Position numbers and translations under genes: made by a program. The notes below the pieces were generated by a model. The model saw nothing but the letters and a program-made list of their open reading frames with translations. It was not told the DNA's origin and searched no databases. A stretch of 63,732 nt of DNA, taken from NCBI GenBank assembly GCA_013298025.1, contig JAAFJE010000024.1:1-63732 (forward strand), given 5' to 3'. Numbering within the stretch: position 1 is the first letter of the stretch; each line of letters begins with the position of its first letter. Of this stretch, positions 1 through 63,732 are shown one piece after another. Source of the DNA: Cytophagales bacterium (lineage in GTDB: Bacteria; Bacteroidota; Bacteroidia; Cytophagales; Spirosomataceae).

Positions 1-785
1 TCAAAAGTTTTTCACAAGATAAAAACTTTTATATTTTCTTGAGCTTCGGGCAGTCGAACATGGAAGGAAACGCCAAATTTGAACCTCAAGATACGGTCAA
101 TGTCGATAGTCGTTTTCAAGTTTTAGAAGCCGTCGATTGTCCAAATTTAGGCAGAACTAAAGGCAATTGGTACACGGCTATTCCTCCTTTATGTCGTTGT
201 CGTACTGGACTTACGCCTGTGGATTACTTTGGAAGAGCCATGCTTGCCAATCTTCCCGAAAATGTGAGAATTGGGGTAATTAATGTAGCGGTGGGCGGTT
301 GTAAAATTGAACTTTTCGACAAAGACAACTATGAGTCTTATGTGGCTACTACGCCCAATTGGCTCAAAAATATGGTGAAAGAATACGACGGCAATCCCTA
401 TGGACGATTGGTAGAAATGGCAAAACTGGCACAAAAAGATGGCATAATCAAAGGCATTTTGTTGCATCAAGGCGAGTCGAATACCAATGATACATTGTGG
501 ACAAAAAAAGTAAAAGTAGTATATGATAATTTACTCAAAGACCTTCATTTAAAAGCTAAAAAAGTCCCTTTGATTGCTGGCGAAACCGTCAACGCCGACC
601 AAGGAGGTATTTGTGCAAGCATGAATAAAATCATTGCTACGTTGCCTCAAACCATCAAAAACGCTCATGTCGTTTCGTCGAGTGGCTGTACCGATGCCGC
701 CGATAATCTTCATTTTGATGCGGCAGGTTATCGAGAACTGGGCAAACGCTATGCCGATAAAATGCTTTCGGTGATGAATAAATAG
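1..785 (+). CDS. CE6-like/SASA acetylesterase, 5'-truncated
   Basis: Partial SGNH-type acetylesterase of the SASA/CE6 group (sialate O-acetylesterase-like, including acetylxylan esterases). The frame is open from base 3 with no stop before the first family motif, so the true start and signal peptide lie outside the window. Seen: the nucleophile block FGQSNMEG right at the left edge, an oxyanion-type HQGESN motif in mid-protein, and a C-terminal D-x-x-H block (DNLHFDAAGYRELG) that supplies the Asp/His of the triad. The role, inferred from the family and from the GH8 gene 31 bases downstream, is deacetylation of decorated xylan so that glycosidases can attack it. The C-terminus looks complete. 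Confidence 0.85.
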   Translation, partial: KSFSQDKNFYIFLSFGQSNMEGNAKFEPQDTVNVDSRFQVLEAVDCPNLGRTKGNWYTAIPPLCRCRTGLTPVDYFGRAMLANLPENVRIGVINVAVGGCKIELFDKDNYESYVATTPNWLKNMVKEYDGNPYGRLVEMAKLAQKDGIIKGILLHQGESNTNDTLWTKKVKVVYDNLLKDLHLKAKKVPLIAGETVNADQGGICASMNKIIATLPQTIKNAHVVSSSGCTDAADNLHFDAAGYRELGKRYADKMLSVMNK

Positions 786-816
786 ATGAGTTTTGAATTT
801 TATAGATGAAAAAATA

Positions 817-2082
817 ATGAAAAAAAACAACAGCATACAACAAGTGACTTTGCTACTACTTTTTTGGGTTTTAGCAATGCCACTTGTTGCCGTTGGTCAA
901 CGCAAACAAAGTACAAAACTCGCTCCTAAGTATCGTAATTTGTTCTTGGAGGCAGGTTATAGTCAGAAAGAAATTGATGCCAAAGTTGCCAAAGCCTATT
1001 ATGATGTTTTTGAAGGCCCCAATCGAGTATATTTTGCTGTTGGCGATACAATGGCTTATGTATCAGACGTAAAAAATCATGATGCCCGTACCGAAGGACT
1101 TTCGTATGGAATGATGATTGCCGTTCAATTGGATAAAAAAGAGGTTTTTGATAAAATTTGGCGTTGGTCAAAAAAATACCTTCAACACCAAAGCGGCCCA
1201 CGTGAAGGCTATTTTGCATGGAGTATCAACCCCGAAATCATGAAGAAAAACTCGGAAGGCTCGGCTTCTGATGGCGAATTGTATTATGTTACCAGTTTGC
1301 TATTTGCCTCTAACAAATGGGGAAATAATACGGGTATCAATTACTACAACGAAGCTCGCAGAATATTAGATGCGATGTGGAAAAAAGATGGTACAGGCAA
1401 TATTTACAACCTTATCAACACCGAACACAAGCAAATTACCTTTGTACCAGAAGGCAATAGCTATAACTGGACAGACCCTTCGTATCACTTACCTGCTTTT
1501 TATGAAGTATGGGCTTTATATGCCAAAGACGGTCACGAAGCGTTTTATAAAGCATGTGCCGATACTTCCCGTGTTTTCTTGCACAGGGCTTGCCATCCCG
1601 TAACTGGACTCAACTCAGATTATACAGAATTTAGTGGAGCTCCTCACCCAACTCGTTGGATGCCACCAGGTTTTCGTTATGATTCATGGCGTGTACCCAT
1701 GAATATTGCCATGGATTATACTTGGTTTGGGAAAGACAAAACTTGGCAAGAAGATTACGCTAAAAGATTTCAAAATTTCCTTCGCTCAAAAGGAATGGAT
1801 ACTTATGACGACCAATTTAATTTAGATGGCACAAAACCTGATTTTATTTTACAGGCAGGAAGTGTCCCAAAACTTAGACATTCTATCGGTTTGGTGGCTA
1901 CGGCAGCCACAGCTTCGCTTGTGAACAAAGATAAAAATAAGGTTGACTTTGTAAAAGCCGTTTGGAATGCCAAATTAGAACCTTACGAAGATGGCTATTT
2001 CGACCCTTATTACGACGGATTGATGTACCTATTCAGCTTGATGCACCTTAGCGGAAAGTACCAAATCATTCAGCCGAAGTAA
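817..2082 (+). CDS. GH8 reducing-end xylose-releasing exo-oligoxylanase-like glycosidase
   Basis: A 421-residue secreted glycoside hydrolase of family 8, most like Rex enzymes that remove xylose from the reducing end of xylo-oligosaccharides. The ATG at 817 is chosen over an in-frame TTG at 793 because it starts a clean signal peptide (MKKNN followed by a hydrophobic stretch ending ...VAVGQ). Seen: RTEGLSYGMM, whose Glu93 matches the family general acid, SASDGELYYVTSLLFA, and FRYDSWRVPMN, whose Asp289 fits the general base. Length fits single-domain GH8 enzymes. It is probably cotranscribed with the upstream acetylesterase. Cellulase or chitosanase activity also exists in GH8, but the xylan context favours oligoxylanase. 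Confidence 0.88.
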   Translation: MKKNNSIQQVTLLLLFWVLAMPLVAVGQRKQSTKLAPKYRNLFLEAGYSQKEIDAKVAKAYYDVFEGPNRVYFAVGDTMAYVSDVKNHDARTEGLSYGMMIAVQLDKKEVFDKIWRWSKKYLQHQSGPREGYFAWSINPEIMKKNSEGSASDGELYYVTSLLFASNKWGNNTGINYYNEARRILDAMWKKDGTGNIYNLINTEHKQITFVPEGNSYNWTDPSYHLPAFYEVWALYAKDGHEAFYKACADTSRVFLHRACHPVTGLNSDYTEFSGAPHPTRWMPPGFRYDSWRVPMNIAMDYTWFGKDKTWQEDYAKRFQNFLRSKGMDTYDDQFNLDGTKPDFILQAGSVPKLRHSIGLVATAATASLVNKDKNKVDFVKAVWNAKLEPYEDGYFDPYYDGLMYLFSLMHLSGKYQIIQPK

Positions 2083-2230
2083 TTCATACTATTTTTTTAG
2101 ATTAAAAATACAATTGATTATCAGGATTTTAATGTATAAATTATATATATCGAGCATATACTTTTAAGAGAGCAGGGATATTAGTCGATGGTAAATCTAT
2201 CGAATAGTTGTTGATTAATAAAAAATTTAG

Positions 2231-2320
2231 GAGAGAATAGGATTTTTATTTGAAATTTTCAAATAAAAAATAGGATATTACACAAGGGAATATTATTTTT
2301 GTGACGGATAATATTCTCTC
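2231..2320. terminator. AT-rich hairpins downstream of GH8 gene
   Basis: A nearly perfect palindrome at 2242-2271 (arms about 13 bases, TTTTTATTTGA against TCAAATAAAAA) sits about 160 bases after the GH8 stop. It is followed by a second hairpin, GAATATTA 2288-2295 with TAATATTC 2309-2316. An outer pair, GAGAGAATA 2231-2239 and TATTCTCTC 2312-2320, encloses both. This may act as a transcription terminator or be the residue of a small element. No long T-run marks a classical terminator. Confidence 0.35.
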
Positions 2321-2379
2321 TCTGTGTATATTTTTAAATGTGTTACCTTAACACATATTAAAATCGGGTCGCTTGTTTC

Positions 2380-2568
2380 TATTTTTTTGTCACAACTGTT
2401 CTATAGTGTTCCATTTAGATGGAAAGACCATTTTGCTAGGCATACTTATGTTGTATTTTTCAACTGTGTTGTTGTACCATTTCCAATGGTATGCACCCAT
2501 TTTTGAGAAAACAAGATAAGGAGTTTGCACGTATTTTTTTGTCCCAACTGTTCTATAGTGTTCCATTT
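2380..2568. repeat. Two 37-base direct repeats, 152 bases apart
   Basis: Copies at 2380-2416 and 2532-2568 differ at a single base (GTCAC versus GTCCC) and share the core CAACTGTTCTATAGTGTT. About 115 bases of unique sequence separate them. Function is unknown. The near-identity implies a recent duplication or selection as paired binding sites upstream of the susCD genes. Confidence 0.6.
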
Positions 2569-2893
2569 TTCTGATTTGGCGTCTGAACGAAGGAAGGCTG
2601 TATAACAGGTATAAAGTTTTTGGTAAAAACACAATTATCCAAATCATGGTATAATAACCCCGTAATCCGTTGTAAAACGATTACCCTAGCTTTTTGTACC
2701 TTGTAAACGCATGATTTATAGGGCAACAACACTCACTGATGATGAATATTATCGGTCGGGTAGCTGTTTGTCTTTTTTTAAACAGAGAGAAAAATTAAAC
2801 TATTCAATTATTGAGAGAAATTTTACCAAAGACTTTGGGCGAAAGCCGTAGGTGCAAATGAACGTTTGGTTCTAAATAAAAAAGTGTAAGAAG

Positions 2894-2932
2894 CGATTTC
2901 AGGTGTGAAGAGCATCTTTGTGCCTGAAATCG
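2894..2932 (+). promoter_or_regulatory. Stem-loop in putative susC leader
   Basis: CGATTTCAGG (2894-2903) pairs perfectly with CCTGAAATCG (2923-2932), and a small AAG/CTT stem sits inside the loop. The structure ends 57 bases before the susC start codon, so it would lie in the mRNA leader if transcription starts upstream. A regulatory role is inference. Confidence 0.35.
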
Positions 2933-2989
2933 TCACAACCTTTTCAGAACAATAACCCCAATTGATTTCAGTATATACCCTCGACAATC

Positions 2990-5900
2990 ATGCTCAAAAA
3001 CATACTATTACTTTTCTTCAGCCTTTTATGCTGTGAATATACCTTTGCTCAAAAAAAAATTACAGGTTCTGTTGCCGCCGATGACGGCTCTCCGCTGGTA
3101 GGCGTAAGTATCCGAGTGAAAAATACGCAAATAGGCATCACAACAGATGCTAAAGGTGCGTTTGCTATCAGTGCCAATCCACAAGACATCCTCATTTTTA
3201 GTTCTGTTGGTTACGAAAGCCAAGAAGTAAAAATTGGCAATAGAACCGTACTAAACGTGGTGCTAAAAACAACCATCAGTTCGCTTGAAGAAGTAGTGGT
3301 GGTGGGGTATGGTACACAAAAGCGTTCGTCGGTAACTGCCGCAGTGGCGTCGGTCGGCACGAAAGAACTCACGGCTCTTCCTGTACCCAGTGTAGAAGGA
3401 GCTTTACAAGGACGTGTGTCGGGCGTACAAGTAACTGGCAACGGTTCGCCAGGGGTTGCCCCAGTCGTAAGAATCCGTGGAGTAGGCTCTATCAACTATG
3501 CAGCCAACCCTTTGTATGTGGTAGATGGCTACCCAGTGGGTAGTTTGAACGATATAGACATGAAAGATGTAGAATCGTTGGAAGTCCTCAAAGATGCCAG
3601 TGCCGCAGCTATTTATGGTTCAAGAGCAGCCAACGGCGTTGTCTTAATTACTACCAAAAAAGGCTCAAAAGACAGCAAACTGCACGTAAACGTAGAAACG
3701 TATTTTGCTACACAAAGCCCTTGGAAAAAATTAACGGTACTCAATACCCAACAATACCTGCAATATGGTAAAGCTTTGTTGTCTGCTGCTGGAGCAGCCT
3801 TCCCTGACCGTTGGAGCCAGATGAACACCGAAACCTATCCGGGTTCTGGCGTAACGTTTGCCAATACTAATACCGATTGGCAAGACTATTTATTCAGAAC
3901 GGCAGGCGTATCGAATAGCTCCGTTACCATTACAGGAGGAAATGCCAATTCTCGTTTCCTTACTTCATTTGGCTATTTCAAGCAAGATGGTATTTATGCT
4001 GGAACAAATTATGAAAGAGGTAATCTTCGCCTTAATTCAGACCATAACCTTGGCAAACATTTTTCCTTCGGACAAACCCTTACCATTGCGATGGGAAGTA
4101 GATTAGACGAAGGCGTTGGGGGTGGTCGTACAGCTTTGGCCAACGTGATTAAAAGTTTACCTTATACCCCAGTGTATAACCCTACGGAAATCGGTGGGTA
4201 TTTCGGTACAACCAATGCCGATGGCTCCGACCCAGTGAACCCTTTGATTCCTGCGGTATTGATTAGAAGCCAAAACCGTAATACAAGAATATTAGGTTCG
4301 ATTTTTGCTGAAATTAAGTTTACAGATTATTTAAAATATAAATTCTCGGTAGGCTTAGACTACAATAACACAAGAAGTTTAAGTCGCACGCCAATTTATA
4401 CGGCTGGACAAATGAGCAGTCCATTCAATAGTATTTCTGATACAAGAGGTGAGTTTATCGGTACGCTTTATACCAACCAACTTTCGTTTGATAAAACATT
4501 CAAAAAGCATTCTATCAATGCGATTGTGGTAGCTGAACAGCAATTTGGCACAGGAGAAAGCATCACAGCTTCAGGCAATTATACCACCAATACATTTACC
4601 ATCGTTACGCCCAACGTGACAAGCCCAGCCGTGGGTGGCGGTAAAAGCGAAACAACGATTTTGTCGTACTTAGCACGTGTCAACTACGATTATGCAGGAA
4701 AGTACTTGTTGAGTGCCTCTATTCGTAGAGATGGTTCTTCTTTGTTTGCCCCGGGTAAAAAATGGGGTACATTCCCTGCGGTTTCGGTTGGTTGGAGAAT
4801 CAGCGAAGAGGCTTTCATGAAAGATATTCCTTCTATTAATGAATTGAAAGTAAGAGCAAGCTATGGCTTGGTAGGTAATACAAGTGGTTTACCAAACTAT
4901 GCTTGGCAGTCATTAGTAGGAGCGGCAACGAACTATGTTTTTGCCAATGGTGCAACGCCTGGTTTGTCAACGAATCAGCTTGGCAATGCTGAATTGGGCT
5001 GGGAAACAACTAAAATGACCGATATTGGACTCGATTTAGGTTTACTACAAAATAAAATTACGCTATCAGCCGATTACTACAGCCGTGAAACTTCAGACAA
5101 CAGTTTGATTCTTGCCAGACCTTTGGCTTCATCGTTGGGTTATTCAAACAATACTATTGCCAATTTTGGGGGTATGAAAAACACTGGTTTAGATTTACAA
5201 ATCAACTACAACCACAATGCTGGAGATTTTAAATGGAGAGTTGGTGGTAATTTAGGCATTGTTCGCAATACAGTAACATCCTTAGAAGCACCAATTTTTG
5301 CTGGCGGTCACGCTGAAACAGGGGCAAGTGTTACCAAAACAGAAGTGGGTATGCCTGTGCAGTACCTTTATGGCTACGTAGTTGATAAAATTTACCAAAC
5401 GCAAGGCGAAATTGATGCAGATGACGCTTTAGCCAAAAGTAAAACATGGGATAGCTACCAAGGTGGAAAAGCTGCTCCAGGCGATATTCGTTTCAAAGAT
5501 TTGAATGGCGATGGCAAAATTGATGATGCCGACCGTACCATGATTGGAAATACCCTTCCTGATTTTACCTACGGTATCAATGTCGATTTCAACTACAAAA
5601 ACTTCGACTTTACCCTATTTCTACAAGGCGTACAAGGAAATGATATTTATAATAACCTAAAAACACAGACCCAAGGAATGGTTCGTTTGTTTGGGGCTAC
5701 CACAGACGTGTTGAACGCTTGGACTCCTCAAAACACAAATACCAATATTCCAAGAGCTGTCAACAGTGACCCTAACGGCAACACGACTCGGCCGTCTAAT
5801 AGATGGGTTGAAAAAGGCTCGTTTATGCGTGTGAAAAACATCAGTTTAGGCTACAGCGTACCTTCAAGCATTTTGAAATCATTTGCAGGAGGAACACTCA

Positions 5901-6070
5901 CGAAAGTAAGAGTGTATGTTTCGGCTCAAAACTTATTGACTTTCACCAAATATACGGGATATGACCCTGAGATTGGTTCTCGTGATAATGCTCAGTTGGT
6001 TTATGGTATCGACAACGGACAGTATCCACAAGCTCGTACTTTGATGGCTGGTCTTCAATTAGGTTTTTAA
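2990..6070 (+). CDS. SusC-family TonB-dependent outer-membrane receptor
   Basis: A 1026-residue SusC-type receptor that imports oligosaccharides across the outer membrane using TonB energy, together with its SusD lid. Seen in order: a signal peptide ending ...YTFAQ, a carboxypeptidase-D-like repeat (about residues 22-100, ITGSVAADDGSPLVGVSI), the SusC signature VVVGYGTQKRSSVTAAV, a plug domain with LEVLKDASAAAIYGSRAANG, and a C-terminal barrel ending in an aromatic-rich strand (GLQLGF). It lacks the N-terminal STN domain, so it probably does not signal to a FecR/ECF pair, unlike the receptor at 58.6 kb. The susD gene follows after 63 bases. Xylo-oligosaccharide is the likely ligand, judged from the adjacent CE6, GH8 and CE1-like genes. 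Confidence 0.93.
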   Translation: MLKNILLLFFSLLCCEYTFAQKKITGSVAADDGSPLVGVSIRVKNTQIGITTDAKGAFAISANPQDILIFSSVGYESQEVKIGNRTVLNVVLKTTISSLEEVVVVGYGTQKRSSVTAAVASVGTKELTALPVPSVEGALQGRVSGVQVTGNGSPGVAPVVRIRGVGSINYAANPLYVVDGYPVGSLNDIDMKDVESLEVLKDASAAAIYGSRAANGVVLITTKKGSKDSKLHVNVETYFATQSPWKKLTVLNTQQYLQYGKALLSAAGAAFPDRWSQMNTETYPGSGVTFANTNTDWQDYLFRTAGVSNSSVTITGGNANSRFLTSFGYFKQDGIYAGTNYERGNLRLNSDHNLGKHFSFGQTLTIAMGSRLDEGVGGGRTALANVIKSLPYTPVYNPTEIGGYFGTTNADGSDPVNPLIPAVLIRSQNRNTRILGSIFAEIKFTDYLKYKFSVGLDYNNTRSLSRTPIYTAGQMSSPFNSISDTRGEFIGTLYTNQLSFDKTFKKHSINAIVVAEQQFGTGESITASGNYTTNTFTIVTPNVTSPAVGGGKSETTILSYLARVNYDYAGKYLLSASIRRDGSSLFAPGKKWGTFPAVSVGWRISEEAFMKDIPSINELKVRASYGLVGNTSGLPNYAWQSLVGAATNYVFANGATPGLSTNQLGNAELGWETTKMTDIGLDLGLLQNKITLSADYYSRETSDNSLILARPLASSLGYSNNTIANFGGMKNTGLDLQINYNHNAGDFKWRVGGNLGIVRNTVTSLEAPIFAGGHAETGASVTKTEVGMPVQYLYGYVVDKIYQTQGEIDADDALAKSKTWDSYQGGKAAPGDIRFKDLNGDGKIDDADRTMIGNTLPDFTYGINVDFNYKNFDFTLFLQGVQGNDIYNNLKTQTQGMVRLFGATTDVLNAWTPQNTNTNIPRAVNSDPNGNTTRPSNRWVEKGSFMRVKNISLGYSVPSSILKSFAGGTLTKVRVYVSAQNLLTFTKYTGYDPEIGSRDNAQLVYGIDNGQYPQARTLMAGLQLGF

Positions 6071-6133
6071 TAGTTATTCCTTAAATTTTTTCTTGAAATC
6101 CCTGATTTTCAAGAAAATGAAAATACATAGCAC

Positions 6134-7690
6134 ATGAAAAAAAGTCTTATATTTATAGGAGCATTGTCGCTCGGCCTTGCGTTTGGATGCAGCGACGAGT
6201 TGAATAAAACAAACCCTGGTGCTTTTACTACCGATAGTTATTTTTCAAATACCGTAGAATTAGAATCGGGCGTAAACGCAGTGTATGGGCTACTGACTGG
6301 CTCAAATCTTTTTGGAAGAGAGTATTTTTTTACCAATGACTTAAGAACCGATGATTTTGCTACTGGTGGCGGACAACTGGAAGCCCCAAGAGCTCAAATC
6401 CTCACGGGCGTTCATCAGCCTACAAACTCAGTTATGGGGGCATTGTGGACAGGTCTGTTTCGTGTGATTCACCGTGCGAATGTGGTAATTGATGCTCAAG
6501 ATAATTTCAAAACGCTTAATGCCGCAGACGAAACCAAGAAAAAAAGAATCGTTGCAGAAGCGAAATTCTTGCGAGCAATGGCGTATTATGAATTGAGTAC
6601 AATGTGGGGCGGTGTACCGATTTACACAAGTAGTGCTACAAAATCGTCGGATGCCAAACCTCGTAGTACGCAAGATGAAGTGTTTGCTCAGGTTATCAAA
6701 GACCTCAACGAAGCTCAAACAGATTTGCCATCTTCTTATACTGGAGCAGATTTAGGCCGTGCCACTAAGCACGCTGCTCAACTCGAATTGGCAAGAGTAC
6801 TGATGTTTAAGGGAGATTATGCTGGAGCGAAAACCGAGTTGACAAAAATTGTTTCTTCTGGACTTTTTAGCCTGACAAGCAATTACTTAGACAACTTCTT
6901 GGAAGAAACGGAATACAACAAAGAGTCTATTTTTGAAATTGGTTTCGACAGCAAAAACGGAATGAGCTGGGACAATGGCGACAGCGATAACATTGCTGGA
7001 AGTAGCCCAAAAAGGTCGTCTATTCGTCACCAAGAATACTCTGCTGTGGGTTGGAGAAACCTTATTCCCTCAAATAGTCTTATTGACGAATTTGAGCGTC
7101 CACAAAAAGGAGATACTAAAAGAGACCCAAGAATGAATTTTAGTTTATATTTCAAGGGTGATTTAGTGAATCAAGGTAAAGGACGTTTGGAAATCGACTA
7201 TCCAGTACAAGGAAATACGTCGATGTTGGATGGCGTAGAACAAAGAATTAGTTGGAGAAAATACTCAGCTTTATACAGAAATGCTGACGGTTTCTATGAT
7301 TTGAGCGGTATCAATATGCGTGTGATGCGTTATGCAGAAGTATTAATTGACCTTGCAGAATGCGAAAACGAATTGGGCAATACAGCAACCGCCGTAGCTT
7401 TATTGAACCAACTCCGCAACCGTGCTGATGTACAAATGCCTGCGTATCCAACTAAAAATTATCCTGTAAGCACCAAAGACCAAGTATTTGCAGCTATTCA
7501 ACATGAAAAAAGAGTAGAATTTGCCGCCGAATGGTTAAGAGCTAAAGATATTGTTCGTTGGAGAAAACAAGGTAAATTGAAAAAAGAACCATTGTCATAC
7601 TTTGTGAGCAACAAACATGAGTTATTACCTATTCCTCAGTTGGAGATAGATACTAACCCAAACATCAAAGGCAATAATCCGGGCTATTAA
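6134..7690 (+). CDS. SusD/RagB-family substrate-binding lipoprotein
   Basis: A 518-residue SusD-like lipoprotein, the surface glycan-binding partner of the preceding SusC receptor. The leader MKKSLIFIGALSLGLAFGC ends in a lipobox Cys (residue 19). The typical alpha-helical TPR-like core follows, with RFLRAMAYYELSTMWGGVPI-like and MRYAEVLIDLAECENELG segments. The C-terminus is the family hallmark, a short tail ending GNNPGY. Length is normal. It is encoded 63 bases after susC and is presumably cotranscribed. A GAGTGA-rich repeat starts immediately after its stop and a strong hairpin terminator follows. Confidence 0.93.
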   Translation: MKKSLIFIGALSLGLAFGCSDELNKTNPGAFTTDSYFSNTVELESGVNAVYGLLTGSNLFGREYFFTNDLRTDDFATGGGQLEAPRAQILTGVHQPTNSVMGALWTGLFRVIHRANVVIDAQDNFKTLNAADETKKKRIVAEAKFLRAMAYYELSTMWGGVPIYTSSATKSSDAKPRSTQDEVFAQVIKDLNEAQTDLPSSYTGADLGRATKHAAQLELARVLMFKGDYAGAKTELTKIVSSGLFSLTSNYLDNFLEETEYNKESIFEIGFDSKNGMSWDNGDSDNIAGSSPKRSSIRHQEYSAVGWRNLIPSNSLIDEFERPQKGDTKRDPRMNFSLYFKGDLVNQGKGRLEIDYPVQGNTSMLDGVEQRISWRKYSALYRNADGFYDLSGINMRVMRYAEVLIDLAECENELGNTATAVALLNQLRNRADVQMPAYPTKNYPVSTKDQVFAAIQHEKRVEFAAEWLRAKDIVRWRKQGKLKKEPLSYFVSNKHELLPIPQLEIDTNPNIKGNNPGY

Positions 7691-7693
7691 GTT

Positions 7694-7729
7694 ATTGAGT
7701 GAATTAGTGATTGAGTGAGTTGTGAATTA
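7694..7729 (+). repeat. GAGTGA-rich intergenic repeat arm
   Basis: Directly after the susD stop lies a stretch built of ATTGAGTGA, ATTAGTGA, TTGAGTGAG and TTGTGAATTA words. The same vocabulary recurs at 39311, 39884, 42451, 54824, 54939 and 63437, always next to a gene end. Here a matching reverse arm is only weakly visible (about 7750-7765). Confidence 0.6.
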
Positions 7730-7822
7730 AAATTTTAGTTTTCAAATACTTACTAACTCAATTGAGTAAATCTAATATTACAAAAATACTTAACAGAAGT
7801 CTTTTTTATGCTAATATTTAAT

Positions 7823-7856
7823 AAGTAGTCGTTTTTTTTGAACGACTACTTATTTT
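7823..7856 (+). terminator. Intrinsic terminator after susCD
   Basis: A perfect 11-bp stem, AAGTAGTCGTT (7823-7833) with AACGACTACTT (7841-7851), is followed by ATTTTT. It separates susCD from the FG-GAP lipoprotein gene at 7930. Confidence 0.75.
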
Positions 7857-7929
7857 TGAATGATAAATGCTAAGATAAAATTAGATAGTATAGCTTTCGT
7901 ATATATAAAAACGTTATGAATATTTAACT

Positions 7930-10900
7930 ATGAAATACTGTTTTTCCATCATTATTTTACTCGTGTTGAGTGCTTGTTCTTCTGAAGACACTTTGTTTGA
8001 GAAGTTGAGTGCCGACCATACCAATATTACCTTCAACAATACAATTCAGGTTTCTGACTCATTAAATGTATTGCAATTTGAATACATTTATAATGGTGCA
8101 GGTGTTGGCGTTGGCGATGTAAATAATGATGGATTAACAGATATTTTTTTTGCAGGAAATCAAGTAAGTTCACAACTGTATTTGAATAAAGGCGATTTAA
8201 CCTTTGAAGATATTACTGCCAAAGCCAAGGTTGGCACAAAAGATTGGTGTACAGGCGTTGCCATGATTGACATTAATCAAGATGGTAAATTAGATATTTA
8301 TCTTTCAACCATTCATCCCAACAGAGATAAATCGGCCCTTAAATTGCTGTTTATCAACCAAGGAAATGACAAAGACGGCGTTCCGATTTTCAAGGAAGCT
8401 GCCAAAGAAGTAGGCTTGGCGGATGATTCGTATGGAACACAAGCTACTTTTTTTGATTATGATTTAGATGGCGATTTGGATATGTATTTGCTCAACAATG
8501 CCATTGAAGGATACGACAGAAACGGCAGTATCGGGCAACATCACGACGCTTCGGGGCGAAGAGTTGATAAACTTTTTAGAAACGAAGGGAACAATCCCAA
8601 CGGCTTGTCGATTTTCAAAAATGTTTCAAAAGAAGCAGGTATTTTGGATGATGGCTGGGGTTTGGGCGTAATTGTCAATGATGTAAACCAAGATGGCTAT
8701 CCAGATATTTTTGTCGGAAATGACTTTTTCTCGAACGACCACCTCTATATCAATAACAAAAACGGTACGTTTAGCAATAAAATTAATGAGTATTTCAGAC
8801 ACCTATCGCAAAATTCGATGGGTGTGGACATGGCCGATATTAACAACGACGGCTTGAATGATTTGGTGGTATTAGATATGCTTCCCGACGATAATCTTCG
8901 TCAGAAAACCATGTTTGCGAATATCGAATACGATAGATTTCAAGATAATTTAAGAAAGCAATTTTATCCGCAATATGTTCGGAATGTACTCCAAATCAAT
9001 AATGGCAATGGCTCTTTTAGCGATATTGGTTACTTGACGGGCGTTGCGGCTACCGACTGGTCGTGGAGTCCATTATTGGCAGATTTTGATAACGACGGCT
9101 GGCGAGATTTGTTGATTACCAACGGTTATCGCTTAGATGTCACCGACTTAGACTTTATCGTTTACCGCCGAGATTTTGAAAGTATCGGTAATCCAAAAGA
9201 AAGAATGAAAAAAATGCAAGAAGCTTTTGCGACTTTAACAGGCGTAAAAAAACCAAACTTCTTGTTTAAAAATAAAGGCAATTTACAATTTGAAAATGCC
9301 ACAAAAGCATTCGGTTTAGACGACGCTTCTTATACAAATGGCACAGCCTACGCCGATTTTGACAACGACGGTGATTTGGATTTAGTCATGAATAATATTG
9401 ACGACGAAGCCTTTATTTACCGTAATAAATTGATTGACAATAGAAAAGATGCTTCGACAGTCAGTAATCATTTTTTAAGAATCAAACTTCAAGGCAATCA
9501 ACCCAACACCAGTGCTTACGGAACAAAAGTATCGCTTTGGTGTCAGGGAAAAGCACAATTTGCCGAACATCAAACCATCAGAGGATATAAGTCAACCGTA
9601 GAGGATTTTATTCATTTTGGTTTGGGAAATGCCTCAAAAATAGATAGCCTAAAAATCACATGGGCTTCGGGAAAAGAACAATGGCTCAGAAATATCAGTC
9701 CAGATAAAGTACTAACGGTTTACGAAAAAAATGCTTTATCTGCACCCCAGCCGCTTCCCCAAGCACAAGTCTATACTTTCAAAGAAGTATCTCAGGAATA
9801 TAATATTGACTGGCGTTCGGAAGAATTTGATTATAACGATTTTTTAATTCAGCATACTTTACCGCATAAACATTCAGAATTAGGCGGTGGCATTGCCGTT
9901 GGCGACATCAATAACGATGGCTTGGAAGACTTTTTTGTAGGAGCTTCGGCTCATAAACAAGGGGCTTTTTTCCTCCAAAATGCCAATGGAAAGTTTAGTA
10001 AAAAAACTTTTCTCGAAAAAACAGAAGAAGACATGGGCGTATTGCTCATAGATGTTGATAAAGACAAAGACCTTGATTTGTATTGCGTTAGTGGAAGTTC
10101 AGAGTTTACAACCAACCTGAGCAAGTATCAAGACCGACTCTATTTAAACGACGGCAAAGGAAATTTCAAAGCTTCGGCAGGCTACTTGCCCATCACCCAA
10201 TCAAGCGGTGCTTGTGTCAATGCTTGTGATTTTGATAAGGACGGCGACTTGGATATTTTCCGTGGGGGAAGAGTACGCTCGACCGAATACCCCCTTTCGC
10301 CCGAATCGTATTTACTTCAAAATGATGGCAAAGGACATTTCAAAAATATAGCAACATCTATCAAAGAATTAAGCCTTTGCGGCATGGTAACAGCCGCTTT
10401 ATGGACAGATTACGACAACGATTCTTGGATGGATTTGATGCTTGTTGGCGAATTTATGCCCGTGTGTATCTATAAAAATAACCAAGGAAAATCGTTCACC
10501 AAAATCACGCCTAAAGGTTTAGAAAAATCAAATGGCTGGTGGAATAGTATTTCGGGCGGCGACTTCGATAACGACGGAGATACCGACTATATACTTGGCA
10601 ATTTGGGACTTAACACCAAACTAAAAGCCTCCGAATCACAGCCTGTAAGTGTTCATTTTAAAGATTTTGACGAAAATGGCATTGTTGACCCACTTTTCAC
10701 GGCTTATACCCAAGACAAAGAATATTTGGTACATCCAAGAGGGGCTTTGATAGACCAATTAATTGCCATGAGAAGGCGTTTCAAAACATTCAAAGAGTAC
10801 GGACAAACGACTTTCGAGCAAGCTTTTACGTCCACCGATTTGAAAGGCGTTAGCACTTTACAGGCGTATTGTTTTGCCAATTCTTACCTCGAAAACAAAG

Positions 10901-11331
10901 GCAATGGTACTTTTCAACTACAATCATTACCCATCGAAGCACAGTTTTCGGTGATGTACGGCACGCTTGTCAAAGACTTTAACAATGATGGAAATTTAGA
11001 CATCCTCTCCGTGGGCAACGACTACGGCACAGAAGTACTGACGGGCAGATATGACGCTGGTATTGGCAACTATTTGCAAGGAGATGGCAAAGGAAATTTC
11101 AAAAATGTAGCAGTCCGAAAGAGTAATTTCTTTGTCAATGGCGATGCCAGAGCCATTGCTCAACTGCACTTGAAAGACGGCAAAAACTTGTATTTGGTTT
11201 CACAGCGAAACAACAAGCTCCTTTCCTTTGTAGAAATGCAACCACAAAAGAGTAGCATCCAAAAACCCAAAAGGAAGAAAGAAACATACATCGGTTCGGG
11301 CTATCTTTCACAGAGCAGTATGATAGATTAA
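7930..11331 (+). CDS. FG-GAP/VCBS-repeat lipoprotein with ASPIC/UnbV domain
   Basis: A very large (1133 residues) predicted surface lipoprotein. The leader ends LLVLSAC, a lipobox with Cys at about residue 15. Many FG-GAP/VCBS repeats follow, visible as recurrent calcium-binding-like D-x-N/D-x-D-G blocks (GVGDVNNDGLTDIFFAG, DFDNDGWRDLLITNGYR, ADFDNDGDLDLVMNN), arranged as two beta-propeller-like halves. They are separated by an ASPIC/UnbV segment at about residues 512-590 (FGLGNASKIDSLKITWASG). Proteins of this type are common beside SusCD genes in Bacteroidota, but their biochemical role is not established. Cell-surface protein or glycan contact is the usual guess. Its own promoter is likely, since a terminator precedes it. 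Confidence 0.85.
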   Translation: MKYCFSIIILLVLSACSSEDTLFEKLSADHTNITFNNTIQVSDSLNVLQFEYIYNGAGVGVGDVNNDGLTDIFFAGNQVSSQLYLNKGDLTFEDITAKAKVGTKDWCTGVAMIDINQDGKLDIYLSTIHPNRDKSALKLLFINQGNDKDGVPIFKEAAKEVGLADDSYGTQATFFDYDLDGDLDMYLLNNAIEGYDRNGSIGQHHDASGRRVDKLFRNEGNNPNGLSIFKNVSKEAGILDDGWGLGVIVNDVNQDGYPDIFVGNDFFSNDHLYINNKNGTFSNKINEYFRHLSQNSMGVDMADINNDGLNDLVVLDMLPDDNLRQKTMFANIEYDRFQDNLRKQFYPQYVRNVLQINNGNGSFSDIGYLTGVAATDWSWSPLLADFDNDGWRDLLITNGYRLDVTDLDFIVYRRDFESIGNPKERMKKMQEAFATLTGVKKPNFLFKNKGNLQFENATKAFGLDDASYTNGTAYADFDNDGDLDLVMNNIDDEAFIYRNKLIDNRKDASTVSNHFLRIKLQGNQPNTSAYGTKVSLWCQGKAQFAEHQTIRGYKSTVEDFIHFGLGNASKIDSLKITWASGKEQWLRNISPDKVLTVYEKNALSAPQPLPQAQVYTFKEVSQEYNIDWRSEEFDYNDFLIQHTLPHKHSELGGGIAVGDINNDGLEDFFVGASAHKQGAFFLQNANGKFSKKTFLEKTEEDMGVLLIDVDKDKDLDLYCVSGSSEFTTNLSKYQDRLYLNDGKGNFKASAGYLPITQSSGACVNACDFDKDGDLDIFRGGRVRSTEYPLSPESYLLQNDGKGHFKNIATSIKELSLCGMVTAALWTDYDNDSWMDLMLVGEFMPVCIYKNNQGKSFTKITPKGLEKSNGWWNSISGGDFDNDGDTDYILGNLGLNTKLKASESQPVSVHFKDFDENGIVDPLFTAYTQDKEYLVHPRGALIDQLIAMRRRFKTFKEYGQTTFEQAFTSTDLKGVSTLQAYCFANSYLENKGNGTFQLQSLPIEAQFSVMYGTLVKDFNNDGNLDILSVGNDYGTEVLTGRYDAGIGNYLQGDGKGNFKNVAVRKSNFFVNGDARAIAQLHLKDGKNLYLVSQRNNKLLSFVEMQPQKSSIQKPKRKKETYIGSGYLSQSSMID

Positions 11332-13314
<1,983 letters not shown>

Positions 13315-13461
13315 GTTTATCTACTAGCATAAATTTAAAGCGACGTAGATAAATACTAAATTTATGTATTTGAAAGACAATTAGGTACAAAAAAGAGTAT
13401 CCATAAGGAAGCTGGCGGTCTCGTGTTTGTTCTAAACACGTTATATCCTCTTTCTATATCA

Positions 13462-13491
13462 AACGCCTGTGCTTCAAACACAGGCGTTTTT
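13462..13491. terminator. Bidirectional intrinsic terminator
   Basis: AACGCCTGTG (13462-13471) pairs with CACAGGCGTT (13479-13488), and T residues follow on the + side. It lies between convergent genes (esterase on +, GMC oxidoreductase on -). A second hairpin, CGTGTTT/AAACACG (13422-13440), lies just upstream. Confidence 0.8.
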
Positions 13492-13508
13492 AGCTGTTGT
13501 TTTCCTGC

Positions 13509-15224
13509 CTATAATTCTCTTTTTTTCAAGGCTTTTACGGCATAATCTGCCGCTCTTGCCGTAAGTGCCATATAGGTAATTGACGGATTGACACAGGACG
13601 AAGAAGTCATAGCTGCCCCATCGGTCACAAATACATTTTTACAGTCGTGTACTTGATTGAAAGCGTTCAACACCGATGTTTTAGGGTCACGCCCCATGCG
13701 GGCTGTTCCCATTTCGTGAATGCCCAATCCCAAATGCACCTCTGGACGGTTATAGCCTGTAATGTTTTTGAAGCCAGCGGCATCCATCATTTCCATTGCG
13801 GCGTTCATCATGTCTTTACGCATGGCTATTTCATTTTCGCCGAAAGCTGCATCAAACACAATCATCGGAATGCCCCATTGGTCTGTTCTGTTGGGGTCGA
13901 GGTACATACGATTGGCCGGATTGGGCAACACTTCGCCAAAACCACCAAAGCCGATAGTCCATTGCCCTGGCTTGGTTAAGTTTTGTTTAAAATCACCTCC
14001 AAAACCATCTGCATTTACGCCTCTGTTCCAACCTTCACGACTCGCACCGCCTTGGTAGCCAAACCCACGCAAATAGGCTTGTTTGTCATTGCCCCAGTTA
14101 CGAAAACGAGGAATATACAAGGCATTAGGGCGTTGACCATACACGTAGTCGTCTAAGAAGCCTTCAATGCTTGCGGTTGCTCCTACCCCCAAATGATGGT
14201 CCATGATATTGCGACCAACTTGGTCGCTGTCGTTGCCTAGCCCCTGCTGAAAACGGTTTGATTTTGAATTGAGCAACAAAGCGGCGGTATTCATCGCTCC
14301 TGCATTCAAAAAGATGATTTTGGCAAAATATTCTTCTACTTGCTTGGTTTGCTGGTTGATAACCCGAACGCCTGTAGCTTTTTGTCGTTGCTCATCGTAA
14401 ATAATTTCAGCCACAATGCTATCATGCAGCATGGTCAAACGCTTGGTCAGATTGGCCGCAGGAATCGCCCCCGAAAGTGAACTATAATACGCTCCATACG
14501 GACACCCACGCACGCATTTATTGCGGTATTGGCAAGAAGCCCTACCGAGCTTGGTATGCCATGCTTGGGGCTGCGAAAGATTGGCAACACGCCCCACCGT
14601 AACTGGGCGGTTGAATTTTTCGAGCATCTTTTGTTTGAAATGTAATTCGGGTGCAAACAAAGGCATGGCAGGTAGAAAATCGCCATCGGGAAGTACATCT
14701 AAGCCTTCTTTTTGTCCACTTACGCCAACAAATTTTTCTACATAGGTGTACCAAGGTGCTAAATCTTCGTAGCGAATAGGCCAGTCGATGCCAATGCCTT
14801 CTTTGGCGTTGGCTTCAAAATCTTGCTTATTGAAACGATACGACTGCCGTCCCCAGTGCATCGATTTACCGCCCGTATGATAAGCCCGAATCCAGTCGAA
14901 AGGACGCTTTTCGATGTACGGATTCGCTTTGTCATCGGTAAAAAACGAGCCAGCTTCTTCATTAACCAAATTTCCAAAGCGTTTGTTAGCCCAATGTTCT
15001 TCTGCCGAATGTGCCGTAATTTTGCCTCTATGCTCAATTTCCCACGGTTGTTTCATGGCGGTATCATAATCTTCAGGATGCTTTATTTCACGTCCGCGCT
15101 CAATCATCAACACCGTTAGCCCTTTTTCGGTCAGTTCTTTTGCGGCAAATCCTCCTGTCATGCCCGAACCCACAACAATGGCATCGAACGTGTTATTTTT
15201 GGTAGCTTTTATATTCAAATACAT
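13509..15224 (-). CDS. GMC-family FAD oxidoreductase
   Basis: A 571-residue glucose-methanol-choline oxidoreductase. Seen: the N-terminal FAD-binding motif DAIVVGSGMTGGFAAKEL, a GMC segment around GGKSMHWGRQ, a Cys-rich patch CRYRNKCVRGCPYG-like (C..C...C), and the C-terminal catalytic region GIHEMGTARMG followed by SCVNPSITYMALTARAAD, whose His and Asn are the usual active-site pair. The ATG at 15224 is preferred to a TTG nine bases upstream. The downstream-strand neighbour at 15257 encodes a gluconate-2-dehydrogenase-subunit-3-like protein, so the two probably form a periplasmic sugar, polyol or sugar-acid dehydrogenase. The substrate cannot be read from the sequence. No cleavable signal is seen on this subunit, so export by hitchhiking with the Tat partner is plausible. 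Confidence 0.88.
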   Translation of the reverse strand: MYLNIKATKNNTFDAIVVGSGMTGGFAAKELTEKGLTVLMIERGREIKHPEDYDTAMKQPWEIEHRGKITAHSAEEHWANKRFGNLVNEEAGSFFTDDKANPYIEKRPFDWIRAYHTGGKSMHWGRQSYRFNKQDFEANAKEGIGIDWPIRYEDLAPWYTYVEKFVGVSGQKEGLDVLPDGDFLPAMPLFAPELHFKQKMLEKFNRPVTVGRVANLSQPQAWHTKLGRASCQYRNKCVRGCPYGAYYSSLSGAIPAANLTKRLTMLHDSIVAEIIYDEQRQKATGVRVINQQTKQVEEYFAKIIFLNAGAMNTAALLLNSKSNRFQQGLGNDSDQVGRNIMDHHLGVGATASIEGFLDDYVYGQRPNALYIPRFRNWGNDKQAYLRGFGYQGGASREGWNRGVNADGFGGDFKQNLTKPGQWTIGFGGFGEVLPNPANRMYLDPNRTDQWGIPMIVFDAAFGENEIAMRKDMMNAAMEMMDAAGFKNITGYNRPEVHLGLGIHEMGTARMGRDPKTSVLNAFNQVHDCKNVFVTDGAAMTSSSCVNPSITYMALTARAADYAVKALKKREL

Positions 15225-15256
15225 TATTTTCAAGTGTTTATCTGTTCAAGTTGGAC

Positions 15257-15865
15257 TCAGTAAGCATACGCTTTTTGGTTGGGCTGGAGTTTGATGTTTT
15301 CAAGTTTACCCGGAATTTGCACATATTCAAAAGAAGCCTTAATGCCTTCTTCAGACGTAAAATAACCCAAAAGCGTCAGTTCTTTGATGAGTCGCCAGAA
15401 GGGTAATCCTTTGGGTGCTTTTTTGATGTCCTCGTGGTCGTCGTTATCGCCCATTTTAGTTTGTTTCATTTGACGGGCTACCATTTCAGCCTTGGTTTCT
15501 TGCTCCAAATATTTGAGCACTCCTTTCCGCTCACTTTCGTTGAGATCTAAAAATTTGGTTTGTTCTATCAATACCAATCCTTCCATAAAACTCTGTTGTT
15601 CGGCTTGTGCATAACAATCTTTCATCATCATTTCGATGAAAGCAGGGACACCTACGTCTTTGGCCCCCGGCGTATCGGTTTTAGGAAGAATCAACTCAGC
15701 TATTTCGGCCACAATGGTACGTTGCGACGAACTCAGGCTAAAGGCTGTTCCGTTGACGTGGGCTTGGGTGGCATTTTCCCAATGGTTCATCGCCATGAGT
15801 GTCGGGGCAGAAAAAGCACCGCCAAGCATCAAGGCTACATTTTTGATTACATCTCTTCTGTTCAT
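15257..15865 (-). CDS. Gluconate 2-dehydrogenase subunit 3-like protein, Tat signal
   Basis: A 202-residue small subunit. It starts MNRRDVIKNVALMLGGAF, a twin-arginine type leader (RRDVIK), and then has helical segments typical of the gluconate 2-dehydrogenase subunit 3 family (AEIILPKTDTPGAKDVGVPAFIE-like, seen here as AELILPKTDTPGAKDVGV). It is transcribed first, followed 32 bases later by the GMC catalytic subunit. In the family this protein assists export and maturation of the flavoprotein. The partnership is inferred from adjacency and is well precedented. Confidence 0.87.
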   Translation of the reverse strand: MNRRDVIKNVALMLGGAFSAPTLMAMNHWENATQAHVNGTAFSLSSSQRTIVAEIAELILPKTDTPGAKDVGVPAFIEMMMKDCYAQAEQQSFMEGLVLIEQTKFLDLNESERKGVLKYLEQETKAEMVARQMKQTKMGDNDDHEDIKKAPKGLPFWRLIKELTLLGYFTSEEGIKASFEYVQIPGKLENIKLQPNQKAYAY

Positions 15866-16007
15866 AAGATTATTCTAAAGGGTATTTTGTATGAATGACT
15901 GTGCAAATGCTTGCAGGTAGCCCAATTAATGCCTTAAAAGTACAACACAACAAGTTTAAATTATAGAAAATAAAAAAAATATACAAAAAATATTTTCTAT
16001 CAAATAA

Positions 16008-16075
16008 AATGGCGTATATGTTGAAGACCAGCATTGAAAAAGGCTTTCAACTCCGACTTCAACATATACGCCATT
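16008..16075. repeat. Long 19-bp-stem hairpin between rep and the oxidoreductase genes
   Basis: AATGGCGTATATGTTGAAG (16008-16026) is the perfect reverse complement of 16057-16075. The 30-base loop carries a second stem, TTGAAA/TTTCAA. It lies 31 bases past the rep stop codon, so it can terminate rep transcription, but a perfect 19-bp stem is longer than most terminators here. A REP-like element or a plasmid resolution/recombination site is possible. Confidence 0.65.
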
Positions 16076-16106
16076 CGCATTTGTAGTATTTTGCTTAATG
16101 CTATTC

Positions 16107-17483
16107 TTATTCTCTGTAGCCTAATGAAGCTAGTTCTTCTCTGAGTTTTTTCAGTTGGGCATCGTAGTATTTCACCAACTCTTCGTATTCTCTAAACATC
16201 GCCATTAAGACTGCCACCCAAAGCCCTTTGATGCTATCTCGTTTGAGGTTTTCTTCTAAACTTTTCTTAGCGTCGTAGAAATTATTGGCTTGAATTTTAT
16301 CCACAATCTTTTGTCTGAGTGCTGGGTCTTGCTCAAACAAGCGTTGTTCTAGTTGGTATTCTTTGGTTTTATACTCTTGCCATATTGTTTGAAGTGCCTC
16401 TCTTTTTTCCTTGATTTTTTCTTCTTTGTTTTGTCTTTTCTTTACTTCTTTTTTAGCGTTTTGTTGGGTTGCTTCGTACTTATCAAACAAGTTTGGCGTA
16501 TATACCATGGCGTTAAGCATTCCTCCGATATTTTTTACTTCGTTGCCTGCTTGCATATAATTGATGGTGTAAGCAATGCCTTTCTCGATTTGGTCGAGGG
16601 GAACTTCTGCTATCCATTTTTTTACTTTTGCCTTAGAAACATATTGTTTCACAAGTGCATAAATCCGCTCGGCGTTGGCATGGGCTGTTTGCTCGCTGGT
16701 TGGTGCTATTTCGCTTGCTGTAGCTTGGGTTTCGTCAGGATTATTTTCTTGCTTGTGTGCTGGATTATCGTAAATATGAAACGTAATAAACACCACTTTT
16801 TTCTTTAAAATCTCTTCTTCTATCTCAAAACAAATATCGGTATGTTTGCGTAAATCTTTTTCGGCTCTTTTGATAAGTCCTTTGAAATGACCATACAATT
16901 GATATTCGTTGGGTTCTATCGAAAGGAGTGTGCGTAATTCATCAACGCCAAATTTGCGTTTCCCAATTTTTTGATATTGTTTCAATAATTCAAACAACCG
17001 CACAGAATAAATACTTGAAAGGCTAAGGATATTGCGGATGTCGTACACCAAATATCGTTCTTTCAACTCTAATAAAAATGGTTTGAGTGCTGGATGAAAA
17101 CTCAACTTGATATAATCGCCTCGGCCTCGCTCTTCGGGCGTAGCGGTAGAAGCAACCAAATGGGTAGTAAACTGCTCTTTTCGGCCGTCGGCAAGGGTTC
17201 TGATGATGCCCACTTTTTTATCGAGTAGCTTTTCGCCTGCATACTTGATGCTGTCATATACTTGACCCGAATCGTGCAATCCAAATTCTCGCACGATGTC
17301 GCCTGCATTGATTTGGTATTCCCTAAAATCGGTGTCGTCGTGTTTAATCAACACAAGCATATAGGCAAACACCCTTGTTTCCCAAATATCAAATTTATAG
17401 CGTGCTTCTACAAGCTCATTGGCTTTCCGAATGAGCTTGATGTCAGACTCTATGATAGGTAATTCTTTTTTCTTAGGGGGCAT
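16107..17483 (-). CDS. Rep_3-family (RepB-like) replication initiator
   Basis: A 458-residue plasmid initiator of the Rep_3 superfamily, which binds iterons through two winged-helix domains and opens the origin. Seen: the N-terminal domain with KANELVEARYKFDIWETRVF and YQINAGDIVREFGL, then the second winged helix with LSLSSIYSVRLFELLKQY and RKFGVDELRTLLSIE up to about residue 245. A long charged, coiled-coil-like C-terminal extension (about 250-458, rich in K/E/Q) exceeds the usual family length. The gene is divergent from seven iterons and a large palindrome immediately upstream, the expected arrangement for an autoregulated iteron replicon. It supports replication in the host but cannot by itself tell plasmid from chromid. 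Confidence 0.92.
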   Translation of the reverse strand: MPPKKKELPIIESDIKLIRKANELVEARYKFDIWETRVFAYMLVLIKHDDTDFREYQINAGDIVREFGLHDSGQVYDSIKYAGEKLLDKKVGIIRTLADGRKEQFTTHLVASTATPEERGRGDYIKLSFHPALKPFLLELKERYLVYDIRNILSLSSIYSVRLFELLKQYQKIGKRKFGVDELRTLLSIEPNEYQLYGHFKGLIKRAEKDLRKHTDICFEIEEEILKKKVVFITFHIYDNPAHKQENNPDETQATASEIAPTSEQTAHANAERIYALVKQYVSKAKVKKWIAEVPLDQIEKGIAYTINYMQAGNEVKNIGGMLNAMVYTPNLFDKYEATQQNAKKEVKKRQNKEEKIKEKREALQTIWQEYKTKEYQLEQRLFEQDPALRQKIVDKIQANNFYDAKKSLEENLKRDSIKGLWVAVLMAMFREYEELVKYYDAQLKKLREELASLGYRE

Positions 17484-17512
17484 AGTATTGATAGGCTATT
17501 CAAAATACAAAT

Positions 17513-17574
17513 ATATCTATCATATTTAAAAACACAAGTGATATATCATGTGTATTTTTAAATATGATGGATAT
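17513..17574. promoter_or_regulatory. Large palindrome upstream of rep, candidate autoregulatory operator
   Basis: A 62-base imperfect palindrome: the left arm from 17513 (ATATCTATCATATTTAAA...) and the right arm ending 17574 match over about 24 bases with one substitution and a small indel, around a centre AGTGATATATCA. It begins 30 bases before the rep start codon. In classical iteron plasmids the initiator dimer represses its own gene at an inverted repeat sharing part of the iteron. Here GTGATA is shared with the iterons. Operator function is inferred. Confidence 0.65.
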
Positions 17575-17590
17575 TAGCTCTAGGTATTTT

Positions 17591-17898
17591 TCCGAATTAT
17601 TTGTGACACTTAGGCGTTTCTTTAGGTCAAAAAAACTTACCATTAAGCCTTTAAAAACACATTTGAGCGACTTTTTTACAATTGATTTTTATTCCGAATT
17701 ATTTGTGATACTTCCTACTTTTTGACAAGGCTAAGTGCTGTTGATTGACTTAAAAAATTGTATTTTTTTAATATTTCTCATTTCCGAATTATTTGTGATA
17801 CTTCCGAATTATTTGTGATACATTTCCGAATTATTTGTGATAGATGTATGTCATATTTCCGAATTATTTGTGATACTTGCCGAATTATTTGTGATACT
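17591..17898 (+). repeat. Seven iterons, probable replication origin
   Basis: Seven direct copies of a 19-20-base unit with consensus CCGAATTATTTGTGATAC start near 17591, 17693, 17783, 17803, 17825, 17858 and 17879. The fifth has GATAG, the first has GACAC, and the last starts GCCGAATT. Copies 3-7 are clustered at 20-33-base spacing (two to three helical turns) while 1 and 2 stand apart, nearer rep. Adjacent AT-rich DNA could be the melting region. Iterons next to a Rep_3 gene are a textbook oriV. Confidence 0.9.
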
Positions 17899-18497
17899 TG
17901 GGCTTGCAAAAAACTGAAAATCAATGCGTTACACAGCCTGAAAATATTTAAAAGTTGTTGTTATTAAAAAACAACAACACGAAAATTTTTGTGTGTTGTC
18001 TTTTTTTCATTACTAAAAATAGTAGTTTTTTAGGACTCGGTTTTTGACGGGCGTTTTCCAAAAAGAAAAAAACTTGTTAGGCAAACGCTTTTTCTTTTCC
18101 TTTATCCCCCCAGTTCCGGCCGCCCCCCCTTCATGGTTTTTCAAAAAACTTGTGGGTCAAGCTGCGTAGGTGTTGTGCATAAAAAGCTTGGGAAAAAAGA
18201 CTCATCGGAAAAAGGCATTTTGGGGCTTTTCCCCAATTCGTAATCCACATCAGCTTGAAAACTTTTGTACAGGACTACCCTAGCCAATCAAAATACTTGT
18301 AAAATATGCCCTTATTTGGGCGTTTTTCTGGAATGGTTGGTACTTATGTCAGAAAAGCCCTTATCGTGCCTCTCGTGTCAAAAAAAAGGTGTTTTTAGGC
18401 ATGGTAGTGTTGGATTGATTAGCAGGCAAGAATGTTTTTATAAAAAATTGATAAAAAGTAAAGAAGACAGACTAAAAATCATCATAAAATTTTCACC
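17899..18497 (+). other. Non-coding origin-flanking stretch
   Basis: No reliable gene. It contains inverted repeats (GTTGTTGTT / AACAACAAC near 17954-17978; ACAACAC / GTGTTGT near 17973-18000), followed by a C/G-homopolymer patch near 18106-18130 unlike the AT-rich surroundings. A 91-codon open frame at 18265-18540 has no recognisable features and runs into the parA palindromes, so it is not called. The stretch may belong to the functional origin or the parA leader. Confidence 0.5.
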
Positions 18498-18559
18498 TAT
18501 TTTGTCAAATATATTTGACAAAATAAATTATTTATCCTAATTTTAGGACAAATAATTTA
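18498..18559. promoter_or_regulatory. Two abutting palindromes before parA, candidate par operator/centromere
   Basis: The first is a perfect 28-base palindrome at 18498-18525 (core TTTGTCAAATATATTTGACA). The second, 18524-18559, is a 36-base palindrome with one mismatched pair plus the two central bases (arms TAAATTATTT / AAATAATTTA, inner TCCTAA/TTAGGA). They end eight bases before the parA start codon. ParA proteins with an N-terminal helix-turn-helix repress their own promoters by binding such sites, so autorepression and/or a parS role is inferred. Confidence 0.7.
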
Positions 18560-18567
18560 GACAACTT

Positions 18568-19515
18568 ATGCTTTCTCACGAACAAACCATACTATTTCTT
18601 AGAAGAAACCCAGCCCTTTCGGTTTCCATTCTTGAAAAAGAAGCGGGGCTACCGTCGAGCACCCTAGCCAAAGCCCTCAATGGCGATAGAATACTCAACA
18701 ACAAGCACTTAAACGCCCTCTATCCTATTTTGGTCAAATACGGATACAACGAAGTGCAACACAACAAAGCCAAGGTTATTTCTATTGTCAACCACAAAGG
18801 AGGCGTAGGTAAAACCACCACCACCATTAATTTGGGTAGAGCCTTAAATAAGCTAGGTTTTAGAGTGTTGTTGGTAGATATGGATTCTCAGGGCAATTTA
18901 TCGCAGGCATTAGGCATTGACAACCCTGAAAAACAGGTAGTTCACGCTTTATTGCAAAACGAAGAACTGCCCGTAGTGTCTATTGCCGAGCATTACGATT
19001 TGGCACCGAGCGATTTAGAATTGGCCTTTGCCGACCTCGAATTGGTGCAGGCGGTGGGCGGTGTAAACCAACTCAAAAACAAGCTTTATCCTTTGAGAGA
19101 CAAGTACGATTACATCTTGATTGACTGTCCGCCGGCGTTGAATATCTTCACCAATTCGGCTTTAGTGGCTTCTAACGGATGTTTGGTGACATTGCAACCA
19201 GAAGTTTCGGCCATGAAAGGTATCAATAATTTGTTTGAACGCATTACACAGGTAAGAGAACGCATCAATCCAGAGCTAATGGTAGAGGGTATTGTGCTAA
19301 CTATGGTTGATAAACGCTTGAAAGTACACCGAGATATGATTGAATACATCCAACAAACCCTAAACAACTTTAGAATTTATGCTACAGAAATCAGAAACAA
19401 TGTAGCCGTAAAAGAATCGCAGATTTCACAAATCAACCTTTTCGACTACGACGAGCATTCTAATGGGGCAACAGACTACATGAATTTTGCCAAAGAGTTT
19501 TGTGCACACACCTAG
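18568..19515 (+). CDS. parA: ParA-family partition ATPase with N-terminal HTH
   Basis: A 315-residue ParA/Soj-type ATPase that segregates low-copy replicons. Seen: residues 1-60 form a helix-turn-helix-like domain (LPSSTLAKALNGDRILNNKH), then the deviant Walker A KGGVGKTTTTINLG (KGGVGKT at residues 77-83), switch LLVDMDSQGNLS, Walker B-like YILIDCPPALN, and the typical C-terminal helices. The N-terminal DNA-binding domain places it with ParAs that also act as transcriptional repressors, fitting the palindromes directly upstream. parB follows after 127 bases. Confidence 0.94.
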   Translation: MLSHEQTILFLRRNPALSVSILEKEAGLPSSTLAKALNGDRILNNKHLNALYPILVKYGYNEVQHNKAKVISIVNHKGGVGKTTTTINLGRALNKLGFRVLLVDMDSQGNLSQALGIDNPEKQVVHALLQNEELPVVSIAEHYDLAPSDLELAFADLELVQAVGGVNQLKNKLYPLRDKYDYILIDCPPALNIFTNSALVASNGCLVTLQPEVSAMKGINNLFERITQVRERINPELMVEGIVLTMVDKRLKVHRDMIEYIQQTLNNFRIYATEIRNNVAVKESQISQINLFDYDEHSNGATDYMNFAKEFCAHT

Positions 19516-19642
19516 GGCAGATTTTGATTTACAGGTTTTGGTAAAAATATTTTTAACCAAAATCAGTTATCCAGCATCCTAAATAGCCTTAAAACTTCCG
19601 TACAATACATAAGTTACAACCAGTACTCATTCTTATTTGATT

Positions 19643-20557
19643 ATGGCAAAAAAATACATGGGCAGCCTCGGAACAGCCTCTATCATAAAAGACCAAAGCC
19701 TTTTGAATCACGAGGCCATTAAGCACCAAATTCATATTATCGACGAACTGCGTGACCTGATTCCGCCACTGCAAGAAGAAGAATATGCACAATTAGAAAA
19801 AAATATCTTAACAGAAGGCTGTAGAGAAGCCTTAATGATTTGGCAAACTACCAAAAATGTCTTGGACGCTACCACTGCCGACAGCACTACGGTGTATGTC
19901 TTGGTCGATGGACACAACCGCTATGGTATTTGTCAAAAACACCAAATCAATTTTAAAATACACTTGGTTTCTTTCGATTCGTTGAAAGAAGCAAAAGAGT
20001 ATATGATTGATAATCAGTTAGGAAGACGCAATTTGATTCCTGAGCAAGCCTCTTATTTGAGAGGTCTTCGGTACAACAACGAGAAGCTTGAAAAAGGCAA
20101 ATATACCCGTGATGACCATAAGGGTCAAAATGACCCTTATGCTTTAGAGGTCAAAAAAGAGAGTACTTCACTCAAACTTGCCAAGCAATACAACGTGAGT
20201 GAAAAGACGATTAAGCGAGATGCTGAATTTGCGGAAGGTATAGATTTGCTTACGCCAAGCCTGAAAAAAGATATATTATCGGGAAAGGTAAAAGCCAAAA
20301 AATCGACGATACAACAACTGGCAAAGCTTGATAGCGTACAGCCCATGTCGATTACGTCTTTGGAAGAAGCATCGAATCTGCTTGAAATCGAAACACCTCA
20401 AAAAAGTACAATCAATCTTGCGATAGACAACCAAGAAACGAAAGAAATGCTTAAACAAAAAATACAAAGCCTTGCCGTACAGTTGGCAGCAAACCCCAAT
20501 TCAGACCTTTGTGATGAGTTGATTCAGGCTTCTCAAGCCTTGAAAAAGTTGCTTTGA
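19643..20557 (+). CDS. parB: ParB-like centromere-binding partition protein
   Basis: A 304-residue ParB/Srx-fold protein. The ATG at 19643 is preferred to an in-frame TTG at 19637. Seen: the N-terminal ParB nuclease-like fold with LVDGHNRYGICQKH (in place of the canonical GERR box region) and DNQLGRRNLIPEQASYLRG, then a helix-turn-helix around LAKQYNVSEKTIKRDAEFA. The C-terminus is short and charged. It is 127 bases downstream of parA and likely cotranscribed. Its role is binding parS and stimulating ParA for replicon segregation. A 25-base palindrome lies inside the gene (20117-20141). An intrinsic terminator follows. Confidence 0.88.
   Translation: MAKKYMGSLGTASIIKDQSLLNHEAIKHQIHIIDELRDLIPPLQEEEYAQLEKNILTEGCREALMIWQTTKNVLDATTADSTTVYVLVDGHNRYGICQKHQINFKIHLVSFDSLKEAKEYMIDNQLGRRNLIPEQASYLRGLRYNNEKLEKGKYTRDDHKGQNDPYALEVKKESTSLKLAKQYNVSEKTIKRDAEFAEGIDLLTPSLKKDILSGKVKAKKSTIQQLAKLDSVQPMSITSLEEASNLLEIETPQKSTINLAIDNQETKEMLKQKIQSLAVQLAANPNSDLCDELIQASQALKKLL
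20117..20141. promoter_or_regulatory. Intragenic palindrome in parB, candidate parS
   Basis: CATAAGGGTCA (20117-20127) and TGACCCTTATG (20131-20141) form a perfect inverted repeat around AAA. It codes for part of the linker (HKGQNDPYA) before the HTH. Extra GGTCA/TGACC half-sites flank it at 20112-20116 and 20149-20153. parS sites inside par genes are known in other systems, but here this is inference. Confidence 0.4.
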
Positions 20558-20565
20558 TAATAAAA

Positions 20566-20589
20566 ACGAGTGGGTGTAAGCCCACTCGT
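20566..20589. terminator. Terminator between convergent parB and Gfo/Idh gene
   Basis: ACGAGTGGG (20566-20574) pairs with CCCACTCGT (20581-20589) nine bases after the parB stop. The T-tract is weak, but the stem is GC-rich and sits between converging genes. Confidence 0.65.
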
Positions 20590-20655
20590 TGCATTATTGC
20601 TTGAAGCTATGAACCGTTTGTCCAAATCCGAATAAGCCTATTAATTTTTTTATCA

Positions 20656-22056
20656 TTACTTCAACTTCATTTTTATAGGGTCCCACTGGATAATTTTTTT
20701 AGAAAAATAGCTTTCATTACAAGCCAATGCTGGGGCGGCTGCCCTGAAGCCGAAAGTAGCGTCTTCTACTACGGTTTTGCCTGTACGAATGGCATCAAAG
20801 AAATTGGTGAAATGGTCTAAATGGTCGCTGTAGCCGACGGGTGCTTTAAATATGATGTCGTCTTTGGTTTTTCTTTTTCTTTGTTCGGGTGCCCATTTGG
20901 CATCGTATTCGGCTTGCATTTCGGTTTGCATACTTTTCGCAAAAGTAAATACCGAATCGTATCCGCCAAAACCAGGCGCTTCTGGCATAATGCTGTGTTT
21001 TACCGTGATGTTATTGCCGTTTACTTCTATAACTCCTTCCGAACCAATCAGCTTAATCACTTCTTGGCCACCTGTGCCACTGATAAAGTTTACTTGTAAA
21101 GTCAACTGAAAAGCGTCATGTTCGGCTGTGCTAGGATATTGCATCACACCCGACATCACATCGGGCATATTACGTCCGTCTTTCCAATAACTAAATTGTC
21201 CTGTGCTATAAATGCTTTCGGGACCTTTCGAGTTGGTAATCAGGTGTGTACCACTGAGCAAGTGAATAAATAAATCGCCCGCTACGCCTGTTCCTACTTC
21301 TTTGAAAGCACGCCACCAGAAAAACTTCTTGGCATCGAATGCCATTTTTTCGGTTACTTCAATAAATTTATCCCAGTTGGTCGTAAGGGCGTCGGCATCT
21401 TTTGGAATGGTATATTCCCAAGCCCCAATAGAGCTTTGGCGGTCATACACGGCATTGACCATGTTGAGTTTTCCGATTTCGCCAGCCGCCAATAATTCTT
21501 TGGCCTTGGCGTATCCGATGCTACTCACCCGTTGGCTACCAACCTGCAACACCTTACCCGACTTGCGACTGGCTTCGATAACGGGATGTCCTTCGCTGAT
21601 TTTATAGACCATCGGTTTTTCGCAATACACGTGCTTGCCTTTGGTCAAGGCATCGAGCGTAATGCGTGCGTGCCATACGTCTGTAGTACAAATTAGCACG
21701 GCATCGATGTCGGGTTTATCTAAAAGCTCTTTGTAATTATTGGTTGTAAAAAGTTCTTTTCCAAATTGTTCTTTGGCATTTTCCAACCGACCTGCGTACA
21801 AATCGCAAATGCCGGCTAATTCAACACCGGGCACTTTGAGGGCTGTTGTCAAATCGAAATGCCCTTGCACGCCATAGCCAATTACGCCAATTCTGATTTT
21901 ATCATTTGCCGTATTTTTTTTATCGTATTGTAAAATACGTTCTTCTGCTTTGCCTTGTGTTGCCAACGAAGAAAGTGGCGAAGCTGCTGAAACAAGGGTT
22001 GTAGCCCCAATTTGTTGTAAAAACCTTCTTCTCGAAGAGTAATCGTTGTTTTTCAT
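20656..22056 (-). CDS. Gfo/Idh/MocA-family oxidoreductase with Tat signal
   Basis: A 466-residue NAD(P)-dependent sugar oxidoreductase-like protein. The N-terminus SSRRRFLQQIGATTLVSAA is a twin-arginine signal, so it acts outside the cytoplasm or with a tightly bound cofactor. A Rossmann segment KIRIGVIGYGVQGHFDL, the conserved CEKPMVYKISEGHPVI motif (Lys of the E-K-P triad) and the C-terminal beta-sheet domain are seen. Members act on inositols, sugar acids, glycosides or (GH109-like) sugar linkages, and the substrate is not readable. It stands alone on the - strand with a 415-base upstream region. Confidence 0.85.
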   Translation of the reverse strand: MKNNDYSSRRRFLQQIGATTLVSAASPLSSLATQGKAEERILQYDKKNTANDKIRIGVIGYGVQGHFDLTTALKVPGVELAGICDLYAGRLENAKEQFGKELFTTNNYKELLDKPDIDAVLICTTDVWHARITLDALTKGKHVYCEKPMVYKISEGHPVIEASRKSGKVLQVGSQRVSSIGYAKAKELLAAGEIGKLNMVNAVYDRQSSIGAWEYTIPKDADALTTNWDKFIEVTEKMAFDAKKFFWWRAFKEVGTGVAGDLFIHLLSGTHLITNSKGPESIYSTGQFSYWKDGRNMPDVMSGVMQYPSTAEHDAFQLTLQVNFISGTGGQEVIKLIGSEGVIEVNGNNITVKHSIMPEAPGFGGYDSVFTFAKSMQTEMQAEYDAKWAPEQRKRKTKDDIIFKAPVGYSDHLDHFTNFFDAIRTGKTVVEDATFGFRAAAPALACNESYFSKKIIQWDPIKMKLK

Positions 22057-22471
22057 AGTAAAGAAAATGGTATGGAGTAAGTTATATATTGGCGATTTAG
22101 TAAATTTTAAATTATTTGTATAATTTTTTTACTTTTTTTGAAAAATACTTTATTCTCTCTCTCTCCGTAAATATCAAGGCTAAATCATGAATGATTAGGA
22201 GAGAACAAAAAATGGAGAGCATCAGGAAATTGTAGCTGTGATTGGTGCTTTGGGTGTTTCTATAACGTTCGATGCCAATGCAACTAGCGTGTTATTAATT
22301 TTACTGATTTGATGTACAGATATACCACCAGCTACCAGACAGATTTGCGTTTGATAAACCGTAAGTTTGTTTGAAATCTTAGAATATTTTTGAATTATTC
22401 TAGGAAAAATACTAAAAATGGCGTATTTTCTTGATTCTATCAAACACTAACGGTAAAACCCAATTATTAAA
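22057..22471. other. Divergent intergenic region, no gene seen
   Basis: This is the promoter region shared by the divergent Gfo/Idh and sugar dehydrogenase genes. A TAttTTTG box lies at 22385-22392, 80 bases before the + strand gene, but the nearest TTG (22367-22369) is only 15 bases away, shorter than the usual 17-20. TATTCTCTCTC and AGGAGAGAA words near 22150-22200 resemble those at 2217-2320. A 73-codon - strand open frame (22222-22443) has no family features and is not called. Confidence 0.45.
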
Positions 22472-23680
22472 ATGAAAAAAGTAATTATTGCAACATTGGC
22501 TCTAAGTACGGTGAAGTTTGTTTCTTGTGGGCAAGTTACCACACAGCAAGCCTTGCCTCCTGTGGAAACGCAAGCTCCCAATTCTAAATATCCATCCGCT
22601 TTTCCCGGTCAGACCAGAATAAAAGGCGTAAAAACCCAAACGCCTTACGAAGTAAAAGTATTGTCGGAAGGATTATCCTTGCCTTGGGGCATCAAAAGCT
22701 TGCCCGACGGTCGATTTATCATTACCGAAAAGGCTGGAAACCTACGTATTGCCAAGCCTAACGGCGAATTGAGCAAGCCTATTACGGGTTTGCCTGCCGT
22801 AGATTACGATGCACAAGGGGGCTTATTGGGCATTACCATCGACCCTAATTTTGAACGCAACCGCATGATTTATTGGACTTTCTCAGAACGTGTAGAAGGC
22901 GGTACGCTTACGTCGGTGGCCAAAGGAAAACTATCGGCAGATGAGTCGAAAATTGAAGGGGCTGTTGTGATTTACCGTGCTACACCTGCTCACAAAAGTA
23001 ATTTACACTACGGGGGGCGTATTGTTTTCGACAAAAACGGCACGTTGTTTGTCAGCACGGGCGAACGCTCAGACCTCGTTACTCGTCCGCAAGCACAAGC
23101 CCTCAACTCAAGTTTAGGTAAGGTATTGCACCTCACAACCGACGGCAAACCTGTTGTGGGCAATCCGTTTGAAAACCAAGCAGAAGCACGAGCAGAGTTG
23201 TATTCGTATGGGCATCGCAACGTACAAGGCTTGGCTTTGCACCCCGTGACGGGCGACTTATGGGAAACAGAGTTTGGTCCAAGAGGTGGCGACGAAGTAA
23301 ACCTTGTGAACCCAGGTAAAAATTATGGTTGGCCAGTTATTACCTATGGCATTGAGTACAGTGGTAAAAAGATTGGAACAGCCATTCAACAAAAAGAAGG
23401 ATTAGAACAACCCGTATATTACTGGGACCCTTCGGTTTCGCCAAGTGGTATTACTTTTTACACCAGCGATTTGATACCCGAATGGAAAAACAATTTGTTT
23501 GTAGGTTGTTTGAGCGGTATGCACATTGCTCGTTTGGTTATCGAAAACAATAAGGTTGTTGGCGAAGAGCGTTTGCTTACAGAAGAATCGCAACGTTTTA
23601 GAGATGTGACACAAGGCAACGACGGGGCTTTGTACGCCGTAACCGACCAAGGCCGACTTTACAGAATTGCGAAAAAATAG
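22472..23680 (+). CDS. PQQ-dependent sugar dehydrogenase-like (glucose/sorbosone dehydrogenase) lipoprotein
   Basis: A 402-residue six-bladed beta-propeller of the soluble aldose sugar dehydrogenase type. The leader is hydrophobic and ends FVSCG, a plausible lipobox. Seen: LPWGIKSLPDGRFIITEKAG, the GGLLGITIDPNF motif, YGGRIVFDKNGTLFVSTGER (catalytic-type region), SYGHRNVQGLALHP and the GPRGGDEVN metal/PQQ-site block. These enzymes oxidise aldoses in the periplasm and feed electrons to the respiratory chain. PQQ biosynthesis genes are not in the window. It is followed by a strong terminator overlapping the next promoter. Confidence 0.88.
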   Translation: MKKVIIATLALSTVKFVSCGQVTTQQALPPVETQAPNSKYPSAFPGQTRIKGVKTQTPYEVKVLSEGLSLPWGIKSLPDGRFIITEKAGNLRIAKPNGELSKPITGLPAVDYDAQGGLLGITIDPNFERNRMIYWTFSERVEGGTLTSVAKGKLSADESKIEGAVVIYRATPAHKSNLHYGGRIVFDKNGTLFVSTGERSDLVTRPQAQALNSSLGKVLHLTTDGKPVVGNPFENQAEARAELYSYGHRNVQGLALHPVTGDLWETEFGPRGGDEVNLVNPGKNYGWPVITYGIEYSGKKIGTAIQQKEGLEQPVYYWDPSVSPSGITFYTSDLIPEWKNNLFVGCLSGMHIARLVIENNKVVGEERLLTEESQRFRDVTQGNDGALYAVTDQGRLYRIAKK

Positions 23681-23699
23681 CTTTTAGTAGCCCTATTTT

Positions 23700-23736
23700 C
23701 GCCTAGTGTATGTTATGTACGCTAGGCGTTTTTTTT
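23700..23736 (+). terminator. Intrinsic terminator after sugar dehydrogenase
   Basis: CGCCTAGTGTA (23700-23710) pairs with TACGCTAGGCG (23718-23728) with one G-U type mismatch, then eight T residues. It overlaps the -33 element of the next promoter. Confidence 0.85.
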
Positions 23737-23764
23737 GATAACTACGCTTTTTGCTTTATTTTTG
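23735..23764 (+). promoter_or_regulatory. Bacteroidota-type promoter (TTG-N19-TAnnTTTG)
   Basis: TTG at 23735-23737 and TAttTTTG at 23757-23764 are separated by 19 bases, an exact match to the housekeeping sigma consensus known for Bacteroidetes. The start codon at 23786 is 22 bases downstream, leaving a very short leader. Confidence 0.7.
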
Positions 23765-23785
23765 CGGAATTGATACTTCCAACAA

Positions 23786-24187
23786 ATGCCAAAAAAAACT
23801 CAAATAGGAGCTTTAACTCTTTGTTTTATTCTGATTATCAGAATGATGGCAATGCCGTTGTTGTATCTTGATTATAACTTACGCAAAGATTTTATCAAGA
23901 AAAATCTTTGTGAAAATCGCTTTCGTCCTGCTTTGCATTGTAATGGTCAATGCTATTTAGCCAAAAGAATTGCAGCAACCGAACAAAAAGAAACGACTGA
24001 AAAAGGGGCTGATTTGGCAAAAATTTTGTTTGAAATACCTTGTACGCCTCTTGCTTCTACAGCAATAACATTTCCTTTGTACTTTAGGCTTTACCGCATT
24101 TGTTACCCTTCTTATTGTAATTTGTACAATGTCCAATTCTTTGCTGTTGCTTTCAAGCCGCCTATACAGCACCTGCTTTTTTCCTAA
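23786..24187 (+). CDS. Small Cys-motif membrane-anchored protein, copy 1
   Basis: A 133-residue protein of unknown function with one N-terminal hydrophobic helix and the motif LCENRFRPALHCNGQCYLAK (C-x-N-x5-P-x-L-x-C-x-G-x-C-x-L-x-K). The same pattern appears in the 126-residue protein at 29391 (LCVNKNRPELHCDGKCFLAK), so the two are paralogues. Small Bacteroidota proteins with this pattern tend to lie beside metal-uptake or redox genes, which fits here (PepSY protein next, copper locus at 29.4 kb). The three cysteines could bind metal or be redox-active, which is inference. The C-terminus contains FKPPIQ, echoed as FHPPQ in copy 2. Confidence 0.75.
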   Translation: MPKKTQIGALTLCFILIIRMMAMPLLYLDYNLRKDFIKKNLCENRFRPALHCNGQCYLAKRIAATEQKETTEKGADLAKILFEIPCTPLASTAITFPLYFRLYRICYPSYCNLYNVQFFAVAFKPPIQHLLFS

Positions 24188-24315
24188 TTATTTCCTGTAA
24201 AACCTCAAACATAAGTTGACTAACTTATGATGTTGAGCTATGTCAATCTTCGTGCAATTCATTGTTTTTGAGCATAATAGCTTGAAACAGATGCTTTGTA
24301 CAAAAATCCTTTTTT

Positions 24316-25416
24316 ATGAAAATTTATCGTCAATTGTATAGCCTTCACAAGTGGTTGGGGCTATTTACGGGCATTTTCTTATTGCTATTGGGTTTGAGCG
24401 GGGCTATTTTGGTGTTTAAAGAAGAACTCGCAACGTGGAGCTATGCCGAGAGCAATACGGTGAAAGTAAGCCCGAATGCCATTGGGCTTGACGAAATGTA
24501 CCAAAAAATTACGCAACAATATCCCAATTTGGATGGCATCGCTTGGATTAATCCCGAAAGAGCTGCCAATCAGGCATATATTTTTAGGATATATCTCAAT
24601 GATACACAGCTCAGTACATACGATTTGGGCTTGGTGAGTATCAATCCTTATACAGGCAATATCATTCGGTCGGGACGAAGCGATAACTGGCGTGTAGATT
24701 GGCTAGAATGGTGTTTTCAATTCCATTTTTCCTTTCATCAGGGAATGCCCGGTGCGGCATTTGCTGCCTCAATGGGCATTTTGATGCTTTTGTCTATCCT
24801 CACAGGAGCCTTGGTTTACCGTAAGTTTTTGTGGCAGGTTTTATTTTTTAAGGTAAAAATTAAAACCAAAAATTGGCGAACCATCTCTTCCGATTTGCAC
24901 CGAGTGGTAGGCGTTTGGGCGATGTTTTTCAACGTCATTATTTTCTTTACAGGTTTTTGGATGAATTTGTTTGCCTTTAAAGCTGAAACTTGGCATAACG
25001 AACAAATCCCAACGCCTCCGAATACGCTGGTAAAAGCATCATTAGACCAGATGTATCATAAAGCACTGGCACAAATGCCAGACTTAGAGCCACATTACGT
25101 GTATTTGCCCACACAACCCGAAAAGAAATTTACGGTTAGAGGCAATTTGCAAGGACAAAATCCCCTCTTTGCAGGAGGCAACTGGGTACGGTTTGATGCA
25201 CAAACAGGACAACTATTGGCATTACAACGCTTTTCAGATATGCCTTTAGCAGAAAAAACAGAAGCCCTATTTTACCCCCTTCATGCAGGAAATTATGGCG
25301 GTTGGTTTATCAAAATACTTTATGTGATAATTGGGCTTACACCTGGCTTATTGGCCATAACAGGCTTTTTGCTTTGGTGGAGAAAACGTAAATATGCTAA
25401 AAAACAGATAGATTAA
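24316..25416 (+). CDS. PepSY-associated TM helix protein
   Basis: A 366-residue inner-membrane protein of the PepSY-TM family. Seen: the family opening YRQLYSLHKWLGLFTGIFLL, four long hydrophobic helices (about residues 12-35, 150-170, 200-220, 335-358), a GIFLLLLGLSGAILVFKEE signature, WRTISSDLHRVVGVWAM and a final LTPGLLAITGFLLWWRKRK. Family members are usually linked to iron/siderophore or copper uptake and sulfite-reductase-like flavin systems, where they may move electrons or assist metal reduction. It starts 128 bases after the Cys-motif gene and precedes the heme membrane proteins, supporting a metal/electron-transfer setting. Confidence 0.85.
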   Translation: MKIYRQLYSLHKWLGLFTGIFLLLLGLSGAILVFKEELATWSYAESNTVKVSPNAIGLDEMYQKITQQYPNLDGIAWINPERAANQAYIFRIYLNDTQLSTYDLGLVSINPYTGNIIRSGRSDNWRVDWLEWCFQFHFSFHQGMPGAAFAASMGILMLLSILTGALVYRKFLWQVLFFKVKIKTKNWRTISSDLHRVVGVWAMFFNVIIFFTGFWMNLFAFKAETWHNEQIPTPPNTLVKASLDQMYHKALAQMPDLEPHYVYLPTQPEKKFTVRGNLQGQNPLFAGGNWVRFDAQTGQLLALQRFSDMPLAEKTEALFYPLHAGNYGGWFIKILYVIIGLTPGLLAITGFLLWWRKRKYAKKQID

Positions 25417-25505
25417 ATATACTCGGATTGTGGTAGTTAACCATCGTATCAAGGTTTTTTCATATTTTTTCATGGCTTTCACAGCAAAGTATATTGTTTG
25501 TGTGG

Positions 25506-25513
25506 TAACTTTG
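25506..25513 (+). promoter_or_regulatory. Possible -7 promoter box (TAacTTTG)
   Basis: TAacTTTG matches the TAnnTTTG consensus and lies 15 bases before the ATG at 25528. No TTG at the ideal 17-20-base spacing is seen (nearest is too close), so confidence is moderate. It also argues against reading the frame from an upstream TTG at 25498. Confidence 0.4.
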
Positions 25514-25527
25514 CTGAAAACATAGGA

Positions 25528-25968
25528 ATGTTCAACTGGGGTCAACATATCAAACAATTGAATCGGCAACAAGCACAAAAAGTGCGTAATATGGTTGTCT
25601 TAGCCATTGTTTGTATCATGGCTGCCCAAGGGCTAATCATTCATTTGTTGGCTTTTTCATTTTCGGCACAGCAAGATTTTTCTGAAGGTATATCACATAC
25701 CGAGCAGGTATTGACATCGACGCAACAAGCTTGGAAAGCTAAACTCAAAATATTGCTAGATTTTAGCACGACTCACGACAACGAGCGAGTACCAGCCCAA
25801 AGTCATTTGGCATCGGTTTTCAACCTATTTTGCAATAGCATAGGCATTGATGTGCCGACGTGTAGATGCGTTTGGATGAATATTGCCCACCGTTTTTTTT
25901 ACCAAAATTTATATTATCACCTCCTTTTACCTAAGATACCGCATCCTCCCCAAAGCTCTCAGCTATAA
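25528..25968 (+). CDS. Small membrane protein of unknown function in the heme/PepSY cluster
   Basis: A 146-residue protein, starting MFNWGQHIKQLNRQQ, with one central membrane helix (MVVLAIVCIMAAQGLIIHLLAF). The C-terminal part has a C-x(10-11)-C-x-C pattern (FNLFCNSIGIDVPTCRCVW) and a tail PKIPHPPQSSQL. The PHPPQ ending resembles the tail of the Cys-motif protein at 29391 (FHPPQC). No named family is recognised. It lies between the PepSY gene and the heme membrane proteins on the same strand, so a role in assembly or metal supply to that complex is possible. It is called real because of its coding-like composition and apparent promoter. Confidence 0.6.
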   Translation: MFNWGQHIKQLNRQQAQKVRNMVVLAIVCIMAAQGLIIHLLAFSFSAQQDFSEGISHTEQVLTSTQQAWKAKLKILLDFSTTHDNERVPAQSHLASVFNLFCNSIGIDVPTCRCVWMNIAHRFFYQNLYYHLLLPKIPHPPQSSQL

Positions 25969-26111
25969 TATTTCTTGTATCGGTAATCAACACAACAGCA
26001 ACGTAGGTGTGAAGCCTAGCTATGCCCTATTTTCACGAGTTGATTGCCTCTTGGTTGCATCCAAATAGATGCAGCATACACTTTCATTTATCATTACATA
26101 AAGATTTTATC

Positions 26112-27521
26112 ATGGACTTTCCCATATTTCATCTCGATTTCATGGGCGATAGGCTATTGATAGCCATTATTGCCGTATTGCATGTATTAATCAACCACGG
26201 ATTAGCTGTAGGCTTTATCCCTTTGGTCACTTGGATTGAATACATCGGATTTAACAAAGGAGGACAAAACACCGTAACACATACCGAGTGGGACACGCTG
26301 GCCCACCGTTTGATGACCGTAGCATTTATCATTACCACAACGATTGGTGCCATGACAGGCGTAGGCATTTGGTTGTCGTCGTCGTTGGTCAATCCGGCTT
26401 CCATTGGCTCGTTGATTCGGGTATTTTATGGGGCTTGGTTTGTCGAATGGCTGGTATTTGTCACAGAAGTTGTACTTATACTCATATATTATTTATCATG
26501 GAAAAAATCTTTGGTAAGCGTCGAAGCCAAAGCAAAACACATCAGGCTAGGTACAGCGTTGAGTATTTTTTCGTGGATTACCATGTCTATTATCGTTTCT
26601 ATTCTAGGTTTTATGATGGACAGTGGCAGTTGGGCTGAAAACAAAACCTTTGTAGCAGGGTTCTCAAATCCAATTTATTTGCCACAATTGGCTTTTCGTA
26701 CACCTTTAGCTGCGTTGATGGCAGGTGCATTGGCTTTGTTGCTGGCACGCATATTTACGTCTAAAAATTCAGAAATAAGGATAGAATCGGGTAGGAAAAT
26801 TGCATTGTGGATGCTCGTAGCCGTGCCGTTTACCTTGATTGGAGCTACCGTGTATTACCTCCGAATCCCCCATTTGATGATTGGAAATTTACCCGTAGCC
26901 ATTGGTACGATGGAGTTTCAATCGTGGTATGATTTATTGGTGAAATTTATCATTGGGGCAATCAGTACGGTTATTATCATAGCAGGGCTGGTATATTTCA
27001 GACCAAACCTAAAAATCCCTAGTGCATTTTATGTATTGCCAGTATTGGGAATGTTGGCATTTGCAGGCATCTTCGAGCGTATTCGTGAGTTTATCAGAAA
27101 GCCTTATGTAATAGGCAATTATATGTACTCGAATACCCTTCGTAAAGACGACTATCCGCTTTACAAACGGGACGGTCTGTTGGCTCACGCTACCTATTCG
27201 CCTGTAAAAGAAGTAACACCAGAAAATCGCCTTATTGCTGGTGAGCAGGTGTTTTTATTGGCCTGTAGTCGTTGCCATACCACCCACGGCATCAATTCGG
27301 TGGTAGAGAAATTTGAGGATATGTACAGCCTCAAGCCCAACGAATCGCTGAACAAAGATTTGATGAAAAACTACATTTCTCACATCGAAAACGCACGTTA
27401 TTTTATGCCTCCATTTCCAGGAAATGAAGCCGAGTTAGAAGCCTTGGTGGCTTATATTCAGCACCTCCAAAGCACAGGTTTACCTCCTGAACCGCTCGAA
27501 ACGAGCCTCAATAGTAAGTAA
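26112..27521 (+). CDS. Polytopic membrane protein with C-terminal c-type heme, cytochrome bd subunit I-like
   Basis: A 469-residue protein beginning MDFPIFHLDFMG. The ATG at 26112 is chosen because upstream in-frame residues are not membrane-like. About nine hydrophobic helices are seen, with His in the first (VLHVLINHGLAVGF) and a block GAMTGVGIWLSSSLVNP...GAWFVEWLVFVTEV reminiscent of cytochrome bd subunit I (CydA). The periplasmic C-terminus has a CSRCH heme c site (Cys385) and a candidate distal Met in YFMPPFPG. This resembles the c-heme-containing branch of the cytochrome bd superfamily rather than quinol-oxidising CydA. The lack of a recognisable CydA Q-loop is a judgement by eye. The next gene encodes a similar protein and together they probably form an oxidoreductase complex. 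Confidence 0.7.
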   Translation: MDFPIFHLDFMGDRLLIAIIAVLHVLINHGLAVGFIPLVTWIEYIGFNKGGQNTVTHTEWDTLAHRLMTVAFIITTTIGAMTGVGIWLSSSLVNPASIGSLIRVFYGAWFVEWLVFVTEVVLILIYYLSWKKSLVSVEAKAKHIRLGTALSIFSWITMSIIVSILGFMMDSGSWAENKTFVAGFSNPIYLPQLAFRTPLAALMAGALALLLARIFTSKNSEIRIESGRKIALWMLVAVPFTLIGATVYYLRIPHLMIGNLPVAIGTMEFQSWYDLLVKFIIGAISTVIIIAGLVYFRPNLKIPSAFYVLPVLGMLAFAGIFERIREFIRKPYVIGNYMYSNTLRKDDYPLYKRDGLLAHATYSPVKEVTPENRLIAGEQVFLLACSRCHTTHGINSVVEKFEDMYSLKPNESLNKDLMKNYISHIENARYFMPPFPGNEAELEALVAYIQHLQSTGLPPEPLETSLNSK

Positions 27522-27599
27522 TTACCCTTCAGGTAAGCGTACAGCTTTGGCTTCTACGCTTACCTATTTACAAGTACAGTCACATAAAATTGTTTTATC

Positions 27600-28916
27600 A
27601 TGTTACATCATATTTTGCTTCAAACGCCCATCCCACGAGATTTACCTTTACCGCTCCCATTGCCTCATAGCGTGTTGGTTGTGTTGCTGGTTGTATCTTT
27701 TTTATTGCATATTTTATTTGTCAACCTGATGGTTGGGGGAAGTATATTGACGCTTTGGAGTCAAATTAAAGGACTTCGTAAACCAGAATACGATACATTA
27801 GCTCATGAAATAGCCGAAACTATTACCGTAAATAAAAGCTTGGCGGTAGTTTTGGGAGTAGCTCCGTTGCTGAGTATCAATACACTTTATACCGTTTACT
27901 TTTACTCGGCCAACGCCCTTACGGGTATTTTTTGGATAGCCATTATCCCTTTGGTGACGGTTGCGTTTTTGCTAACGTATGCCCACAAGTACAGTTGGAA
28001 AGTATTGGGCAGCAACAAAGCCCTACACATTTCAATCATGGGTCTGGCGGTGTTGATATTTCTTTTTATTCCGCTCATTTTTTTGGTCAATATCAACCTG
28101 ATGCTCTTTCCTGAAAAATGGAATACTATTACTGGTTTTGCCGAAGCACTCACGTTGCCTAATGTATTTCCTCGCTATTTACACTTCTTGTTGGCATCGT
28201 TGGGTACAACAGGGCTGTTTATTTGTTGGTATTTTGGTCGAAAAACGTACCATTTTGAAGAACATTTTCAAGAACTGACAAGGTACGAAATACGCAAAAA
28301 AGCCTATTCACTCACGTTTGGTGCTTCTGCTGCCCAATTTCTGATTGGCCCAGTAGTTCTACTCACCTTACCTACCAAAGGCATGAGTTGGCATTTGCTT
28401 TTGACCATCGGAACAGGTGCTGTAGTGGCTATTCCAGCGTTGTATTTGATTTGGAAAGAAATTACGGGTAAGCCTGAAAGTTTAGGAAAAAATTTCTGGA
28501 AAATAACCGCCCTATTACTTACCACCGTTACGTTTATGGGTTCTGGCCGACACCTGTACAGGGCTGTTGCCTTAGAACCACACCAAAAACTGATGGCAGC
28601 TAAAACAGCTAATTTTCAGAAAGAAGTGAAAAAAGCTACCGAAGAAGCCTTGCTTAATCCTCCTAAGCAAACTAGCGTTGCCGATGCTGGAGAAGCAGTT
28701 TTTCAAAGTAAATGTAGTGCTTGCCATGCCGCAGAAGTAAAAGTTGTAGGCCCTCCTATCAAAGAAATGGTGGCAATTTACAAGGGGAATCCAAAAGGTT
28801 TGCACGATTGGATTTTGAAACCTGGCAAAAAACGCCCAGACTATCCGCAAATGCCTGCACTCGGTTTGAGCGAGCAAGAAATTCAGGATGTAGCTAAATT
28901 TATTCTTAAACAATAA
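27600..28916 (+). CDS. Second polytopic membrane protein with C-terminal cytochrome c domain
   Basis: A 438-residue protein with about eight membrane helices, then a linker and a cytochrome c domain (CSACH at residues 372-376, followed by VVGPPIKEMVAIYKG and a distal Met in PQMPALGLSEQEIQDVAKFI, a standard class I fold). The membrane part contains PRYLHFLLASLGTTGLF, an R-x-x-H-x-x-x-A-S signature like the bd-type subunits, and conserved His in other helices. It is the presumed partner of the 26112 gene, 78 bases upstream. The complex would pass electrons from cytochrome c or a periplasmic donor to or from the membrane. Oxygen reductase is the favoured guess, not proven. Two tiny membrane-protein genes follow immediately. 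Confidence 0.7.
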   Translation: MLHHILLQTPIPRDLPLPLPLPHSVLVVLLVVSFLLHILFVNLMVGGSILTLWSQIKGLRKPEYDTLAHEIAETITVNKSLAVVLGVAPLLSINTLYTVYFYSANALTGIFWIAIIPLVTVAFLLTYAHKYSWKVLGSNKALHISIMGLAVLIFLFIPLIFLVNINLMLFPEKWNTITGFAEALTLPNVFPRYLHFLLASLGTTGLFICWYFGRKTYHFEEHFQELTRYEIRKKAYSLTFGASAAQFLIGPVVLLTLPTKGMSWHLLLTIGTGAVVAIPALYLIWKEITGKPESLGKNFWKITALLLTTVTFMGSGRHLYRAVALEPHQKLMAAKTANFQKEVKKATEEALLNPPKQTSVADAGEAVFQSKCSACHAAEVKVVGPPIKEMVAIYKGNPKGLHDWILKPGKKRPDYPQMPALGLSEQEIQDVAKFILKQ

Positions 28917-28928
28917 CCCTGCACAAAT

Positions 28929-29099
28929 ATGTTGTTACCCATTTTTATAGGTATCGCTCTTGTTACTTTGGCGATTATATTCACGGCTGTTACGATTTTA
29001 GTGAGCATTACAAGTCTTGAAAAAAAAGGTAATCTGTTCTCTGAACGTTGGAAACAATACTACGCAACTCATGAAAAAACGAGCCAATCAACAACATAA
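28929..29099 (+). CDS. 56-residue single-helix membrane protein
   Basis: ATG at 28929, twelve bases after the preceding stop. The product is MLLPIFIGIALVTLAIIFTA then VTILVSITSLEKKGNLFSER and a polar tail WKQYYATHEKTSQSTT. One N-terminal transmembrane helix with a basic cytoplasmic tail, and tight spacing to the heme-protein gene and to the next small gene, suggest a real subunit. Cytochrome bd oxidases have such small subunits (CydX/CydS type). Similarity of role is inferred from position and shape only. Confidence 0.6.
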   Translation: MLLPIFIGIALVTLAIIFTAVTILVSITSLEKKGNLFSERWKQYYATHEKTSQSTT

Positions 29100-29184
29100 A
29101 CGAAGGATTGGAGCTTTACTGCTATTACTGCTCTTGTTTGTTTCGATGCTAGTTGTATGTATTGTTGCTTATAGACAAGTATAA
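29071..29184 (+). CDS. 37-residue single-helix membrane protein
   Basis: ATG at 29071 overlaps the end of the 56-residue gene by 29 bases in another frame. The product is MKKRANQQHKRRIGALLLLL then LLFVSMLVVCIVAYRQV: a strongly basic N-terminus followed by one hydrophobic helix. Translational coupling to the upstream gene is plausible. It looks like a small accessory subunit of the heme membrane complex. The very short length leaves room for chance. Confidence 0.45.
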   Translation: MKKRANQQHKRRIGALLLLLLLFVSMLVVCIVAYRQV

Positions 29185-29204
29185 ACAACGGAATCGTATA
29201 TCGA

Positions 29205-29321
29205 AATGTCGGGTTGGAGATAGTTGATTAGGATGTGGAGCGTTTTTTATACAATTGTTTCAAAACAATTGTACTAAACCAACGCTTTTCATCTAAATGT
29301 CATACTTATCAACCCGACATT
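29205..29321. repeat. Nested inverted-repeat (cruciform-like) element
   Basis: The outer arms AATGTCGGGTTG (29205-29216) and CAACCCGACATT (29310-29321) are perfect reverse complements. Inside are GATG/CATC and AGCGTT/AACGCT pairs, and at the centre TACAATTGTTT (29250-29260) pairs with AAACAATTGTA (29263-29273). The symmetrical layering looks like a REP/MITE-type element or an elaborate terminator between the respiratory cluster and the copper operon. Confidence 0.65.
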
Positions 29322-29378
29322 CACGATGACAATTATCAATAAAATAGGGTTTTCGTCGTTATATAATTACAATAGCCT

Positions 29379-29386
29379 TATCTTTG
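29379..29386 (+). promoter_or_regulatory. -7 promoter box (TAtcTTTG) abutting the start codon
   Basis: TAtcTTTG ends only four bases before the ATG at 29391. Since Bacteroidetes transcripts start a few bases after this box, the mRNA would be leaderless or almost so. The -33 TTG is not clear (TTTCG near 29351). Confidence 0.5.
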
Positions 29387-29390
29387 CATC

Positions 29391-29771
29391 ATGGTTACAA
29401 AACTTACCTCCATTCTGTTATTGATTTTGTTGAACATTCCTTTGTTCAGCAAGTGGAGTTTTGTGGTGTACTACCAAGTCAATAAATCCTATATTGCCAA
29501 AAAACTTTGTGTGAACAAAAACCGTCCAGAATTGCATTGCGATGGCAAGTGTTTTTTGGCGAAAAAGCTCAAAGCTGCCGAAGAAAAAGAACAAAAAGAG
29601 GCAACCGAACAATTGGAAAAAATGCCTGAAATTGTTTTGTTCTGTCACAACATTGCGTTCGATTGGCAAGGTATTTGGCTTGGAGAAAAGCCTGTGATTC
29701 AATTTTTTTCCTATCTCGAACCGTATTTTGTCGGTTCGCTTTTCCGCATTTTTCATCCTCCCCAGTGCTAA
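29391..29771 (+). CDS. Small Cys-motif membrane-anchored protein, copy 2
   Basis: A 126-residue paralogue of the 23786 product: an N-terminal hydrophobic helix (LTSILLLILLNIPLF), the motif LCVNKNRPELHCDGKCFLAK, a charged coiled stretch (KAAEEKEQKEATEQLEK), and a tail ending RIFHPPQC. It is the first gene of the copper-type operon, followed after 58 bases by a diheme peroxidase gene. Three spaced cysteines plus the terminal Cys suggest metal handling. The function is unknown and this is inference from motif and context. Confidence 0.75.
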   Translation: MVTKLTSILLLILLNIPLFSKWSFVVYYQVNKSYIAKKLCVNKNRPELHCDGKCFLAKKLKAAEEKEQKEATEQLEKMPEIVLFCHNIAFDWQGIWLGEKPVIQFFSYLEPYFVGSLFRIFHPPQC

Positions 29772-29829
29772 GACAAGCTTTGATGCTATCCGATAAGCTA
29801 TTGTCATACCCTTGTTTTAGCATAAACTA

Positions 29830-30933
29830 ATGAAACACACGACTCGCTTACTGGTGTGTGCAGGCTTGCTATGGGCTTGCCAAAAAACACACGACCCTGC
29901 GCCAACGGCTGTTACGGCTTTGTTTGAAATACCAAGCAATTTTCCTAAACCCGTGTATTTGGTTGACAACAATCCCGTAACCAGCGAAGGCTTTGAATTG
30001 GGAAAAACCTTGTTTTATGACGGTATTTTATCGAGAGATAGCAGCATTGCTTGCGGAGAATGTCACCGCCAAACTTACGCATTTTCGCATCATGGGCATG
30101 ATTTGAGTCATGGCATAGACGGACGCATCGGGCTAAGAAACGCACAGCCTTTACAAAATTTGGCTTGGCGTGAACGCTTCCAATGGGATGGTAAAGCGGC
30201 TACGCTTGACGAGCAACCTATTTTACCAATTGAACATCCCGACGAAATGGACGACAAATTACCCAATGTGGTAGCTCGCCTTCAAAGACACCAAGGCTAT
30301 AAAGATTTATTCAAAAAAGCTTTTGGAACTGAAACGATTACGTCTGAACGGATGCTCAAAGCACTTTCGCAATTTATGTTGAGCTTGGTTTCGGCTAATT
30401 CACGCTACGATAAATACATACGCAAAGAAGCTGGGGCAAGCCTGTCGGCCGATGAGCTTGAAGGTATGGCTCTTTTTGAAAGCAAAGGGTGTAAAAGTTG
30501 CCATGCAGGCGAACTATTTACCGATGAATCGTTTCGTTCTACGGGGCTTTCAAAATTTGAACGAACCAAAGTAGAATACATCAATGGTAAACCTGTATTG
30601 CAAATTGTCATAGACGAAGGACGTTTTCGGGTAACAGGACTTGAAAGCGACCGCTTTAAGTTTAAAGTACCAAGCCTGAGAAATATAGAAGTGTCGAAGC
30701 CTTATATGCACGATGGACGTTACACCAGCTTGCAAGAGGTACTCGATTTCTATGCGTCGGGCGTTACAGAAATGCCCAATCTTGACCCTTTGATGCGTCA
30801 AAATGCTGGTTTAGGTATTGCGATGACGGCGGAAGAAAAAAGAAAAATCATTGCTTTTCTTCGCACACTTACAGACGACACATTTCTAAAAGACAAACGT
30901 TTTACAGAACCCGACGGGTTTCCTGTAAGATAA
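29830..30933 (+). CDS. MbnH-like diheme cytochrome c peroxidase lipoprotein, copy 1
   Basis: A 367-residue diheme enzyme of the bacterial cytochrome c peroxidase/MauG superfamily. The leader LLVCAGLLWACQK contains a lipobox. Heme sites are CGECH (residues 75-79) and CKSCH (221-225). FPKPVYLVDNNPVTSEGFELG, HHGHDLSHGI and PSLRNIEVSKPYMHDGRYTS are family-typical blocks. Pairing with an MbnP-like gene 17 bases downstream points to the MbnH subgroup, in which the diheme enzyme oxidises a tryptophan of MbnP to build a copper site. A plain hydrogen peroxide scavenger is the alternative. Confidence 0.85.
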   Translation: MKHTTRLLVCAGLLWACQKTHDPAPTAVTALFEIPSNFPKPVYLVDNNPVTSEGFELGKTLFYDGILSRDSSIACGECHRQTYAFSHHGHDLSHGIDGRIGLRNAQPLQNLAWRERFQWDGKAATLDEQPILPIEHPDEMDDKLPNVVARLQRHQGYKDLFKKAFGTETITSERMLKALSQFMLSLVSANSRYDKYIRKEAGASLSADELEGMALFESKGCKSCHAGELFTDESFRSTGLSKFERTKVEYINGKPVLQIVIDEGRFRVTGLESDRFKFKVPSLRNIEVSKPYMHDGRYTSLQEVLDFYASGVTEMPNLDPLMRQNAGLGIAMTAEEKRKIIAFLRTLTDDTFLKDKRFTEPDGFPVR

Positions 30934-30950
30934 AAAGCACATTTTCTATC

Positions 30951-31766
30951 ATGAAAACATTACCATTAAGAATACTCACGTTTATCGGTTTATTATCTAT
31001 TGTTATTGCTTGTAGTAAAGATGAAGTTGACCCTATCAGTCCGGGCGATAAAAATAACGTCACCCTAGAATTTGACAACCGAGTAGGGTCGCAAAAATTG
31101 GCTTTGGCATCGACAAGCTATCAAAATGCTTCTGGCGAAAATTTTACCGTAACGACCCTCAACTATTTTATCAGCAATGTTTCGTTGAAAAAAGCAGATG
31201 GCACAAGCCAATCGTTTCCAACACAATATTTCTTGGTTCGGCAGGCCGATAGCAATACGCTAACCCCCATTTTGAAAGACGTGCCAGCAGCAGATTATAC
31301 GGCTATTACCTTCACGATTGGGGTCGATAGCCTCAAAAGTGCTTCTGCGGTAGAAGAACGGACAGGCGTATTAGACATTGCTTCGTATGGCGACGACAAT
31401 ATGTATTGGTCATGGAACTCTGGCTATATTTTCTTTAAATTAGAAGGCATCTCTTCGGCGGCACCTGCCAATTCGGCTGGATTGAACAAATACCAATACC
31501 ACGTGGGCGGATACGGCGGAAGAACCGTAGGTGCTCCTACCACCAACAATCTCCGTACTGTTACATTACCATTGAATGGCACAGCAACGGTGCGTAAAAG
31601 TATTGCTCCTACCATTCATATCATAGCCGACGTTGCCAAGGTATTCACTGGTGCAAGCAATTTGAAAATCGCTTCGGGAGCGGTGATTATGTCGCCAACG
31701 GCTGCTATTCCCATTGCCAATAACTACAAAAGTATGTTTACCGTTGACCACGTGCATAACGATTAA
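30951..31766 (+). CDS. MbnP-like copper-binding lipoprotein
   Basis: A 271-residue lipoprotein (leader ...LLSIVIACSK) with the MbnP-family core: VTLEFDNRVGSQKLAL, the beta-strand pair LNYFISNVSLKK, and the hallmark MYWSWNSGYIFFKLEG, followed by a His-containing Q-Y-H-V-G-G-Y segment and a C-terminal FTVDHVHND. In characterised systems MbnP is a periplasmic copper-binding protein modified at Trp by its MbnH partner. Here it is sandwiched between two MbnH-like genes, an unusual doubling. The Trp residues in YWSWN are obvious candidates. Surface or periplasmic location follows from the lipobox. Confidence 0.85.
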   Translation: MKTLPLRILTFIGLLSIVIACSKDEVDPISPGDKNNVTLEFDNRVGSQKLALASTSYQNASGENFTVTTLNYFISNVSLKKADGTSQSFPTQYFLVRQADSNTLTPILKDVPAADYTAITFTIGVDSLKSASAVEERTGVLDIASYGDDNMYWSWNSGYIFFKLEGISSAAPANSAGLNKYQYHVGGYGGRTVGAPTTNNLRTVTLPLNGTATVRKSIAPTIHIIADVAKVFTGASNLKIASGAVIMSPTAAIPIANNYKSMFTVDHVHND

Positions 31767-31769
31767 ACC

Positions 31770-31970
31770 ATGTTGAGTCGTCGTGAATTAGCCCAACATT
31801 TGGAAGGAACAGGGGTGTTCCTTCCAAACCTCTCTTGGTATGATAAGCTACAAGAGCGTTTGGTTTTTGAAACAGAAAATCATTTGGTTAATAGCCTTAT
31901 TGTCATTCATTTTGTACTAATGCCCCTAATTGTAGGAGTGTTGTTTGGTTATTTACTCATAAAATCATGA
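31770..31970 (+). CDS. 66-residue membrane protein in the copper operon
   Basis: A small protein with an amphipathic N-terminal half (MLSRRELAQHLEGTGVFLPN) and a single C-terminal helix (LIVIHFVLMPLIVGVLFGYL). Its start is three bases after the MbnP-like stop, and its TGA overlaps the ATG of the next gene (ATGA), so translation is probably coupled. This argues for a real gene although no family is recognised. Confidence 0.65.
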   Translation: MLSRRELAQHLEGTGVFLPNLSWYDKLQERLVFETENHLVNSLIVIHFVLMPLIVGVLFGYLLIKS

Positions 31971-32986
31971 GAAAAAAATACTTGCTTGTCCTGCTACTGA
32001 TAGGAATATTGGTAGGTGCTTGTACCGAAAAAGCATCAAACGAACCTGTCGTTTTTCAGAAACCTAGTAATTTTCCTACGCCTGTTTATAATTTCGATAA
32101 AAATCCGATTACAACCGAAGGCTTTGCCTTGGGAAAAGCCCTTTTTAATGACCCCATTTTATCGAGAGATAACAGCATTTCTTGTGCCGAATGTCATAAC
32201 CAAAATTATGCTTTTACGCATCATGGGCATGATTTGAGTCATGGTATCGAAAACCGAAAAGGAACACGCAATTCGTTGCCGATTCAGAACTTGGCTTGGC
32301 AAAAAGAGTTTTTTTGGGATGGAGGCGTGGGCGATGTTGATTTTGTGCCATTAGCCCCCATTGAAAATCCTTTGGAAATGGATGAACAAATAGGCAAGGT
32401 CTTAGAAAAGTTGCGTAAAACACAATATTATCCAGCCCAATTCAAAAAAGCTTATGGTTCGAGCGACATCACCACACAAGGATTTTTGAAAGCTCTTTCT
32501 CAATATATGCTCTCGTTGGTTTCGGCTAATGCCAAATATGACCAATATTTACGCAAAGAAGCCACCTTGACACCCGACGAATCGGCTGGACTTACGCTTT
32601 TCAATGCCAAATGTGCCGCTTGCCATACGGGTATTTTGTTTACAGACCAATCGTATCGTAACAATGGACTCGTCATTCAGGATGGGGGCGACGATGTGGG
32701 ACGTGGGCGTATTACGGAAAAAAAAGAGGATTACTATAAATTTAAAGTACCAAGCTTGAGAAATGTAGAAGTTACCAAGCCTTATATGCACGACGGGCGT
32801 TTTTATACCCTCGAAGCCGTATTAGACCACTATGTCACTGGCGTACAGCAAACGCCCAATTTAGACCCACTTCTTCAGCAAAATGTATCTTTGGGTATTC
32901 CCTTGACGGCTACAGAGAAAAAGCAATTAGTCGCTTTTTTAAAAACCCTGACCGATACCCAATTTTTACAAGACAAACGATTTTAA
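31967..32986 (+). CDS. MbnH-like diheme cytochrome c peroxidase lipoprotein, copy 2
   Basis: A 339-residue lipoprotein (leader LLIGILVGACTEK) closely related to the copy at 29830. It shares FPTPVYNFDKNPITTEGFALG, HHGHDLSHGIENRKGTRNS and PSLRNVEVTKPYMHDGRF. Heme sites are CAECH (residues 73-77) and CAACH (216-220). The two copies have clearly diverged, so they may act on different substrates or at different steps. It starts by ATGA overlap with the 66-residue gene and is followed after 12 bases by the barrel protein. Confidence 0.85.
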   Translation: MRKKYLLVLLLIGILVGACTEKASNEPVVFQKPSNFPTPVYNFDKNPITTEGFALGKALFNDPILSRDNSISCAECHNQNYAFTHHGHDLSHGIENRKGTRNSLPIQNLAWQKEFFWDGGVGDVDFVPLAPIENPLEMDEQIGKVLEKLRKTQYYPAQFKKAYGSSDITTQGFLKALSQYMLSLVSANAKYDQYLRKEATLTPDESAGLTLFNAKCAACHTGILFTDQSYRNNGLVIQDGGDDVGRGRITEKKEDYYKFKVPSLRNVEVTKPYMHDGRFYTLEAVLDHYVTGVQQTPNLDPLLQQNVSLGIPLTATEKKQLVAFLKTLTDTQFLQDKRF

Positions 32987-32998
32987 AGTGACATAACC

Positions 32999-33910
32999 AT
33001 GAGAAAAAAACTACTCTTCACCCTTTTCATGTTAGGAATATACGGGCATACAATGGCTTGTGATATATGTGGTTGTGCCAATGGAAATGCCTTTTTTGGC
33101 ATTTTACCTCAGTCGCATCGAAGCTTTATAGGCTTGCGTTATCGGACTGCTGGGTATGATTCGCATTTGAACAGTATGCTTTTGAAAACCCATGAGTTTT
33201 TTCAAACTACAGAGCTATGGGGACGGTTTTATCCATTCCCCAAGGTGCAAGTAATGGCATTTTTGCCTTACCAAATCAATACCCAAACCATGCTAAGTAC
33301 CCAAGAAAAAACAAGCATCCAAGGCTTGGCCGATGCCACGGTGCTGGTTCATTACAATGTGCTAAATACGGTATGGGATACAACCAATCGAGTGCTCAAT
33401 CATAACCTTTTGGTTGGAGGTGGGCTAAAACTGCCTTTGGGTCGCTACCGATACGATGCCAGTAGTGCTGCCGAGGTCGATAATCCTAATTTTCAGTTGG
33501 GTACAGGTAGCACCGATTTTTTGCTCAACGCCATTTACACACTTCGCTATCAATCATGGGGCATCAATGCCGATGCAAGCTATAAAATCAATACCTCCAA
33601 CAGCAACCAGTACCGTTTTGGCAATCGCTTTAGTACGGCGTGGTCGATATTTTATACCAAACAAATCGGAAAAATCACCTTGATGCCCAGTGCAGGCATA
33701 TATGTGGAACACAACAATTTAGACCAAAAACAACAAGAACCCAATACCAATACAGGCGGCTATTGGTGTGCAGCCACAAGTGGATTACAGGTTTTTACAA
33801 GCAAATTTGCTTTAGGCATTTCCCATCAAATGCCCCTAGCACAATCGTTAGCCAAAGGCGAATTACGAGCCAATCAACGCTTGATGGTGCAGTTGAGTTT
33901 TTTGTTTTGA
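32999..33910 (+). CDS. Outer-membrane barrel-type protein with N-terminal CxxCxC motif
   Basis: A 303-residue exported protein: a signal peptide ends at ...HTMA, and the mature protein begins CDICGCANGNAFFGILPQ, a Cys cluster able to bind metal. The rest is alternating aromatic beta-strands (HRSFIGLRYRTAGYDS, LMVQLSFLF at the end) as in transporter-like outer-membrane proteins found with MbnP/MbnH genes in Bacteroidota. If the first Cys is lipidated, it is a lipoprotein instead. The role, outer-membrane passage or docking of copper, is inferred from context. Confidence 0.7.
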   Translation: MRKKLLFTLFMLGIYGHTMACDICGCANGNAFFGILPQSHRSFIGLRYRTAGYDSHLNSMLLKTHEFFQTTELWGRFYPFPKVQVMAFLPYQINTQTMLSTQEKTSIQGLADATVLVHYNVLNTVWDTTNRVLNHNLLVGGGLKLPLGRYRYDASSAAEVDNPNFQLGTGSTDFLLNAIYTLRYQSWGINADASYKINTSNSNQYRFGNRFSTAWSIFYTKQIGKITLMPSAGIYVEHNNLDQKQQEPNTNTGGYWCAATSGLQVFTSKFALGISHQMPLAQSLAKGELRANQRLMVQLSFLF

Positions 33911-33941
33911 GGTTACTTTTCTTAATCAGGGGCTTATTGCG

Positions 33942-33949
33942 TACTTTTG
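33942..33949 (+). promoter_or_regulatory. -7 promoter box (TActTTTG) before the TonB-dependent receptor
   Basis: TActTTTG is an exact TAnnTTTG match 31 bases before the ATG at 33980. A -33 TTG is not evident at ideal spacing. It suggests that the receptor can be transcribed separately from the upstream copper genes. Confidence 0.45.
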
Positions 33950-33979
33950 TTCCAAACAACAAAATGAATAATTGTACCC

Positions 33980-35977
33980 ATGAAGCTTCATCAACGAGTA
34001 ATTTTATTCCTAAAGCTCTGTTTCTTTTACTGCTTTATACATACCATACAGGCACAAGATAGCACAACGGTTTTGCCAGAAGTACAAGTAAAAGCTTTTG
34101 AAAAAAAGCGAAGTTTGCTCTCAAGTCCCGATGCTTTGGCTCGTGTCGATTCGGGTTTTTTAAAAATAAGCAATGGGCTAAGTTTTAGTCCTGTGCTCAA
34201 TGCGGTAGCAGGGGTTAGGCTAGAAGAACGTTCTCTGGGAAGCTATCGGGTAGCCATTCGTGGCAGTGCTTTGCGGTCGCCGTTTGGGGTACGAAATGTA
34301 AAAATTTATTGGAACGAAATCCCCCTTACCGATGCGGGCAATAATACCTATTTTCAACTTTTTGAGCCTGCTCTTTTCCACGAAATTATCATCAGCAAAG
34401 GGCCTGCTGGCGGAATGTATGGGGCTGGTACAGGTGGCGTGATGTTGCTGTATTCGCCTGTTTATCAGCAATTTTCACAAGTGGCACATGAAGAGTTGTA
34501 CAATAGTTTGGGTGGTTATAAGCAAACTTGGGATGTACGCCTAAAACAAGGACAGGCAACGCATCGCATATTTGCAAGCTACTGGAACCAAGAGGGTTAT
34601 CGGGTGCAATCCGATTTACACAAACGCTTTGTGAGTTATGCGTATGCTCGTTCTTTCAAGACTACTGGCTCGCTCAATTTTATGGCGTATTATGGGCATT
34701 TGAATTACCAAACACCAGGGGGCTTGACCTTGGCACAATATTTAACCAATCCGACGCAGGCTCGTCCCAAAGCTGGGACAATCCAAGGGGCTGTAGAGCA
34801 GCAAGCTACATTTGATATAAAATCGTTTTTTTCGGCACTTAGTATCGGGAATCAATGGCATGAAAATATATCATGGTCGTGGGCTAATGCTTTACAAATC
34901 AATCGTATAGAAAACCCAAGTATTCGGAATTATGAAATACGCAAAGAACCTAATTTTAGTTCGAGAGGGGTAATTCATTACAAAAATAAATCGAACGAAA
35001 TGTACAGTGCCGATGTCGGATATGAGTTCCTGACGGGGCAATTTGATAGTCAAACATTTGCTAATAATTTAGGAGAAAAAGGTAATTTACAACTCGAACA
35101 AAATACTTCTGTTCGACAGCTCACGGTGTTTTTACAGCATGATTTTGCTTTTAAAAATGATTGGAATATCACACTTTCAGGCAGTTTGAATCGGATGTGG
35201 ACGCAGTTGAATGCCAACGAAACCATTTTTTCTCCACGACTTGCCCTGAGTAAAAAAATCAAGAACAATCATAGCTTGGTGGCGAAAATTGCCCAAGGTT
35301 TTTCTCCGCCAAGCATAGGCGAAATACGTCCGTCGAGTGGCGATATTAACCCTACGCTCAAAGCCGAAAAAGGTTGGAATTACGAACTAAGTTATCGAGG
35401 TAAAAGCACGTTTGGATTATCTTATAACCTTACCCTTTACCAGTTCGATTTAGCCGAAACCATTGCCCTCAGACGCACCGCCGATGGGGCAGATTACTTC
35501 GTGAATGTAGGCAGAACGCTACAAAAAGGCTTGGAATTGGAATTGAATTATCAGTACAAAGCTTTGTTCACTGTACATACTGCCACAAGTTGGCAAAATT
35601 ATCGGTTCAAAGATTATACGTCTGTAACAAACAATTATAGTGGAAATTTTCTGACAGGTACAAGCCCTTTTATACAGTCGGTCTATGCTAATGTGAGTAT
35701 TACAAAAAAATTAGTATTGATTCCTCAATTTATTTTTACAGATAAAATTTATTTGAATGATGCCAATACCGATATTTTACCTGCGTCGAGGCTTTGGAAT
35801 ACCAAAGTACAATATGGTTTTTCGGTCAAAAAGTTACAGGGGCATCTATGGGCAAGTGTCGATAATATTGGCAATGAACGCTACTCGGCTGGTCCCGACC
35901 TCAATGCGGTTGGGTTGCGGTATTATAACGCCGCCGCAGGTCGCAATTTTTCTGTTGGCTTGCGAGTAGCGTTATAA
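33980..35977 (+). CDS. TonB-dependent outer-membrane receptor (metal-type)
   Basis: A 665-residue receptor without the SusC N-terminal extension. The signal peptide ends ...IHTIQAQ, then DSTTVLPEVQVKAFEKKR (TonB-box region), a plug with VRLEERSLGSYRVAIRG and GPAGGMYGAGTGGVMLLYSP, and a 22-strand-type barrel ending GRNFSVGLRVAL. Length and plug layout match siderophore/metal receptors rather than SusC glycan receptors. Lying just downstream of the MbnP/MbnH-like genes, it probably imports copper or a copper chelate. Iron cannot be excluded. Confidence 0.85.
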   Translation: MKLHQRVILFLKLCFFYCFIHTIQAQDSTTVLPEVQVKAFEKKRSLLSSPDALARVDSGFLKISNGLSFSPVLNAVAGVRLEERSLGSYRVAIRGSALRSPFGVRNVKIYWNEIPLTDAGNNTYFQLFEPALFHEIIISKGPAGGMYGAGTGGVMLLYSPVYQQFSQVAHEELYNSLGGYKQTWDVRLKQGQATHRIFASYWNQEGYRVQSDLHKRFVSYAYARSFKTTGSLNFMAYYGHLNYQTPGGLTLAQYLTNPTQARPKAGTIQGAVEQQATFDIKSFFSALSIGNQWHENISWSWANALQINRIENPSIRNYEIRKEPNFSSRGVIHYKNKSNEMYSADVGYEFLTGQFDSQTFANNLGEKGNLQLEQNTSVRQLTVFLQHDFAFKNDWNITLSGSLNRMWTQLNANETIFSPRLALSKKIKNNHSLVAKIAQGFSPPSIGEIRPSSGDINPTLKAEKGWNYELSYRGKSTFGLSYNLTLYQFDLAETIALRRTADGADYFVNVGRTLQKGLELELNYQYKALFTVHTATSWQNYRFKDYTSVTNNYSGNFLTGTSPFIQSVYANVSITKKLVLIPQFIFTDKIYLNDANTDILPASRLWNTKVQYGFSVKKLQGHLWASVDNIGNERYSAGPDLNAVGLRYYNAAAGRNFSVGLRVAL

Positions 35978-35980
35978 ACC

Positions 35981-36026
35981 GTAGAGCCGAGGCATTGTAG
36001 AGCCGAGGCACTGCCTCGGCTTTACA
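35981..36026. terminator. Duplicated REP-like hairpin between convergent genes
   Basis: GTAGAGCCGAGGCA occurs twice in tandem (35981-35994 and 35997-36010), and the second copy pairs with TGCCTCGGCTTTAC (36012-36025) around a one-base loop. Located 3-4 bases from both flanking stops, it can end both transcripts. The sequence style is that of REP elements linked to RAYT transposases. Confidence 0.75.
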
Positions 36027-36028
36027 AA

Positions 36029-37894
36029 TCACCATCCAATGCCATAATCTTCACCATGATTGCTTGAGCCACCCCAAAAACTCCCATGTTTCCAATCAAA
36101 ATAAATGGCATTGATTGGGCCACTGGTACGCTCTTGGTAATTGATTTTATAGCCCATTCTGCCAAGTTCTTTGCGTGTCCAATTGGGCGTAGCTTCGTTG
36201 AGCGTAAGACCGCCATTGATACGTTCGTGTTTGCCAAAACTCGAATACATCTGCATCGTTTTAAAACTCGGTGCTTCGCAAGCTTCTTGTACCGTCATGT
36301 CAAATTCGACCATATTCAAGAAAAACTGCAAAAGCAATTGGTCTTGCTCGTCGCCTGCTTGTTTGGCGAACGATAAAAAGGGTTTGCCATTTTTGAGGGC
36401 AAGACTTGGCGTAAGCGTTACACGAGGACGTTTGCCCGGTTCTACCACATTGAAGGGATTTTCTTTGGCATCAAGTACAAACGACTGCATACGTTGGCTC
36501 ATGCCTACGCCCGTATTGCCTGCAATACAAGCCGGCACCCAGCCGCCACTTGGCGTAACCGAAATTACCCATCCTTCGGCATCGGTGGCTTCTACCGAAG
36601 TTGTACCAGCCGTAAAACTTTCTTCAAATTGAGCATCGAAAGTCGCATTGTTTTTGGGTGAAAACAAACTGGCACTGCTCCAACTTTTTAGTAAATCTTG
36701 GAAAGGGTTTATTTTTCCTTCATAAGGATAAGGGTCGCCAGGCCCAATTTTAGGGTCATTGGCATCTGGATTAATCAGTTTGCTGCGTTCTTTGGCGTAT
36801 TCTTTCGATAAAAGTCCTTTCATGGGTTCTTCGGGGGCAAAAGCAGGGTCGCCATAATAAAAATCACGGTCGGCAAAAGCCAAGTTCATCGCCTGATACA
36901 AGGTATGAATGTAGCGAGTCGAATTGTAGCCCATGCTTTTGATGTCGAAGTTTTCCAAAATATTCAAGGTTTGTAGCATGGCTGGGCCTTGTGTCCACTG
37001 TTGCAATTTATACACCTCAATACCTTTGTAGGTAGTCATCATTGGCTCTTCTATTTTCACTTTCCAGTTTGCCAAATCTTGTTCGGTAATCAAGCCTCCT
37101 TGTTCTTGGCAACCTCGCACAAATTCTTTGGCAATTTCTCCTTTATAAAAAACATCATAAGCCGCATAAATGGCTTCTTTGCGTGATTTGCCTTTGGCAA
37201 GTGCTTGTTGCTCGGCATTGACTAATTTTTTGAGTGTTTCGAGTAAATCTTTTTGGACAAAAATTTCACCTGCTTCTGGGGCTTCATATTTTGCTCCCAA
37301 ATGCGGTAAAAACACCTTTTTGGAATAAGGCCATTGTTTAATCAACTCTTTGCCTCGTTCGATTGAATTGGCGGTTTGGGCTTCGATAGGGTAGCCTTCT
37401 GCCATTTGCATCGCTGGTGCTAAAACATCTTTCAGCGACATCGTGCCGTATTCGGCCAACATGGTCATCAATCCGCCGGGCGTGCCGGGTGTAACTGCCG
37501 CCAATGGGCCGTATTCAGGCGGATATTTAAAGCCTTTACTTTTGTAAAAATCGGCGGTAGCACCTGTTGGGGCAACGCCAAGGGCATTGATGGCAATGAC
37601 TTTTTTTGTTTTTGGATTATAAATCAAGGCTTGCGTTTCGCCTCCCCAGCTAAGTACATCCCACATGGTGCAAGTGGCCGCCAACATCGCACAGGCAGCG
37701 TCGATGGCGTTGCCTCCCTTGGTGAAGGTCATCGCACCAGCCGCCGCAGCCAAGGGTTTGCCCGTAACAGCCATCCAATGCTTGCCATGCAAGGGCGGTT
37801 TTTGGGTCATGACGGGTAAATTATTGAAGGATTGAGCCAAGGCTTTTGTACAAAGTAAGCAAAAGACTACGCCAAAACGGAAGATATGTTTCAT
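36029..37894 (-). CDS. Gamma-glutamyltransferase-family protein
   Basis: A 621-residue secreted Ntn-hydrolase of the gamma-glutamyltransferase (peptidase T3) family. The signal peptide ends ...TKALAQ. Seen: the large-subunit block MTFTKGGNAIDAACAML, a SWGGETQALIYNP segment, an AVTPGTPGGLM motif and the autoprocessing site FTAGTTSVEATDAEGW, where Thr431 would be the new N-terminal nucleophile (canonical enzymes have T-T-H). Substitution of the usual His by Ser and the altered glycine-rich loop suggest a divergent member with uncertain substrate. It is alone on the - strand, with hairpins on both sides. Confidence 0.85.
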   Translation of the reverse strand: MKHIFRFGVVFCLLCTKALAQSFNNLPVMTQKPPLHGKHWMAVTGKPLAAAAGAMTFTKGGNAIDAACAMLAATCTMWDVLSWGGETQALIYNPKTKKVIAINALGVAPTGATADFYKSKGFKYPPEYGPLAAVTPGTPGGLMTMLAEYGTMSLKDVLAPAMQMAEGYPIEAQTANSIERGKELIKQWPYSKKVFLPHLGAKYEAPEAGEIFVQKDLLETLKKLVNAEQQALAKGKSRKEAIYAAYDVFYKGEIAKEFVRGCQEQGGLITEQDLANWKVKIEEPMMTTYKGIEVYKLQQWTQGPAMLQTLNILENFDIKSMGYNSTRYIHTLYQAMNLAFADRDFYYGDPAFAPEEPMKGLLSKEYAKERSKLINPDANDPKIGPGDPYPYEGKINPFQDLLKSWSSASLFSPKNNATFDAQFEESFTAGTTSVEATDAEGWVISVTPSGGWVPACIAGNTGVGMSQRMQSFVLDAKENPFNVVEPGKRPRVTLTPSLALKNGKPFLSFAKQAGDEQDQLLLQFFLNMVEFDMTVQEACEAPSFKTMQMYSSFGKHERINGGLTLNEATPNWTRKELGRMGYKINYQERTSGPINAIYFDWKHGSFWGGSSNHGEDYGIGW

Positions 37895-37932
37895 GGATAG
37901 TTAAGTTTTGTTGATTGTTTTCTAAAAATAAA

Positions 37933-37985
37933 AGCTCTCAGGCAAGAAGCCAAATAAATGGCTATTTTTACGCTGACCAAGAGCT
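37933..37985 (-). terminator. Terminator of the efflux/two-component operon
   Basis: Outer stem AGCTCT (37933-37938) with AGAGCT (37980-37985), and an inner stem AGCCA/TGGCT (37948-37963). Read on the - strand it is followed by TTTATTTTT. It lies 37 bases after the histidine kinase stop. Confidence 0.5.
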
Positions 37986-38021
37986 ATTCTTAGACCAAAT
38001 ACTCATCGTTGCATAAAACCA

Positions 38022-39305
38022 TTAGGCAATAATAACCTCAAAAACCGTCCAGCCGTCGGCTTGTGTGGCTAAGGAAAACGTAAAGCCATGATTATTTAAA
38101 ATTTCTCTACAAAGCATTAATCCTATTCCTTGTCCTTCGGGTTTATCGCTAAAAAATGGCGTAAATAGTTGCTGTTCAATCGCTTTTGGAATGGGCTTGC
38201 CATTATTACTGATGCGTATTTGCGTATTGCTTACGCTTACTTGTATGATTTTTTCAACGTTTCCTTCACAAGCTTCAATGGCATTTTTTAAAATATTCAC
38301 CAAAACTTGTTCTATTTGTCCAACATCAACGGCTACTTCTTTTGCATTTTCTTGATAGTCGGTTTGCAAAGAAATACCTTTTTGTTCTATTTGTAAACGC
38401 ATCAGTTCAACGGCATTTTTGACGATAGTACTCATACTTTTCATTTCTTTGTTGGGCAAAGGCAAACGCACAATATCGGCAAAACGTCGCATAAACAGAT
38501 TCAATCTATCGTTGCGTTCAGTGGCTACGTTTAGGGCATTTTGTAGGTCGGGTTCTTCAATATATTTTTTTGTAACCTCTACAATTGAATTGACAGCTCC
38601 AATCGAATTGTTTACTTCATGTGCCATCATTCTGATTACTTTGCCGTAGGCTTTCTTTTCGGTTGCCCAAATTTCATTGGTGAGTTCTTCAATCAGCAAA
38701 AAAGGACGTTCAAAACCTCTGTCCATAAAAAACGAACGCTGGATTTTGTATGTCACCAAGCCGTTTAATTGCACGGTTTGGGCTTCTTTGTTGGCTAACA
38801 AAAGCAAATGTGGAATGACAGGATGTTGAATTTGGCTCAGAGGAAAAGCCGTAGTAAAGTGTTCGGGCAAGGTAAAAAGCGTTTGGGCTTTGGGATTGGC
38901 TTTGGTAATGTTTCCATCAAAATCTAAAATAATTATCGCAATCGGTGAAGCCTGAATGAGTTTTTCCAGAAAGAAATGCTGTTCCATTACTTGCAGGCGT
39001 TCGTTGCGAAGTTGGTCAATCATGGCATTATACACCGCAATCAATTCATCCATTTCGTACTTGCCTACGGGTTTGAATTTGACCGAAAAATCTTGGTCTT
39101 TTATCGCTTCTGCTCCCATCAATAAAAACTTCAAGGGCTGAATAAAGTCTTGGTAAAGCAATACTGCCATCGCAATAGATGCCAAAACCAAGATTTCGGA
39201 AAGGATAAAATAGAGTTTATTCTCATTCAAAAGCTGAAAGATCAAGAAGATAATCACGGCATGAATGAGCGTAACGAAAAGGATATATTTGGCTTTTAGG
39301 GACAA
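38022..39305 (-). CDS. NtrY-like sensor histidine kinase
   Basis: A 427-residue membrane sensor kinase. It starts at a TTG (MSLKAKYILFVTLIH) since no ATG precedes the family-conserved N-terminus. Seen: two membrane helices (about residues 8-30 and 33-50), a HAMP-like linker (FIQPLKFLLMGAEAIKDQDF), a PAS-like domain (IAIIILDFDGNITKANPKAQ), the H-box MAHEVNNSIGAV, the N-box LVNILKNAIEACEG and the G-box GQGIGLMLCREIL. Its partner is the NtrC-like regulator encoded upstream at 39910, now separated by a 0.6-kb inverted-repeat-bounded segment. It probably senses envelope stress or a toxic compound exported by the operon's pump. Confidence 0.88.
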   Translation of the reverse strand: MSLKAKYILFVTLIHAVIIFLIFQLLNENKLYFILSEILVLASIAMAVLLYQDFIQPLKFLLMGAEAIKDQDFSVKFKPVGKYEMDELIAVYNAMIDQLRNERLQVMEQHFFLEKLIQASPIAIIILDFDGNITKANPKAQTLFTLPEHFTTAFPLSQIQHPVIPHLLLLANKEAQTVQLNGLVTYKIQRSFFMDRGFERPFLLIEELTNEIWATEKKAYGKVIRMMAHEVNNSIGAVNSIVEVTKKYIEEPDLQNALNVATERNDRLNLFMRRFADIVRLPLPNKEMKSMSTIVKNAVELMRLQIEQKGISLQTDYQENAKEVAVDVGQIEQVLVNILKNAIEACEGNVEKIIQVSVSNTQIRISNNGKPIPKAIEQQLFTPFFSDKPEGQGIGLMLCREILNNHGFTFSLATQADGWTVFEVIIA

Positions 39306-39310
39306 GATTT

Positions 39311-39919
39311 TATTGAGTGATTGAGCGAATGAGTGATTTAGTGATTTTATTAAATAGTAGCTTTAAATGAGTACATAAATTGAAAGTACAAAGCCATAAC
39401 TCAACATTCACCAACTCAAAATTTATCAAAACATTTACGGTAAAGCATTAATTTAAAGTTCAATAGATTCAATTACTACTACAAACCAGATGAATATAAT
39501 TGTCAATAATAGTTGAACCCAAAGGTAGTAATTCGACTTTAAAAACTGTTTTTGTCTATAAAATTTTAAGAATTGATACAGATTAAAGAAGGTTATTGGA
39601 ATAAAAATTAGCCCTAAATGAATAAAATGGTTTGTTTCTGTGTAAACGAAACTATTGTCACCTTCTCCAAAAAATAGCATGGAAAATAGGGCATAACCGT
39701 AATAAATGACCAACCAATGCCCAACTTCAAAAGTCAATATTTTAATGAGAGGTAAAAAATCTAATTTGTAGATTGAAAAACTATTGCGTTTCATAGCTTA
39801 CATGGTTAAAATCAATTGTAAAAAATAGTTAGCGTTCACGCAGCCACTTTCCAATTTACTAAAATCTGAATATCAAATACTTGAATCACTAAATCACTCA
39901 TTCGCTCAATCACTCAATA
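39311..39919. repeat. 0.6-kb segment bounded by perfect 36-bp inverted repeats
   Basis: Bases 39311-39346 and 39884-39919 are exact reverse complements (arm begins TATTGAGTGATTGAGCGAAT). The right arm overlaps the last codons and TGA of the response regulator, and the left arm ends five bases from the kinase TTG start. The enclosed DNA holds one gene (39453-39794). It looks like a small insertion or two facing copies of the GAGTGA-type repeat. No transposase, and no target-site duplication is obvious by eye. Confidence 0.8.
39453..39794 (-). CDS. 113-residue membrane protein between the inverted repeats
   Basis: A protein of unknown family with about three hydrophobic helices (VGHWLVIYYGYALFSMLFF, HLGLIFIPITFFNLYQF and WVQLLLTIIFIWFVVVI), starting MKRNSFSIYKLDFLPLIK. 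Composition is coding-like. It interrupts the regulator-kinase gene order of an otherwise tight operon and is the only gene inside a perfect 36-bp inverted-repeat pair, suggesting it arrived with the segment. Confidence 0.65.
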   Translation of the reverse strand: MKRNSFSIYKLDFLPLIKILTFEVGHWLVIYYGYALFSMLFFGEGDNSFVYTETNHFIHLGLIFIPITFFNLYQFLKFYRQKQFLKSNYYLWVQLLLTIIFIWFVVVIESIEL

Positions 39920-41283
39920 GCAAACGGTATATTAAACTTCTCCAACCTTCTATACAAAGCAAAGCGAGTGATGCCGAGGGAACGGGCTACTTTTGAAATT
40001 TTGTTTTGATGAAAAGCCATCGCTCGTTGAATCATCAATAATTCCATTTCATCCAAGGTCATCGTTCCTACTTCGGGCAAAGTATTTTTGTTGCTGGGCG
40101 AAGTATTGATAGAAATATTTTGTTGAAAATCTTCAATCGTCAGTTCGTCTTTTGGCGTTAGTAAAATGGTTTTTTCTACTAAATTTTTCAATTGCCTGAT
40201 GTTTCCTGGCAAAGGTAATGTTTTGAGCCAATGGATTGCTTTCGGTGAAATACTCAAATTCGGACGCTCGTAAATAGTTTTTAAATTGTTGGCAAAGTAA
40301 ACCGCCAAAGCGGCAATGTCTTCGGGTCTTTCACGTAGTGCTGGTAATTTTACAGAAATCAGGTTGATTCTATAAAACAAATCTTCTCTGAAAGTATTGT
40401 TCGCCACCATTTCTTCTAAATTACGGTTTGTTGCACAAATGACCCGTACATCCACCGTTTTACTTTTACTACTGCCCAAGGGTTCAAAGGTTCTGTCTTG
40501 CAAAACTCTGAGTAATTTTACTTGGCTCGATAAGTCTAAATCGCCGATTTCATCCAAAAAGATAGTGCCTTTATTGGCCAATTCAAAACGTCCAACTCTA
40601 TCCGATTTGGCATCGGTAAAAGCCCCACGAGTATGCCCAAACAATTCGCTTTCAAACAACGTAGCCGAAACACCGCCTAAATTTACCTTGACAAAAGGCT
40701 TGTGTCGGCGTTTGCTATTTTGGTGAATGGCTTCGGCAATGAGTTCTTTTCCTGTGCCACTTTCGCCCGTAATCAACACAGGTGCGTCGGTCATGGCTAC
40801 TCTGCCAATGGTTTCAAGAATGGCTAAAAGCTTTGGGTCGTTGCCAACGATGTGTTCAAATTGGTATTGTTGGTCTAATTTTTTACGATTGGGCGATTGT
40901 ATTTTTTGTTGAGAAAGATTCAGAATCGTGTTGATAGACTGAATGATGTACTCATTTTGCCAAGGTTTTGTTACAAAATCTTTTGCTCCTAATTTCATTC
41001 CTTCTACAGCCAAATTGATTGTTCCCCAACCTGTTAGCAAAATCACGGCAATGTTTGGAAACGTATGACGAATGATTCTCAAGGCTTTCATCCCTTCATC
41101 GCCCGACGTTTCGATAGAAAAATTGAGGTCGAGTATAATCAATTGTGGTTGAAATGCTCCGATAACATCCATCGCCAACACAGGCGAAGAGCAAGTCTTC
41201 ACCTGAAAGCCTTCTTGCCGAAGCATCAACGAAAGGGATGTCTGCACAGCAAAATCGTCGTCTATGATAAGGATTTTGTTCAT
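39910..41283 (-). CDS. NtrC-family sigma-54-dependent response regulator
   Basis: A 457-residue regulator: receiver domain with phosphoacceptor Asp52 (LIILDLNF), AAA+ domain with Walker A GESGTGKE (about residue 173), the sigma-54 contact loop seen as GAFTDA instead of canonical GAFTGA (a variant common in Bacteroidota), Walker B GTIFLDEIGDL, an arginine-finger region, and a C-terminal Fis-type HTH (ISKVARSLGITRFALYRRL). Its stop codon TGA is supplied by the flanking inverted repeat. It begins ten bases after the permease stop. It probably activates this efflux operon with RNA polymerase-sigma-54; see the promoter at 47251. Confidence 0.92.
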   Translation of the reverse strand: MNKILIIDDDFAVQTSLSLMLRQEGFQVKTCSSPVLAMDVIGAFQPQLIILDLNFSIETSGDEGMKALRIIRHTFPNIAVILLTGWGTINLAVEGMKLGAKDFVTKPWQNEYIIQSINTILNLSQQKIQSPNRKKLDQQYQFEHIVGNDPKLLAILETIGRVAMTDAPVLITGESGTGKELIAEAIHQNSKRRHKPFVKVNLGGVSATLFESELFGHTRGAFTDAKSDRVGRFELANKGTIFLDEIGDLDLSSQVKLLRVLQDRTFEPLGSSKSKTVDVRVICATNRNLEEMVANNTFREDLFYRINLISVKLPALRERPEDIAALAVYFANNLKTIYERPNLSISPKAIHWLKTLPLPGNIRQLKNLVEKTILLTPKDELTIEDFQQNISINTSPSNKNTLPEVGTMTLDEMELLMIQRAMAFHQNKISKVARSLGITRFALYRRLEKFNIPFAIE

Positions 41284-41292
41284 GTTTTAGTG

Positions 41293-42444
41293 CTATTGCT
41301 CATGCAAAGCCATGGCTGGTTGAATGTTGGCGGCCTGTCTGCTTGGATGATAAGCACAAAGCGTTACGATGCCGTATAAAACTACGATGGAAAGCCCAAT
41401 GGCCATCCAATAAATACTGGCTTCTATATTAAAAACATTTAGTAATGGAAATTGCACCGCAAAGAGTATCCCGATAAGTACGCCGAAGGTCGCTATCACC
41501 CACATTTCGCCCACAAACTGAATTTTGATATTACCAGCGGTTGCTCCCATCGCACGGCGAACACCGATTTCTTCACGACGCTTGGCAATGTTTAAATTCA
41601 AAATACCAAATAAGCCCATGGCTACATTGACCAACAAAAATACGGTGATTATCAGAAAAACAATCACAGGGACTAAGGCTAAATTATGCTGATTTTGGCG
41701 TTGGTCTGTTAAATAACTTACTTCGGTTGTCCATTCTTTGGCAACAGAGGCGATTTCTTTGGTAAGCTTTGCTTCAAAATTGGCATCTGTGCCGGGTTTT
41801 ACTTTTATCAGTACTTTGTTGAAAATATATTTGTCGTCGATGAGGTTGAAAATACAAGGTCGGTTGTCTGAAAATTCACCTTTTGCCTTAAAATTTCCAA
41901 TAACGCCAACGACCTTTTGGTTGTCGCCAATAATTTTTCCAATTGGATTGATTTCGCCAAATAAACCTTCTTTGGCTTGTTGGTTAATGACCACAGGTTT
42001 GAATTTTGCTACAACATCGGATTGACTAAACCAAGTCCCCAAAATAGGTTTGATGCCCAACGTATGTATAAATGCGTCATCGGCATCGTAATAGTCGCCA
42101 TGCACTGATGTTTTTTTATAATTGATGCTTCCATTGCTGGTATTGAAAGAAAATGGCGAGTTGCTCGACATCCGTGAAGCGGCTTCTACTTCTGGATATG
42201 ACCGAATTTTCTGCAAAATAATATGGAGTTTGTCGGCTATGGCTGTGGTATCTTGGTTTTTGTTCAAGTCCAAAGCCCAAACGTTTTCGTATTCAAAACC
42301 AATGGGTTCTACATAGTTTTTGAAGTTGTAACTTATCAGCGACATTACGCCAAAAAGTACCAGAAAGGAAACCCAAATTTCTACCATCAATAAAGTATGG
42401 TGTCGTTTTTTGTTCCAGATGAGTTTAAATAAATGAGATAACAT
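41293..42444 (-). CDS. MacB/FtsX-type ABC transporter permease 2
   Basis: A 383-residue permease with an N-terminal helix (KKRHHTLLMVEIWVSFLVLFG), a large periplasmic MacB-like core (DDAFIHTLGIKPILGTWF and a QAKEGLFGEINPIGKIIG segment) and three C-terminal helices with the FtsX signature LNIAKRREEIGVRRAMGAT. It is the second permease of the operon, 155 bases after the first. Together with the ATPase, adaptor and TolC it forms a tripartite efflux pump that extrudes periplasmic substrates. Confidence 0.88.
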   Translation of the reverse strand: MLSHLFKLIWNKKRHHTLLMVEIWVSFLVLFGVMSLISYNFKNYVEPIGFEYENVWALDLNKNQDTTAIADKLHIILQKIRSYPEVEAASRMSSNSPFSFNTSNGSINYKKTSVHGDYYDADDAFIHTLGIKPILGTWFSQSDVVAKFKPVVINQQAKEGLFGEINPIGKIIGDNQKVVGVIGNFKAKGEFSDNRPCIFNLIDDKYIFNKVLIKVKPGTDANFEAKLTKEIASVAKEWTTEVSYLTDQRQNQHNLALVPVIVFLIITVFLLVNVAMGLFGILNLNIAKRREEIGVRRAMGATAGNIKIQFVGEMWVIATFGVLIGILFAVQFPLLNVFNIEASIYWMAIGLSIVVLYGIVTLCAYHPSRQAANIQPAMALHEQ

Positions 42445-42450
42445 GGGCAG

Positions 42451-42505
42451 TTGTGAATTAGTGAGTGAGTGATTGCTTCAATTGTGAATTAGTGAGTGAG
42501 TGATT
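42451..42505. repeat. Two 24-base direct GAGTGA-type repeats
   Basis: Copies of TTGTGAATTAGTGAGTGAGT plus GATT at 42451-42474 and 42482-42505 are identical and separated by seven bases. They sit between the two permease genes. They belong to the same word family as the arms at 7694, 39311, 54824 and 63437. Confidence 0.75.
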
Positions 42506-42599
42506 TAGTGATTATTTTTATTTGTACTAATCAAAAAAACTCAAAGCTCATCGCTAAAAGCTAAAATGCCGAAATCCGATAGCCGAAGTCCGACAGCCT

Positions 42600-43844
42600 C
42601 TACGAACTTTTCAGGGCATCAATTACTTTCATTTTCGACATTCTGAGGGCTGGAACTACGCCTGAAAGCAAACCAAAAACCAAACAAACCAATAAACTCA
42701 CGCCAAATACACTAAAATTGATACTCAAATCGGCATGAAGAATGAGACCACTGTCATTGAAAATACTGATGATGATGAGAGTCAGAATTAAGGCAAACGA
42801 ACCGCCAATCATCGTAATGAAAATATTTTCAATAATAAACTGCCAAGCTAAAGCACTGGAAGGTGCACCAAAAGCTTTGCGAATTCCAATTTCTGAAGCC
42901 CTTTCCATGATTCTACTCACATTCAAATTTACTAAATTAATGGCAGGCAAACCCATGAGAATCAATAAAATGAAGACTATTCCTATATAAAAATATATCT
43001 CTCGTCCGCCACTCATAAAGGTATGCAAAACGGTATCTGTATAAGTTTGAGCACGCACTTCGATGACATCATATTTTTGTCCGTATAGTGCAATAGGCAA
43101 AGGAATACGGTTGACAGAAGCATTAAATTCTTCTTGAATTGCCTTAAAATCGCTTTTACTTTTGGCCAATACAATGGCCGTAAAATTGCCCTGCAATCCT
43201 GCTGTTTGGTAATTACTTTTGGGTAAATTATAAGGAAAAAACACATCCGAAAAAGTCATAAGACGGGTAACTGGAGCGGCTTTTACTACGCCAATAACCC
43301 TGAATTTTTCATTGTCTATTTCAATGCTTTTACCAACAGCAGAAGCGGTTTCGTCTTCAAAATACTGTTTTTTTATGGCATCGGTAATCACCACTACGTG
43401 TTCGCCGTTGGCAATATTTTGTTCGTTAAAAGGCTTTCCTTCTAAAAATTCATAGTCGGTTACTTCCCAAAAATTAGCGTCGCAAAACTTGGTGTTGAGC
43501 TTGATTTTTTTGCCGTTCAAATACGAATTGGCAAAACTTACAAAGGTTGAAAAGCCCACTTTTTCGGGTGTCTTTAGTTTTTGAATATGCTCCTTGATGA
43601 AATTATACGAAAGCGGACTATTGTTCATAGAACTTCTGGCTGAATCTTGTATCGTCAGATTCATGATATACAGCGACTTATCTCTTTTGTATTCTGGATA
43701 ATGGCTTCCTAGCAAATGGTCGATAAAGGAAGTAAGCACCATCAACACCGTGAGCGTCAGCGTAATGCCGAAGAGTGTAATAAAAGTATAGAATGGATGC
43801 CGAAGCAGGACTTTCCACGCTATTTTGATATAATTGAATAACAT
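42600..43844 (-). CDS. MacB/FtsX-type ABC transporter permease 1
   Basis: A 414-residue permease: an N-terminal helix (RHPFYTFITLFGITLTLTVLM), a periplasmic MacB_PCD-like domain (YEFLEGKPFNEQNIANGEHVVVI) and a C-terminal FtsX domain with LVNLNVSRIMERASEIGIRK and AFGAPSSALAWQFI. Its sequence is clearly different from permease 2, so a heterodimeric MacB-like transporter is likely. It begins 24 bases after the ATPase stop. Confidence 0.88.
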   Translation of the reverse strand: MLFNYIKIAWKVLLRHPFYTFITLFGITLTLTVLMVLTSFIDHLLGSHYPEYKRDKSLYIMNLTIQDSARSSMNNSPLSYNFIKEHIQKLKTPEKVGFSTFVSFANSYLNGKKIKLNTKFCDANFWEVTDYEFLEGKPFNEQNIANGEHVVVITDAIKKQYFEDETASAVGKSIEIDNEKFRVIGVVKAAPVTRLMTFSDVFFPYNLPKSNYQTAGLQGNFTAIVLAKSKSDFKAIQEEFNASVNRIPLPIALYGQKYDVIEVRAQTYTDTVLHTFMSGGREIYFYIGIVFILLILMGLPAINLVNLNVSRIMERASEIGIRKAFGAPSSALAWQFIIENIFITMIGGSFALILTLIIISIFNDSGLILHADLSINFSVFGVSLLVCLVFGLLSGVVPALRMSKMKVIDALKSS

Positions 43845-43868
43845 GATTTATTTTGTTTAGAGGTTAAA

Positions 43869-44531
43869 CTAAGAAACTTGTGTGCCGTCAAAAAGGCGAA
43901 TCAAACGATGGGTTTTCTTTGCCATGTTTTCATCGTGTGTTACCATTACAATGGTACTTCCTGCGGCATTGAGTTGAAGCAGAATGTTCAAAATTTCGTT
44001 GCCCATCGCACTGTCCAAATTTCCTGTGGGTTCATCGGCTAAAATGATTTCTGGATTGCCTACAATGGCTCTGGCAATGGCAACACGCTGTTTTTGTCCG
44101 CCTGAAAGTTGGTTCGGAAAATGTTTCATTCTATTACTTAATCCAACTTTTTCTAAAGCTTCTTTGGCGGCTTCTCTTCTACTTTTATTGGTTGAAGTGC
44201 GATAAAGCAATGGGATTTCAACATTATCTAAAATGGATAAATCGTTAATCAAGTGGAAGCTTTGGAAAATAAAACCAATTTTTTGGTTTCTTAAATACGC
44301 CAAATCTTTGTCGGTAAACTTCTCGACGGGCTTATTATCAATGGCAATTGTTCCGTTTGAAGGTTCATCCAAAAGCCCCATAATGTTCAAAAGCGTACTT
44401 TTGCCACAGCCCGAAGGCCCCATGATGGAGACAAATTCTCCTTTTTTGATGTCGATATTGATATTGTTCAATGCCAATGTTTCAATATTGCTGGTCTGAT
44501 AGACCTTCTCGATGTTGCTTAATTTAATCAT
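43869..44531 (-). CDS. MacB/LolD-type ABC transporter ATP-binding protein
   Basis: A 220-residue ATPase: Walker [10 protein letters not shown] (residues 38-46), Q-loop in [11 protein letters not shown], signature [15 protein letters not shown], Walker [14 protein letters not shown] and H-loop VMVTHD. Length and sequence fit the MacB/LolD/FtsE group that works with FtsX-like permeases by mechanotransmission. It is encoded two bases after tolC and just before permease 1. Confidence 0.93.
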
Positions 44532-44533
44532 GA

Positions 44534-45979
44534 TTATTTGCTAGGATTTAAAGATGTGTTTTGTTCAAAATCGTATAAAGTATAATATCGTAAAGTATAA
44601 TACGCTCGCCAATAATCTCTGAGGGCAACGATATAATCTCGTTTGGCTCGGTCTTTTTCTTGCAAAGCAATGCCCAAATCTGTAATACTCAAATCGGCTA
44701 AAATGTACCTGTCTTGTGCGATTTGATAACGTTTGGTAGCAATTTCGTCGGTTTCTGCCGTGAGCTTTACTTGTTTTTGTAACATTTCAAAAAGTGTTAC
44801 TTGGGTATAAATTTGTTGCTCGAATGTCAGTTTATCTTGTTCAACACTTTGCTGGGTAAGTTGTAGATTCGCTTTAGCGGTTTCTGTTCTGGCTTTAGAC
44901 CTTCCCCAATCCATAATAGGTAAAGTAAACTGAATTTCTACAAATTCACGGTCTTGGGCATTTTTGTAAATATCCAAAGGTTTTGTGCCACGATTCGACA
45001 AACCAAAAGCCACATTCAAATTGGCATTTAAACCGTTTTCGGCTTTGGCTTTGTTCAAATCTCTTTCGGCTTCAAGGATTCTTCTTCTAAAAGCAATCGC
45101 ATCCGAGCGACTTCCCAAAGCCGCTTGAATAGCTTTTTGTGCATCAATTTCAACGTTTTTTAGCTGAAAAGGAATCGCCAAATCAAACTTATTGGCTTCT
45201 CTGTAACCAATGTAGGCTTTTAGTTGCAACATGGCTACTTCGGCTTGTTGCTTGGCAGAAGCCAAATCTTTTTGGGCATTTAGCACCGACAAACGCAATT
45301 GCAAAATGTCATTTTCTGAAATTTTGCCTAATTCCAACCTTTTGGAAGCAATTTTATACAGCGTGTCATTATTACTTCGGTTCTTTTCGGCAATCTGTAA
45401 ATTCACCTGAGCAATCAATAAATCAAAGTAATAATCGCTTACATTTAAAGAAACCTTTTCTAAAGATTCCAGAAAAACTTGCTGACTTTCTGAATACTTC
45501 AAAGGCTCAATTTGCTTGTCCCACTTCATTTGATTGTATCGAAAAAGCGGTTGGCTCAGTCCAAAAGCCACAGGTACGCCATTGTACAAAGTGGAATTTC
45601 GTTCAAAATCATCAAAGCGTTGCAATTGCTTTTGCACATAAATCGTTCCGCCTGTTTTGGCTATACTTTGGCTTAAAGCAAGCGTTAAAGTAGAGTTATT
45701 GTTGGAAACTGACTGAAAAGCTACCGCTCCATCTGGTTGCAATACCTGAATAAAGGAACGGGTAAAACTTGGCAAAGCACCGCTCAAACTCAACTGCGGT
45801 TTGAAATCCGCTTGAAAAGATTTGAACCGCCAAAAATCCGTTTCCTTTTGGGTAGAAGCCTGTTTGGCGGCGATAGATTTATCTTTTGCCATTTGTACGG
45901 CTTCTTCTAAACTTAATGCTGTTTGTTGTGCAAAGGAAATATTACTGATGAACAACAAAGCGAGTAAAATCTTTTTCAT
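44534..45979 (-). CDS. TolC-family outer-membrane efflux protein
   Basis: A 481-residue outer-membrane channel. The signal peptide ends ...ISFAQ. The TolC/OEP repeat pattern of long helices is seen (TALSLEEAVQMAKDKSIAA; VSDYYFDLLIAQVNLQIAEK; RLELGKISENDILQLRLS; a second-repeat equivalent ending RYQIAQDRYILADLSITDLGI). It overlaps the adaptor gene by four bases (ATGA-type junction), so translation is coupled. It provides the outer-membrane exit of the tripartite pump. Confidence 0.9.
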   Translation of the reverse strand: MKKILLALLFISNISFAQQTALSLEEAVQMAKDKSIAAKQASTQKETDFWRFKSFQADFKPQLSLSGALPSFTRSFIQVLQPDGAVAFQSVSNNNSTLTLALSQSIAKTGGTIYVQKQLQRFDDFERNSTLYNGVPVAFGLSQPLFRYNQMKWDKQIEPLKYSESQQVFLESLEKVSLNVSDYYFDLLIAQVNLQIAEKNRSNNDTLYKIASKRLELGKISENDILQLRLSVLNAQKDLASAKQQAEVAMLQLKAYIGYREANKFDLAIPFQLKNVEIDAQKAIQAALGSRSDAIAFRRRILEAERDLNKAKAENGLNANLNVAFGLSNRGTKPLDIYKNAQDREFVEIQFTLPIMDWGRSKARTETAKANLQLTQQSVEQDKLTFEQQIYTQVTLFEMLQKQVKLTAETDEIATKRYQIAQDRYILADLSITDLGIALQEKDRAKRDYIVALRDYWRAYYTLRYYTLYDFEQNTSLNPSK

Positions 45980-47226
45980 CGTTGTTCAATTTTAATTTCC
46001 TGCAAATGTTCGTATTGACTCAAATCCGAAATAATCACTTTTTCGCCTGCTTGAATGCCACTTTTAATTTCTACAAAATCAAAATTCGACAAACCAATTT
46101 CAACTTCTCTTCTTTTGGCAATGCCTTTTTCCAAGACAAAAACCGTCGTTTTTCTTTTTCCATTAAAAGCAGGGCCATTGGCAACACGCACGGCATTGGC
46201 AATGCGATTGGTGACGATAAACACTTCTACTTTCATATTGGGACGAAGCGAAGCGTGTTTATTCTCGTCTAAAGCAATCGAAAATTGTACAATGCCATTG
46301 GCTACCGAAGGTTTGATTTGTACGACTATGCCACGCAAACTGATTTCATTGACTTTTACGATAACAGGAATGCCCACTTTCAATTGGTCGGAATAGGCAT
46401 CAGAACAAGAGCCTTCAACCCGAAAACTGCCCAAATCAGCCAATTTAGCCAACATTTCACCTTCGTTGACGGCAGAACCAATTTTATCATTCACCCAAGT
46501 AAGCACGCCAGCACGGTCGGCAACAATATCCGCCATCGTGATTTTATGCTGTAATTCTTTTAGATTCTTGCTTTCAATTTCAGCATTCAATTCCGACTCA
46601 CGCACATTTGCCCCCACCGATTTGCGATGATAATTCAATTCATTTTCTAATTGAGCCTTTTCCAATTCGGCAATTTTCAGGATATTTTCAGCTTTGGTGA
46701 CATCTTCTTGCGTGCGTCCGCCTACTTTTTGCAGGCGTTTGGTATCTTCCAAATCGGCTCTGAGGCGATTGATAGTCAGTGATTTGATTTTATCGCTGAT
46801 GTCGGAATCGTAGATTTTTTTATCCAAATCCATCTTGAGTTTTCCGATACTATTTTGTTTCAAAGCCAATTGGTCTTTGAGCTTTTCCAGTTCGATAAGC
46901 GTCAGCGATTTATCCAAATCCATAATCGGCTGACCAGCCTTTACGGCAGCACCCGTACTAAAAAACACCTTTTTGATACTGGCTTTTATCGGACTGGTAA
47001 TGCTTTGTTCAAAAGCAGGAATTACTTCGCCCGAAGCCGTGAGGGTATTTTCCACACTACCGATTTCAGCCAACGCCGTTCTGATTTTAGAAGATTCCAA
47101 AGAAGATTGAAGCGAATTTCTAAAAAAATACAACAGCACAAGCAAGGCAAACACAAGCGACAAACCGATAAACCATTTTTTTGATTTCCGTTGATTAATC
47201 AGGTTTTGAGAAATTTCTTTGTCCAT
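45976..47226 (-). CDS. HlyD/MacA-type periplasmic adaptor
   Basis: A 416-residue membrane-fusion protein and first gene of the operon. One N-terminal membrane anchor (WFIGLSLVFALLVLLYFF), a biotinyl-lipoyl-like half motif (SPIKASIKKVFFSTGAAVKA and IVADRAGVLTWVNDKIG), a long coiled-coil hairpin between about residues 110 and 220 (LEKLKDQLALKQNSIGKLK), and a beta-barrel/MP domain at the C-terminus. It links the ABC pump to TolC. Confidence 0.9.
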   Translation of the reverse strand: MDKEISQNLINQRKSKKWFIGLSLVFALLVLLYFFRNSLQSSLESSKIRTALAEIGSVENTLTASGEVIPAFEQSITSPIKASIKKVFFSTGAAVKAGQPIMDLDKSLTLIELEKLKDQLALKQNSIGKLKMDLDKKIYDSDISDKIKSLTINRLRADLEDTKRLQKVGGRTQEDVTKAENILKIAELEKAQLENELNYHRKSVGANVRESELNAEIESKNLKELQHKITMADIVADRAGVLTWVNDKIGSAVNEGEMLAKLADLGSFRVEGSCSDAYSDQLKVGIPVIVKVNEISLRGIVVQIKPSVANGIVQFSIALDENKHASLRPNMKVEVFIVTNRIANAVRVANGPAFNGKRKTTVFVLEKGIAKRREVEIGLSNFDFVEIKSGIQAGEKVIISDLSQYEHLQEIKIEQR

Positions 47227-47250
47227 AATACTATAAGATTTGCTATTAGT

Positions 47251-47269
47251 ATTCCAAACACAATGCCAA
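47251..47269 (-). promoter_or_regulatory. Candidate sigma-54 promoter of the efflux operon
   Basis: On the - strand this reads TTGGCATTGTGTTTGGAAT. It matches TGGCAC-N5-TTGC with exact -24/-12 spacing, but the -12 GC is GG here. It lies 25 bases upstream of the adaptor start. The presence of an NtrC-type activator in the same operon makes sigma-54 control plausible. The -12 deviation lowers confidence. Confidence 0.45.
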
Positions 47270-47320
47270 GGTGTAAATTATTGATTTTTAGGTGTTTATA
47301 AAAAATAAATAATGTAAAAA

Positions 47321-47347
47321 CTGTGCGATTTAGCACGGTTTGTGCGA
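47321..47347. promoter_or_regulatory. GCAC/GTGC palindrome cluster, candidate enhancer for the NtrC-like regulator
   Basis: GTGC (47323-47326), GCAC (47333-47336) and GTGC (47342-47345) form two overlapping inverted repeats, with N6 and N5 spacers. They are 52-96 bases upstream of the candidate sigma-54 site on the - strand, a reasonable enhancer distance. The binding protein is inferred. Confidence 0.4.
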
Positions 47348-47408
47348 GAAGGAACGGGGGGAAGGAATTTGGAAATTTTGGCAGAAATTGGTAAATTGTA
47401 ATAAGGCT

Positions 47409-47638
47409 AATTGATAACCGCAAGGGTTGCGACGGTTTTTATATTGCTATAGTGTTTCAGATTGTGTAATTGATAACCGCAAGGGTTATCGCTACAAGGG
47501 TTGTGATGGTTTTTATATTGCTGTTGTGTTTCAAATTGTGTAATTGATAACCGCAAGGGTTATCGCTACAAGGGTTGCGACGGTTTTTATATTGCTATAG
47601 TGTTTCAAATTGTGTAGCGGCAACCTTCACGGTTGCCG
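47409..47638. repeat. Tandem REP-type repeats before the RAYT gene
   Basis: Three tandem units start AATTGATAACCGCAAGGGTT. Units 2 (47468-47541) and 3 (47542-47615) are 74 bases and almost identical. Unit 1 (47409-47467) is 59 bases and lacks an internal 15-base segment. Each holds a small hairpin (GATAACC-gcaa-GGGTTATC in units 2 and 3). A last hairpin CGGCAACC/GGTTGCCG (47618-47638) abuts the transposase gene. Such hairpins are the usual substrates of the neighbouring REP-associated transposase. Confidence 0.85.
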
Positions 47639-47668
47639 AAATGGAATCAATATTTTACACCTAATCTT

Positions 47669-48232
47669 ATGCCAAACAAAAAATCAAGACATTCTATTCG
47701 ATACAAAAACCACGATTATTCGGCTGGTGGCTCATATTTTATCACGATTTGTTCAATCAATCGTGAGCATATTTTTGGAGAAATAATAGACGAACAAATA
47801 CATTTATCCTATCTAGGTTCAATTATTGAAACAGAATGGCTAAATCTACCAAATCGTTTTGCTTCGGTTGAACTAAATACTTTTCAAATTATGCCAAATC
47901 ATCTTCATGCCATTATTCATATTAATAAAAACAAGATTCAGTACGATAAGGCTACGTTGAGATTCTCCAAACACACACTTTTAGGGAATATTATCGGGAG
48001 CTTTAAATCTTTAGTTTTTCATACATTTTATAAATATTTAAAAGATAAGCACTTAATACAACAACAATCCGCTAAAATATGGCAAAAAAATTATTGGGAG
48101 CATATTATTCGCTTTGAAAATGAATTATGCAAGTGCCAACAGTATATCAGATCTAATCTAAAAAGGTGGAGTAAAGACACTGATAATTTAGAGAAACTAT
48201 TATTGAAAATGGAAGAAAAAAGTACTTCCTAA
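47669..48232 (+). CDS. REP-associated tyrosine transposase (RAYT, Y1/HUH type)
   Basis: A 187-residue single-strand-specific HUH nuclease of the TnpA_REP group. The ATG at 47669 (MPNKKSRHSIRYKNHDYSAG) is preferred to a TTG at 47633 that lies inside the last REP hairpin. Seen: the opening YSAGGSYFITICSINREHIF, the HUH pair in MPNHLHAIIHI, and the catalytic Tyr region KIWQKNYWEHIIR. All key residues appear intact. It probably nicks and moves the REP hairpins encoded just upstream, and is a domesticated single-copy element rather than an IS with terminal repeats. Confidence 0.9.
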   Translation: MPNKKSRHSIRYKNHDYSAGGSYFITICSINREHIFGEIIDEQIHLSYLGSIIETEWLNLPNRFASVELNTFQIMPNHLHAIIHINKNKIQYDKATLRFSKHTLLGNIIGSFKSLVFHTFYKYLKDKHLIQQQSAKIWQKNYWEHIIRFENELCKCQQYIRSNLKRWSKDTDNLEKLLLKMEEKSTS

Positions 48233-48461
48233 ACATTACCCTCGCCACCCACTCACGGCATGACTGGCAATAGACTGGTTTTCCTCAACATCAGTTGATA
48301 AGTTATGCCATGCGTTTTTTGCCAAAATTCGTGGAAACAGGTACAACCGCTGCAATCAACAACCAACCTAACGCCGACAAAGCATTTAATTTTCTGGAGA
48401 TAGGGTAAAAAAAGGCCAATGAAGCCTTATGTTTATACTTACGCTCAAATGAAAAATATTG

Positions 48462-51400
48462 ATGAAATACTATTTAACCTACTTATTCCTATTTTCTATG
48501 CAAGTGATGGCACAAATACAACCTGTGGTTAAGCACCTGCATTACCAACCTTTTCAAGGAAAAGGATTTGTTTGTGTCAATCCCAAACAGAAATTCAATC
48601 GTGCTTTGTATGGTGGAAACACGGCTTTTAGGGTAGAAGCTGGCGATTTTCCAGAGTTTGCTTTGTATTTGCCTGGCATGGGTGGCAATTGTAAAATTGG
48701 CTTATGGAATGGCACAAAAAGTAAATGGCTTTCGGAAGCAACGCAGATTCAAAGCGTATATCAAGAAGGTGCGATGCTCTACAAAATTCGAGATGAACTC
48801 TTGGGCGATGCCATGTTGGTATTGAAAGTAACAGCCGCTTATACCCATGAAGCCATGCTGATTGAATATCATTATGAAGGTAATGCCCCCAAACAAACCA
48901 AAATATTAGTTCTGTTTGGGGGCATTACAGGAAAGAAATTTTCAAGAGATGGCGATATTGGTGCCGACCCAGAAAGTAGTTTTTATCTGAAACCCGAAAA
49001 TTGTACGCATAACACTGTTAAAATATCAAAAAATACCTTCCAAATCCAATACCAACCCAATGATGCCACGCAAGTGGTATCAGGTTTTTTCCCTCCTAAC
49101 TATACGTTAGCACTGGCAGAAGCAAATGTCCAACAATCGCCTTTATTGGTCAAAAGTTTTGCTGAAAACATTACGCATCCTTGCCTCAGTGCCGTAGGGA
49201 ATTTGGAAAAAAATCCTCAATATTTCTTTATTCAAAAAGGAAACAGTCTGCTTGATTATACACAAATAGCTGATTTTCAAAAGAAAAACAAAGTGTTGCG
49301 TCAAAAAATCGTCCAGACGATTCAGCTAGAAACACCTGATACGCTCTTGAATCCGATGGCACAAGCCTTGGGGTTGGCTGCCGATGCTATATGGGATGCC
49401 CCGACTTATATGCACGGGGCTGTAGCTTGGCGTATGCGTTTGCCCGCTTGGCGTGGGCCGTATATTGCCGACGTGCTGGGGCAACACGACAGAGCCAAAA
49501 CGCATTTTTCGGCTTATGCAAAATCGCAAGTGGGGAAAGAATTTCCTTTAACACATTCTTCGCCAGATACGGTCATGCACTTGGCTCGTCAAATGGAGAA
49601 AATCGGTCAAGGTATTTTTACAGAAGGATACATCTGTAGAAACCCCAATGGCGATATTCGAGCTCATCATTATGACATGAATTTGGTTTATATCGACCAA
49701 CTGTTGAATCACTTCAATTGGACGGGCGACACTACTTATCTCCGTGAAATGTGGCCAACAATTGAAAAACATTTGGCTTGGGAAAAACATAATTTTGACC
49801 CCGATAACGACGGACTTTACGATGCTTATTGCTGTATTTGGGCCAGTGATGCCTTGCAATACAGTGGTGGTGGCGTTACGCATGCAACGGCTTATAATTA
49901 TCGGGCTTTTCGTTCGGCAGCTTTTTTGGCTAAATTATTAGGTAAAAATCCGCAGCCTTATGAGGCCGAAGCCAACAAGATTTATAAAGCTTTACAAGAA
50001 AAATTATGGCTCGACGAAACGGGCTGCTTTGCCGAATACAAAGATGCCTTGGGCTTGCAATTGGTACACCCTTCGGCTGGACTTTGGACCATCTACCATG
50101 CCATCGATGCCCAAGCGGCTTCGCCCAAGCAACAATACCTGATGACAAAATATGTAGAAAAAAACATTCCGCATATTCCTTTTACCATTCCAACACTTAA
50201 ACAAGATTTCTACCAACTCAGTACAACCAACTGGCAACCTTATACTTGGAGTATCAACAATGTAGCCTTGGGCGAAAATTTGCATACAGCCTTGGCTTGT
50301 TGGCAAGCAGGAAATAAGAAATTAGCCTACGAAATTTGGCGGAACACCCTCATCGAAAGCCTTTATACTTCGGCTTCTCCGGGTGGTTTTGAACAACTAT
50401 CCAGTTTAGATGCCATGAGAGGCGAACTCTACCGAGATTTTGCCGATGGTATTGGCATGGCTGGAAGAAGTTTGGTAGAAGGGTTATTTGGCATCAGCCC
50501 GCAACTATTGGAAAATAAGCTACTTATCCAACCAGGCTTTCCGAACGAATGGGCGTATGCCAAGCTTAAAACAAGCGATATTTCTTTTGATTTTAAGAAA
50601 AAAGCGAAGCTTTATTTATATGAAATAAAAACTTTTTGGCAGAAAAACGCTCAAATCATCCTAACTATTCCAGCCGAATATACAAAGGTAAAATCTGTAT
50701 TGGTCAATGGTAAACCGACAAAATTTACTTGGAAAACCAACGGAAATGATGAGCCAATGCTAGAAATTAACACAAAACAAGGGAAATGTTTTGTAGTAAA
50801 AGTATGCTTTGAAGGAAATCAATTGAATCCTAAAAACCCTAATTTAGTTAAAGAAAAAGTTGAAATCACTTACCAAAAACAACAAAAAACTTCTGAAAAT
50901 CAAGTATTTAAAACCATTGATTTAAGTACTTATTTCAACGATAAAATTACCCATATTTTTAAAAACAAGTACTTATCTCCACGCCCACAAAGTGCTACCT
51001 TACAATTGCCCACACAAGGCATTGGCAATTGGTGTTATCCTTTGGTTGAGGCAATAATCGACGACTCAGGACTTCGAGCAAAAGCCCAAAAGCAACAAGG
51101 CAAGATTTATTACCAACAAATTCCTTTCCTTACTCCAAGCGACAGCACACAATTCAATATTGCTTTTGCAAGCAAATGGGATAATTTTCCAGATACCTTA
51201 CAGATTCTTCCCAAAGAAAAAATGCAAGGGAAAAATATTCATTTGTTAATGGCTGGAACAACCAACCCCATGCAAAGCCAAATGGTCAACGGAAAGGTTG
51301 TTGTTCATTATGAAAGTGGCGAGCAAACGACTTTTGCACTGCACAATCCTAACAATTGGTGGCCAATCGAGCAAGATTATGGGTTTGATGGAAAGGCTTT

Positions 51401-51632
51401 TCAATACGATTTGCCAACACGCCCACCCCGTTTGTTATTGAAATCTGGGATTTTTGTCAACAATTTCGACCAATATACGAGCATCAAAGGCTTTAGCAAT
51501 AGGGCAATTGATGGCGGAGCAGCCAACGTTTATCAGTTTCCTATTCTTGCCAAACCCATCAAATCTATTCAAGTTATTGCCCTTTGTAATGATGTAATCA
51601 TTGGCTTGATGGGCCTTACCATTCAAGAATAG
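48462..51632 (+). CDS. DUF4450-type secreted protein, six-hairpin glycosidase-like
   Basis: A 1056-residue exported protein. The ATG at 48462 is chosen; the signal peptide ends ...FSMQVMAQ. An N-terminal beta-rich domain (GKGFVCVNPKQKFNRALYGG) precedes an alpha/alpha-barrel-like region (about residues 280-700) with DMNLVYIDQLLNHFNWTGD, FDPDNDGLYDAYCCIWASDA and PYTWSINNVALGENL, as in six-hairpin glycosidases such as GH-type debranching or rhamnosidase folds. A further beta-sandwich region forms the C-terminus. I recognise it as a DUF4450-family Bacteroidota protein, and its substrate is unknown. It stands alone, followed by a strong terminator. Confidence 0.75.
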   Translation: MKYYLTYLFLFSMQVMAQIQPVVKHLHYQPFQGKGFVCVNPKQKFNRALYGGNTAFRVEAGDFPEFALYLPGMGGNCKIGLWNGTKSKWLSEATQIQSVYQEGAMLYKIRDELLGDAMLVLKVTAAYTHEAMLIEYHYEGNAPKQTKILVLFGGITGKKFSRDGDIGADPESSFYLKPENCTHNTVKISKNTFQIQYQPNDATQVVSGFFPPNYTLALAEANVQQSPLLVKSFAENITHPCLSAVGNLEKNPQYFFIQKGNSLLDYTQIADFQKKNKVLRQKIVQTIQLETPDTLLNPMAQALGLAADAIWDAPTYMHGAVAWRMRLPAWRGPYIADVLGQHDRAKTHFSAYAKSQVGKEFPLTHSSPDTVMHLARQMEKIGQGIFTEGYICRNPNGDIRAHHYDMNLVYIDQLLNHFNWTGDTTYLREMWPTIEKHLAWEKHNFDPDNDGLYDAYCCIWASDALQYSGGGVTHATAYNYRAFRSAAFLAKLLGKNPQPYEAEANKIYKALQEKLWLDETGCFAEYKDALGLQLVHPSAGLWTIYHAIDAQAASPKQQYLMTKYVEKNIPHIPFTIPTLKQDFYQLSTTNWQPYTWSINNVALGENLHTALACWQAGNKKLAYEIWRNTLIESLYTSASPGGFEQLSSLDAMRGELYRDFADGIGMAGRSLVEGLFGISPQLLENKLLIQPGFPNEWAYAKLKTSDISFDFKKKAKLYLYEIKTFWQKNAQIILTIPAEYTKVKSVLVNGKPTKFTWKTNGNDEPMLEINTKQGKCFVVKVCFEGNQLNPKNPNLVKEKVEITYQKQQKTSENQVFKTIDLSTYFNDKITHIFKNKYLSPRPQSATLQLPTQGIGNWCYPLVEAIIDDSGLRAKAQKQQGKIYYQQIPFLTPSDSTQFNIAFASKWDNFPDTLQILPKEKMQGKNIHLLMAGTTNPMQSQMVNGKVVVHYESGEQTTFALHNPNNWWPIEQDYGFDGKAFQYDLPTRPPRLLLKSGIFVNNFDQYTSIKGFSNRAIDGGAANVYQFPILAKPIKSIQVIALCNDVIIGLMGLTIQE

Positions 51633-51649
51633 AGGCTTGTCTGTGAAAG

Positions 51650-51686
51650 TTTTTGCGGTAAATAAATCGTGTTTTTACCGCAAAAA
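51650..51686 (+). terminator. Intrinsic terminator after the DUF4450 gene
   Basis: TTTTTGCGGTAAA (51650-51662) and TTTACCGCAAAAA (51674-51686) form a perfect 13-bp stem 17 bases after the stop codon. A T-run does not follow the right arm directly. Confidence 0.7.
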
Positions 51687-51693
51687 TGGGCAA

Positions 51694-51801
51694 ATGGCAA
51701 AGTTTATTTACGAATACGAGCATTGGACAAATTTTTCGTGGCAAGATAAAGTCCTCAATGTCATCTTTGGCGAAGTGCGACTAACGCAATGCCAGCTATG
51801 A
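51694..51801 (+). pseudogene. Remnant of a Fic-family protein N-terminus
   Basis: ATG at 51694 opens MAKFIYEYEHWTNFSWQDKV then LNVIFGEVRLTQCQL and a stop. This closely resembles the N-terminus of DUF4172-type Fic proteins (K-x-I-Y-E-x-x-x-W-x-x-F-x-W-x-D-K-V ... FGEVR). The rest of the roughly 370-residue family, including the HPFxDGNGR catalytic motif, is absent downstream, so this is a decayed fragment. Confidence 0.65.
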
Positions 51802-52098
51802 ATTGGTTATTGCTATGCCATAAGTCCTACTTCGGAATTGTCTATAATTTTATCGTAATATCATCTTCCAATAGCAATTGTACTGATTTTCAAATTATTG
51901 TAAGTAAAACACCTTATGTAAACATTTCAGCGATAGAAAGGTTATATATCATGTTTGCTAAAATTATATCAGGCTATCTGTGGAAAATTATTTTTCAAAT
52001 ACTATTTGAAAATCGTAAGTTTTTGTTTGAAATACATTATTTATCCTTGATTTATTCCTATAAATTTGTTAATTATCCGTTAAATTAAACATAGCATT
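51802..52098 (+). other. AT-rich intergenic stretch, nothing identified
   Basis: About 300 bases between the Fic remnant and the 2Fe-2S gene. A 99-codon open frame (51789-52088) has a phenylalanine/isoleucine-rich, low-complexity translation typical of AT-rich non-coding DNA and is not called. It presumably carries the promoter of the oxidoreductase genes. Confidence 0.4.
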
Positions 52099-52553
52099 AT
52101 GGCAAAATATTCTCTAAAAATAAATGGGAAAACGCAACAAATAGATGTTGACCCTTCAACGCCAATCCTTTGGGTTTTAAGAGACCATTTGAATATGACA
52201 GGTACTAAATTTGGATGCGGTATGGCTATGTGTGGGGCTTGTACTGTTCATTTAGATGGTACTGCGGTGCGTTCTTGTAGCCTCCCTGTTTCGGCTGTTG
52301 GCAAACAAGCCATTACAACCATCGAGGGGCTATCTGCCGATGGCACGCATCCCGTACAAAAGCTTGGATTGAACACGACGTGGCTCAATGCGGCTACTGT
52401 CAGGCTGGACAAATCATGAGTGCTACGGCTTTACTAAAGACCAATCCTAATCCAACCGACGAAGATATTGATAATTACATGAGTGGAAACATTTGTCGTT
52501 GTGGTACTTATTTACGTATCAAAGAGGCGATTAAGGCAGCAGCACAAAAGTAA
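52099..52553 (+). pseudogene. 2Fe-2S small subunit of isoquinoline 1-oxidoreductase-type enzyme, frameshifted
   Basis: The first part (about 87 residues) encodes the plant-ferredoxin-like 2Fe-2S domain with [20 protein letters not shown] and [12 protein letters not shown]. The frame then derails after a run of four A at 52358-52361 and stops at 52419. Reading one frame over gives the family's continuation: [20 protein letters not shown] then [20 protein letters not shown] and [19 protein letters not shown], ending at 52551-52553, and carries the second 2Fe-2S motif (CGYCQ...CRCGT). One missing A restores a full 151-residue protein. The large subunit follows 22 bases later and is intact, so either a true recent mutation or a homopolymer sequencing error is likely. 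Confidence 0.85.
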
Positions 52554-52575
52554 CCAACCTTAACCTTGATTAAAA

Positions 52576-54822
52576 ATGGAAAATACCAATACACAAAACC
52601 GTCGTTCGTTTTTAAAGTCTTCCATGTTGGCAGGTGGTGGACTCCTATTGAGTTTTAGCTGGCTTGCCAATGCTCAAGCTGCCGACAAAATGGAGGCAAT
52701 GAATTTGCCAGACCAATGGAATGAACTCAATGGCTATATCAAAATTACGCCCGATAATGTTATCAAAATTATTTGTCCCAATCCCGAATTTGGTCAAAAC
52801 GTCATGACTTCGCTTCCGATGATGGTAGCCGAAGAATTAGACGTAGATTGGAAAAACGTGGTCGTAGAAATGGGTTCACACGATAACGTAAAATTAGGGC
52901 CACAATTTACTGGCGGAAGTAATTCTGTAAGAATGTACTGGAAACCTTTGAGAAACGCAGGGGCTTCGGCAAGACAAATGCTTATTGAGGCGGCGGCTCA
53001 AACTTGGGGTGTTCCAGCCAGTGAAATTACGACCCAAGCAGGTGTTTTGTCGCATTCAAGCGGAAAGTCGGCAAAGTATGGCGAAATGGCGAGCAAGGCG
53101 GCTACGATTCCCGTTCCGAAAGAAGTAAAGCTAAAAACACCAAAAGATTTTTCTATCGTTAGTCATTCAAAGAAAAATACCGAAGGATTAAAAGTTGTTA
53201 CAGGAAAACCGCTTTTTGGCATAGATTATAAAGTTGACGGAATGCTCATAGCCATGATTCAGCATCCGCCTGCTTTTGGGATGAAACTTAAATCTTTTGA
53301 TGCGTCCCAAGCTTTAAAAATGCCCGGAATCAAAGATATTTTTAGCTTCAAACTCTATGACGATGGTTTTGAACAATCAGGTTTTGATACCCGTACTTCC
53401 AACGAAATGATTGCCATTGTGGGTAAATCTACTTGGGAAGTAATGAACGCTCGTAAAAAAATCAAAGCCCAATGGGAACCCACTGGCGACATCAAAGAAA
53501 CCATGATGGGACGAGGGGGAAAAAGAGAAGTAACCATTCCGGGCAGATTAGAAACCACAAGCGACCAATTGGCATTGATGGCTGAGTATGGGAAGAAACC
53601 AGCCCAACAACTCCGTAAAGATGGCGACCCAGAAACAGCTTTCAAAAATGCCGCTCTGGTGATTGAACGTACTTATAACGCTCCCTTTTTGGCCCATAAT
53701 ACCATGGAGCCGATGAACTTCTTCGCCCATGTTTCCGAAGACAAAGCTTTGGTAGCTGGGCCCTTACAAGCACCGGGTTGGATGGAGCCAACACTTGCAA
53801 AAATCTTGAATTTACCTGCCGATAAAATCGAAATTCAGATGACCCGTATGGGCGGTGGTTTTGGGCGTAGGGCTTATGGGCAATATGTGTATGAAGCGGC
53901 TCGCATCTCTCAACGCTTGAAAGTGCCTATCAAATTGATTTATACCCGTGAAGACGATATGACTTACGGCATCTATCGCCCGATGTACACGGCTACTTAC
54001 CGTGCCGCTTTAGACGCAAACAAAAACCTGATTGCTTTTCACGTAAAAGGGGGGGGGATTCCTGAAAATCCTATTCATGCCAATCGTTTCCCTGCTGGTG
54101 CGGTGGATAATTACTTGGCTGAGGCTTGGGAAATTCCTTCTAATATTACCATTGGGGCTTTTCGAGCACCTCGCTCAAACTTCAACGCTGCGGCCGAACA
54201 GTCGTTTTTAGACGAAGTAGCCGAAGCAATGGGCAAAGACCCAATACAGATGCGTTTGGATTTATTGAAACGTGCCAAAGAAAATCCAGTAGGCAAAAAC
54301 AACGAATACGATGCCGACCGCTACGCTGGCGTATTGGAATTGCTCAGAGAAAAATCGGGCTGGGATAAACCCGAAAATAAAGGTAAAAAGCGTGGTGTAG
54401 CCGCTTATTTTTGTCATGCTTCTTACGCTGGTCACGTGGTGGATATAGTCATGCGTGACGGTCAGCCGTATGTTGAAAAAGTGACCAGTGCCATTGATTG
54501 CGGTATTGTTGTAAACCCCGATGCCGCCAAAAACATGGTACAAGGAGCAGTTGTGGACGGAATCGGTAATGCGTTTTACGGGGCATTGACCCACAAAAAC
54601 GGAGCAGCCGAACAAAGTAATTTCCATAATTACCGCATCATTCGTCATAACGAAGCACCCAAAGAAATAGACGTTCATTTTGTACAAAACAACATCGACC
54701 CAACGGGTCTTGGCGAGCCGCCTTTCCCTCCTGTGTTCGGGGCTGTTGCCAACGCTTTGTACAAAAGCACAGGAAAGCGTTTTTACAACCAACCCTTCTC
54801 TAGCGAAATGTCGAAGTCGTAA
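52576..54822 (+). CDS. Molybdopterin large subunit of isoquinoline 1-oxidoreductase-type (aldehyde/xanthine dehydrogenase family) enzyme
   Basis: A 748-residue Tat-exported molybdenum hydroxylase beta subunit. The leader NRRSFLKSSMLAGGGLLLSF is a twin-arginine signal. Seen: TGGSNSVRMYWKPLRNAGAS, MGGGFGRRAYGQYVYEAARI (molybdopterin contact), IGAFRAPRSNFNAAAEQSFLDE and GLGEPPFPPVFGAVANALYK near the active-site Glu. It works with the 2Fe-2S subunit encoded immediately upstream. The likely reaction is hydroxylation of an aromatic heterocycle or oxidation of an aldehyde in the periplasm, substrate unknown. A nine-G run at 54049-54057 (GGG codons) keeps the frame. A GAGTGA-type inverted repeat starts right after the stop. 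Confidence 0.9.
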   Translation: MENTNTQNRRSFLKSSMLAGGGLLLSFSWLANAQAADKMEAMNLPDQWNELNGYIKITPDNVIKIICPNPEFGQNVMTSLPMMVAEELDVDWKNVVVEMGSHDNVKLGPQFTGGSNSVRMYWKPLRNAGASARQMLIEAAAQTWGVPASEITTQAGVLSHSSGKSAKYGEMASKAATIPVPKEVKLKTPKDFSIVSHSKKNTEGLKVVTGKPLFGIDYKVDGMLIAMIQHPPAFGMKLKSFDASQALKMPGIKDIFSFKLYDDGFEQSGFDTRTSNEMIAIVGKSTWEVMNARKKIKAQWEPTGDIKETMMGRGGKREVTIPGRLETTSDQLALMAEYGKKPAQQLRKDGDPETAFKNAALVIERTYNAPFLAHNTMEPMNFFAHVSEDKALVAGPLQAPGWMEPTLAKILNLPADKIEIQMTRMGGGFGRRAYGQYVYEAARISQRLKVPIKLIYTREDDMTYGIYRPMYTATYRAALDANKNLIAFHVKGGGIPENPIHANRFPAGAVDNYLAEAWEIPSNITIGAFRAPRSNFNAAAEQSFLDEVAEAMGKDPIQMRLDLLKRAKENPVGKNNEYDADRYAGVLELLREKSGWDKPENKGKKRGVAAYFCHASYAGHVVDIVMRDGQPYVEKVTSAIDCGIVVNPDAAKNMVQGAVVDGIGNAFYGALTHKNGAAEQSNFHNYRIIRHNEAPKEIDVHFVQNNIDPTGLGEPPFPPVFGAVANALYKSTGKRFYNQPFSSEMSKS

Positions 54823-54823
54823 A

Positions 54824-54967
54824 TGAGTGCTTGAGTGAGTTGTGAGTTAGTGTTTTGATTTTTAAAAGATTACATCTTGAATTAATCAAAATTATACTTA
54901 GTTATTTCAACGTATAAGTGCCTAAAAATAGACTCATTCACTAATTCACAACTCACTCAATCACTCA
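54824..54967. repeat. Inverted pair of 29-base GAGTGA-type repeats
   Basis: Bases 54824-54852 and 54939-54967 are reverse complements with 27 of 29 positions matching (arm TTGAGTGAGTTGTGA...). They enclose 86 bases without a gene and begin two bases after the stop codon. As RNA the arms would form a long hairpin at the 3' end of the message. Confidence 0.8.
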
Positions 54968-55089
54968 AAGCACCGAAAGTGTAACGCCGAAAATATCCTG
55001 ATAAACGGATTTTTACCATTTGTCATAATAAGCAAGGATTCTTCTGGGTAATTTCAGATTTTTATCGAGGAATATATCTTTCAAATATC

Positions 55090-55719
55090 ATGGGATTCTT
55101 AAAAAATATTTTTGGACCAAGAAAAGAAGAAGTTTGGGTACATTTAGAGCAAGAAATCAACGCTCGATTAATTTTTGAAGAGCGTTTTTTGACAAATGAA
55201 GCGAAAGTTATTTTAGAACATAAAAATTGGACAATCATTTTGGATGTCTTTCATCGTTCGACAGGAAAGACATCAACGCCTTATACTCGGATGCGTTGTG
55301 CTTATATCAACAAAGATGATTTTAGGTTTACGATTTATCCAGAAGGACTTTTTACAGACCTCGCTAAGTATTTTGGAATGCAAGATATTGAAATTGAAGA
55401 CAAAATCTTTGACGATACTTTTGTACTAAAAAGTAAAAATCCAGACAAAATCAAAGCGTTGTTTACTGATGCAAACATCAAAAATGATTTTCTGGCCTTG
55501 GCGGATTTATCGCAGTTTCAAGTAAAAGTACGAGATGATGAAGGTTTTTGGGGACAAAGCTTTCCAGACGGCGTTGATGAATTGTATTTGGAGGTGGTTG
55601 GCATTCTCAAAGATTTAGAAAAACTCAAAATCATGTTTAAGCTTTTTGCTGAAATCATGGATAGACTTTGTGAAATGGGTTCAGCTTATGAAGCTCGCCC
55701 AACAATTAATTTGAGGTAA
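55090..55719 (+). CDS. Uncharacterised 209-residue cytoplasmic protein
   Basis: Starts MGFLKNIFGPRKEEVWVHLE with no signal peptide or membrane helix. Coding-like, mixed alpha/beta: repeated aromatic strands (NWTIILDVFHR, RFTIYPEGLF), FDDTFVLKSKNPDKIKALFT, and a helical C-terminus (ILKDLEKLKIMFKLFAEIMD). The FVLKSKNPDKIKALF-type segment recalls DUF3137-like or related uncharacterised Bacteroidota proteins, but the assignment is weak. A TAtcTTTC element 10-17 bases before the ATG resembles the TAnnTTTG box with one change. No functional link to neighbours is seen. Confidence 0.7.
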   Translation: MGFLKNIFGPRKEEVWVHLEQEINARLIFEERFLTNEAKVILEHKNWTIILDVFHRSTGKTSTPYTRMRCAYINKDDFRFTIYPEGLFTDLAKYFGMQDIEIEDKIFDDTFVLKSKNPDKIKALFTDANIKNDFLALADLSQFQVKVRDDEGFWGQSFPDGVDELYLEVVGILKDLEKLKIMFKLFAEIMDRLCEMGSAYEARPTINLR

Positions 55720-55843
55720 CATGGCATTACGTCTTTCTTCTGTCGTTCATAGTTTATTTCAAAGCCTTATGCAGTATTAAGCATTGGCGTTTGTTGCTGG
55801 TCGTATGCTCTTGTAGTGTCTAACATCTGGCTTTTATAAAGCT

Positions 55844-55984
55844 TTATGCGTCATGTTTTCGCCCGTGAAACAACACAATTGGTTGTCCTTTGTCATAGAC
55901 TTCATTATAGATTTTAGCATCTTTTGTTTGTACGTAATGCGTCCACTTGGGGATTATTTCTATTCCGAATTTTAGTGATTGCAT
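55844..55984 (-). pseudogene. Remnant of an alpha/beta-hydrolase N-terminus
   Basis: On the - strand a 46-codon frame reads MQSLKFGIEIIPKWTHYVQT then KDAKIYNEVYDKGQPIVLFH and GRKHDA before a stop. The D-x-K-I-Y-x-E-V-Y-x-K-G-Q-P-I-V-L-x-H-G block is the typical opening of alpha/beta-hydrolase-fold proteins (oxyanion HG motif), but the nucleophile and the rest are missing. Probably a gene fragment left by deletion. Confidence 0.5.
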
Positions 55985-56480
55985 TACCAGACTGGAATGC
56001 TCTTTGTAGGGGTTGTTGTGTCTTAGTATTTAGGCAGCAGTACGAATACGAGGCTGGTAACAACTTTTGAAATCATCATAATAAATGGTTAATGGCATAT
56101 TAATAGCTGTCCATAATAATAAAAACCTTTTCCTGCGTCCCATTTTATCCTAGCATATTTTTCTACAACCGTTGGAGAATGTTTATTACATTCTATTTGG
56201 TTTGAAATGGGTAAAATATTGTATTCAACATGATACAAAAACTATTTTTACAATATCAAGTATGTCTTCACAATTTCGACGAATACCTTGTATCGAAAGG
56301 CTTTAACGGAAATATTTAATTATATAAATATATTTTTGGATGAAAGTATTATAATTATAAAAAAACATATAGTTTTGTGTCAGTTAAACACATTTAAAAT
56401 GTTTAGTCTTAAACATAAAGTAGTATTTGTATAAATTTACAAATGCCCTTAGTTTTTGAGTATTCGAGAATCATTTGAAT
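55985..56480. other. Intergenic region upstream of the ECF sigma gene
   Basis: No intact gene. A - strand stretch around 56094-56240 translates to a protein-like segment (VVEKYARIKWDAGKGFYYYG) without a start, possibly another decayed fragment. A TAgtTTTG box at 56370-56377 fits the -7 promoter element, 104 bases before the sigma factor, without a clear -33 TTG. Confidence 0.4.
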
Positions 56481-57080
56481 ATGAAAATTGTAACATTAGA
56501 TACAAAAGAGCGTGTTTCAGATAGTCTATTGTGGCTCAACTTCAGGAATGGAGATGGAGATGCCTTGAGCGAATTGATGAGAAGATATTTTCGCTCCCTT
56601 TTGCATTATGGTACAAAATTCACTAAAAATAAATCTTTGATTGAGGATACTATTCAGGATTTGTTTTTAGAACTATTAGAACGGAGGGCTTACCTTTCTA
56701 CTCCAGTTTCTGTAAAAAACTATTTATTCAAAGCTCTTAGAAATAATTTGATTCGGGCAGTCAACAAAAGTAACTTATCAATTGGTCTCATTGAGGAAGA
56801 TGAAGAACAAATGATTGAGTTTGAAAATATTGAATTCTTACTCTTGCAAGAGGATGATTTGAACGAGTTACTTTATAAATTTAATGAATACTTTAAACTC
56901 CTGACTAAGCGTCAGAAAGAAGCTTTGTACTTACGTTATTATGAGAACCTCAGTCATGAGGAAATCTCCGCTATTATGGACATTAATAAACAATCTGTAT
57001 CCAACCTTCTCCAACAAAGCATTGTTATTATCAGAAATAACTGGTTAGCTTCTATATTTTTATTAAGTTTAATAAATTGA
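56481..57080 (+). CDS. ECF sigma-70 factor (SusCD/FecR type)
   Basis: A 199-residue extracytoplasmic-function sigma factor. ATG at 56481 is preferred to a TTG two codons upstream. Sigma region 2 (ALSELMRRYFRSLLHYGTKF, TIQDLFLELLERRAYL) and region 4 (LTKRQKEALYLRYYENLSHE followed by EISAIMDINKQSVSNLLQQS) are clear. It directs transcription of the adjacent susCD pair when released by the FecR-like anti-sigma factor encoded 117 bases downstream. Confidence 0.9.
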   Translation: MKIVTLDTKERVSDSLLWLNFRNGDGDALSELMRRYFRSLLHYGTKFTKNKSLIEDTIQDLFLELLERRAYLSTPVSVKNYLFKALRNNLIRAVNKSNLSIGLIEEDEEQMIEFENIEFLLLQEDDLNELLYKFNEYFKLLTKRQKEALYLRYYENLSHEEISAIMDINKQSVSNLLQQSIVIIRNNWLASIFLLSLIN

Positions 57081-57197
57081 TAATCAATTTGTTGAATTTT
57101 TATTCAATTTTTTTTCATCTTTTTTATAAAAAAATGAGTATCTCAACACTCTCATTTTCTAATCTAAGTAAACGAGCAAAAACTTTTGATTTATAAT

Positions 57198-58313
57198 ATG
57201 AATAATTATGATAATTTCAAGGCAATAGACTTTGTGAATCATCCAACATTTAGGGCTTGGGTATTCGACAAAGAGCTCGATGAACATCATGATTTATTGC
57301 TTTGGCTATCAAATAACCAAGGAAATAACCATGAAGTGGAAAAGGCAAGGCTATATCTTTTGAATATTCATAATGTACACCTTGATGTTTCGGAAGAATA
57401 TATAGAAAATAAGATACAAGATTTTTGGCAAAAGGCAGAAGAAAAAAAACTGAATATTGAAAACATTAAATCAGTAAAGAGCCTCAAAATGATGGATTGG
57501 CTTGTGGTGGCGGCATCAATTTGTTTGATTGTGGGCTTGATGTGGGTTTTATTGCCCAAGCATGAGCAAGGGGTAAATAGCTTAATTGCAGAACTATTTA
57601 TCAATAATCAGCCATCGAGTCAAATAGAAAAAACAAATAGAGGGTCAGAAAGTATGAAAGTGCTTCTACCAGATGGCTCATCGGTAATACTCGAACCTAA
57701 TAGCTCATTAAGTTATCCTGAAAAATTTGATGAAGAATTGAGAGAAGTTAATCTGGTAGGAGAGGCGTTTTTTGATGTTGTAAGAAATCCAGACCAGCCC
57801 TTTATTGTTCACTTTAATGAATTAGTTGTCAAAGTATTGGGTACAAGTTTTACTGTTCGTGCTCCCAAAGGAGAAAATAAAATGCAAGTTTTGGTAAAAA
57901 CAGGTAAAGTATCGGTTTTTGAAAATAGTGAGTGGAAAAAATTAAAAGACAATACTAATCCTGCTGTTCATGGAGTAATCATAACAGCGAATCAAAAAGT
58001 AGAGTATTTAAAAGAAACGGCAAAATTTGAAAAGAAATTAGTTGAGAGTCCCGCTATTATCAATCCTGTTGTTTCTGAAAATGATTTCACTTTCGAGGAA
58101 ACGCCATTGATAGATGTTTTTGAAAAATTAGAAAATGCTTATGGTATTAAAATCGTTGTAGATGAAAATCAAGTGGCAAATTGTACGCTTACAGCTACTT
58201 TATCAGACGAACCTTTAATTGAAAAATTAAATCTTATTAGTAAAATTATTCATGGCAATTATGAAATGATTGATGGACAAATTGTGATGAATGTAAAGAG
58301 TTGTAAGAAATAA
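57198..58313 (+). CDS. FecR-family anti-sigma factor
   Basis: A 371-residue inner-membrane regulator. ATG at 57198 (MNNYDNFKAIDFVNHP) is preferred to a TTG at 57186. The N-terminal cytoplasmic sigma-binding part precedes one membrane helix (MDWLVVAASICLIVGLMWVL). The periplasmic FecR domain contains LPDGSSVILEPNSSLSYPEK, GEAFFDVVRNPDQPFIVHF and LGTSFTVRA. A C-terminal DUF4974-like domain (FTFEETPLIDVFEKLENAYG) contacts the STN domain of its receptor. It forms a signalling chain with the ECF sigma and the STN-containing SusC at 58634. Confidence 0.92.
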   Translation: MNNYDNFKAIDFVNHPTFRAWVFDKELDEHHDLLLWLSNNQGNNHEVEKARLYLLNIHNVHLDVSEEYIENKIQDFWQKAEEKKLNIENIKSVKSLKMMDWLVVAASICLIVGLMWVLLPKHEQGVNSLIAELFINNQPSSQIEKTNRGSESMKVLLPDGSSVILEPNSSLSYPEKFDEELREVNLVGEAFFDVVRNPDQPFIVHFNELVVKVLGTSFTVRAPKGENKMQVLVKTGKVSVFENSEWKKLKDNTNPAVHGVIITANQKVEYLKETAKFEKKLVESPAIINPVVSENDFTFEETPLIDVFEKLENAYGIKIVVDENQVANCTLTATLSDEPLIEKLNLISKIIHGNYEMIDGQIVMNVKSCKK

Positions 58314-58633
58314 ATTTTGATTTTAAAACTTTAGAACGAATGCTTTATAAATAGCACTTAATTATATAACGTATAAAAATAGCGTTAGATAATTGAGCAA
58401 TATTAAAACCTAAATTACAGTGAAAAACCATAGTAAAAAAAACAAATCTTAACCCCCTCCCATTGATAAGTTATGAAAACATAAGTTTACCTTACGTGAA
58501 AAAAGCCGACAGTGTTTGCACCACTATCGACTTCCTTTTATTGTATCCCTGCGTTTAAGGTTTTTTTGCACAAAACCTTCGGGAAAATATTTTGTCCAGA
58601 ATCGTCTAAAAACCGTACAAAACAGTCAAAAGT
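58314..58633 (+). other. 320-base leader/intergenic region before STN-susC
   Basis: No gene. Two hairpins: CGACAGTG (58507-58514) with CACTATCG (58522-58529, one G-U), followed by a T-rich tract; and AAGGTTTT (58557-58564) with AAAACCTT (58572-58579). The first may terminate fecR transcription, and the second would lie in the susC leader. The ECF-dependent promoter is presumably here but no consensus is known to me. Confidence 0.45.
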
Positions 58634-61600
58634 ATGAAAAAAAAGCAAAATTTACAACGATTACTATTAGGAATTATGAAGGTGACGTTGATTCAAATTT
58701 GCATGGTTGTTTTATTCACGAGCCTTGTGTTTGCTCGGGATTCTCATGCACAAGAGGTACTCAATCAGCAAATTTCTTTGAATGTTGAGAACCGTGACAT
58801 CAAAACGATTTTATCGCAAGTAGAAAAATTGACAGACGTCAAATTTATGTACAGTGCCGAAGTAATTCAGGCAAAGCGAAAAGTTTCTTTTAATGCTAAA
58901 AATGAACGACTGGCAGAGGTTTTGTACCGACTTTTGTCACCTCTGAAAATTAGTTATGAAGTAAGTAAAAGAAGAATTTTATTAAGTTCGGCAGAAACTG
59001 CTGAACCAGAAAAAACAGAAACACCCTTTAACGTTGTTGAATTAGTAGCCTTAAATGTTTCTGGAACTGTCACCAATAATAAAGGCGAAGGTGTGCCTGG
59101 CGTAAGTATTCGTGAAGAAGGAACAGGCAATGGCGTAACGTCTGATGCAAACGGAAAATATAGTATTGCGGTAAAGAATGAAAGAGCTGTTTTGGTATTT
59201 ACTTCTGTGGGTTATAAATCTTCTCGCATGGCTGTTGGCTCACAGAAAGTAATTAATGTAGTTTTAGAAGACGACAATACTACATTGGGCGAAGTAGTTG
59301 TAATCGGTTATGGAACAGTTGAAAGAAAAGAACTAACAAGTTCTGTGGCTAAAATTGATGCAAAAAACTTCAATCGAGGGAATGTCAATAACCCTGCACA
59401 ATTATTACAAGGTAAAGTAGCGGGTTTGTCTATCGTAAAACCGGGTGGAAACCCCAACGAAGATTTTAGTATTCGTTTAAGAGGGCTTTCTACTTTTGGG
59501 GCAAACTCACAGCCTTTGATTGTGATTGATGGTGTTATTGGCGGTTCGTTAAATGCTTTAGACCCCAACGATATTAAATCAATTGAAGTATTAAAAGACG
59601 CTTCTGCGGCAGCTATCTACGGTACTCGTGGTTCTTCGGGTGTAATTATTGTAACTACTAAAAGAGGAACAACCGACGGAAAAGCAAGCATAGAATATAA
59701 TACCTATGTTTCGAGTGAGGAAGTAGCCAAGTTTGTACAAAACTCAACCCCAGAGCAATTCGTTGAAGCAGGCGGACAAAACCTTGGTTATAAAACCAAT
59801 TGGTTGGATTTAGTTACCAGAAAAGGTATTTCAAATGTTCATAATTTATCTTTTTCAAATTCATCAGGTTCAACCAGTTATACAGGTTCTGTGAATTATA
59901 GAGATGTAGAAGGTATTTATATCGGAACAGGTTTCAAGCAAATTAATGCTCGTTTGAATTTAACACAAAGAGCCATTAATGACCGCTTGACATTATCATT
60001 TAATGTCGGCGTTACTAACCGTAACGCAAGTTATGGCTTTACAGACGGGCTTCGTTTTGCTATTATTGCCAATCCAACGGCTCCAGTATATATCAACAAC
60101 GACCCTGCTCAAGGATATTTAGAACCCAATAGTCCAGAGTTCCATAATCCAGTAGCTATTGCCAAAGAAGCAGTTTCAGATGGTAAAATCAAAACGTTGG
60201 TAGGAAGTATCAGGGCTGATTTTGAAATTTTAGATGGTTGGAATGTAGGTGCTTTCTATTCGAATCAAATTGATAATAATTTGGCTTCAACCTATTTAAG
60301 TTCAAAAATTAGATATGGTTCAGCAAGTGGTAGAGGTGGTTTAGCAACGAAGTTTTCGCAAGATGGGAATAACGAATTGTTTGAAATGACTACTTCTTAC
60401 AAAAAGACTTTCAAAGACTTAAAACTGAATTTGGTAGGAGGTTATTCAAGACAAATGTTATCATTTGAAAATGTCTATGCAGCCAATGGAAATTTTATTA
60501 CAGACGATTTATCTTATAATAATTTAGGCTTAGGACTCGACATTGCCAATAAGTTAGCCTCCGTAGGAAGTGCCAAAGAGGAATCAATATTAGTAGCATT
60601 TTTCGGACGTGCGATGTTGAATTATAAAGACACCTACTTTTTATCAGCCGCTTTAAGACATGAGGGTTCTTCAAAATTTGGACCTAATCATCGTTGGGGA
60701 GATTTTTACTCAGTAAGTGGTGGTGCAGATTTATTAAAAGCTTTGAAAATTTCAGCCTTGACAACCTTAAAATTAAGAGCTGGTTATGGCGTAACAGGGG
60801 CTTTACCAAACCAAAACTATGAGTACCTACAACGTTTGGGAACAGGTGCAAGATTCTTATTTGAGGGCAATTTCGTGCCAAGTATTGCGGTAGCTTCAAA
60901 TCCAAATCCAGATTTGAAATGGGAACAAAAATCTGAATCAAATATTGGTATCGACTTTGGTTTAATGAACAATCGCCTTACGGGTTCTATTGATTACTAT
61001 GTTAGAAATATCAAAGATGTATTGCAAACTGTGAGCGTTTCTGTGCCACCCAATTTTTATGGAACATCTTTATTGAACATTGGGAAACTAAAAAGTAATG
61101 GTTTAGAGGCATCTGTAAATTATGCTGTATTACCAAGTAATAGCCCTTTACAATACAATACTGGTTTAGTTTATTCTACTTACAACACAGAATTAGTAAG
61201 TTTTGATGGTAAACAATCTGAAATTTATTTAGCCAACCTAGGCCCTCCAGGCTTGAATGGTACTTTGGTTGTTCGCTTGAAAGAAGGTGAAAAAATTGGT
61301 GATATTATGGCACCAATTTTTGAAGGAGTAGATGACAAAGGGGCAAGAATTATCAAAGACCAAAATGGTGATGGACAAATTACTCGTGATGATTATGTAG
61401 TGGTTGGAAATGGCTTACCAAAGTTTGAATTGGCTTGGAACAACGGTTTAGAATACAAAAATTTTGATTTGAATTTTTTGATTCGTGGGGCATTTGGGCA
61501 TAGTTTAGTAAACATCAATAGAGCTTATTATGAAAGCCCTGCTGCTTCAAATAACTATAACCCAGTTAGAACTAAATATTATCTACCAAATTTAAAACAA

Positions 61601-61888
61601 GGAGAATCTTGGAATAGCTATTACGTTGAAAAAGCAGATTTTGTAAAGTTAGATAATATTACCTTGGGCTATAATGTCAACTTAAATAAAAAGTCGGCTT
61701 TCAAGAAAATTAGGGTTTATGCTTCTGGACAAAACTTATTTGTAATTACTGGCTATACAGGCGTTGACCCTGAAGTACACTATAACGAAAACGGCACTAC
61801 GGGTTCTCCTTTAGCACCCGGGATTGACCAACGTACTTCATATTTTAGAACTAAGACGTTCACATTTGGTGTAAATATCGGATTTTAA
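58634..61888 (+). CDS. SusC-family TonB-dependent receptor with STN signalling domain
   Basis: A 1084-residue receptor. Signal peptide ending ...RDSHAQ, then an STN (secretin/TonB N-terminal) domain at about residues 48-115 (ISLNVENRDIKTILSQVEKL and KISYEVSKRRILL), a carboxypeptidase-D-like repeat (VSGTVTNNKGEGVPGVSI), the SusC signature GEVVVIGYGTVERKEL, a plug with IEVLKDASAAAIYGTRGSSG, and the barrel ending FTFGVNIGF. The STN domain binds the FecR-like protein encoded just upstream, so substrate uptake induces the locus through the ECF sigma factor. The glycan is not identifiable, since no glycosidase is adjacent within the window. Confidence 0.95.
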   Translation: MKKKQNLQRLLLGIMKVTLIQICMVVLFTSLVFARDSHAQEVLNQQISLNVENRDIKTILSQVEKLTDVKFMYSAEVIQAKRKVSFNAKNERLAEVLYRLLSPLKISYEVSKRRILLSSAETAEPEKTETPFNVVELVALNVSGTVTNNKGEGVPGVSIREEGTGNGVTSDANGKYSIAVKNERAVLVFTSVGYKSSRMAVGSQKVINVVLEDDNTTLGEVVVIGYGTVERKELTSSVAKIDAKNFNRGNVNNPAQLLQGKVAGLSIVKPGGNPNEDFSIRLRGLSTFGANSQPLIVIDGVIGGSLNALDPNDIKSIEVLKDASAAAIYGTRGSSGVIIVTTKRGTTDGKASIEYNTYVSSEEVAKFVQNSTPEQFVEAGGQNLGYKTNWLDLVTRKGISNVHNLSFSNSSGSTSYTGSVNYRDVEGIYIGTGFKQINARLNLTQRAINDRLTLSFNVGVTNRNASYGFTDGLRFAIIANPTAPVYINNDPAQGYLEPNSPEFHNPVAIAKEAVSDGKIKTLVGSIRADFEILDGWNVGAFYSNQIDNNLASTYLSSKIRYGSASGRGGLATKFSQDGNNELFEMTTSYKKTFKDLKLNLVGGYSRQMLSFENVYAANGNFITDDLSYNNLGLGLDIANKLASVGSAKEESILVAFFGRAMLNYKDTYFLSAALRHEGSSKFGPNHRWGDFYSVSGGADLLKALKISALTTLKLRAGYGVTGALPNQNYEYLQRLGTGARFLFEGNFVPSIAVASNPNPDLKWEQKSESNIGIDFGLMNNRLTGSIDYYVRNIKDVLQTVSVSVPPNFYGTSLLNIGKLKSNGLEASVNYAVLPSNSPLQYNTGLVYSTYNTELVSFDGKQSEIYLANLGPPGLNGTLVVRLKEGEKIGDIMAPIFEGVDDKGARIIKDQNGDGQITRDDYVVVGNGLPKFELAWNNGLEYKNFDLNFLIRGAFGHSLVNINRAYYESPAASNNYNPVRTKYYLPNLKQGESWNSYYVEKADFVKLDNITLGYNVNLNKKSAFKKIRVYASGQNLFVITGYTGVDPEVHYNENGTTGSPLAPGIDQRTSYFRTKTFTFGVNIGF

Positions 61889-61908
61889 GAACTTTAAAAA
61901 ATTGTATT

Positions 61909-63435
61909 ATGAAAAGATGGTATAAATTATCGGTCATGCCAATTCTTGCATTTTTATGCTTGTCATGTACTGATTTGGACTCAAAATTATATAGTGAACT
62001 TACGCCAAATAATTTCTTCAAGAATGATGACCAATTTGTGGCAGCACTTGGAACAGCATATACTCCGTTGTATGCTTATGCAGGCGACCCTTGGACAATT
62101 CAGGAATTAAGTTCAGAAACAAGTGCCGCTCCAGCCAAATTTGGCCCTTGGGACGATGGTGGCGTTTGGGCTGCTTTACACAGACATCAGTTTAGCCCAA
62201 ATTTCGGTAACTTCAATACTTCTTGGAATATGGGTTTTGGTGGCATCTCTACTTGTAATCGCTTGATTGAACAGCTTACCGCTTTAGCTCCTCCTGATAA
62301 GTCAGCTGCTTTTGTCTCAGAATTAAGAGCTTTGAGAGCTTATTATTATTTCTTGATGATTGATATGTTTGGCGATGCTCCGATTATTACTTCGTTTTCG
62401 GCTGCCGAAGCTAATCCTTCAAGAAAGCCTCGTGCAGAAGTATTTGCCTTTATTGTAAAAGAATTGAACGAAGTAATCCCCAAACTACCTGATGGCGTAA
62501 ATTCAACAACTTATGGACGTATGAATAAATGGAGTGCTTTAACATTGTTAGCAAAACTCTATTTGAACGCTGGTGTTTATGCAGGAAAAACGGAATGGGC
62601 TTTGGCAGCATCAACAGCAAAACAAGTAATTGATGGCGGAAAGTATGCTTTGGAAGGTAATTATTTTAACAACTTTATTGTAAAAAATAATGCTTCTCGT
62701 GAAAATATCTTTATCATTCCTTATGAAAGTGGAAATGCCAACGGATTTAACTTACACATGAGAACTCTTCACCCATTAAGCAAGGATACATATAATTTCT
62801 CGACAGGCCCTTGGAATGGTTACACGGCTTTGGAAGAGTTTTACAATTCTTTTGCTGATAACGATGTTCGTAAAAAACAATTTATTGTAGGGCAGCAATA
62901 TACTTCTGACGGTAAACCAATTCAAGACCCGAATGGTGCTACTGAAGTGGATTCAAAAGGAGCTAAGGACCCCGATGGCACGCCACTAATTTTTACGCCG
63001 TATATCAATGAGCTTACCCCAAAATGTTTTAGTCAGGCTGGAGCAAGATTAGGAAAATTTGAATTTCAAAAAGGGATTCAGTTAGATATGGATAACGATT
63101 TTCCATTGTTGAGATATGCTGATGTAATCTTAATGCGTGCTGAAGCTCTTTGGCGTTTAGATAACAACAGTGTAGAAGCAGCTACTTTGATTAATCAAAT
63201 TAGAAGTAGGGCATCACTACCAGACCTTTCTCCACTGAATGAAGATAATCTTTACAAAGAAATCATGCGAGAAATGGCTTATGAAGGGCATTCAAGAACA
63301 AATGCTATCCGCTTTGGAAGATTTACAAAGGCTCGTTGGGAAAAACCAGAATCAACCGTGGCAAAATTAGTATTCCCAGTACCAACAAGTCAGTTGAATG
63401 GTAATCCAAACTTCAAGCAGAATCCTGGGTATTGA
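61909..63435 (+). CDS. SusD/RagB-family lipoprotein
   Basis: A 508-residue partner of the STN-SusC receptor, 20 bases downstream. Leader ending LAFLCLSCTD has a lipobox Cys. Typical segments RALRAYYYFLMIDMFGDAPI, MNKWSALTLLAKLYLNAGVY, LLRYADVILMRAEALWRLD and the terminal motif NPNFKQNPGY are seen. Length is normal. A GAGTGA-type repeat arm starts right after the stop, as after the first susD. Confidence 0.94.
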   Translation: MKRWYKLSVMPILAFLCLSCTDLDSKLYSELTPNNFFKNDDQFVAALGTAYTPLYAYAGDPWTIQELSSETSAAPAKFGPWDDGGVWAALHRHQFSPNFGNFNTSWNMGFGGISTCNRLIEQLTALAPPDKSAAFVSELRALRAYYYFLMIDMFGDAPIITSFSAAEANPSRKPRAEVFAFIVKELNEVIPKLPDGVNSTTYGRMNKWSALTLLAKLYLNAGVYAGKTEWALAASTAKQVIDGGKYALEGNYFNNFIVKNNASRENIFIIPYESGNANGFNLHMRTLHPLSKDTYNFSTGPWNGYTALEEFYNSFADNDVRKKQFIVGQQYTSDGKPIQDPNGATEVDSKGAKDPDGTPLIFTPYINELTPKCFSQAGARLGKFEFQKGIQLDMDNDFPLLRYADVILMRAEALWRLDNNSVEAATLINQIRSRASLPDLSPLNEDNLYKEIMREMAYEGHSRTNAIRFGRFTKARWEKPESTVAKLVFPVPTSQLNGNPNFKQNPGY

Positions 63436-63436
63436 T

Positions 63437-63475
63437 ATTGAGTGGATGAGTGAGTTAGTGAATGGTGAATTCCTA
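63437..63475 (+). repeat. GAGTGA-type repeat arm after susD
   Basis: ATTGAGTGGATGAGTGAGTT followed by AGTGAATGGTGAATT; a short reverse arm, TGATTCACTCATT, lies at 63489-63500. It is the same word family as the repeats at 7694 and 54824, again directly downstream of a stop codon. Confidence 0.65.
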
Positions 63476-63486
63476 TTTATCCAATT

Positions 63487-63515
63487 TTGATTCACTCATT
63501 GTAGATTTACCTTTG
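63487..63515 (+). promoter_or_regulatory. Bacteroidota-type promoter near the right edge
   Basis: TTG at 63487-63489 (within TTTTG) and TAccTTTG at 63508-63515 are spaced by 18 bases, an excellent match to the TTG-N17-20-TAnnTTTG consensus. No obvious coding region begins soon after it. The following 200 bases are unusually GC-rich for this DNA and contain short palindromes. Confidence 0.6.
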
Positions 63516-63732
63516 CAAAATAATATTTGGTAATGAGGGAGTCAAGCCGATCACTCAATGGTACTTAGATACTGGAGTGATGTTTGGTTGCTCCTTCATG
63601 ACAAGTGCTGATAACGATCGGAGCGGCGACCCGCCAGTTCATTGGGTATTTTAACCCGTCTCACAATGTTGTTTATAGGCATTTAATTGTTTCATCTTTT
63701 TTCTTTTTAGTTATGGGTACTTATCTTGGAAT
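63516..63732 (+). other. Possible leader or small RNA region at the window end
   Basis: Downstream of the promoter no start codon opens a long frame. Short hairpins are seen (GGCG-acc-CGCC at about 63625-63635; GGGT/ACCC at about 63646-63658). This may be a structured 5' leader of a gene beyond the window or a small RNA. Neither is established. Confidence 0.3.

Follow-up and report, generated by a model that had tools for sequence, protein, structure and literature searches.

Organisation of the replication and partition module

The window analysed here is the whole draft contig C17 (G000:C17; 63,732 bp) of a genome assembled into 53 contigs (5.44 Mb). It carries a complete replication and partition module in one block (16008-20590; Table 1), as an earlier sequence-only reading had proposed, and the individual parts named there, namely a Rep_3 initiator, seven iterons, a rep-proximal palindrome and palindromes before parA, were all recovered. 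The genes adjoining rep encode a GMC oxidoreductase and a gluconate-dehydrogenase subunit.

Table 1 Features of the replication and partition block in the window.
Feature	Position	Strand	Description
Inverted repeat after rep stop	16008-16075	-	19 bp, perfect, 30-nt loop; likely rep terminator
rep	16107-17483	-	Rep_3 initiator, 458 aa; WH1, WH2, helical C-terminal extension about 264-453
Palindrome directly before rep	17513-17574		62 bp, imperfect; likely Rep-dimer operator
Seven iterons	17592-17896	+	17 bp, CCGAATTATTTGTGATA, up to 2 mismatches; starts 17592, 17694, 17784, 17804, 17826, 17859, 17880
DnaA-box-like motif	18174-18182	-	TTATGCACA; single, weak
Two palindromes before parA	18498-18525; 18524-18559		likely ParA autoregulation operators
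parA	18568-19515	+	315 aa; Walker-type ATPase, N-terminal extension
parB	19637-20557	+	306 aa from TTG start; ParB-type fold predicted
Candidate parS	20117-20141		25-bp palindrome inside parB, CATAAGGGTCAAAATGACCCTTATG; in-frame peptide HKGQNDPY
Hairpin after parB	20565-20590		likely terminator

Rep matches Pfam Rep3_N and Rep3_C (PF01051, E 5.6e-29, and PF21205, E 2.6e-8; WH1 and WH2). The predicted structure (mean pLDDT 78.3, pTM 0.42) combines a pair of winged-helix domains with a C-terminal helical extension, and its PDB matches are mostly RepE (best) and related Rep proteins, with RctB at ranks 45, 47 and 48. WH1/WH2, iterons and a palindrome before rep are shared with RepE of plasmid F (Rep_3; PDB 2z9o, 1rep), whereas the window Rep differs in its iteron sequence and in the extension of about 190 residues. 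This extension had been described as long and unusual; it is long, but it is a conserved feature of the Rep family, aligned in 22 sequences (the window plus 21 of 35 fetched loci; six of the 22 end early because no more than their matched range was taken). Among 1970 matching plasmid records, Rep aligns over at least 80% of the protein in 17.

The closest Rep proteins (G006_C21 and G005_C128) are 74% identical, but the ParA and ParB of G006_C21 reach only 45%. Conversely, the closest Par proteins, those of G006_C88, G005_C159 and G004_C5 (ParA 86%, ParB 68-71%), are accompanied by Reps of 34% identity. Rep and Par have thus had separate histories.

The seven iterons compare with a mean of 0.03 copies, and at most one, in 100 shuffles. 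Both sequence and spacing of the iteron (TATCACAAATAATTCGG) are kept in the circular plasmid pSP2_1 of Runella sp. SP2 (NZ_CP031031.1; 93,030 bp; Rep 63%, ParA 57% and ParB 46% identical to the window), where the same core recurs at intervals of 21-33-22-20-92-102 against 21-33-22-20-90-102 in the window; G005 and G006 also keep both and have additional copies. On an Arcicella contig the 21-33-22 spacing is kept with a different iteron sequence, and each Rep_3 locus of this genome (C17, C27, C5 and two, C6a and C6b, on C6) has an iteron of its own, five in all.

The roles given to operators and terminators in Table 1 are inferred from position and from precedent, RepE and ParA both being autoregulated. 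By eye, 9 to 16 bases of the cognate iteron recur in the palindrome before rep at L026, L028, L043, C6b and C27, compared with 5 to 6 common bases between operator arm and iteron in the window; at G006_C21, G005_C128, C5 and C6a no convincing operator was seen before rep. TTTGTC/GACAAA-type palindromes like those before parA also precede parA of pSP2_1, G005_C159 and G004_C5. The inverted repeat after rep is read as a terminator because a hairpin of unrelated sequence follows the rep stop in six of ten other loci (G006_C21, G005_C128, pSP2_1, L028, L043 and C6a), starting within 15 bp of the stop in those six as against 34 bp in the window; in L026, C5, C6b and C27 it is weak or absent. The same 19-bp repeat was also considered as a site common to several replicons, and this was rejected, the window copy being alone in this genome.

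ParA and ParB

ParA is a Walker-type ATPase by its matches (AAA_31, E 3.1e-52; phrog_164, ParA-like). ParB matched no Pfam or NCBIfam family, and its profile gave no meaningful match to PDB sequences. The model of ParB is of modest confidence (mean pLDDT 64.7) and TM-scores are low; up to an E value of 0.001 it matches 25 PDB entries, titled Noc, ParB, Spo0J, RK2 repressor (which we take to be KorB) and Pnob8-like ParB-N. The protein thus resembles a ParB-type protein in its predicted fold, which is like that of ParB/Noc/Spo0J (7ol9, 6sdk, 1vz0, 5k5d), but differs from these in lacking a Pfam or NCBIfam match and in carrying a palindromic site in its variable linker. Sixty plasmid records match ParB; among the 40 listed, 21 are labelled 'hypothetical protein', 10 are unannotated and 7 are given as ParB N-terminal domain.

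A candidate parS within parB

One palindrome is repeated around the par genes on contig C6; its core occurs once in the window, within parB, as the only parS-type site there. This palindrome was absent from the features listed in the sequence-only reading. Scanning of par loci revealed one design, with 11-base arms around a CA-NNN-TG centre and arms differing between replicon types; each of the four par loci on C17, C27, C6 and C5 has arms of its own. Where a site lies inside parB, it is in the variable linker that joins the N-terminal domain to the HTH; the encoded peptides differ (HKGQNDPY, HKDQNGPY, HNAQNEHY, HKSQNGTY, HKGHFDPY), with the DNA palindromic throughout. When synonymous codons were drawn at random for an unchanged peptide, the observed pairing was reached with P 0.0002 to 0.0154 at ten chosen sites. 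The design is also found outside parB, with up to ten identical copies arrayed on C5. The B. subtilis parS sequence is presumably unrelated to this candidate.

The two ends of contig C27 have 118 bp in common within an array of such sites, and across the join ParB reads as one uninterrupted frame of 409 codons that contains 22-aa repeats and encodes the site six times. C27 is therefore very likely circular, at about 37.9 kb, with an uncertain array copy number, since the assembly breaks inside the array.

A pattern with free inner bases (CATAANNNNCAAAATGNNNNTTATG) matched 81 sites, spread over 28 of the 150 family genomes, and the reversed control pattern gave none in the same 150. These sites comprise 27 distinct sequences; of their 108 cells of free bases, 89 are complementary, against 43 on average and at most 64 after shuffling. 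At 30 pattern-matched loci fetched from the 81 sites, ParB was matched in 27 (all except L181, L186 and L188) and the site lay inside parB in 23; L190 and L191 overlap L163 and L164, and for distinct places the counts are 25 and 21 of 28, respectively. Five of the fetched loci (L165-L168 and L177) are replicons also used to build the ParB profile. One locus, L174, lies on a 1.38-Mb contig.

Palindromes of the CA-NNN-TG type with at least 9 of 11 pairs were found within 1.5 kb of parB at 30 of 41 loci, with 85 sites in 154 kb near parB against 47 in 1.04 Mb elsewhere, about 32 of the latter belonging to distant clusters. At the stricter threshold of at least 10 of 11 pairs, 25 of the 41 loci have a site (63 sites near parB, 35 elsewhere), and resampled par regions gave none in 19 rounds and one in a further round. 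Adding perfect palindromes of another centre raises the count at 9 of 11 pairs to 34 of 41 par loci: the centre is a different one in the palindromes at R. rosea (Runella rosea) p2, L200 and L203, and at L206 the palindrome stands upstream of parA. Five loci have sites only beyond 1.5 kb, four sets lying about 3.4 kb off and upstream of rep and one about 33 kb away; these distant sets could belong to rep. No recognisable parS of this design was seen at G006_C21 and G005_C128, the closest relatives in Rep. Among complete plasmid records, 15 of 18 loci carry such a palindrome within par or close to it, with the CA-NNN-TG or a different centre; at the threshold used for these records none was found at L193, L197 and L207. 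These counts are not independent, as sites, loci and genomes are related and some plasmid records overlap the pattern matches (apparently pSP2_1, R. rosea p3, pRUNSL05 and S. oryzicola p1). A palindromic parS-type site of conserved design is thus present near parAB, as expected of a ParABS system, with two loci lacking any such site.

An autoregulatory or structural role for the palindrome in parB, or its origin as the by-product of a conserved peptide, in place of a centromere function, is improbable in our judgement. Its location in a coding region would fit such a role, as would the position of four of the five distant site sets upstream of rep, but the design also occurs outside parB, as in the array on C5, and the palindrome persists where the peptides differ, with a pairing that synonymous randomisation rarely reaches. 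We consider it likely that these plasmids share a ParB family, unmatched here in Pfam and NCBIfam, which carries its centromere in its own gene as in-frame linker units (in C27 as 22-codon repeats with one parS each), and in which arms that vary yet remain complementary would form an address code separating co-resident plasmids.

Plasmid or chromosomal location

Circularity had been suggested as a check, and an exact overlap between the two termini of C17, sought at lengths of 20 to 399 bp, was not found. C17 begins with the 126 bp that end C44, and C44 in turn begins with the 126 bp that end C22, with the reading frame unbroken across both joins (820 and 286 codons). The resulting chain C22-C44-C17 (119,660 bp) contains no tRNA. 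The window gave no Rfam match and no Pfam match to a relaxase, T4SS/transfer or core-gene family among 39 proteins (E 0.01 in one search, 1e-8 in others), and no core genes were seen by eye on C44 and C22. The right end of C17 is a dispersed repeat of about 240 bp common to the ends of C3, C4 and C39, of which 127 bp are identical in all four; it gave one chance-level Rfam match only (E 0.33) and no match to plasmid records.

Because the rep-iteron-par block is intact and tRNAs, Rfam matches and relaxase, T4SS or core families are lacking over the regions searched, a plasmid is the most likely state of the C22-C44-C17 chain. We consider it probable that C17 belongs to a low-copy plasmid of 119.7 kb or more, with a Rep-iteron origin, a ParABS system whose putative parS lies in parB, and arms that would permit coexistence. 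The large plasmid put forward in the sequence-only reading is thus supported, and of the rRNA and core genes by which it was to be checked none was seen in the window, by Rfam and by Pfam among the 39 proteins, respectively; its alternative of a chromid is unsupported, there being no core gene among those proteins or, by eye, on C44 and C22, and so is the suggested mobility of the glycan and metal loci, with no transfer gene among the same 39 proteins.

Of the metabolic flanks described in the same reading, the 'copper' label corresponds to MbnP- and MauG-type proteins only. The C22-C44-C17 chain carries glycan and respiratory genes; C44 and C22 carry glycoside hydrolases, SusCD pairs and regulators, a set that by eye reads as xylan use, and a glycan-use cluster is thereby placed on a probable plasmid. 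The GMC oxidoreductase is 92-93% identical to genes near the rep orthologs in G006 and G005 and 77% identical to one on an R. rosea plasmid record (NZ_CP030852.1), and the GMC/gluconate-dehydrogenase pair also matches contig C3 of G004, which bears parAB. On contig C15 of G003 the same pair occurs with a GFO/IDH gene and gamma-glutamyltransferase; there is no match to the window Rep on this contig and no rep or par match in the 60 kb fetched, which counts against a purely plasmid home of the rep-flanking genes. Other window segments have their best matches on different contigs of relatives.

The G003 arrangement would fit integration of the rep/par block, as a plasmid, into the chromosome, the glycan genes hence being chromosomal, a reading that could also draw on the open ends of C17, on the recurrence of the right-end repeat at the end of C3, whose last gene resembles cysD, on a gamma-glutamyltransferase whose best match in the genus-mate G004 lies on the chromosome (C6, 82%), and on the two Rep_3 loci carried by contig C6 of the present genome. 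We regard it as unlikely in view of 119.7 kb without tRNA and without core genes seen (by Pfam in the window, by eye on C44 and C22) and of the rep-flanking genes, which adjoin rep orthologs in G005 and G006 and occur on plasmid-like contigs or records elsewhere. Among the seven contigs of G004, moreover, the window Rep matches C2, C3 (weakly), C4, C5 and C7, with no match on C1 or on the 5.43-Mb C6 (5,432,081 bp).

The repeated right end raises the further reading that C17 stops at an rRNA operon, the replicon then being the chromosome or an rRNA-bearing chromid. Four contigs do share the same terminal 127 bp, and a 5S match lies at an end of four contigs (one below cut-off), but the 16S leader seen in G004 is unrelated to the 127-bp repeat, and in this genome that leader has its matches 2 to 363 bp from contig ends on C7, C19, C9 and C37, not on C17. 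The right end of C17 was therefore rejected as an rRNA leader, and we give this reading hardly any credence. Contiguity with an rRNA operon, which the sequence-only reading had named as evidence against a plasmid, was thus tested in part, and the shared end proved different from the leader. A 16S search of three genomes gave no match and was uninformative, rRNA stretches being masked or missing there.

Proposed mode of replication and partition

From the parts, their conservation and the palindromes, all read in the sequence, we infer the following binding and regulatory steps for the proposed plasmid. By analogy with RepE, whose monomer and dimer behaviour is the precedent, Rep monomers would bind the seven iterons and open the origin, and Rep dimers would bind the palindrome before rep and repress the gene. 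ParA would act as the partition ATPase and repress its own promoter through the palindromes before parA; ParB would load on the one 25-bp palindrome that its gene contains, and ParA would move the ParB-loaded DNA. Replicon-specific parS arms, together with different iterons, may let several Rep_3 plasmids coexist.

The module is of a known kind (Rep_3 plus ParABS), with what appears from its sequence to be an undescribed ParB/parS variant; a full-text literature search returned no paper recognised as describing a parS or centromere for these plasmids. The predicted parS makes partition of plasmids with this ParB testable, iteron and parS together offer typing markers for Cytophagales plasmids, and the palindromes provide a natural series for studying the evolution of ParB-parS specificity.

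A parS inside the parB coding sequence, as in the candidate here, has a precedent in Bacillus subtilis, where parS-359 lies within the parB gene (PMC4442127); that system is chromosomal, whereas the window module is probably on a plasmid. The Runella plasmid pSP2_1 has two palindromes of the same design within its parB. It differs from the window in that parAB lies downstream of rep and is directed towards it, and the part of its annotation seen contains BREX and caspase-family genes rather than glycan genes.

Palindromes and Rep_3 loci outside the window

The ten palindromes on contig C5 of the same draft genome are mostly spaced 76-80 bp apart and lie upstream of rep, ~3.5 kb away from parB; they likely constitute a parS array. 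The TGAAGTGGTAAAATTTACCACTTCA-type palindromes of Persicobacter psychrovividus pPP3 equal the window's CA-NNN-TG design in length but differ from it at the centre.

Contig C6 of this genome (single contig, 176 kb) carries two Rep_3 loci, one at ~13 kb and the other at ~140 kb, whose iterons differ. Within the 20 kb examined, parAB was found near the second locus only and not near the first. C6 is possibly a cointegrate.

Location of repeats, palindromes and proteins
Feature	Location	Remark
Palindromes, identical, 25 bp (n=10)	C5 (L011) 15175-16047	
TGAAGTGGTAAAATTTACCACTTCA-type palindrome, four copies	pPP3 (L206) 1072-2109	upstream of parA
Perfect inverted copies, 36 bp each	window 39311-39346, 39884-39919	
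REP-associated tyrosine transposase-like protein	window 47633-48232	
209-aa protein	window 55090-55719	
Dispersed repeat, ~240 bp	window 63493-63732	extends into contig end

Other features of the window

The dispersed repeat, for which folding predicts a strong stem-loop (z -2.6), recurs at the ends of contigs C3, C4 and C39, and its first half is found in two related genomes, at five contig ends (G003) and one site (G004). An rRNA identity was rejected. The 209-aa protein had no match in Pfam and NCBIfam searches; its counterpart (83% identical) on G005_C128, a relative's locus, adjoins a molybdopterin oxidoreductase, itself 96% identical. The transposase-like protein scored 53.8 bits, below the cut-off of 80. 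Many short repeats related to the 36-bp inverted copies are present in the same genome and its relatives.
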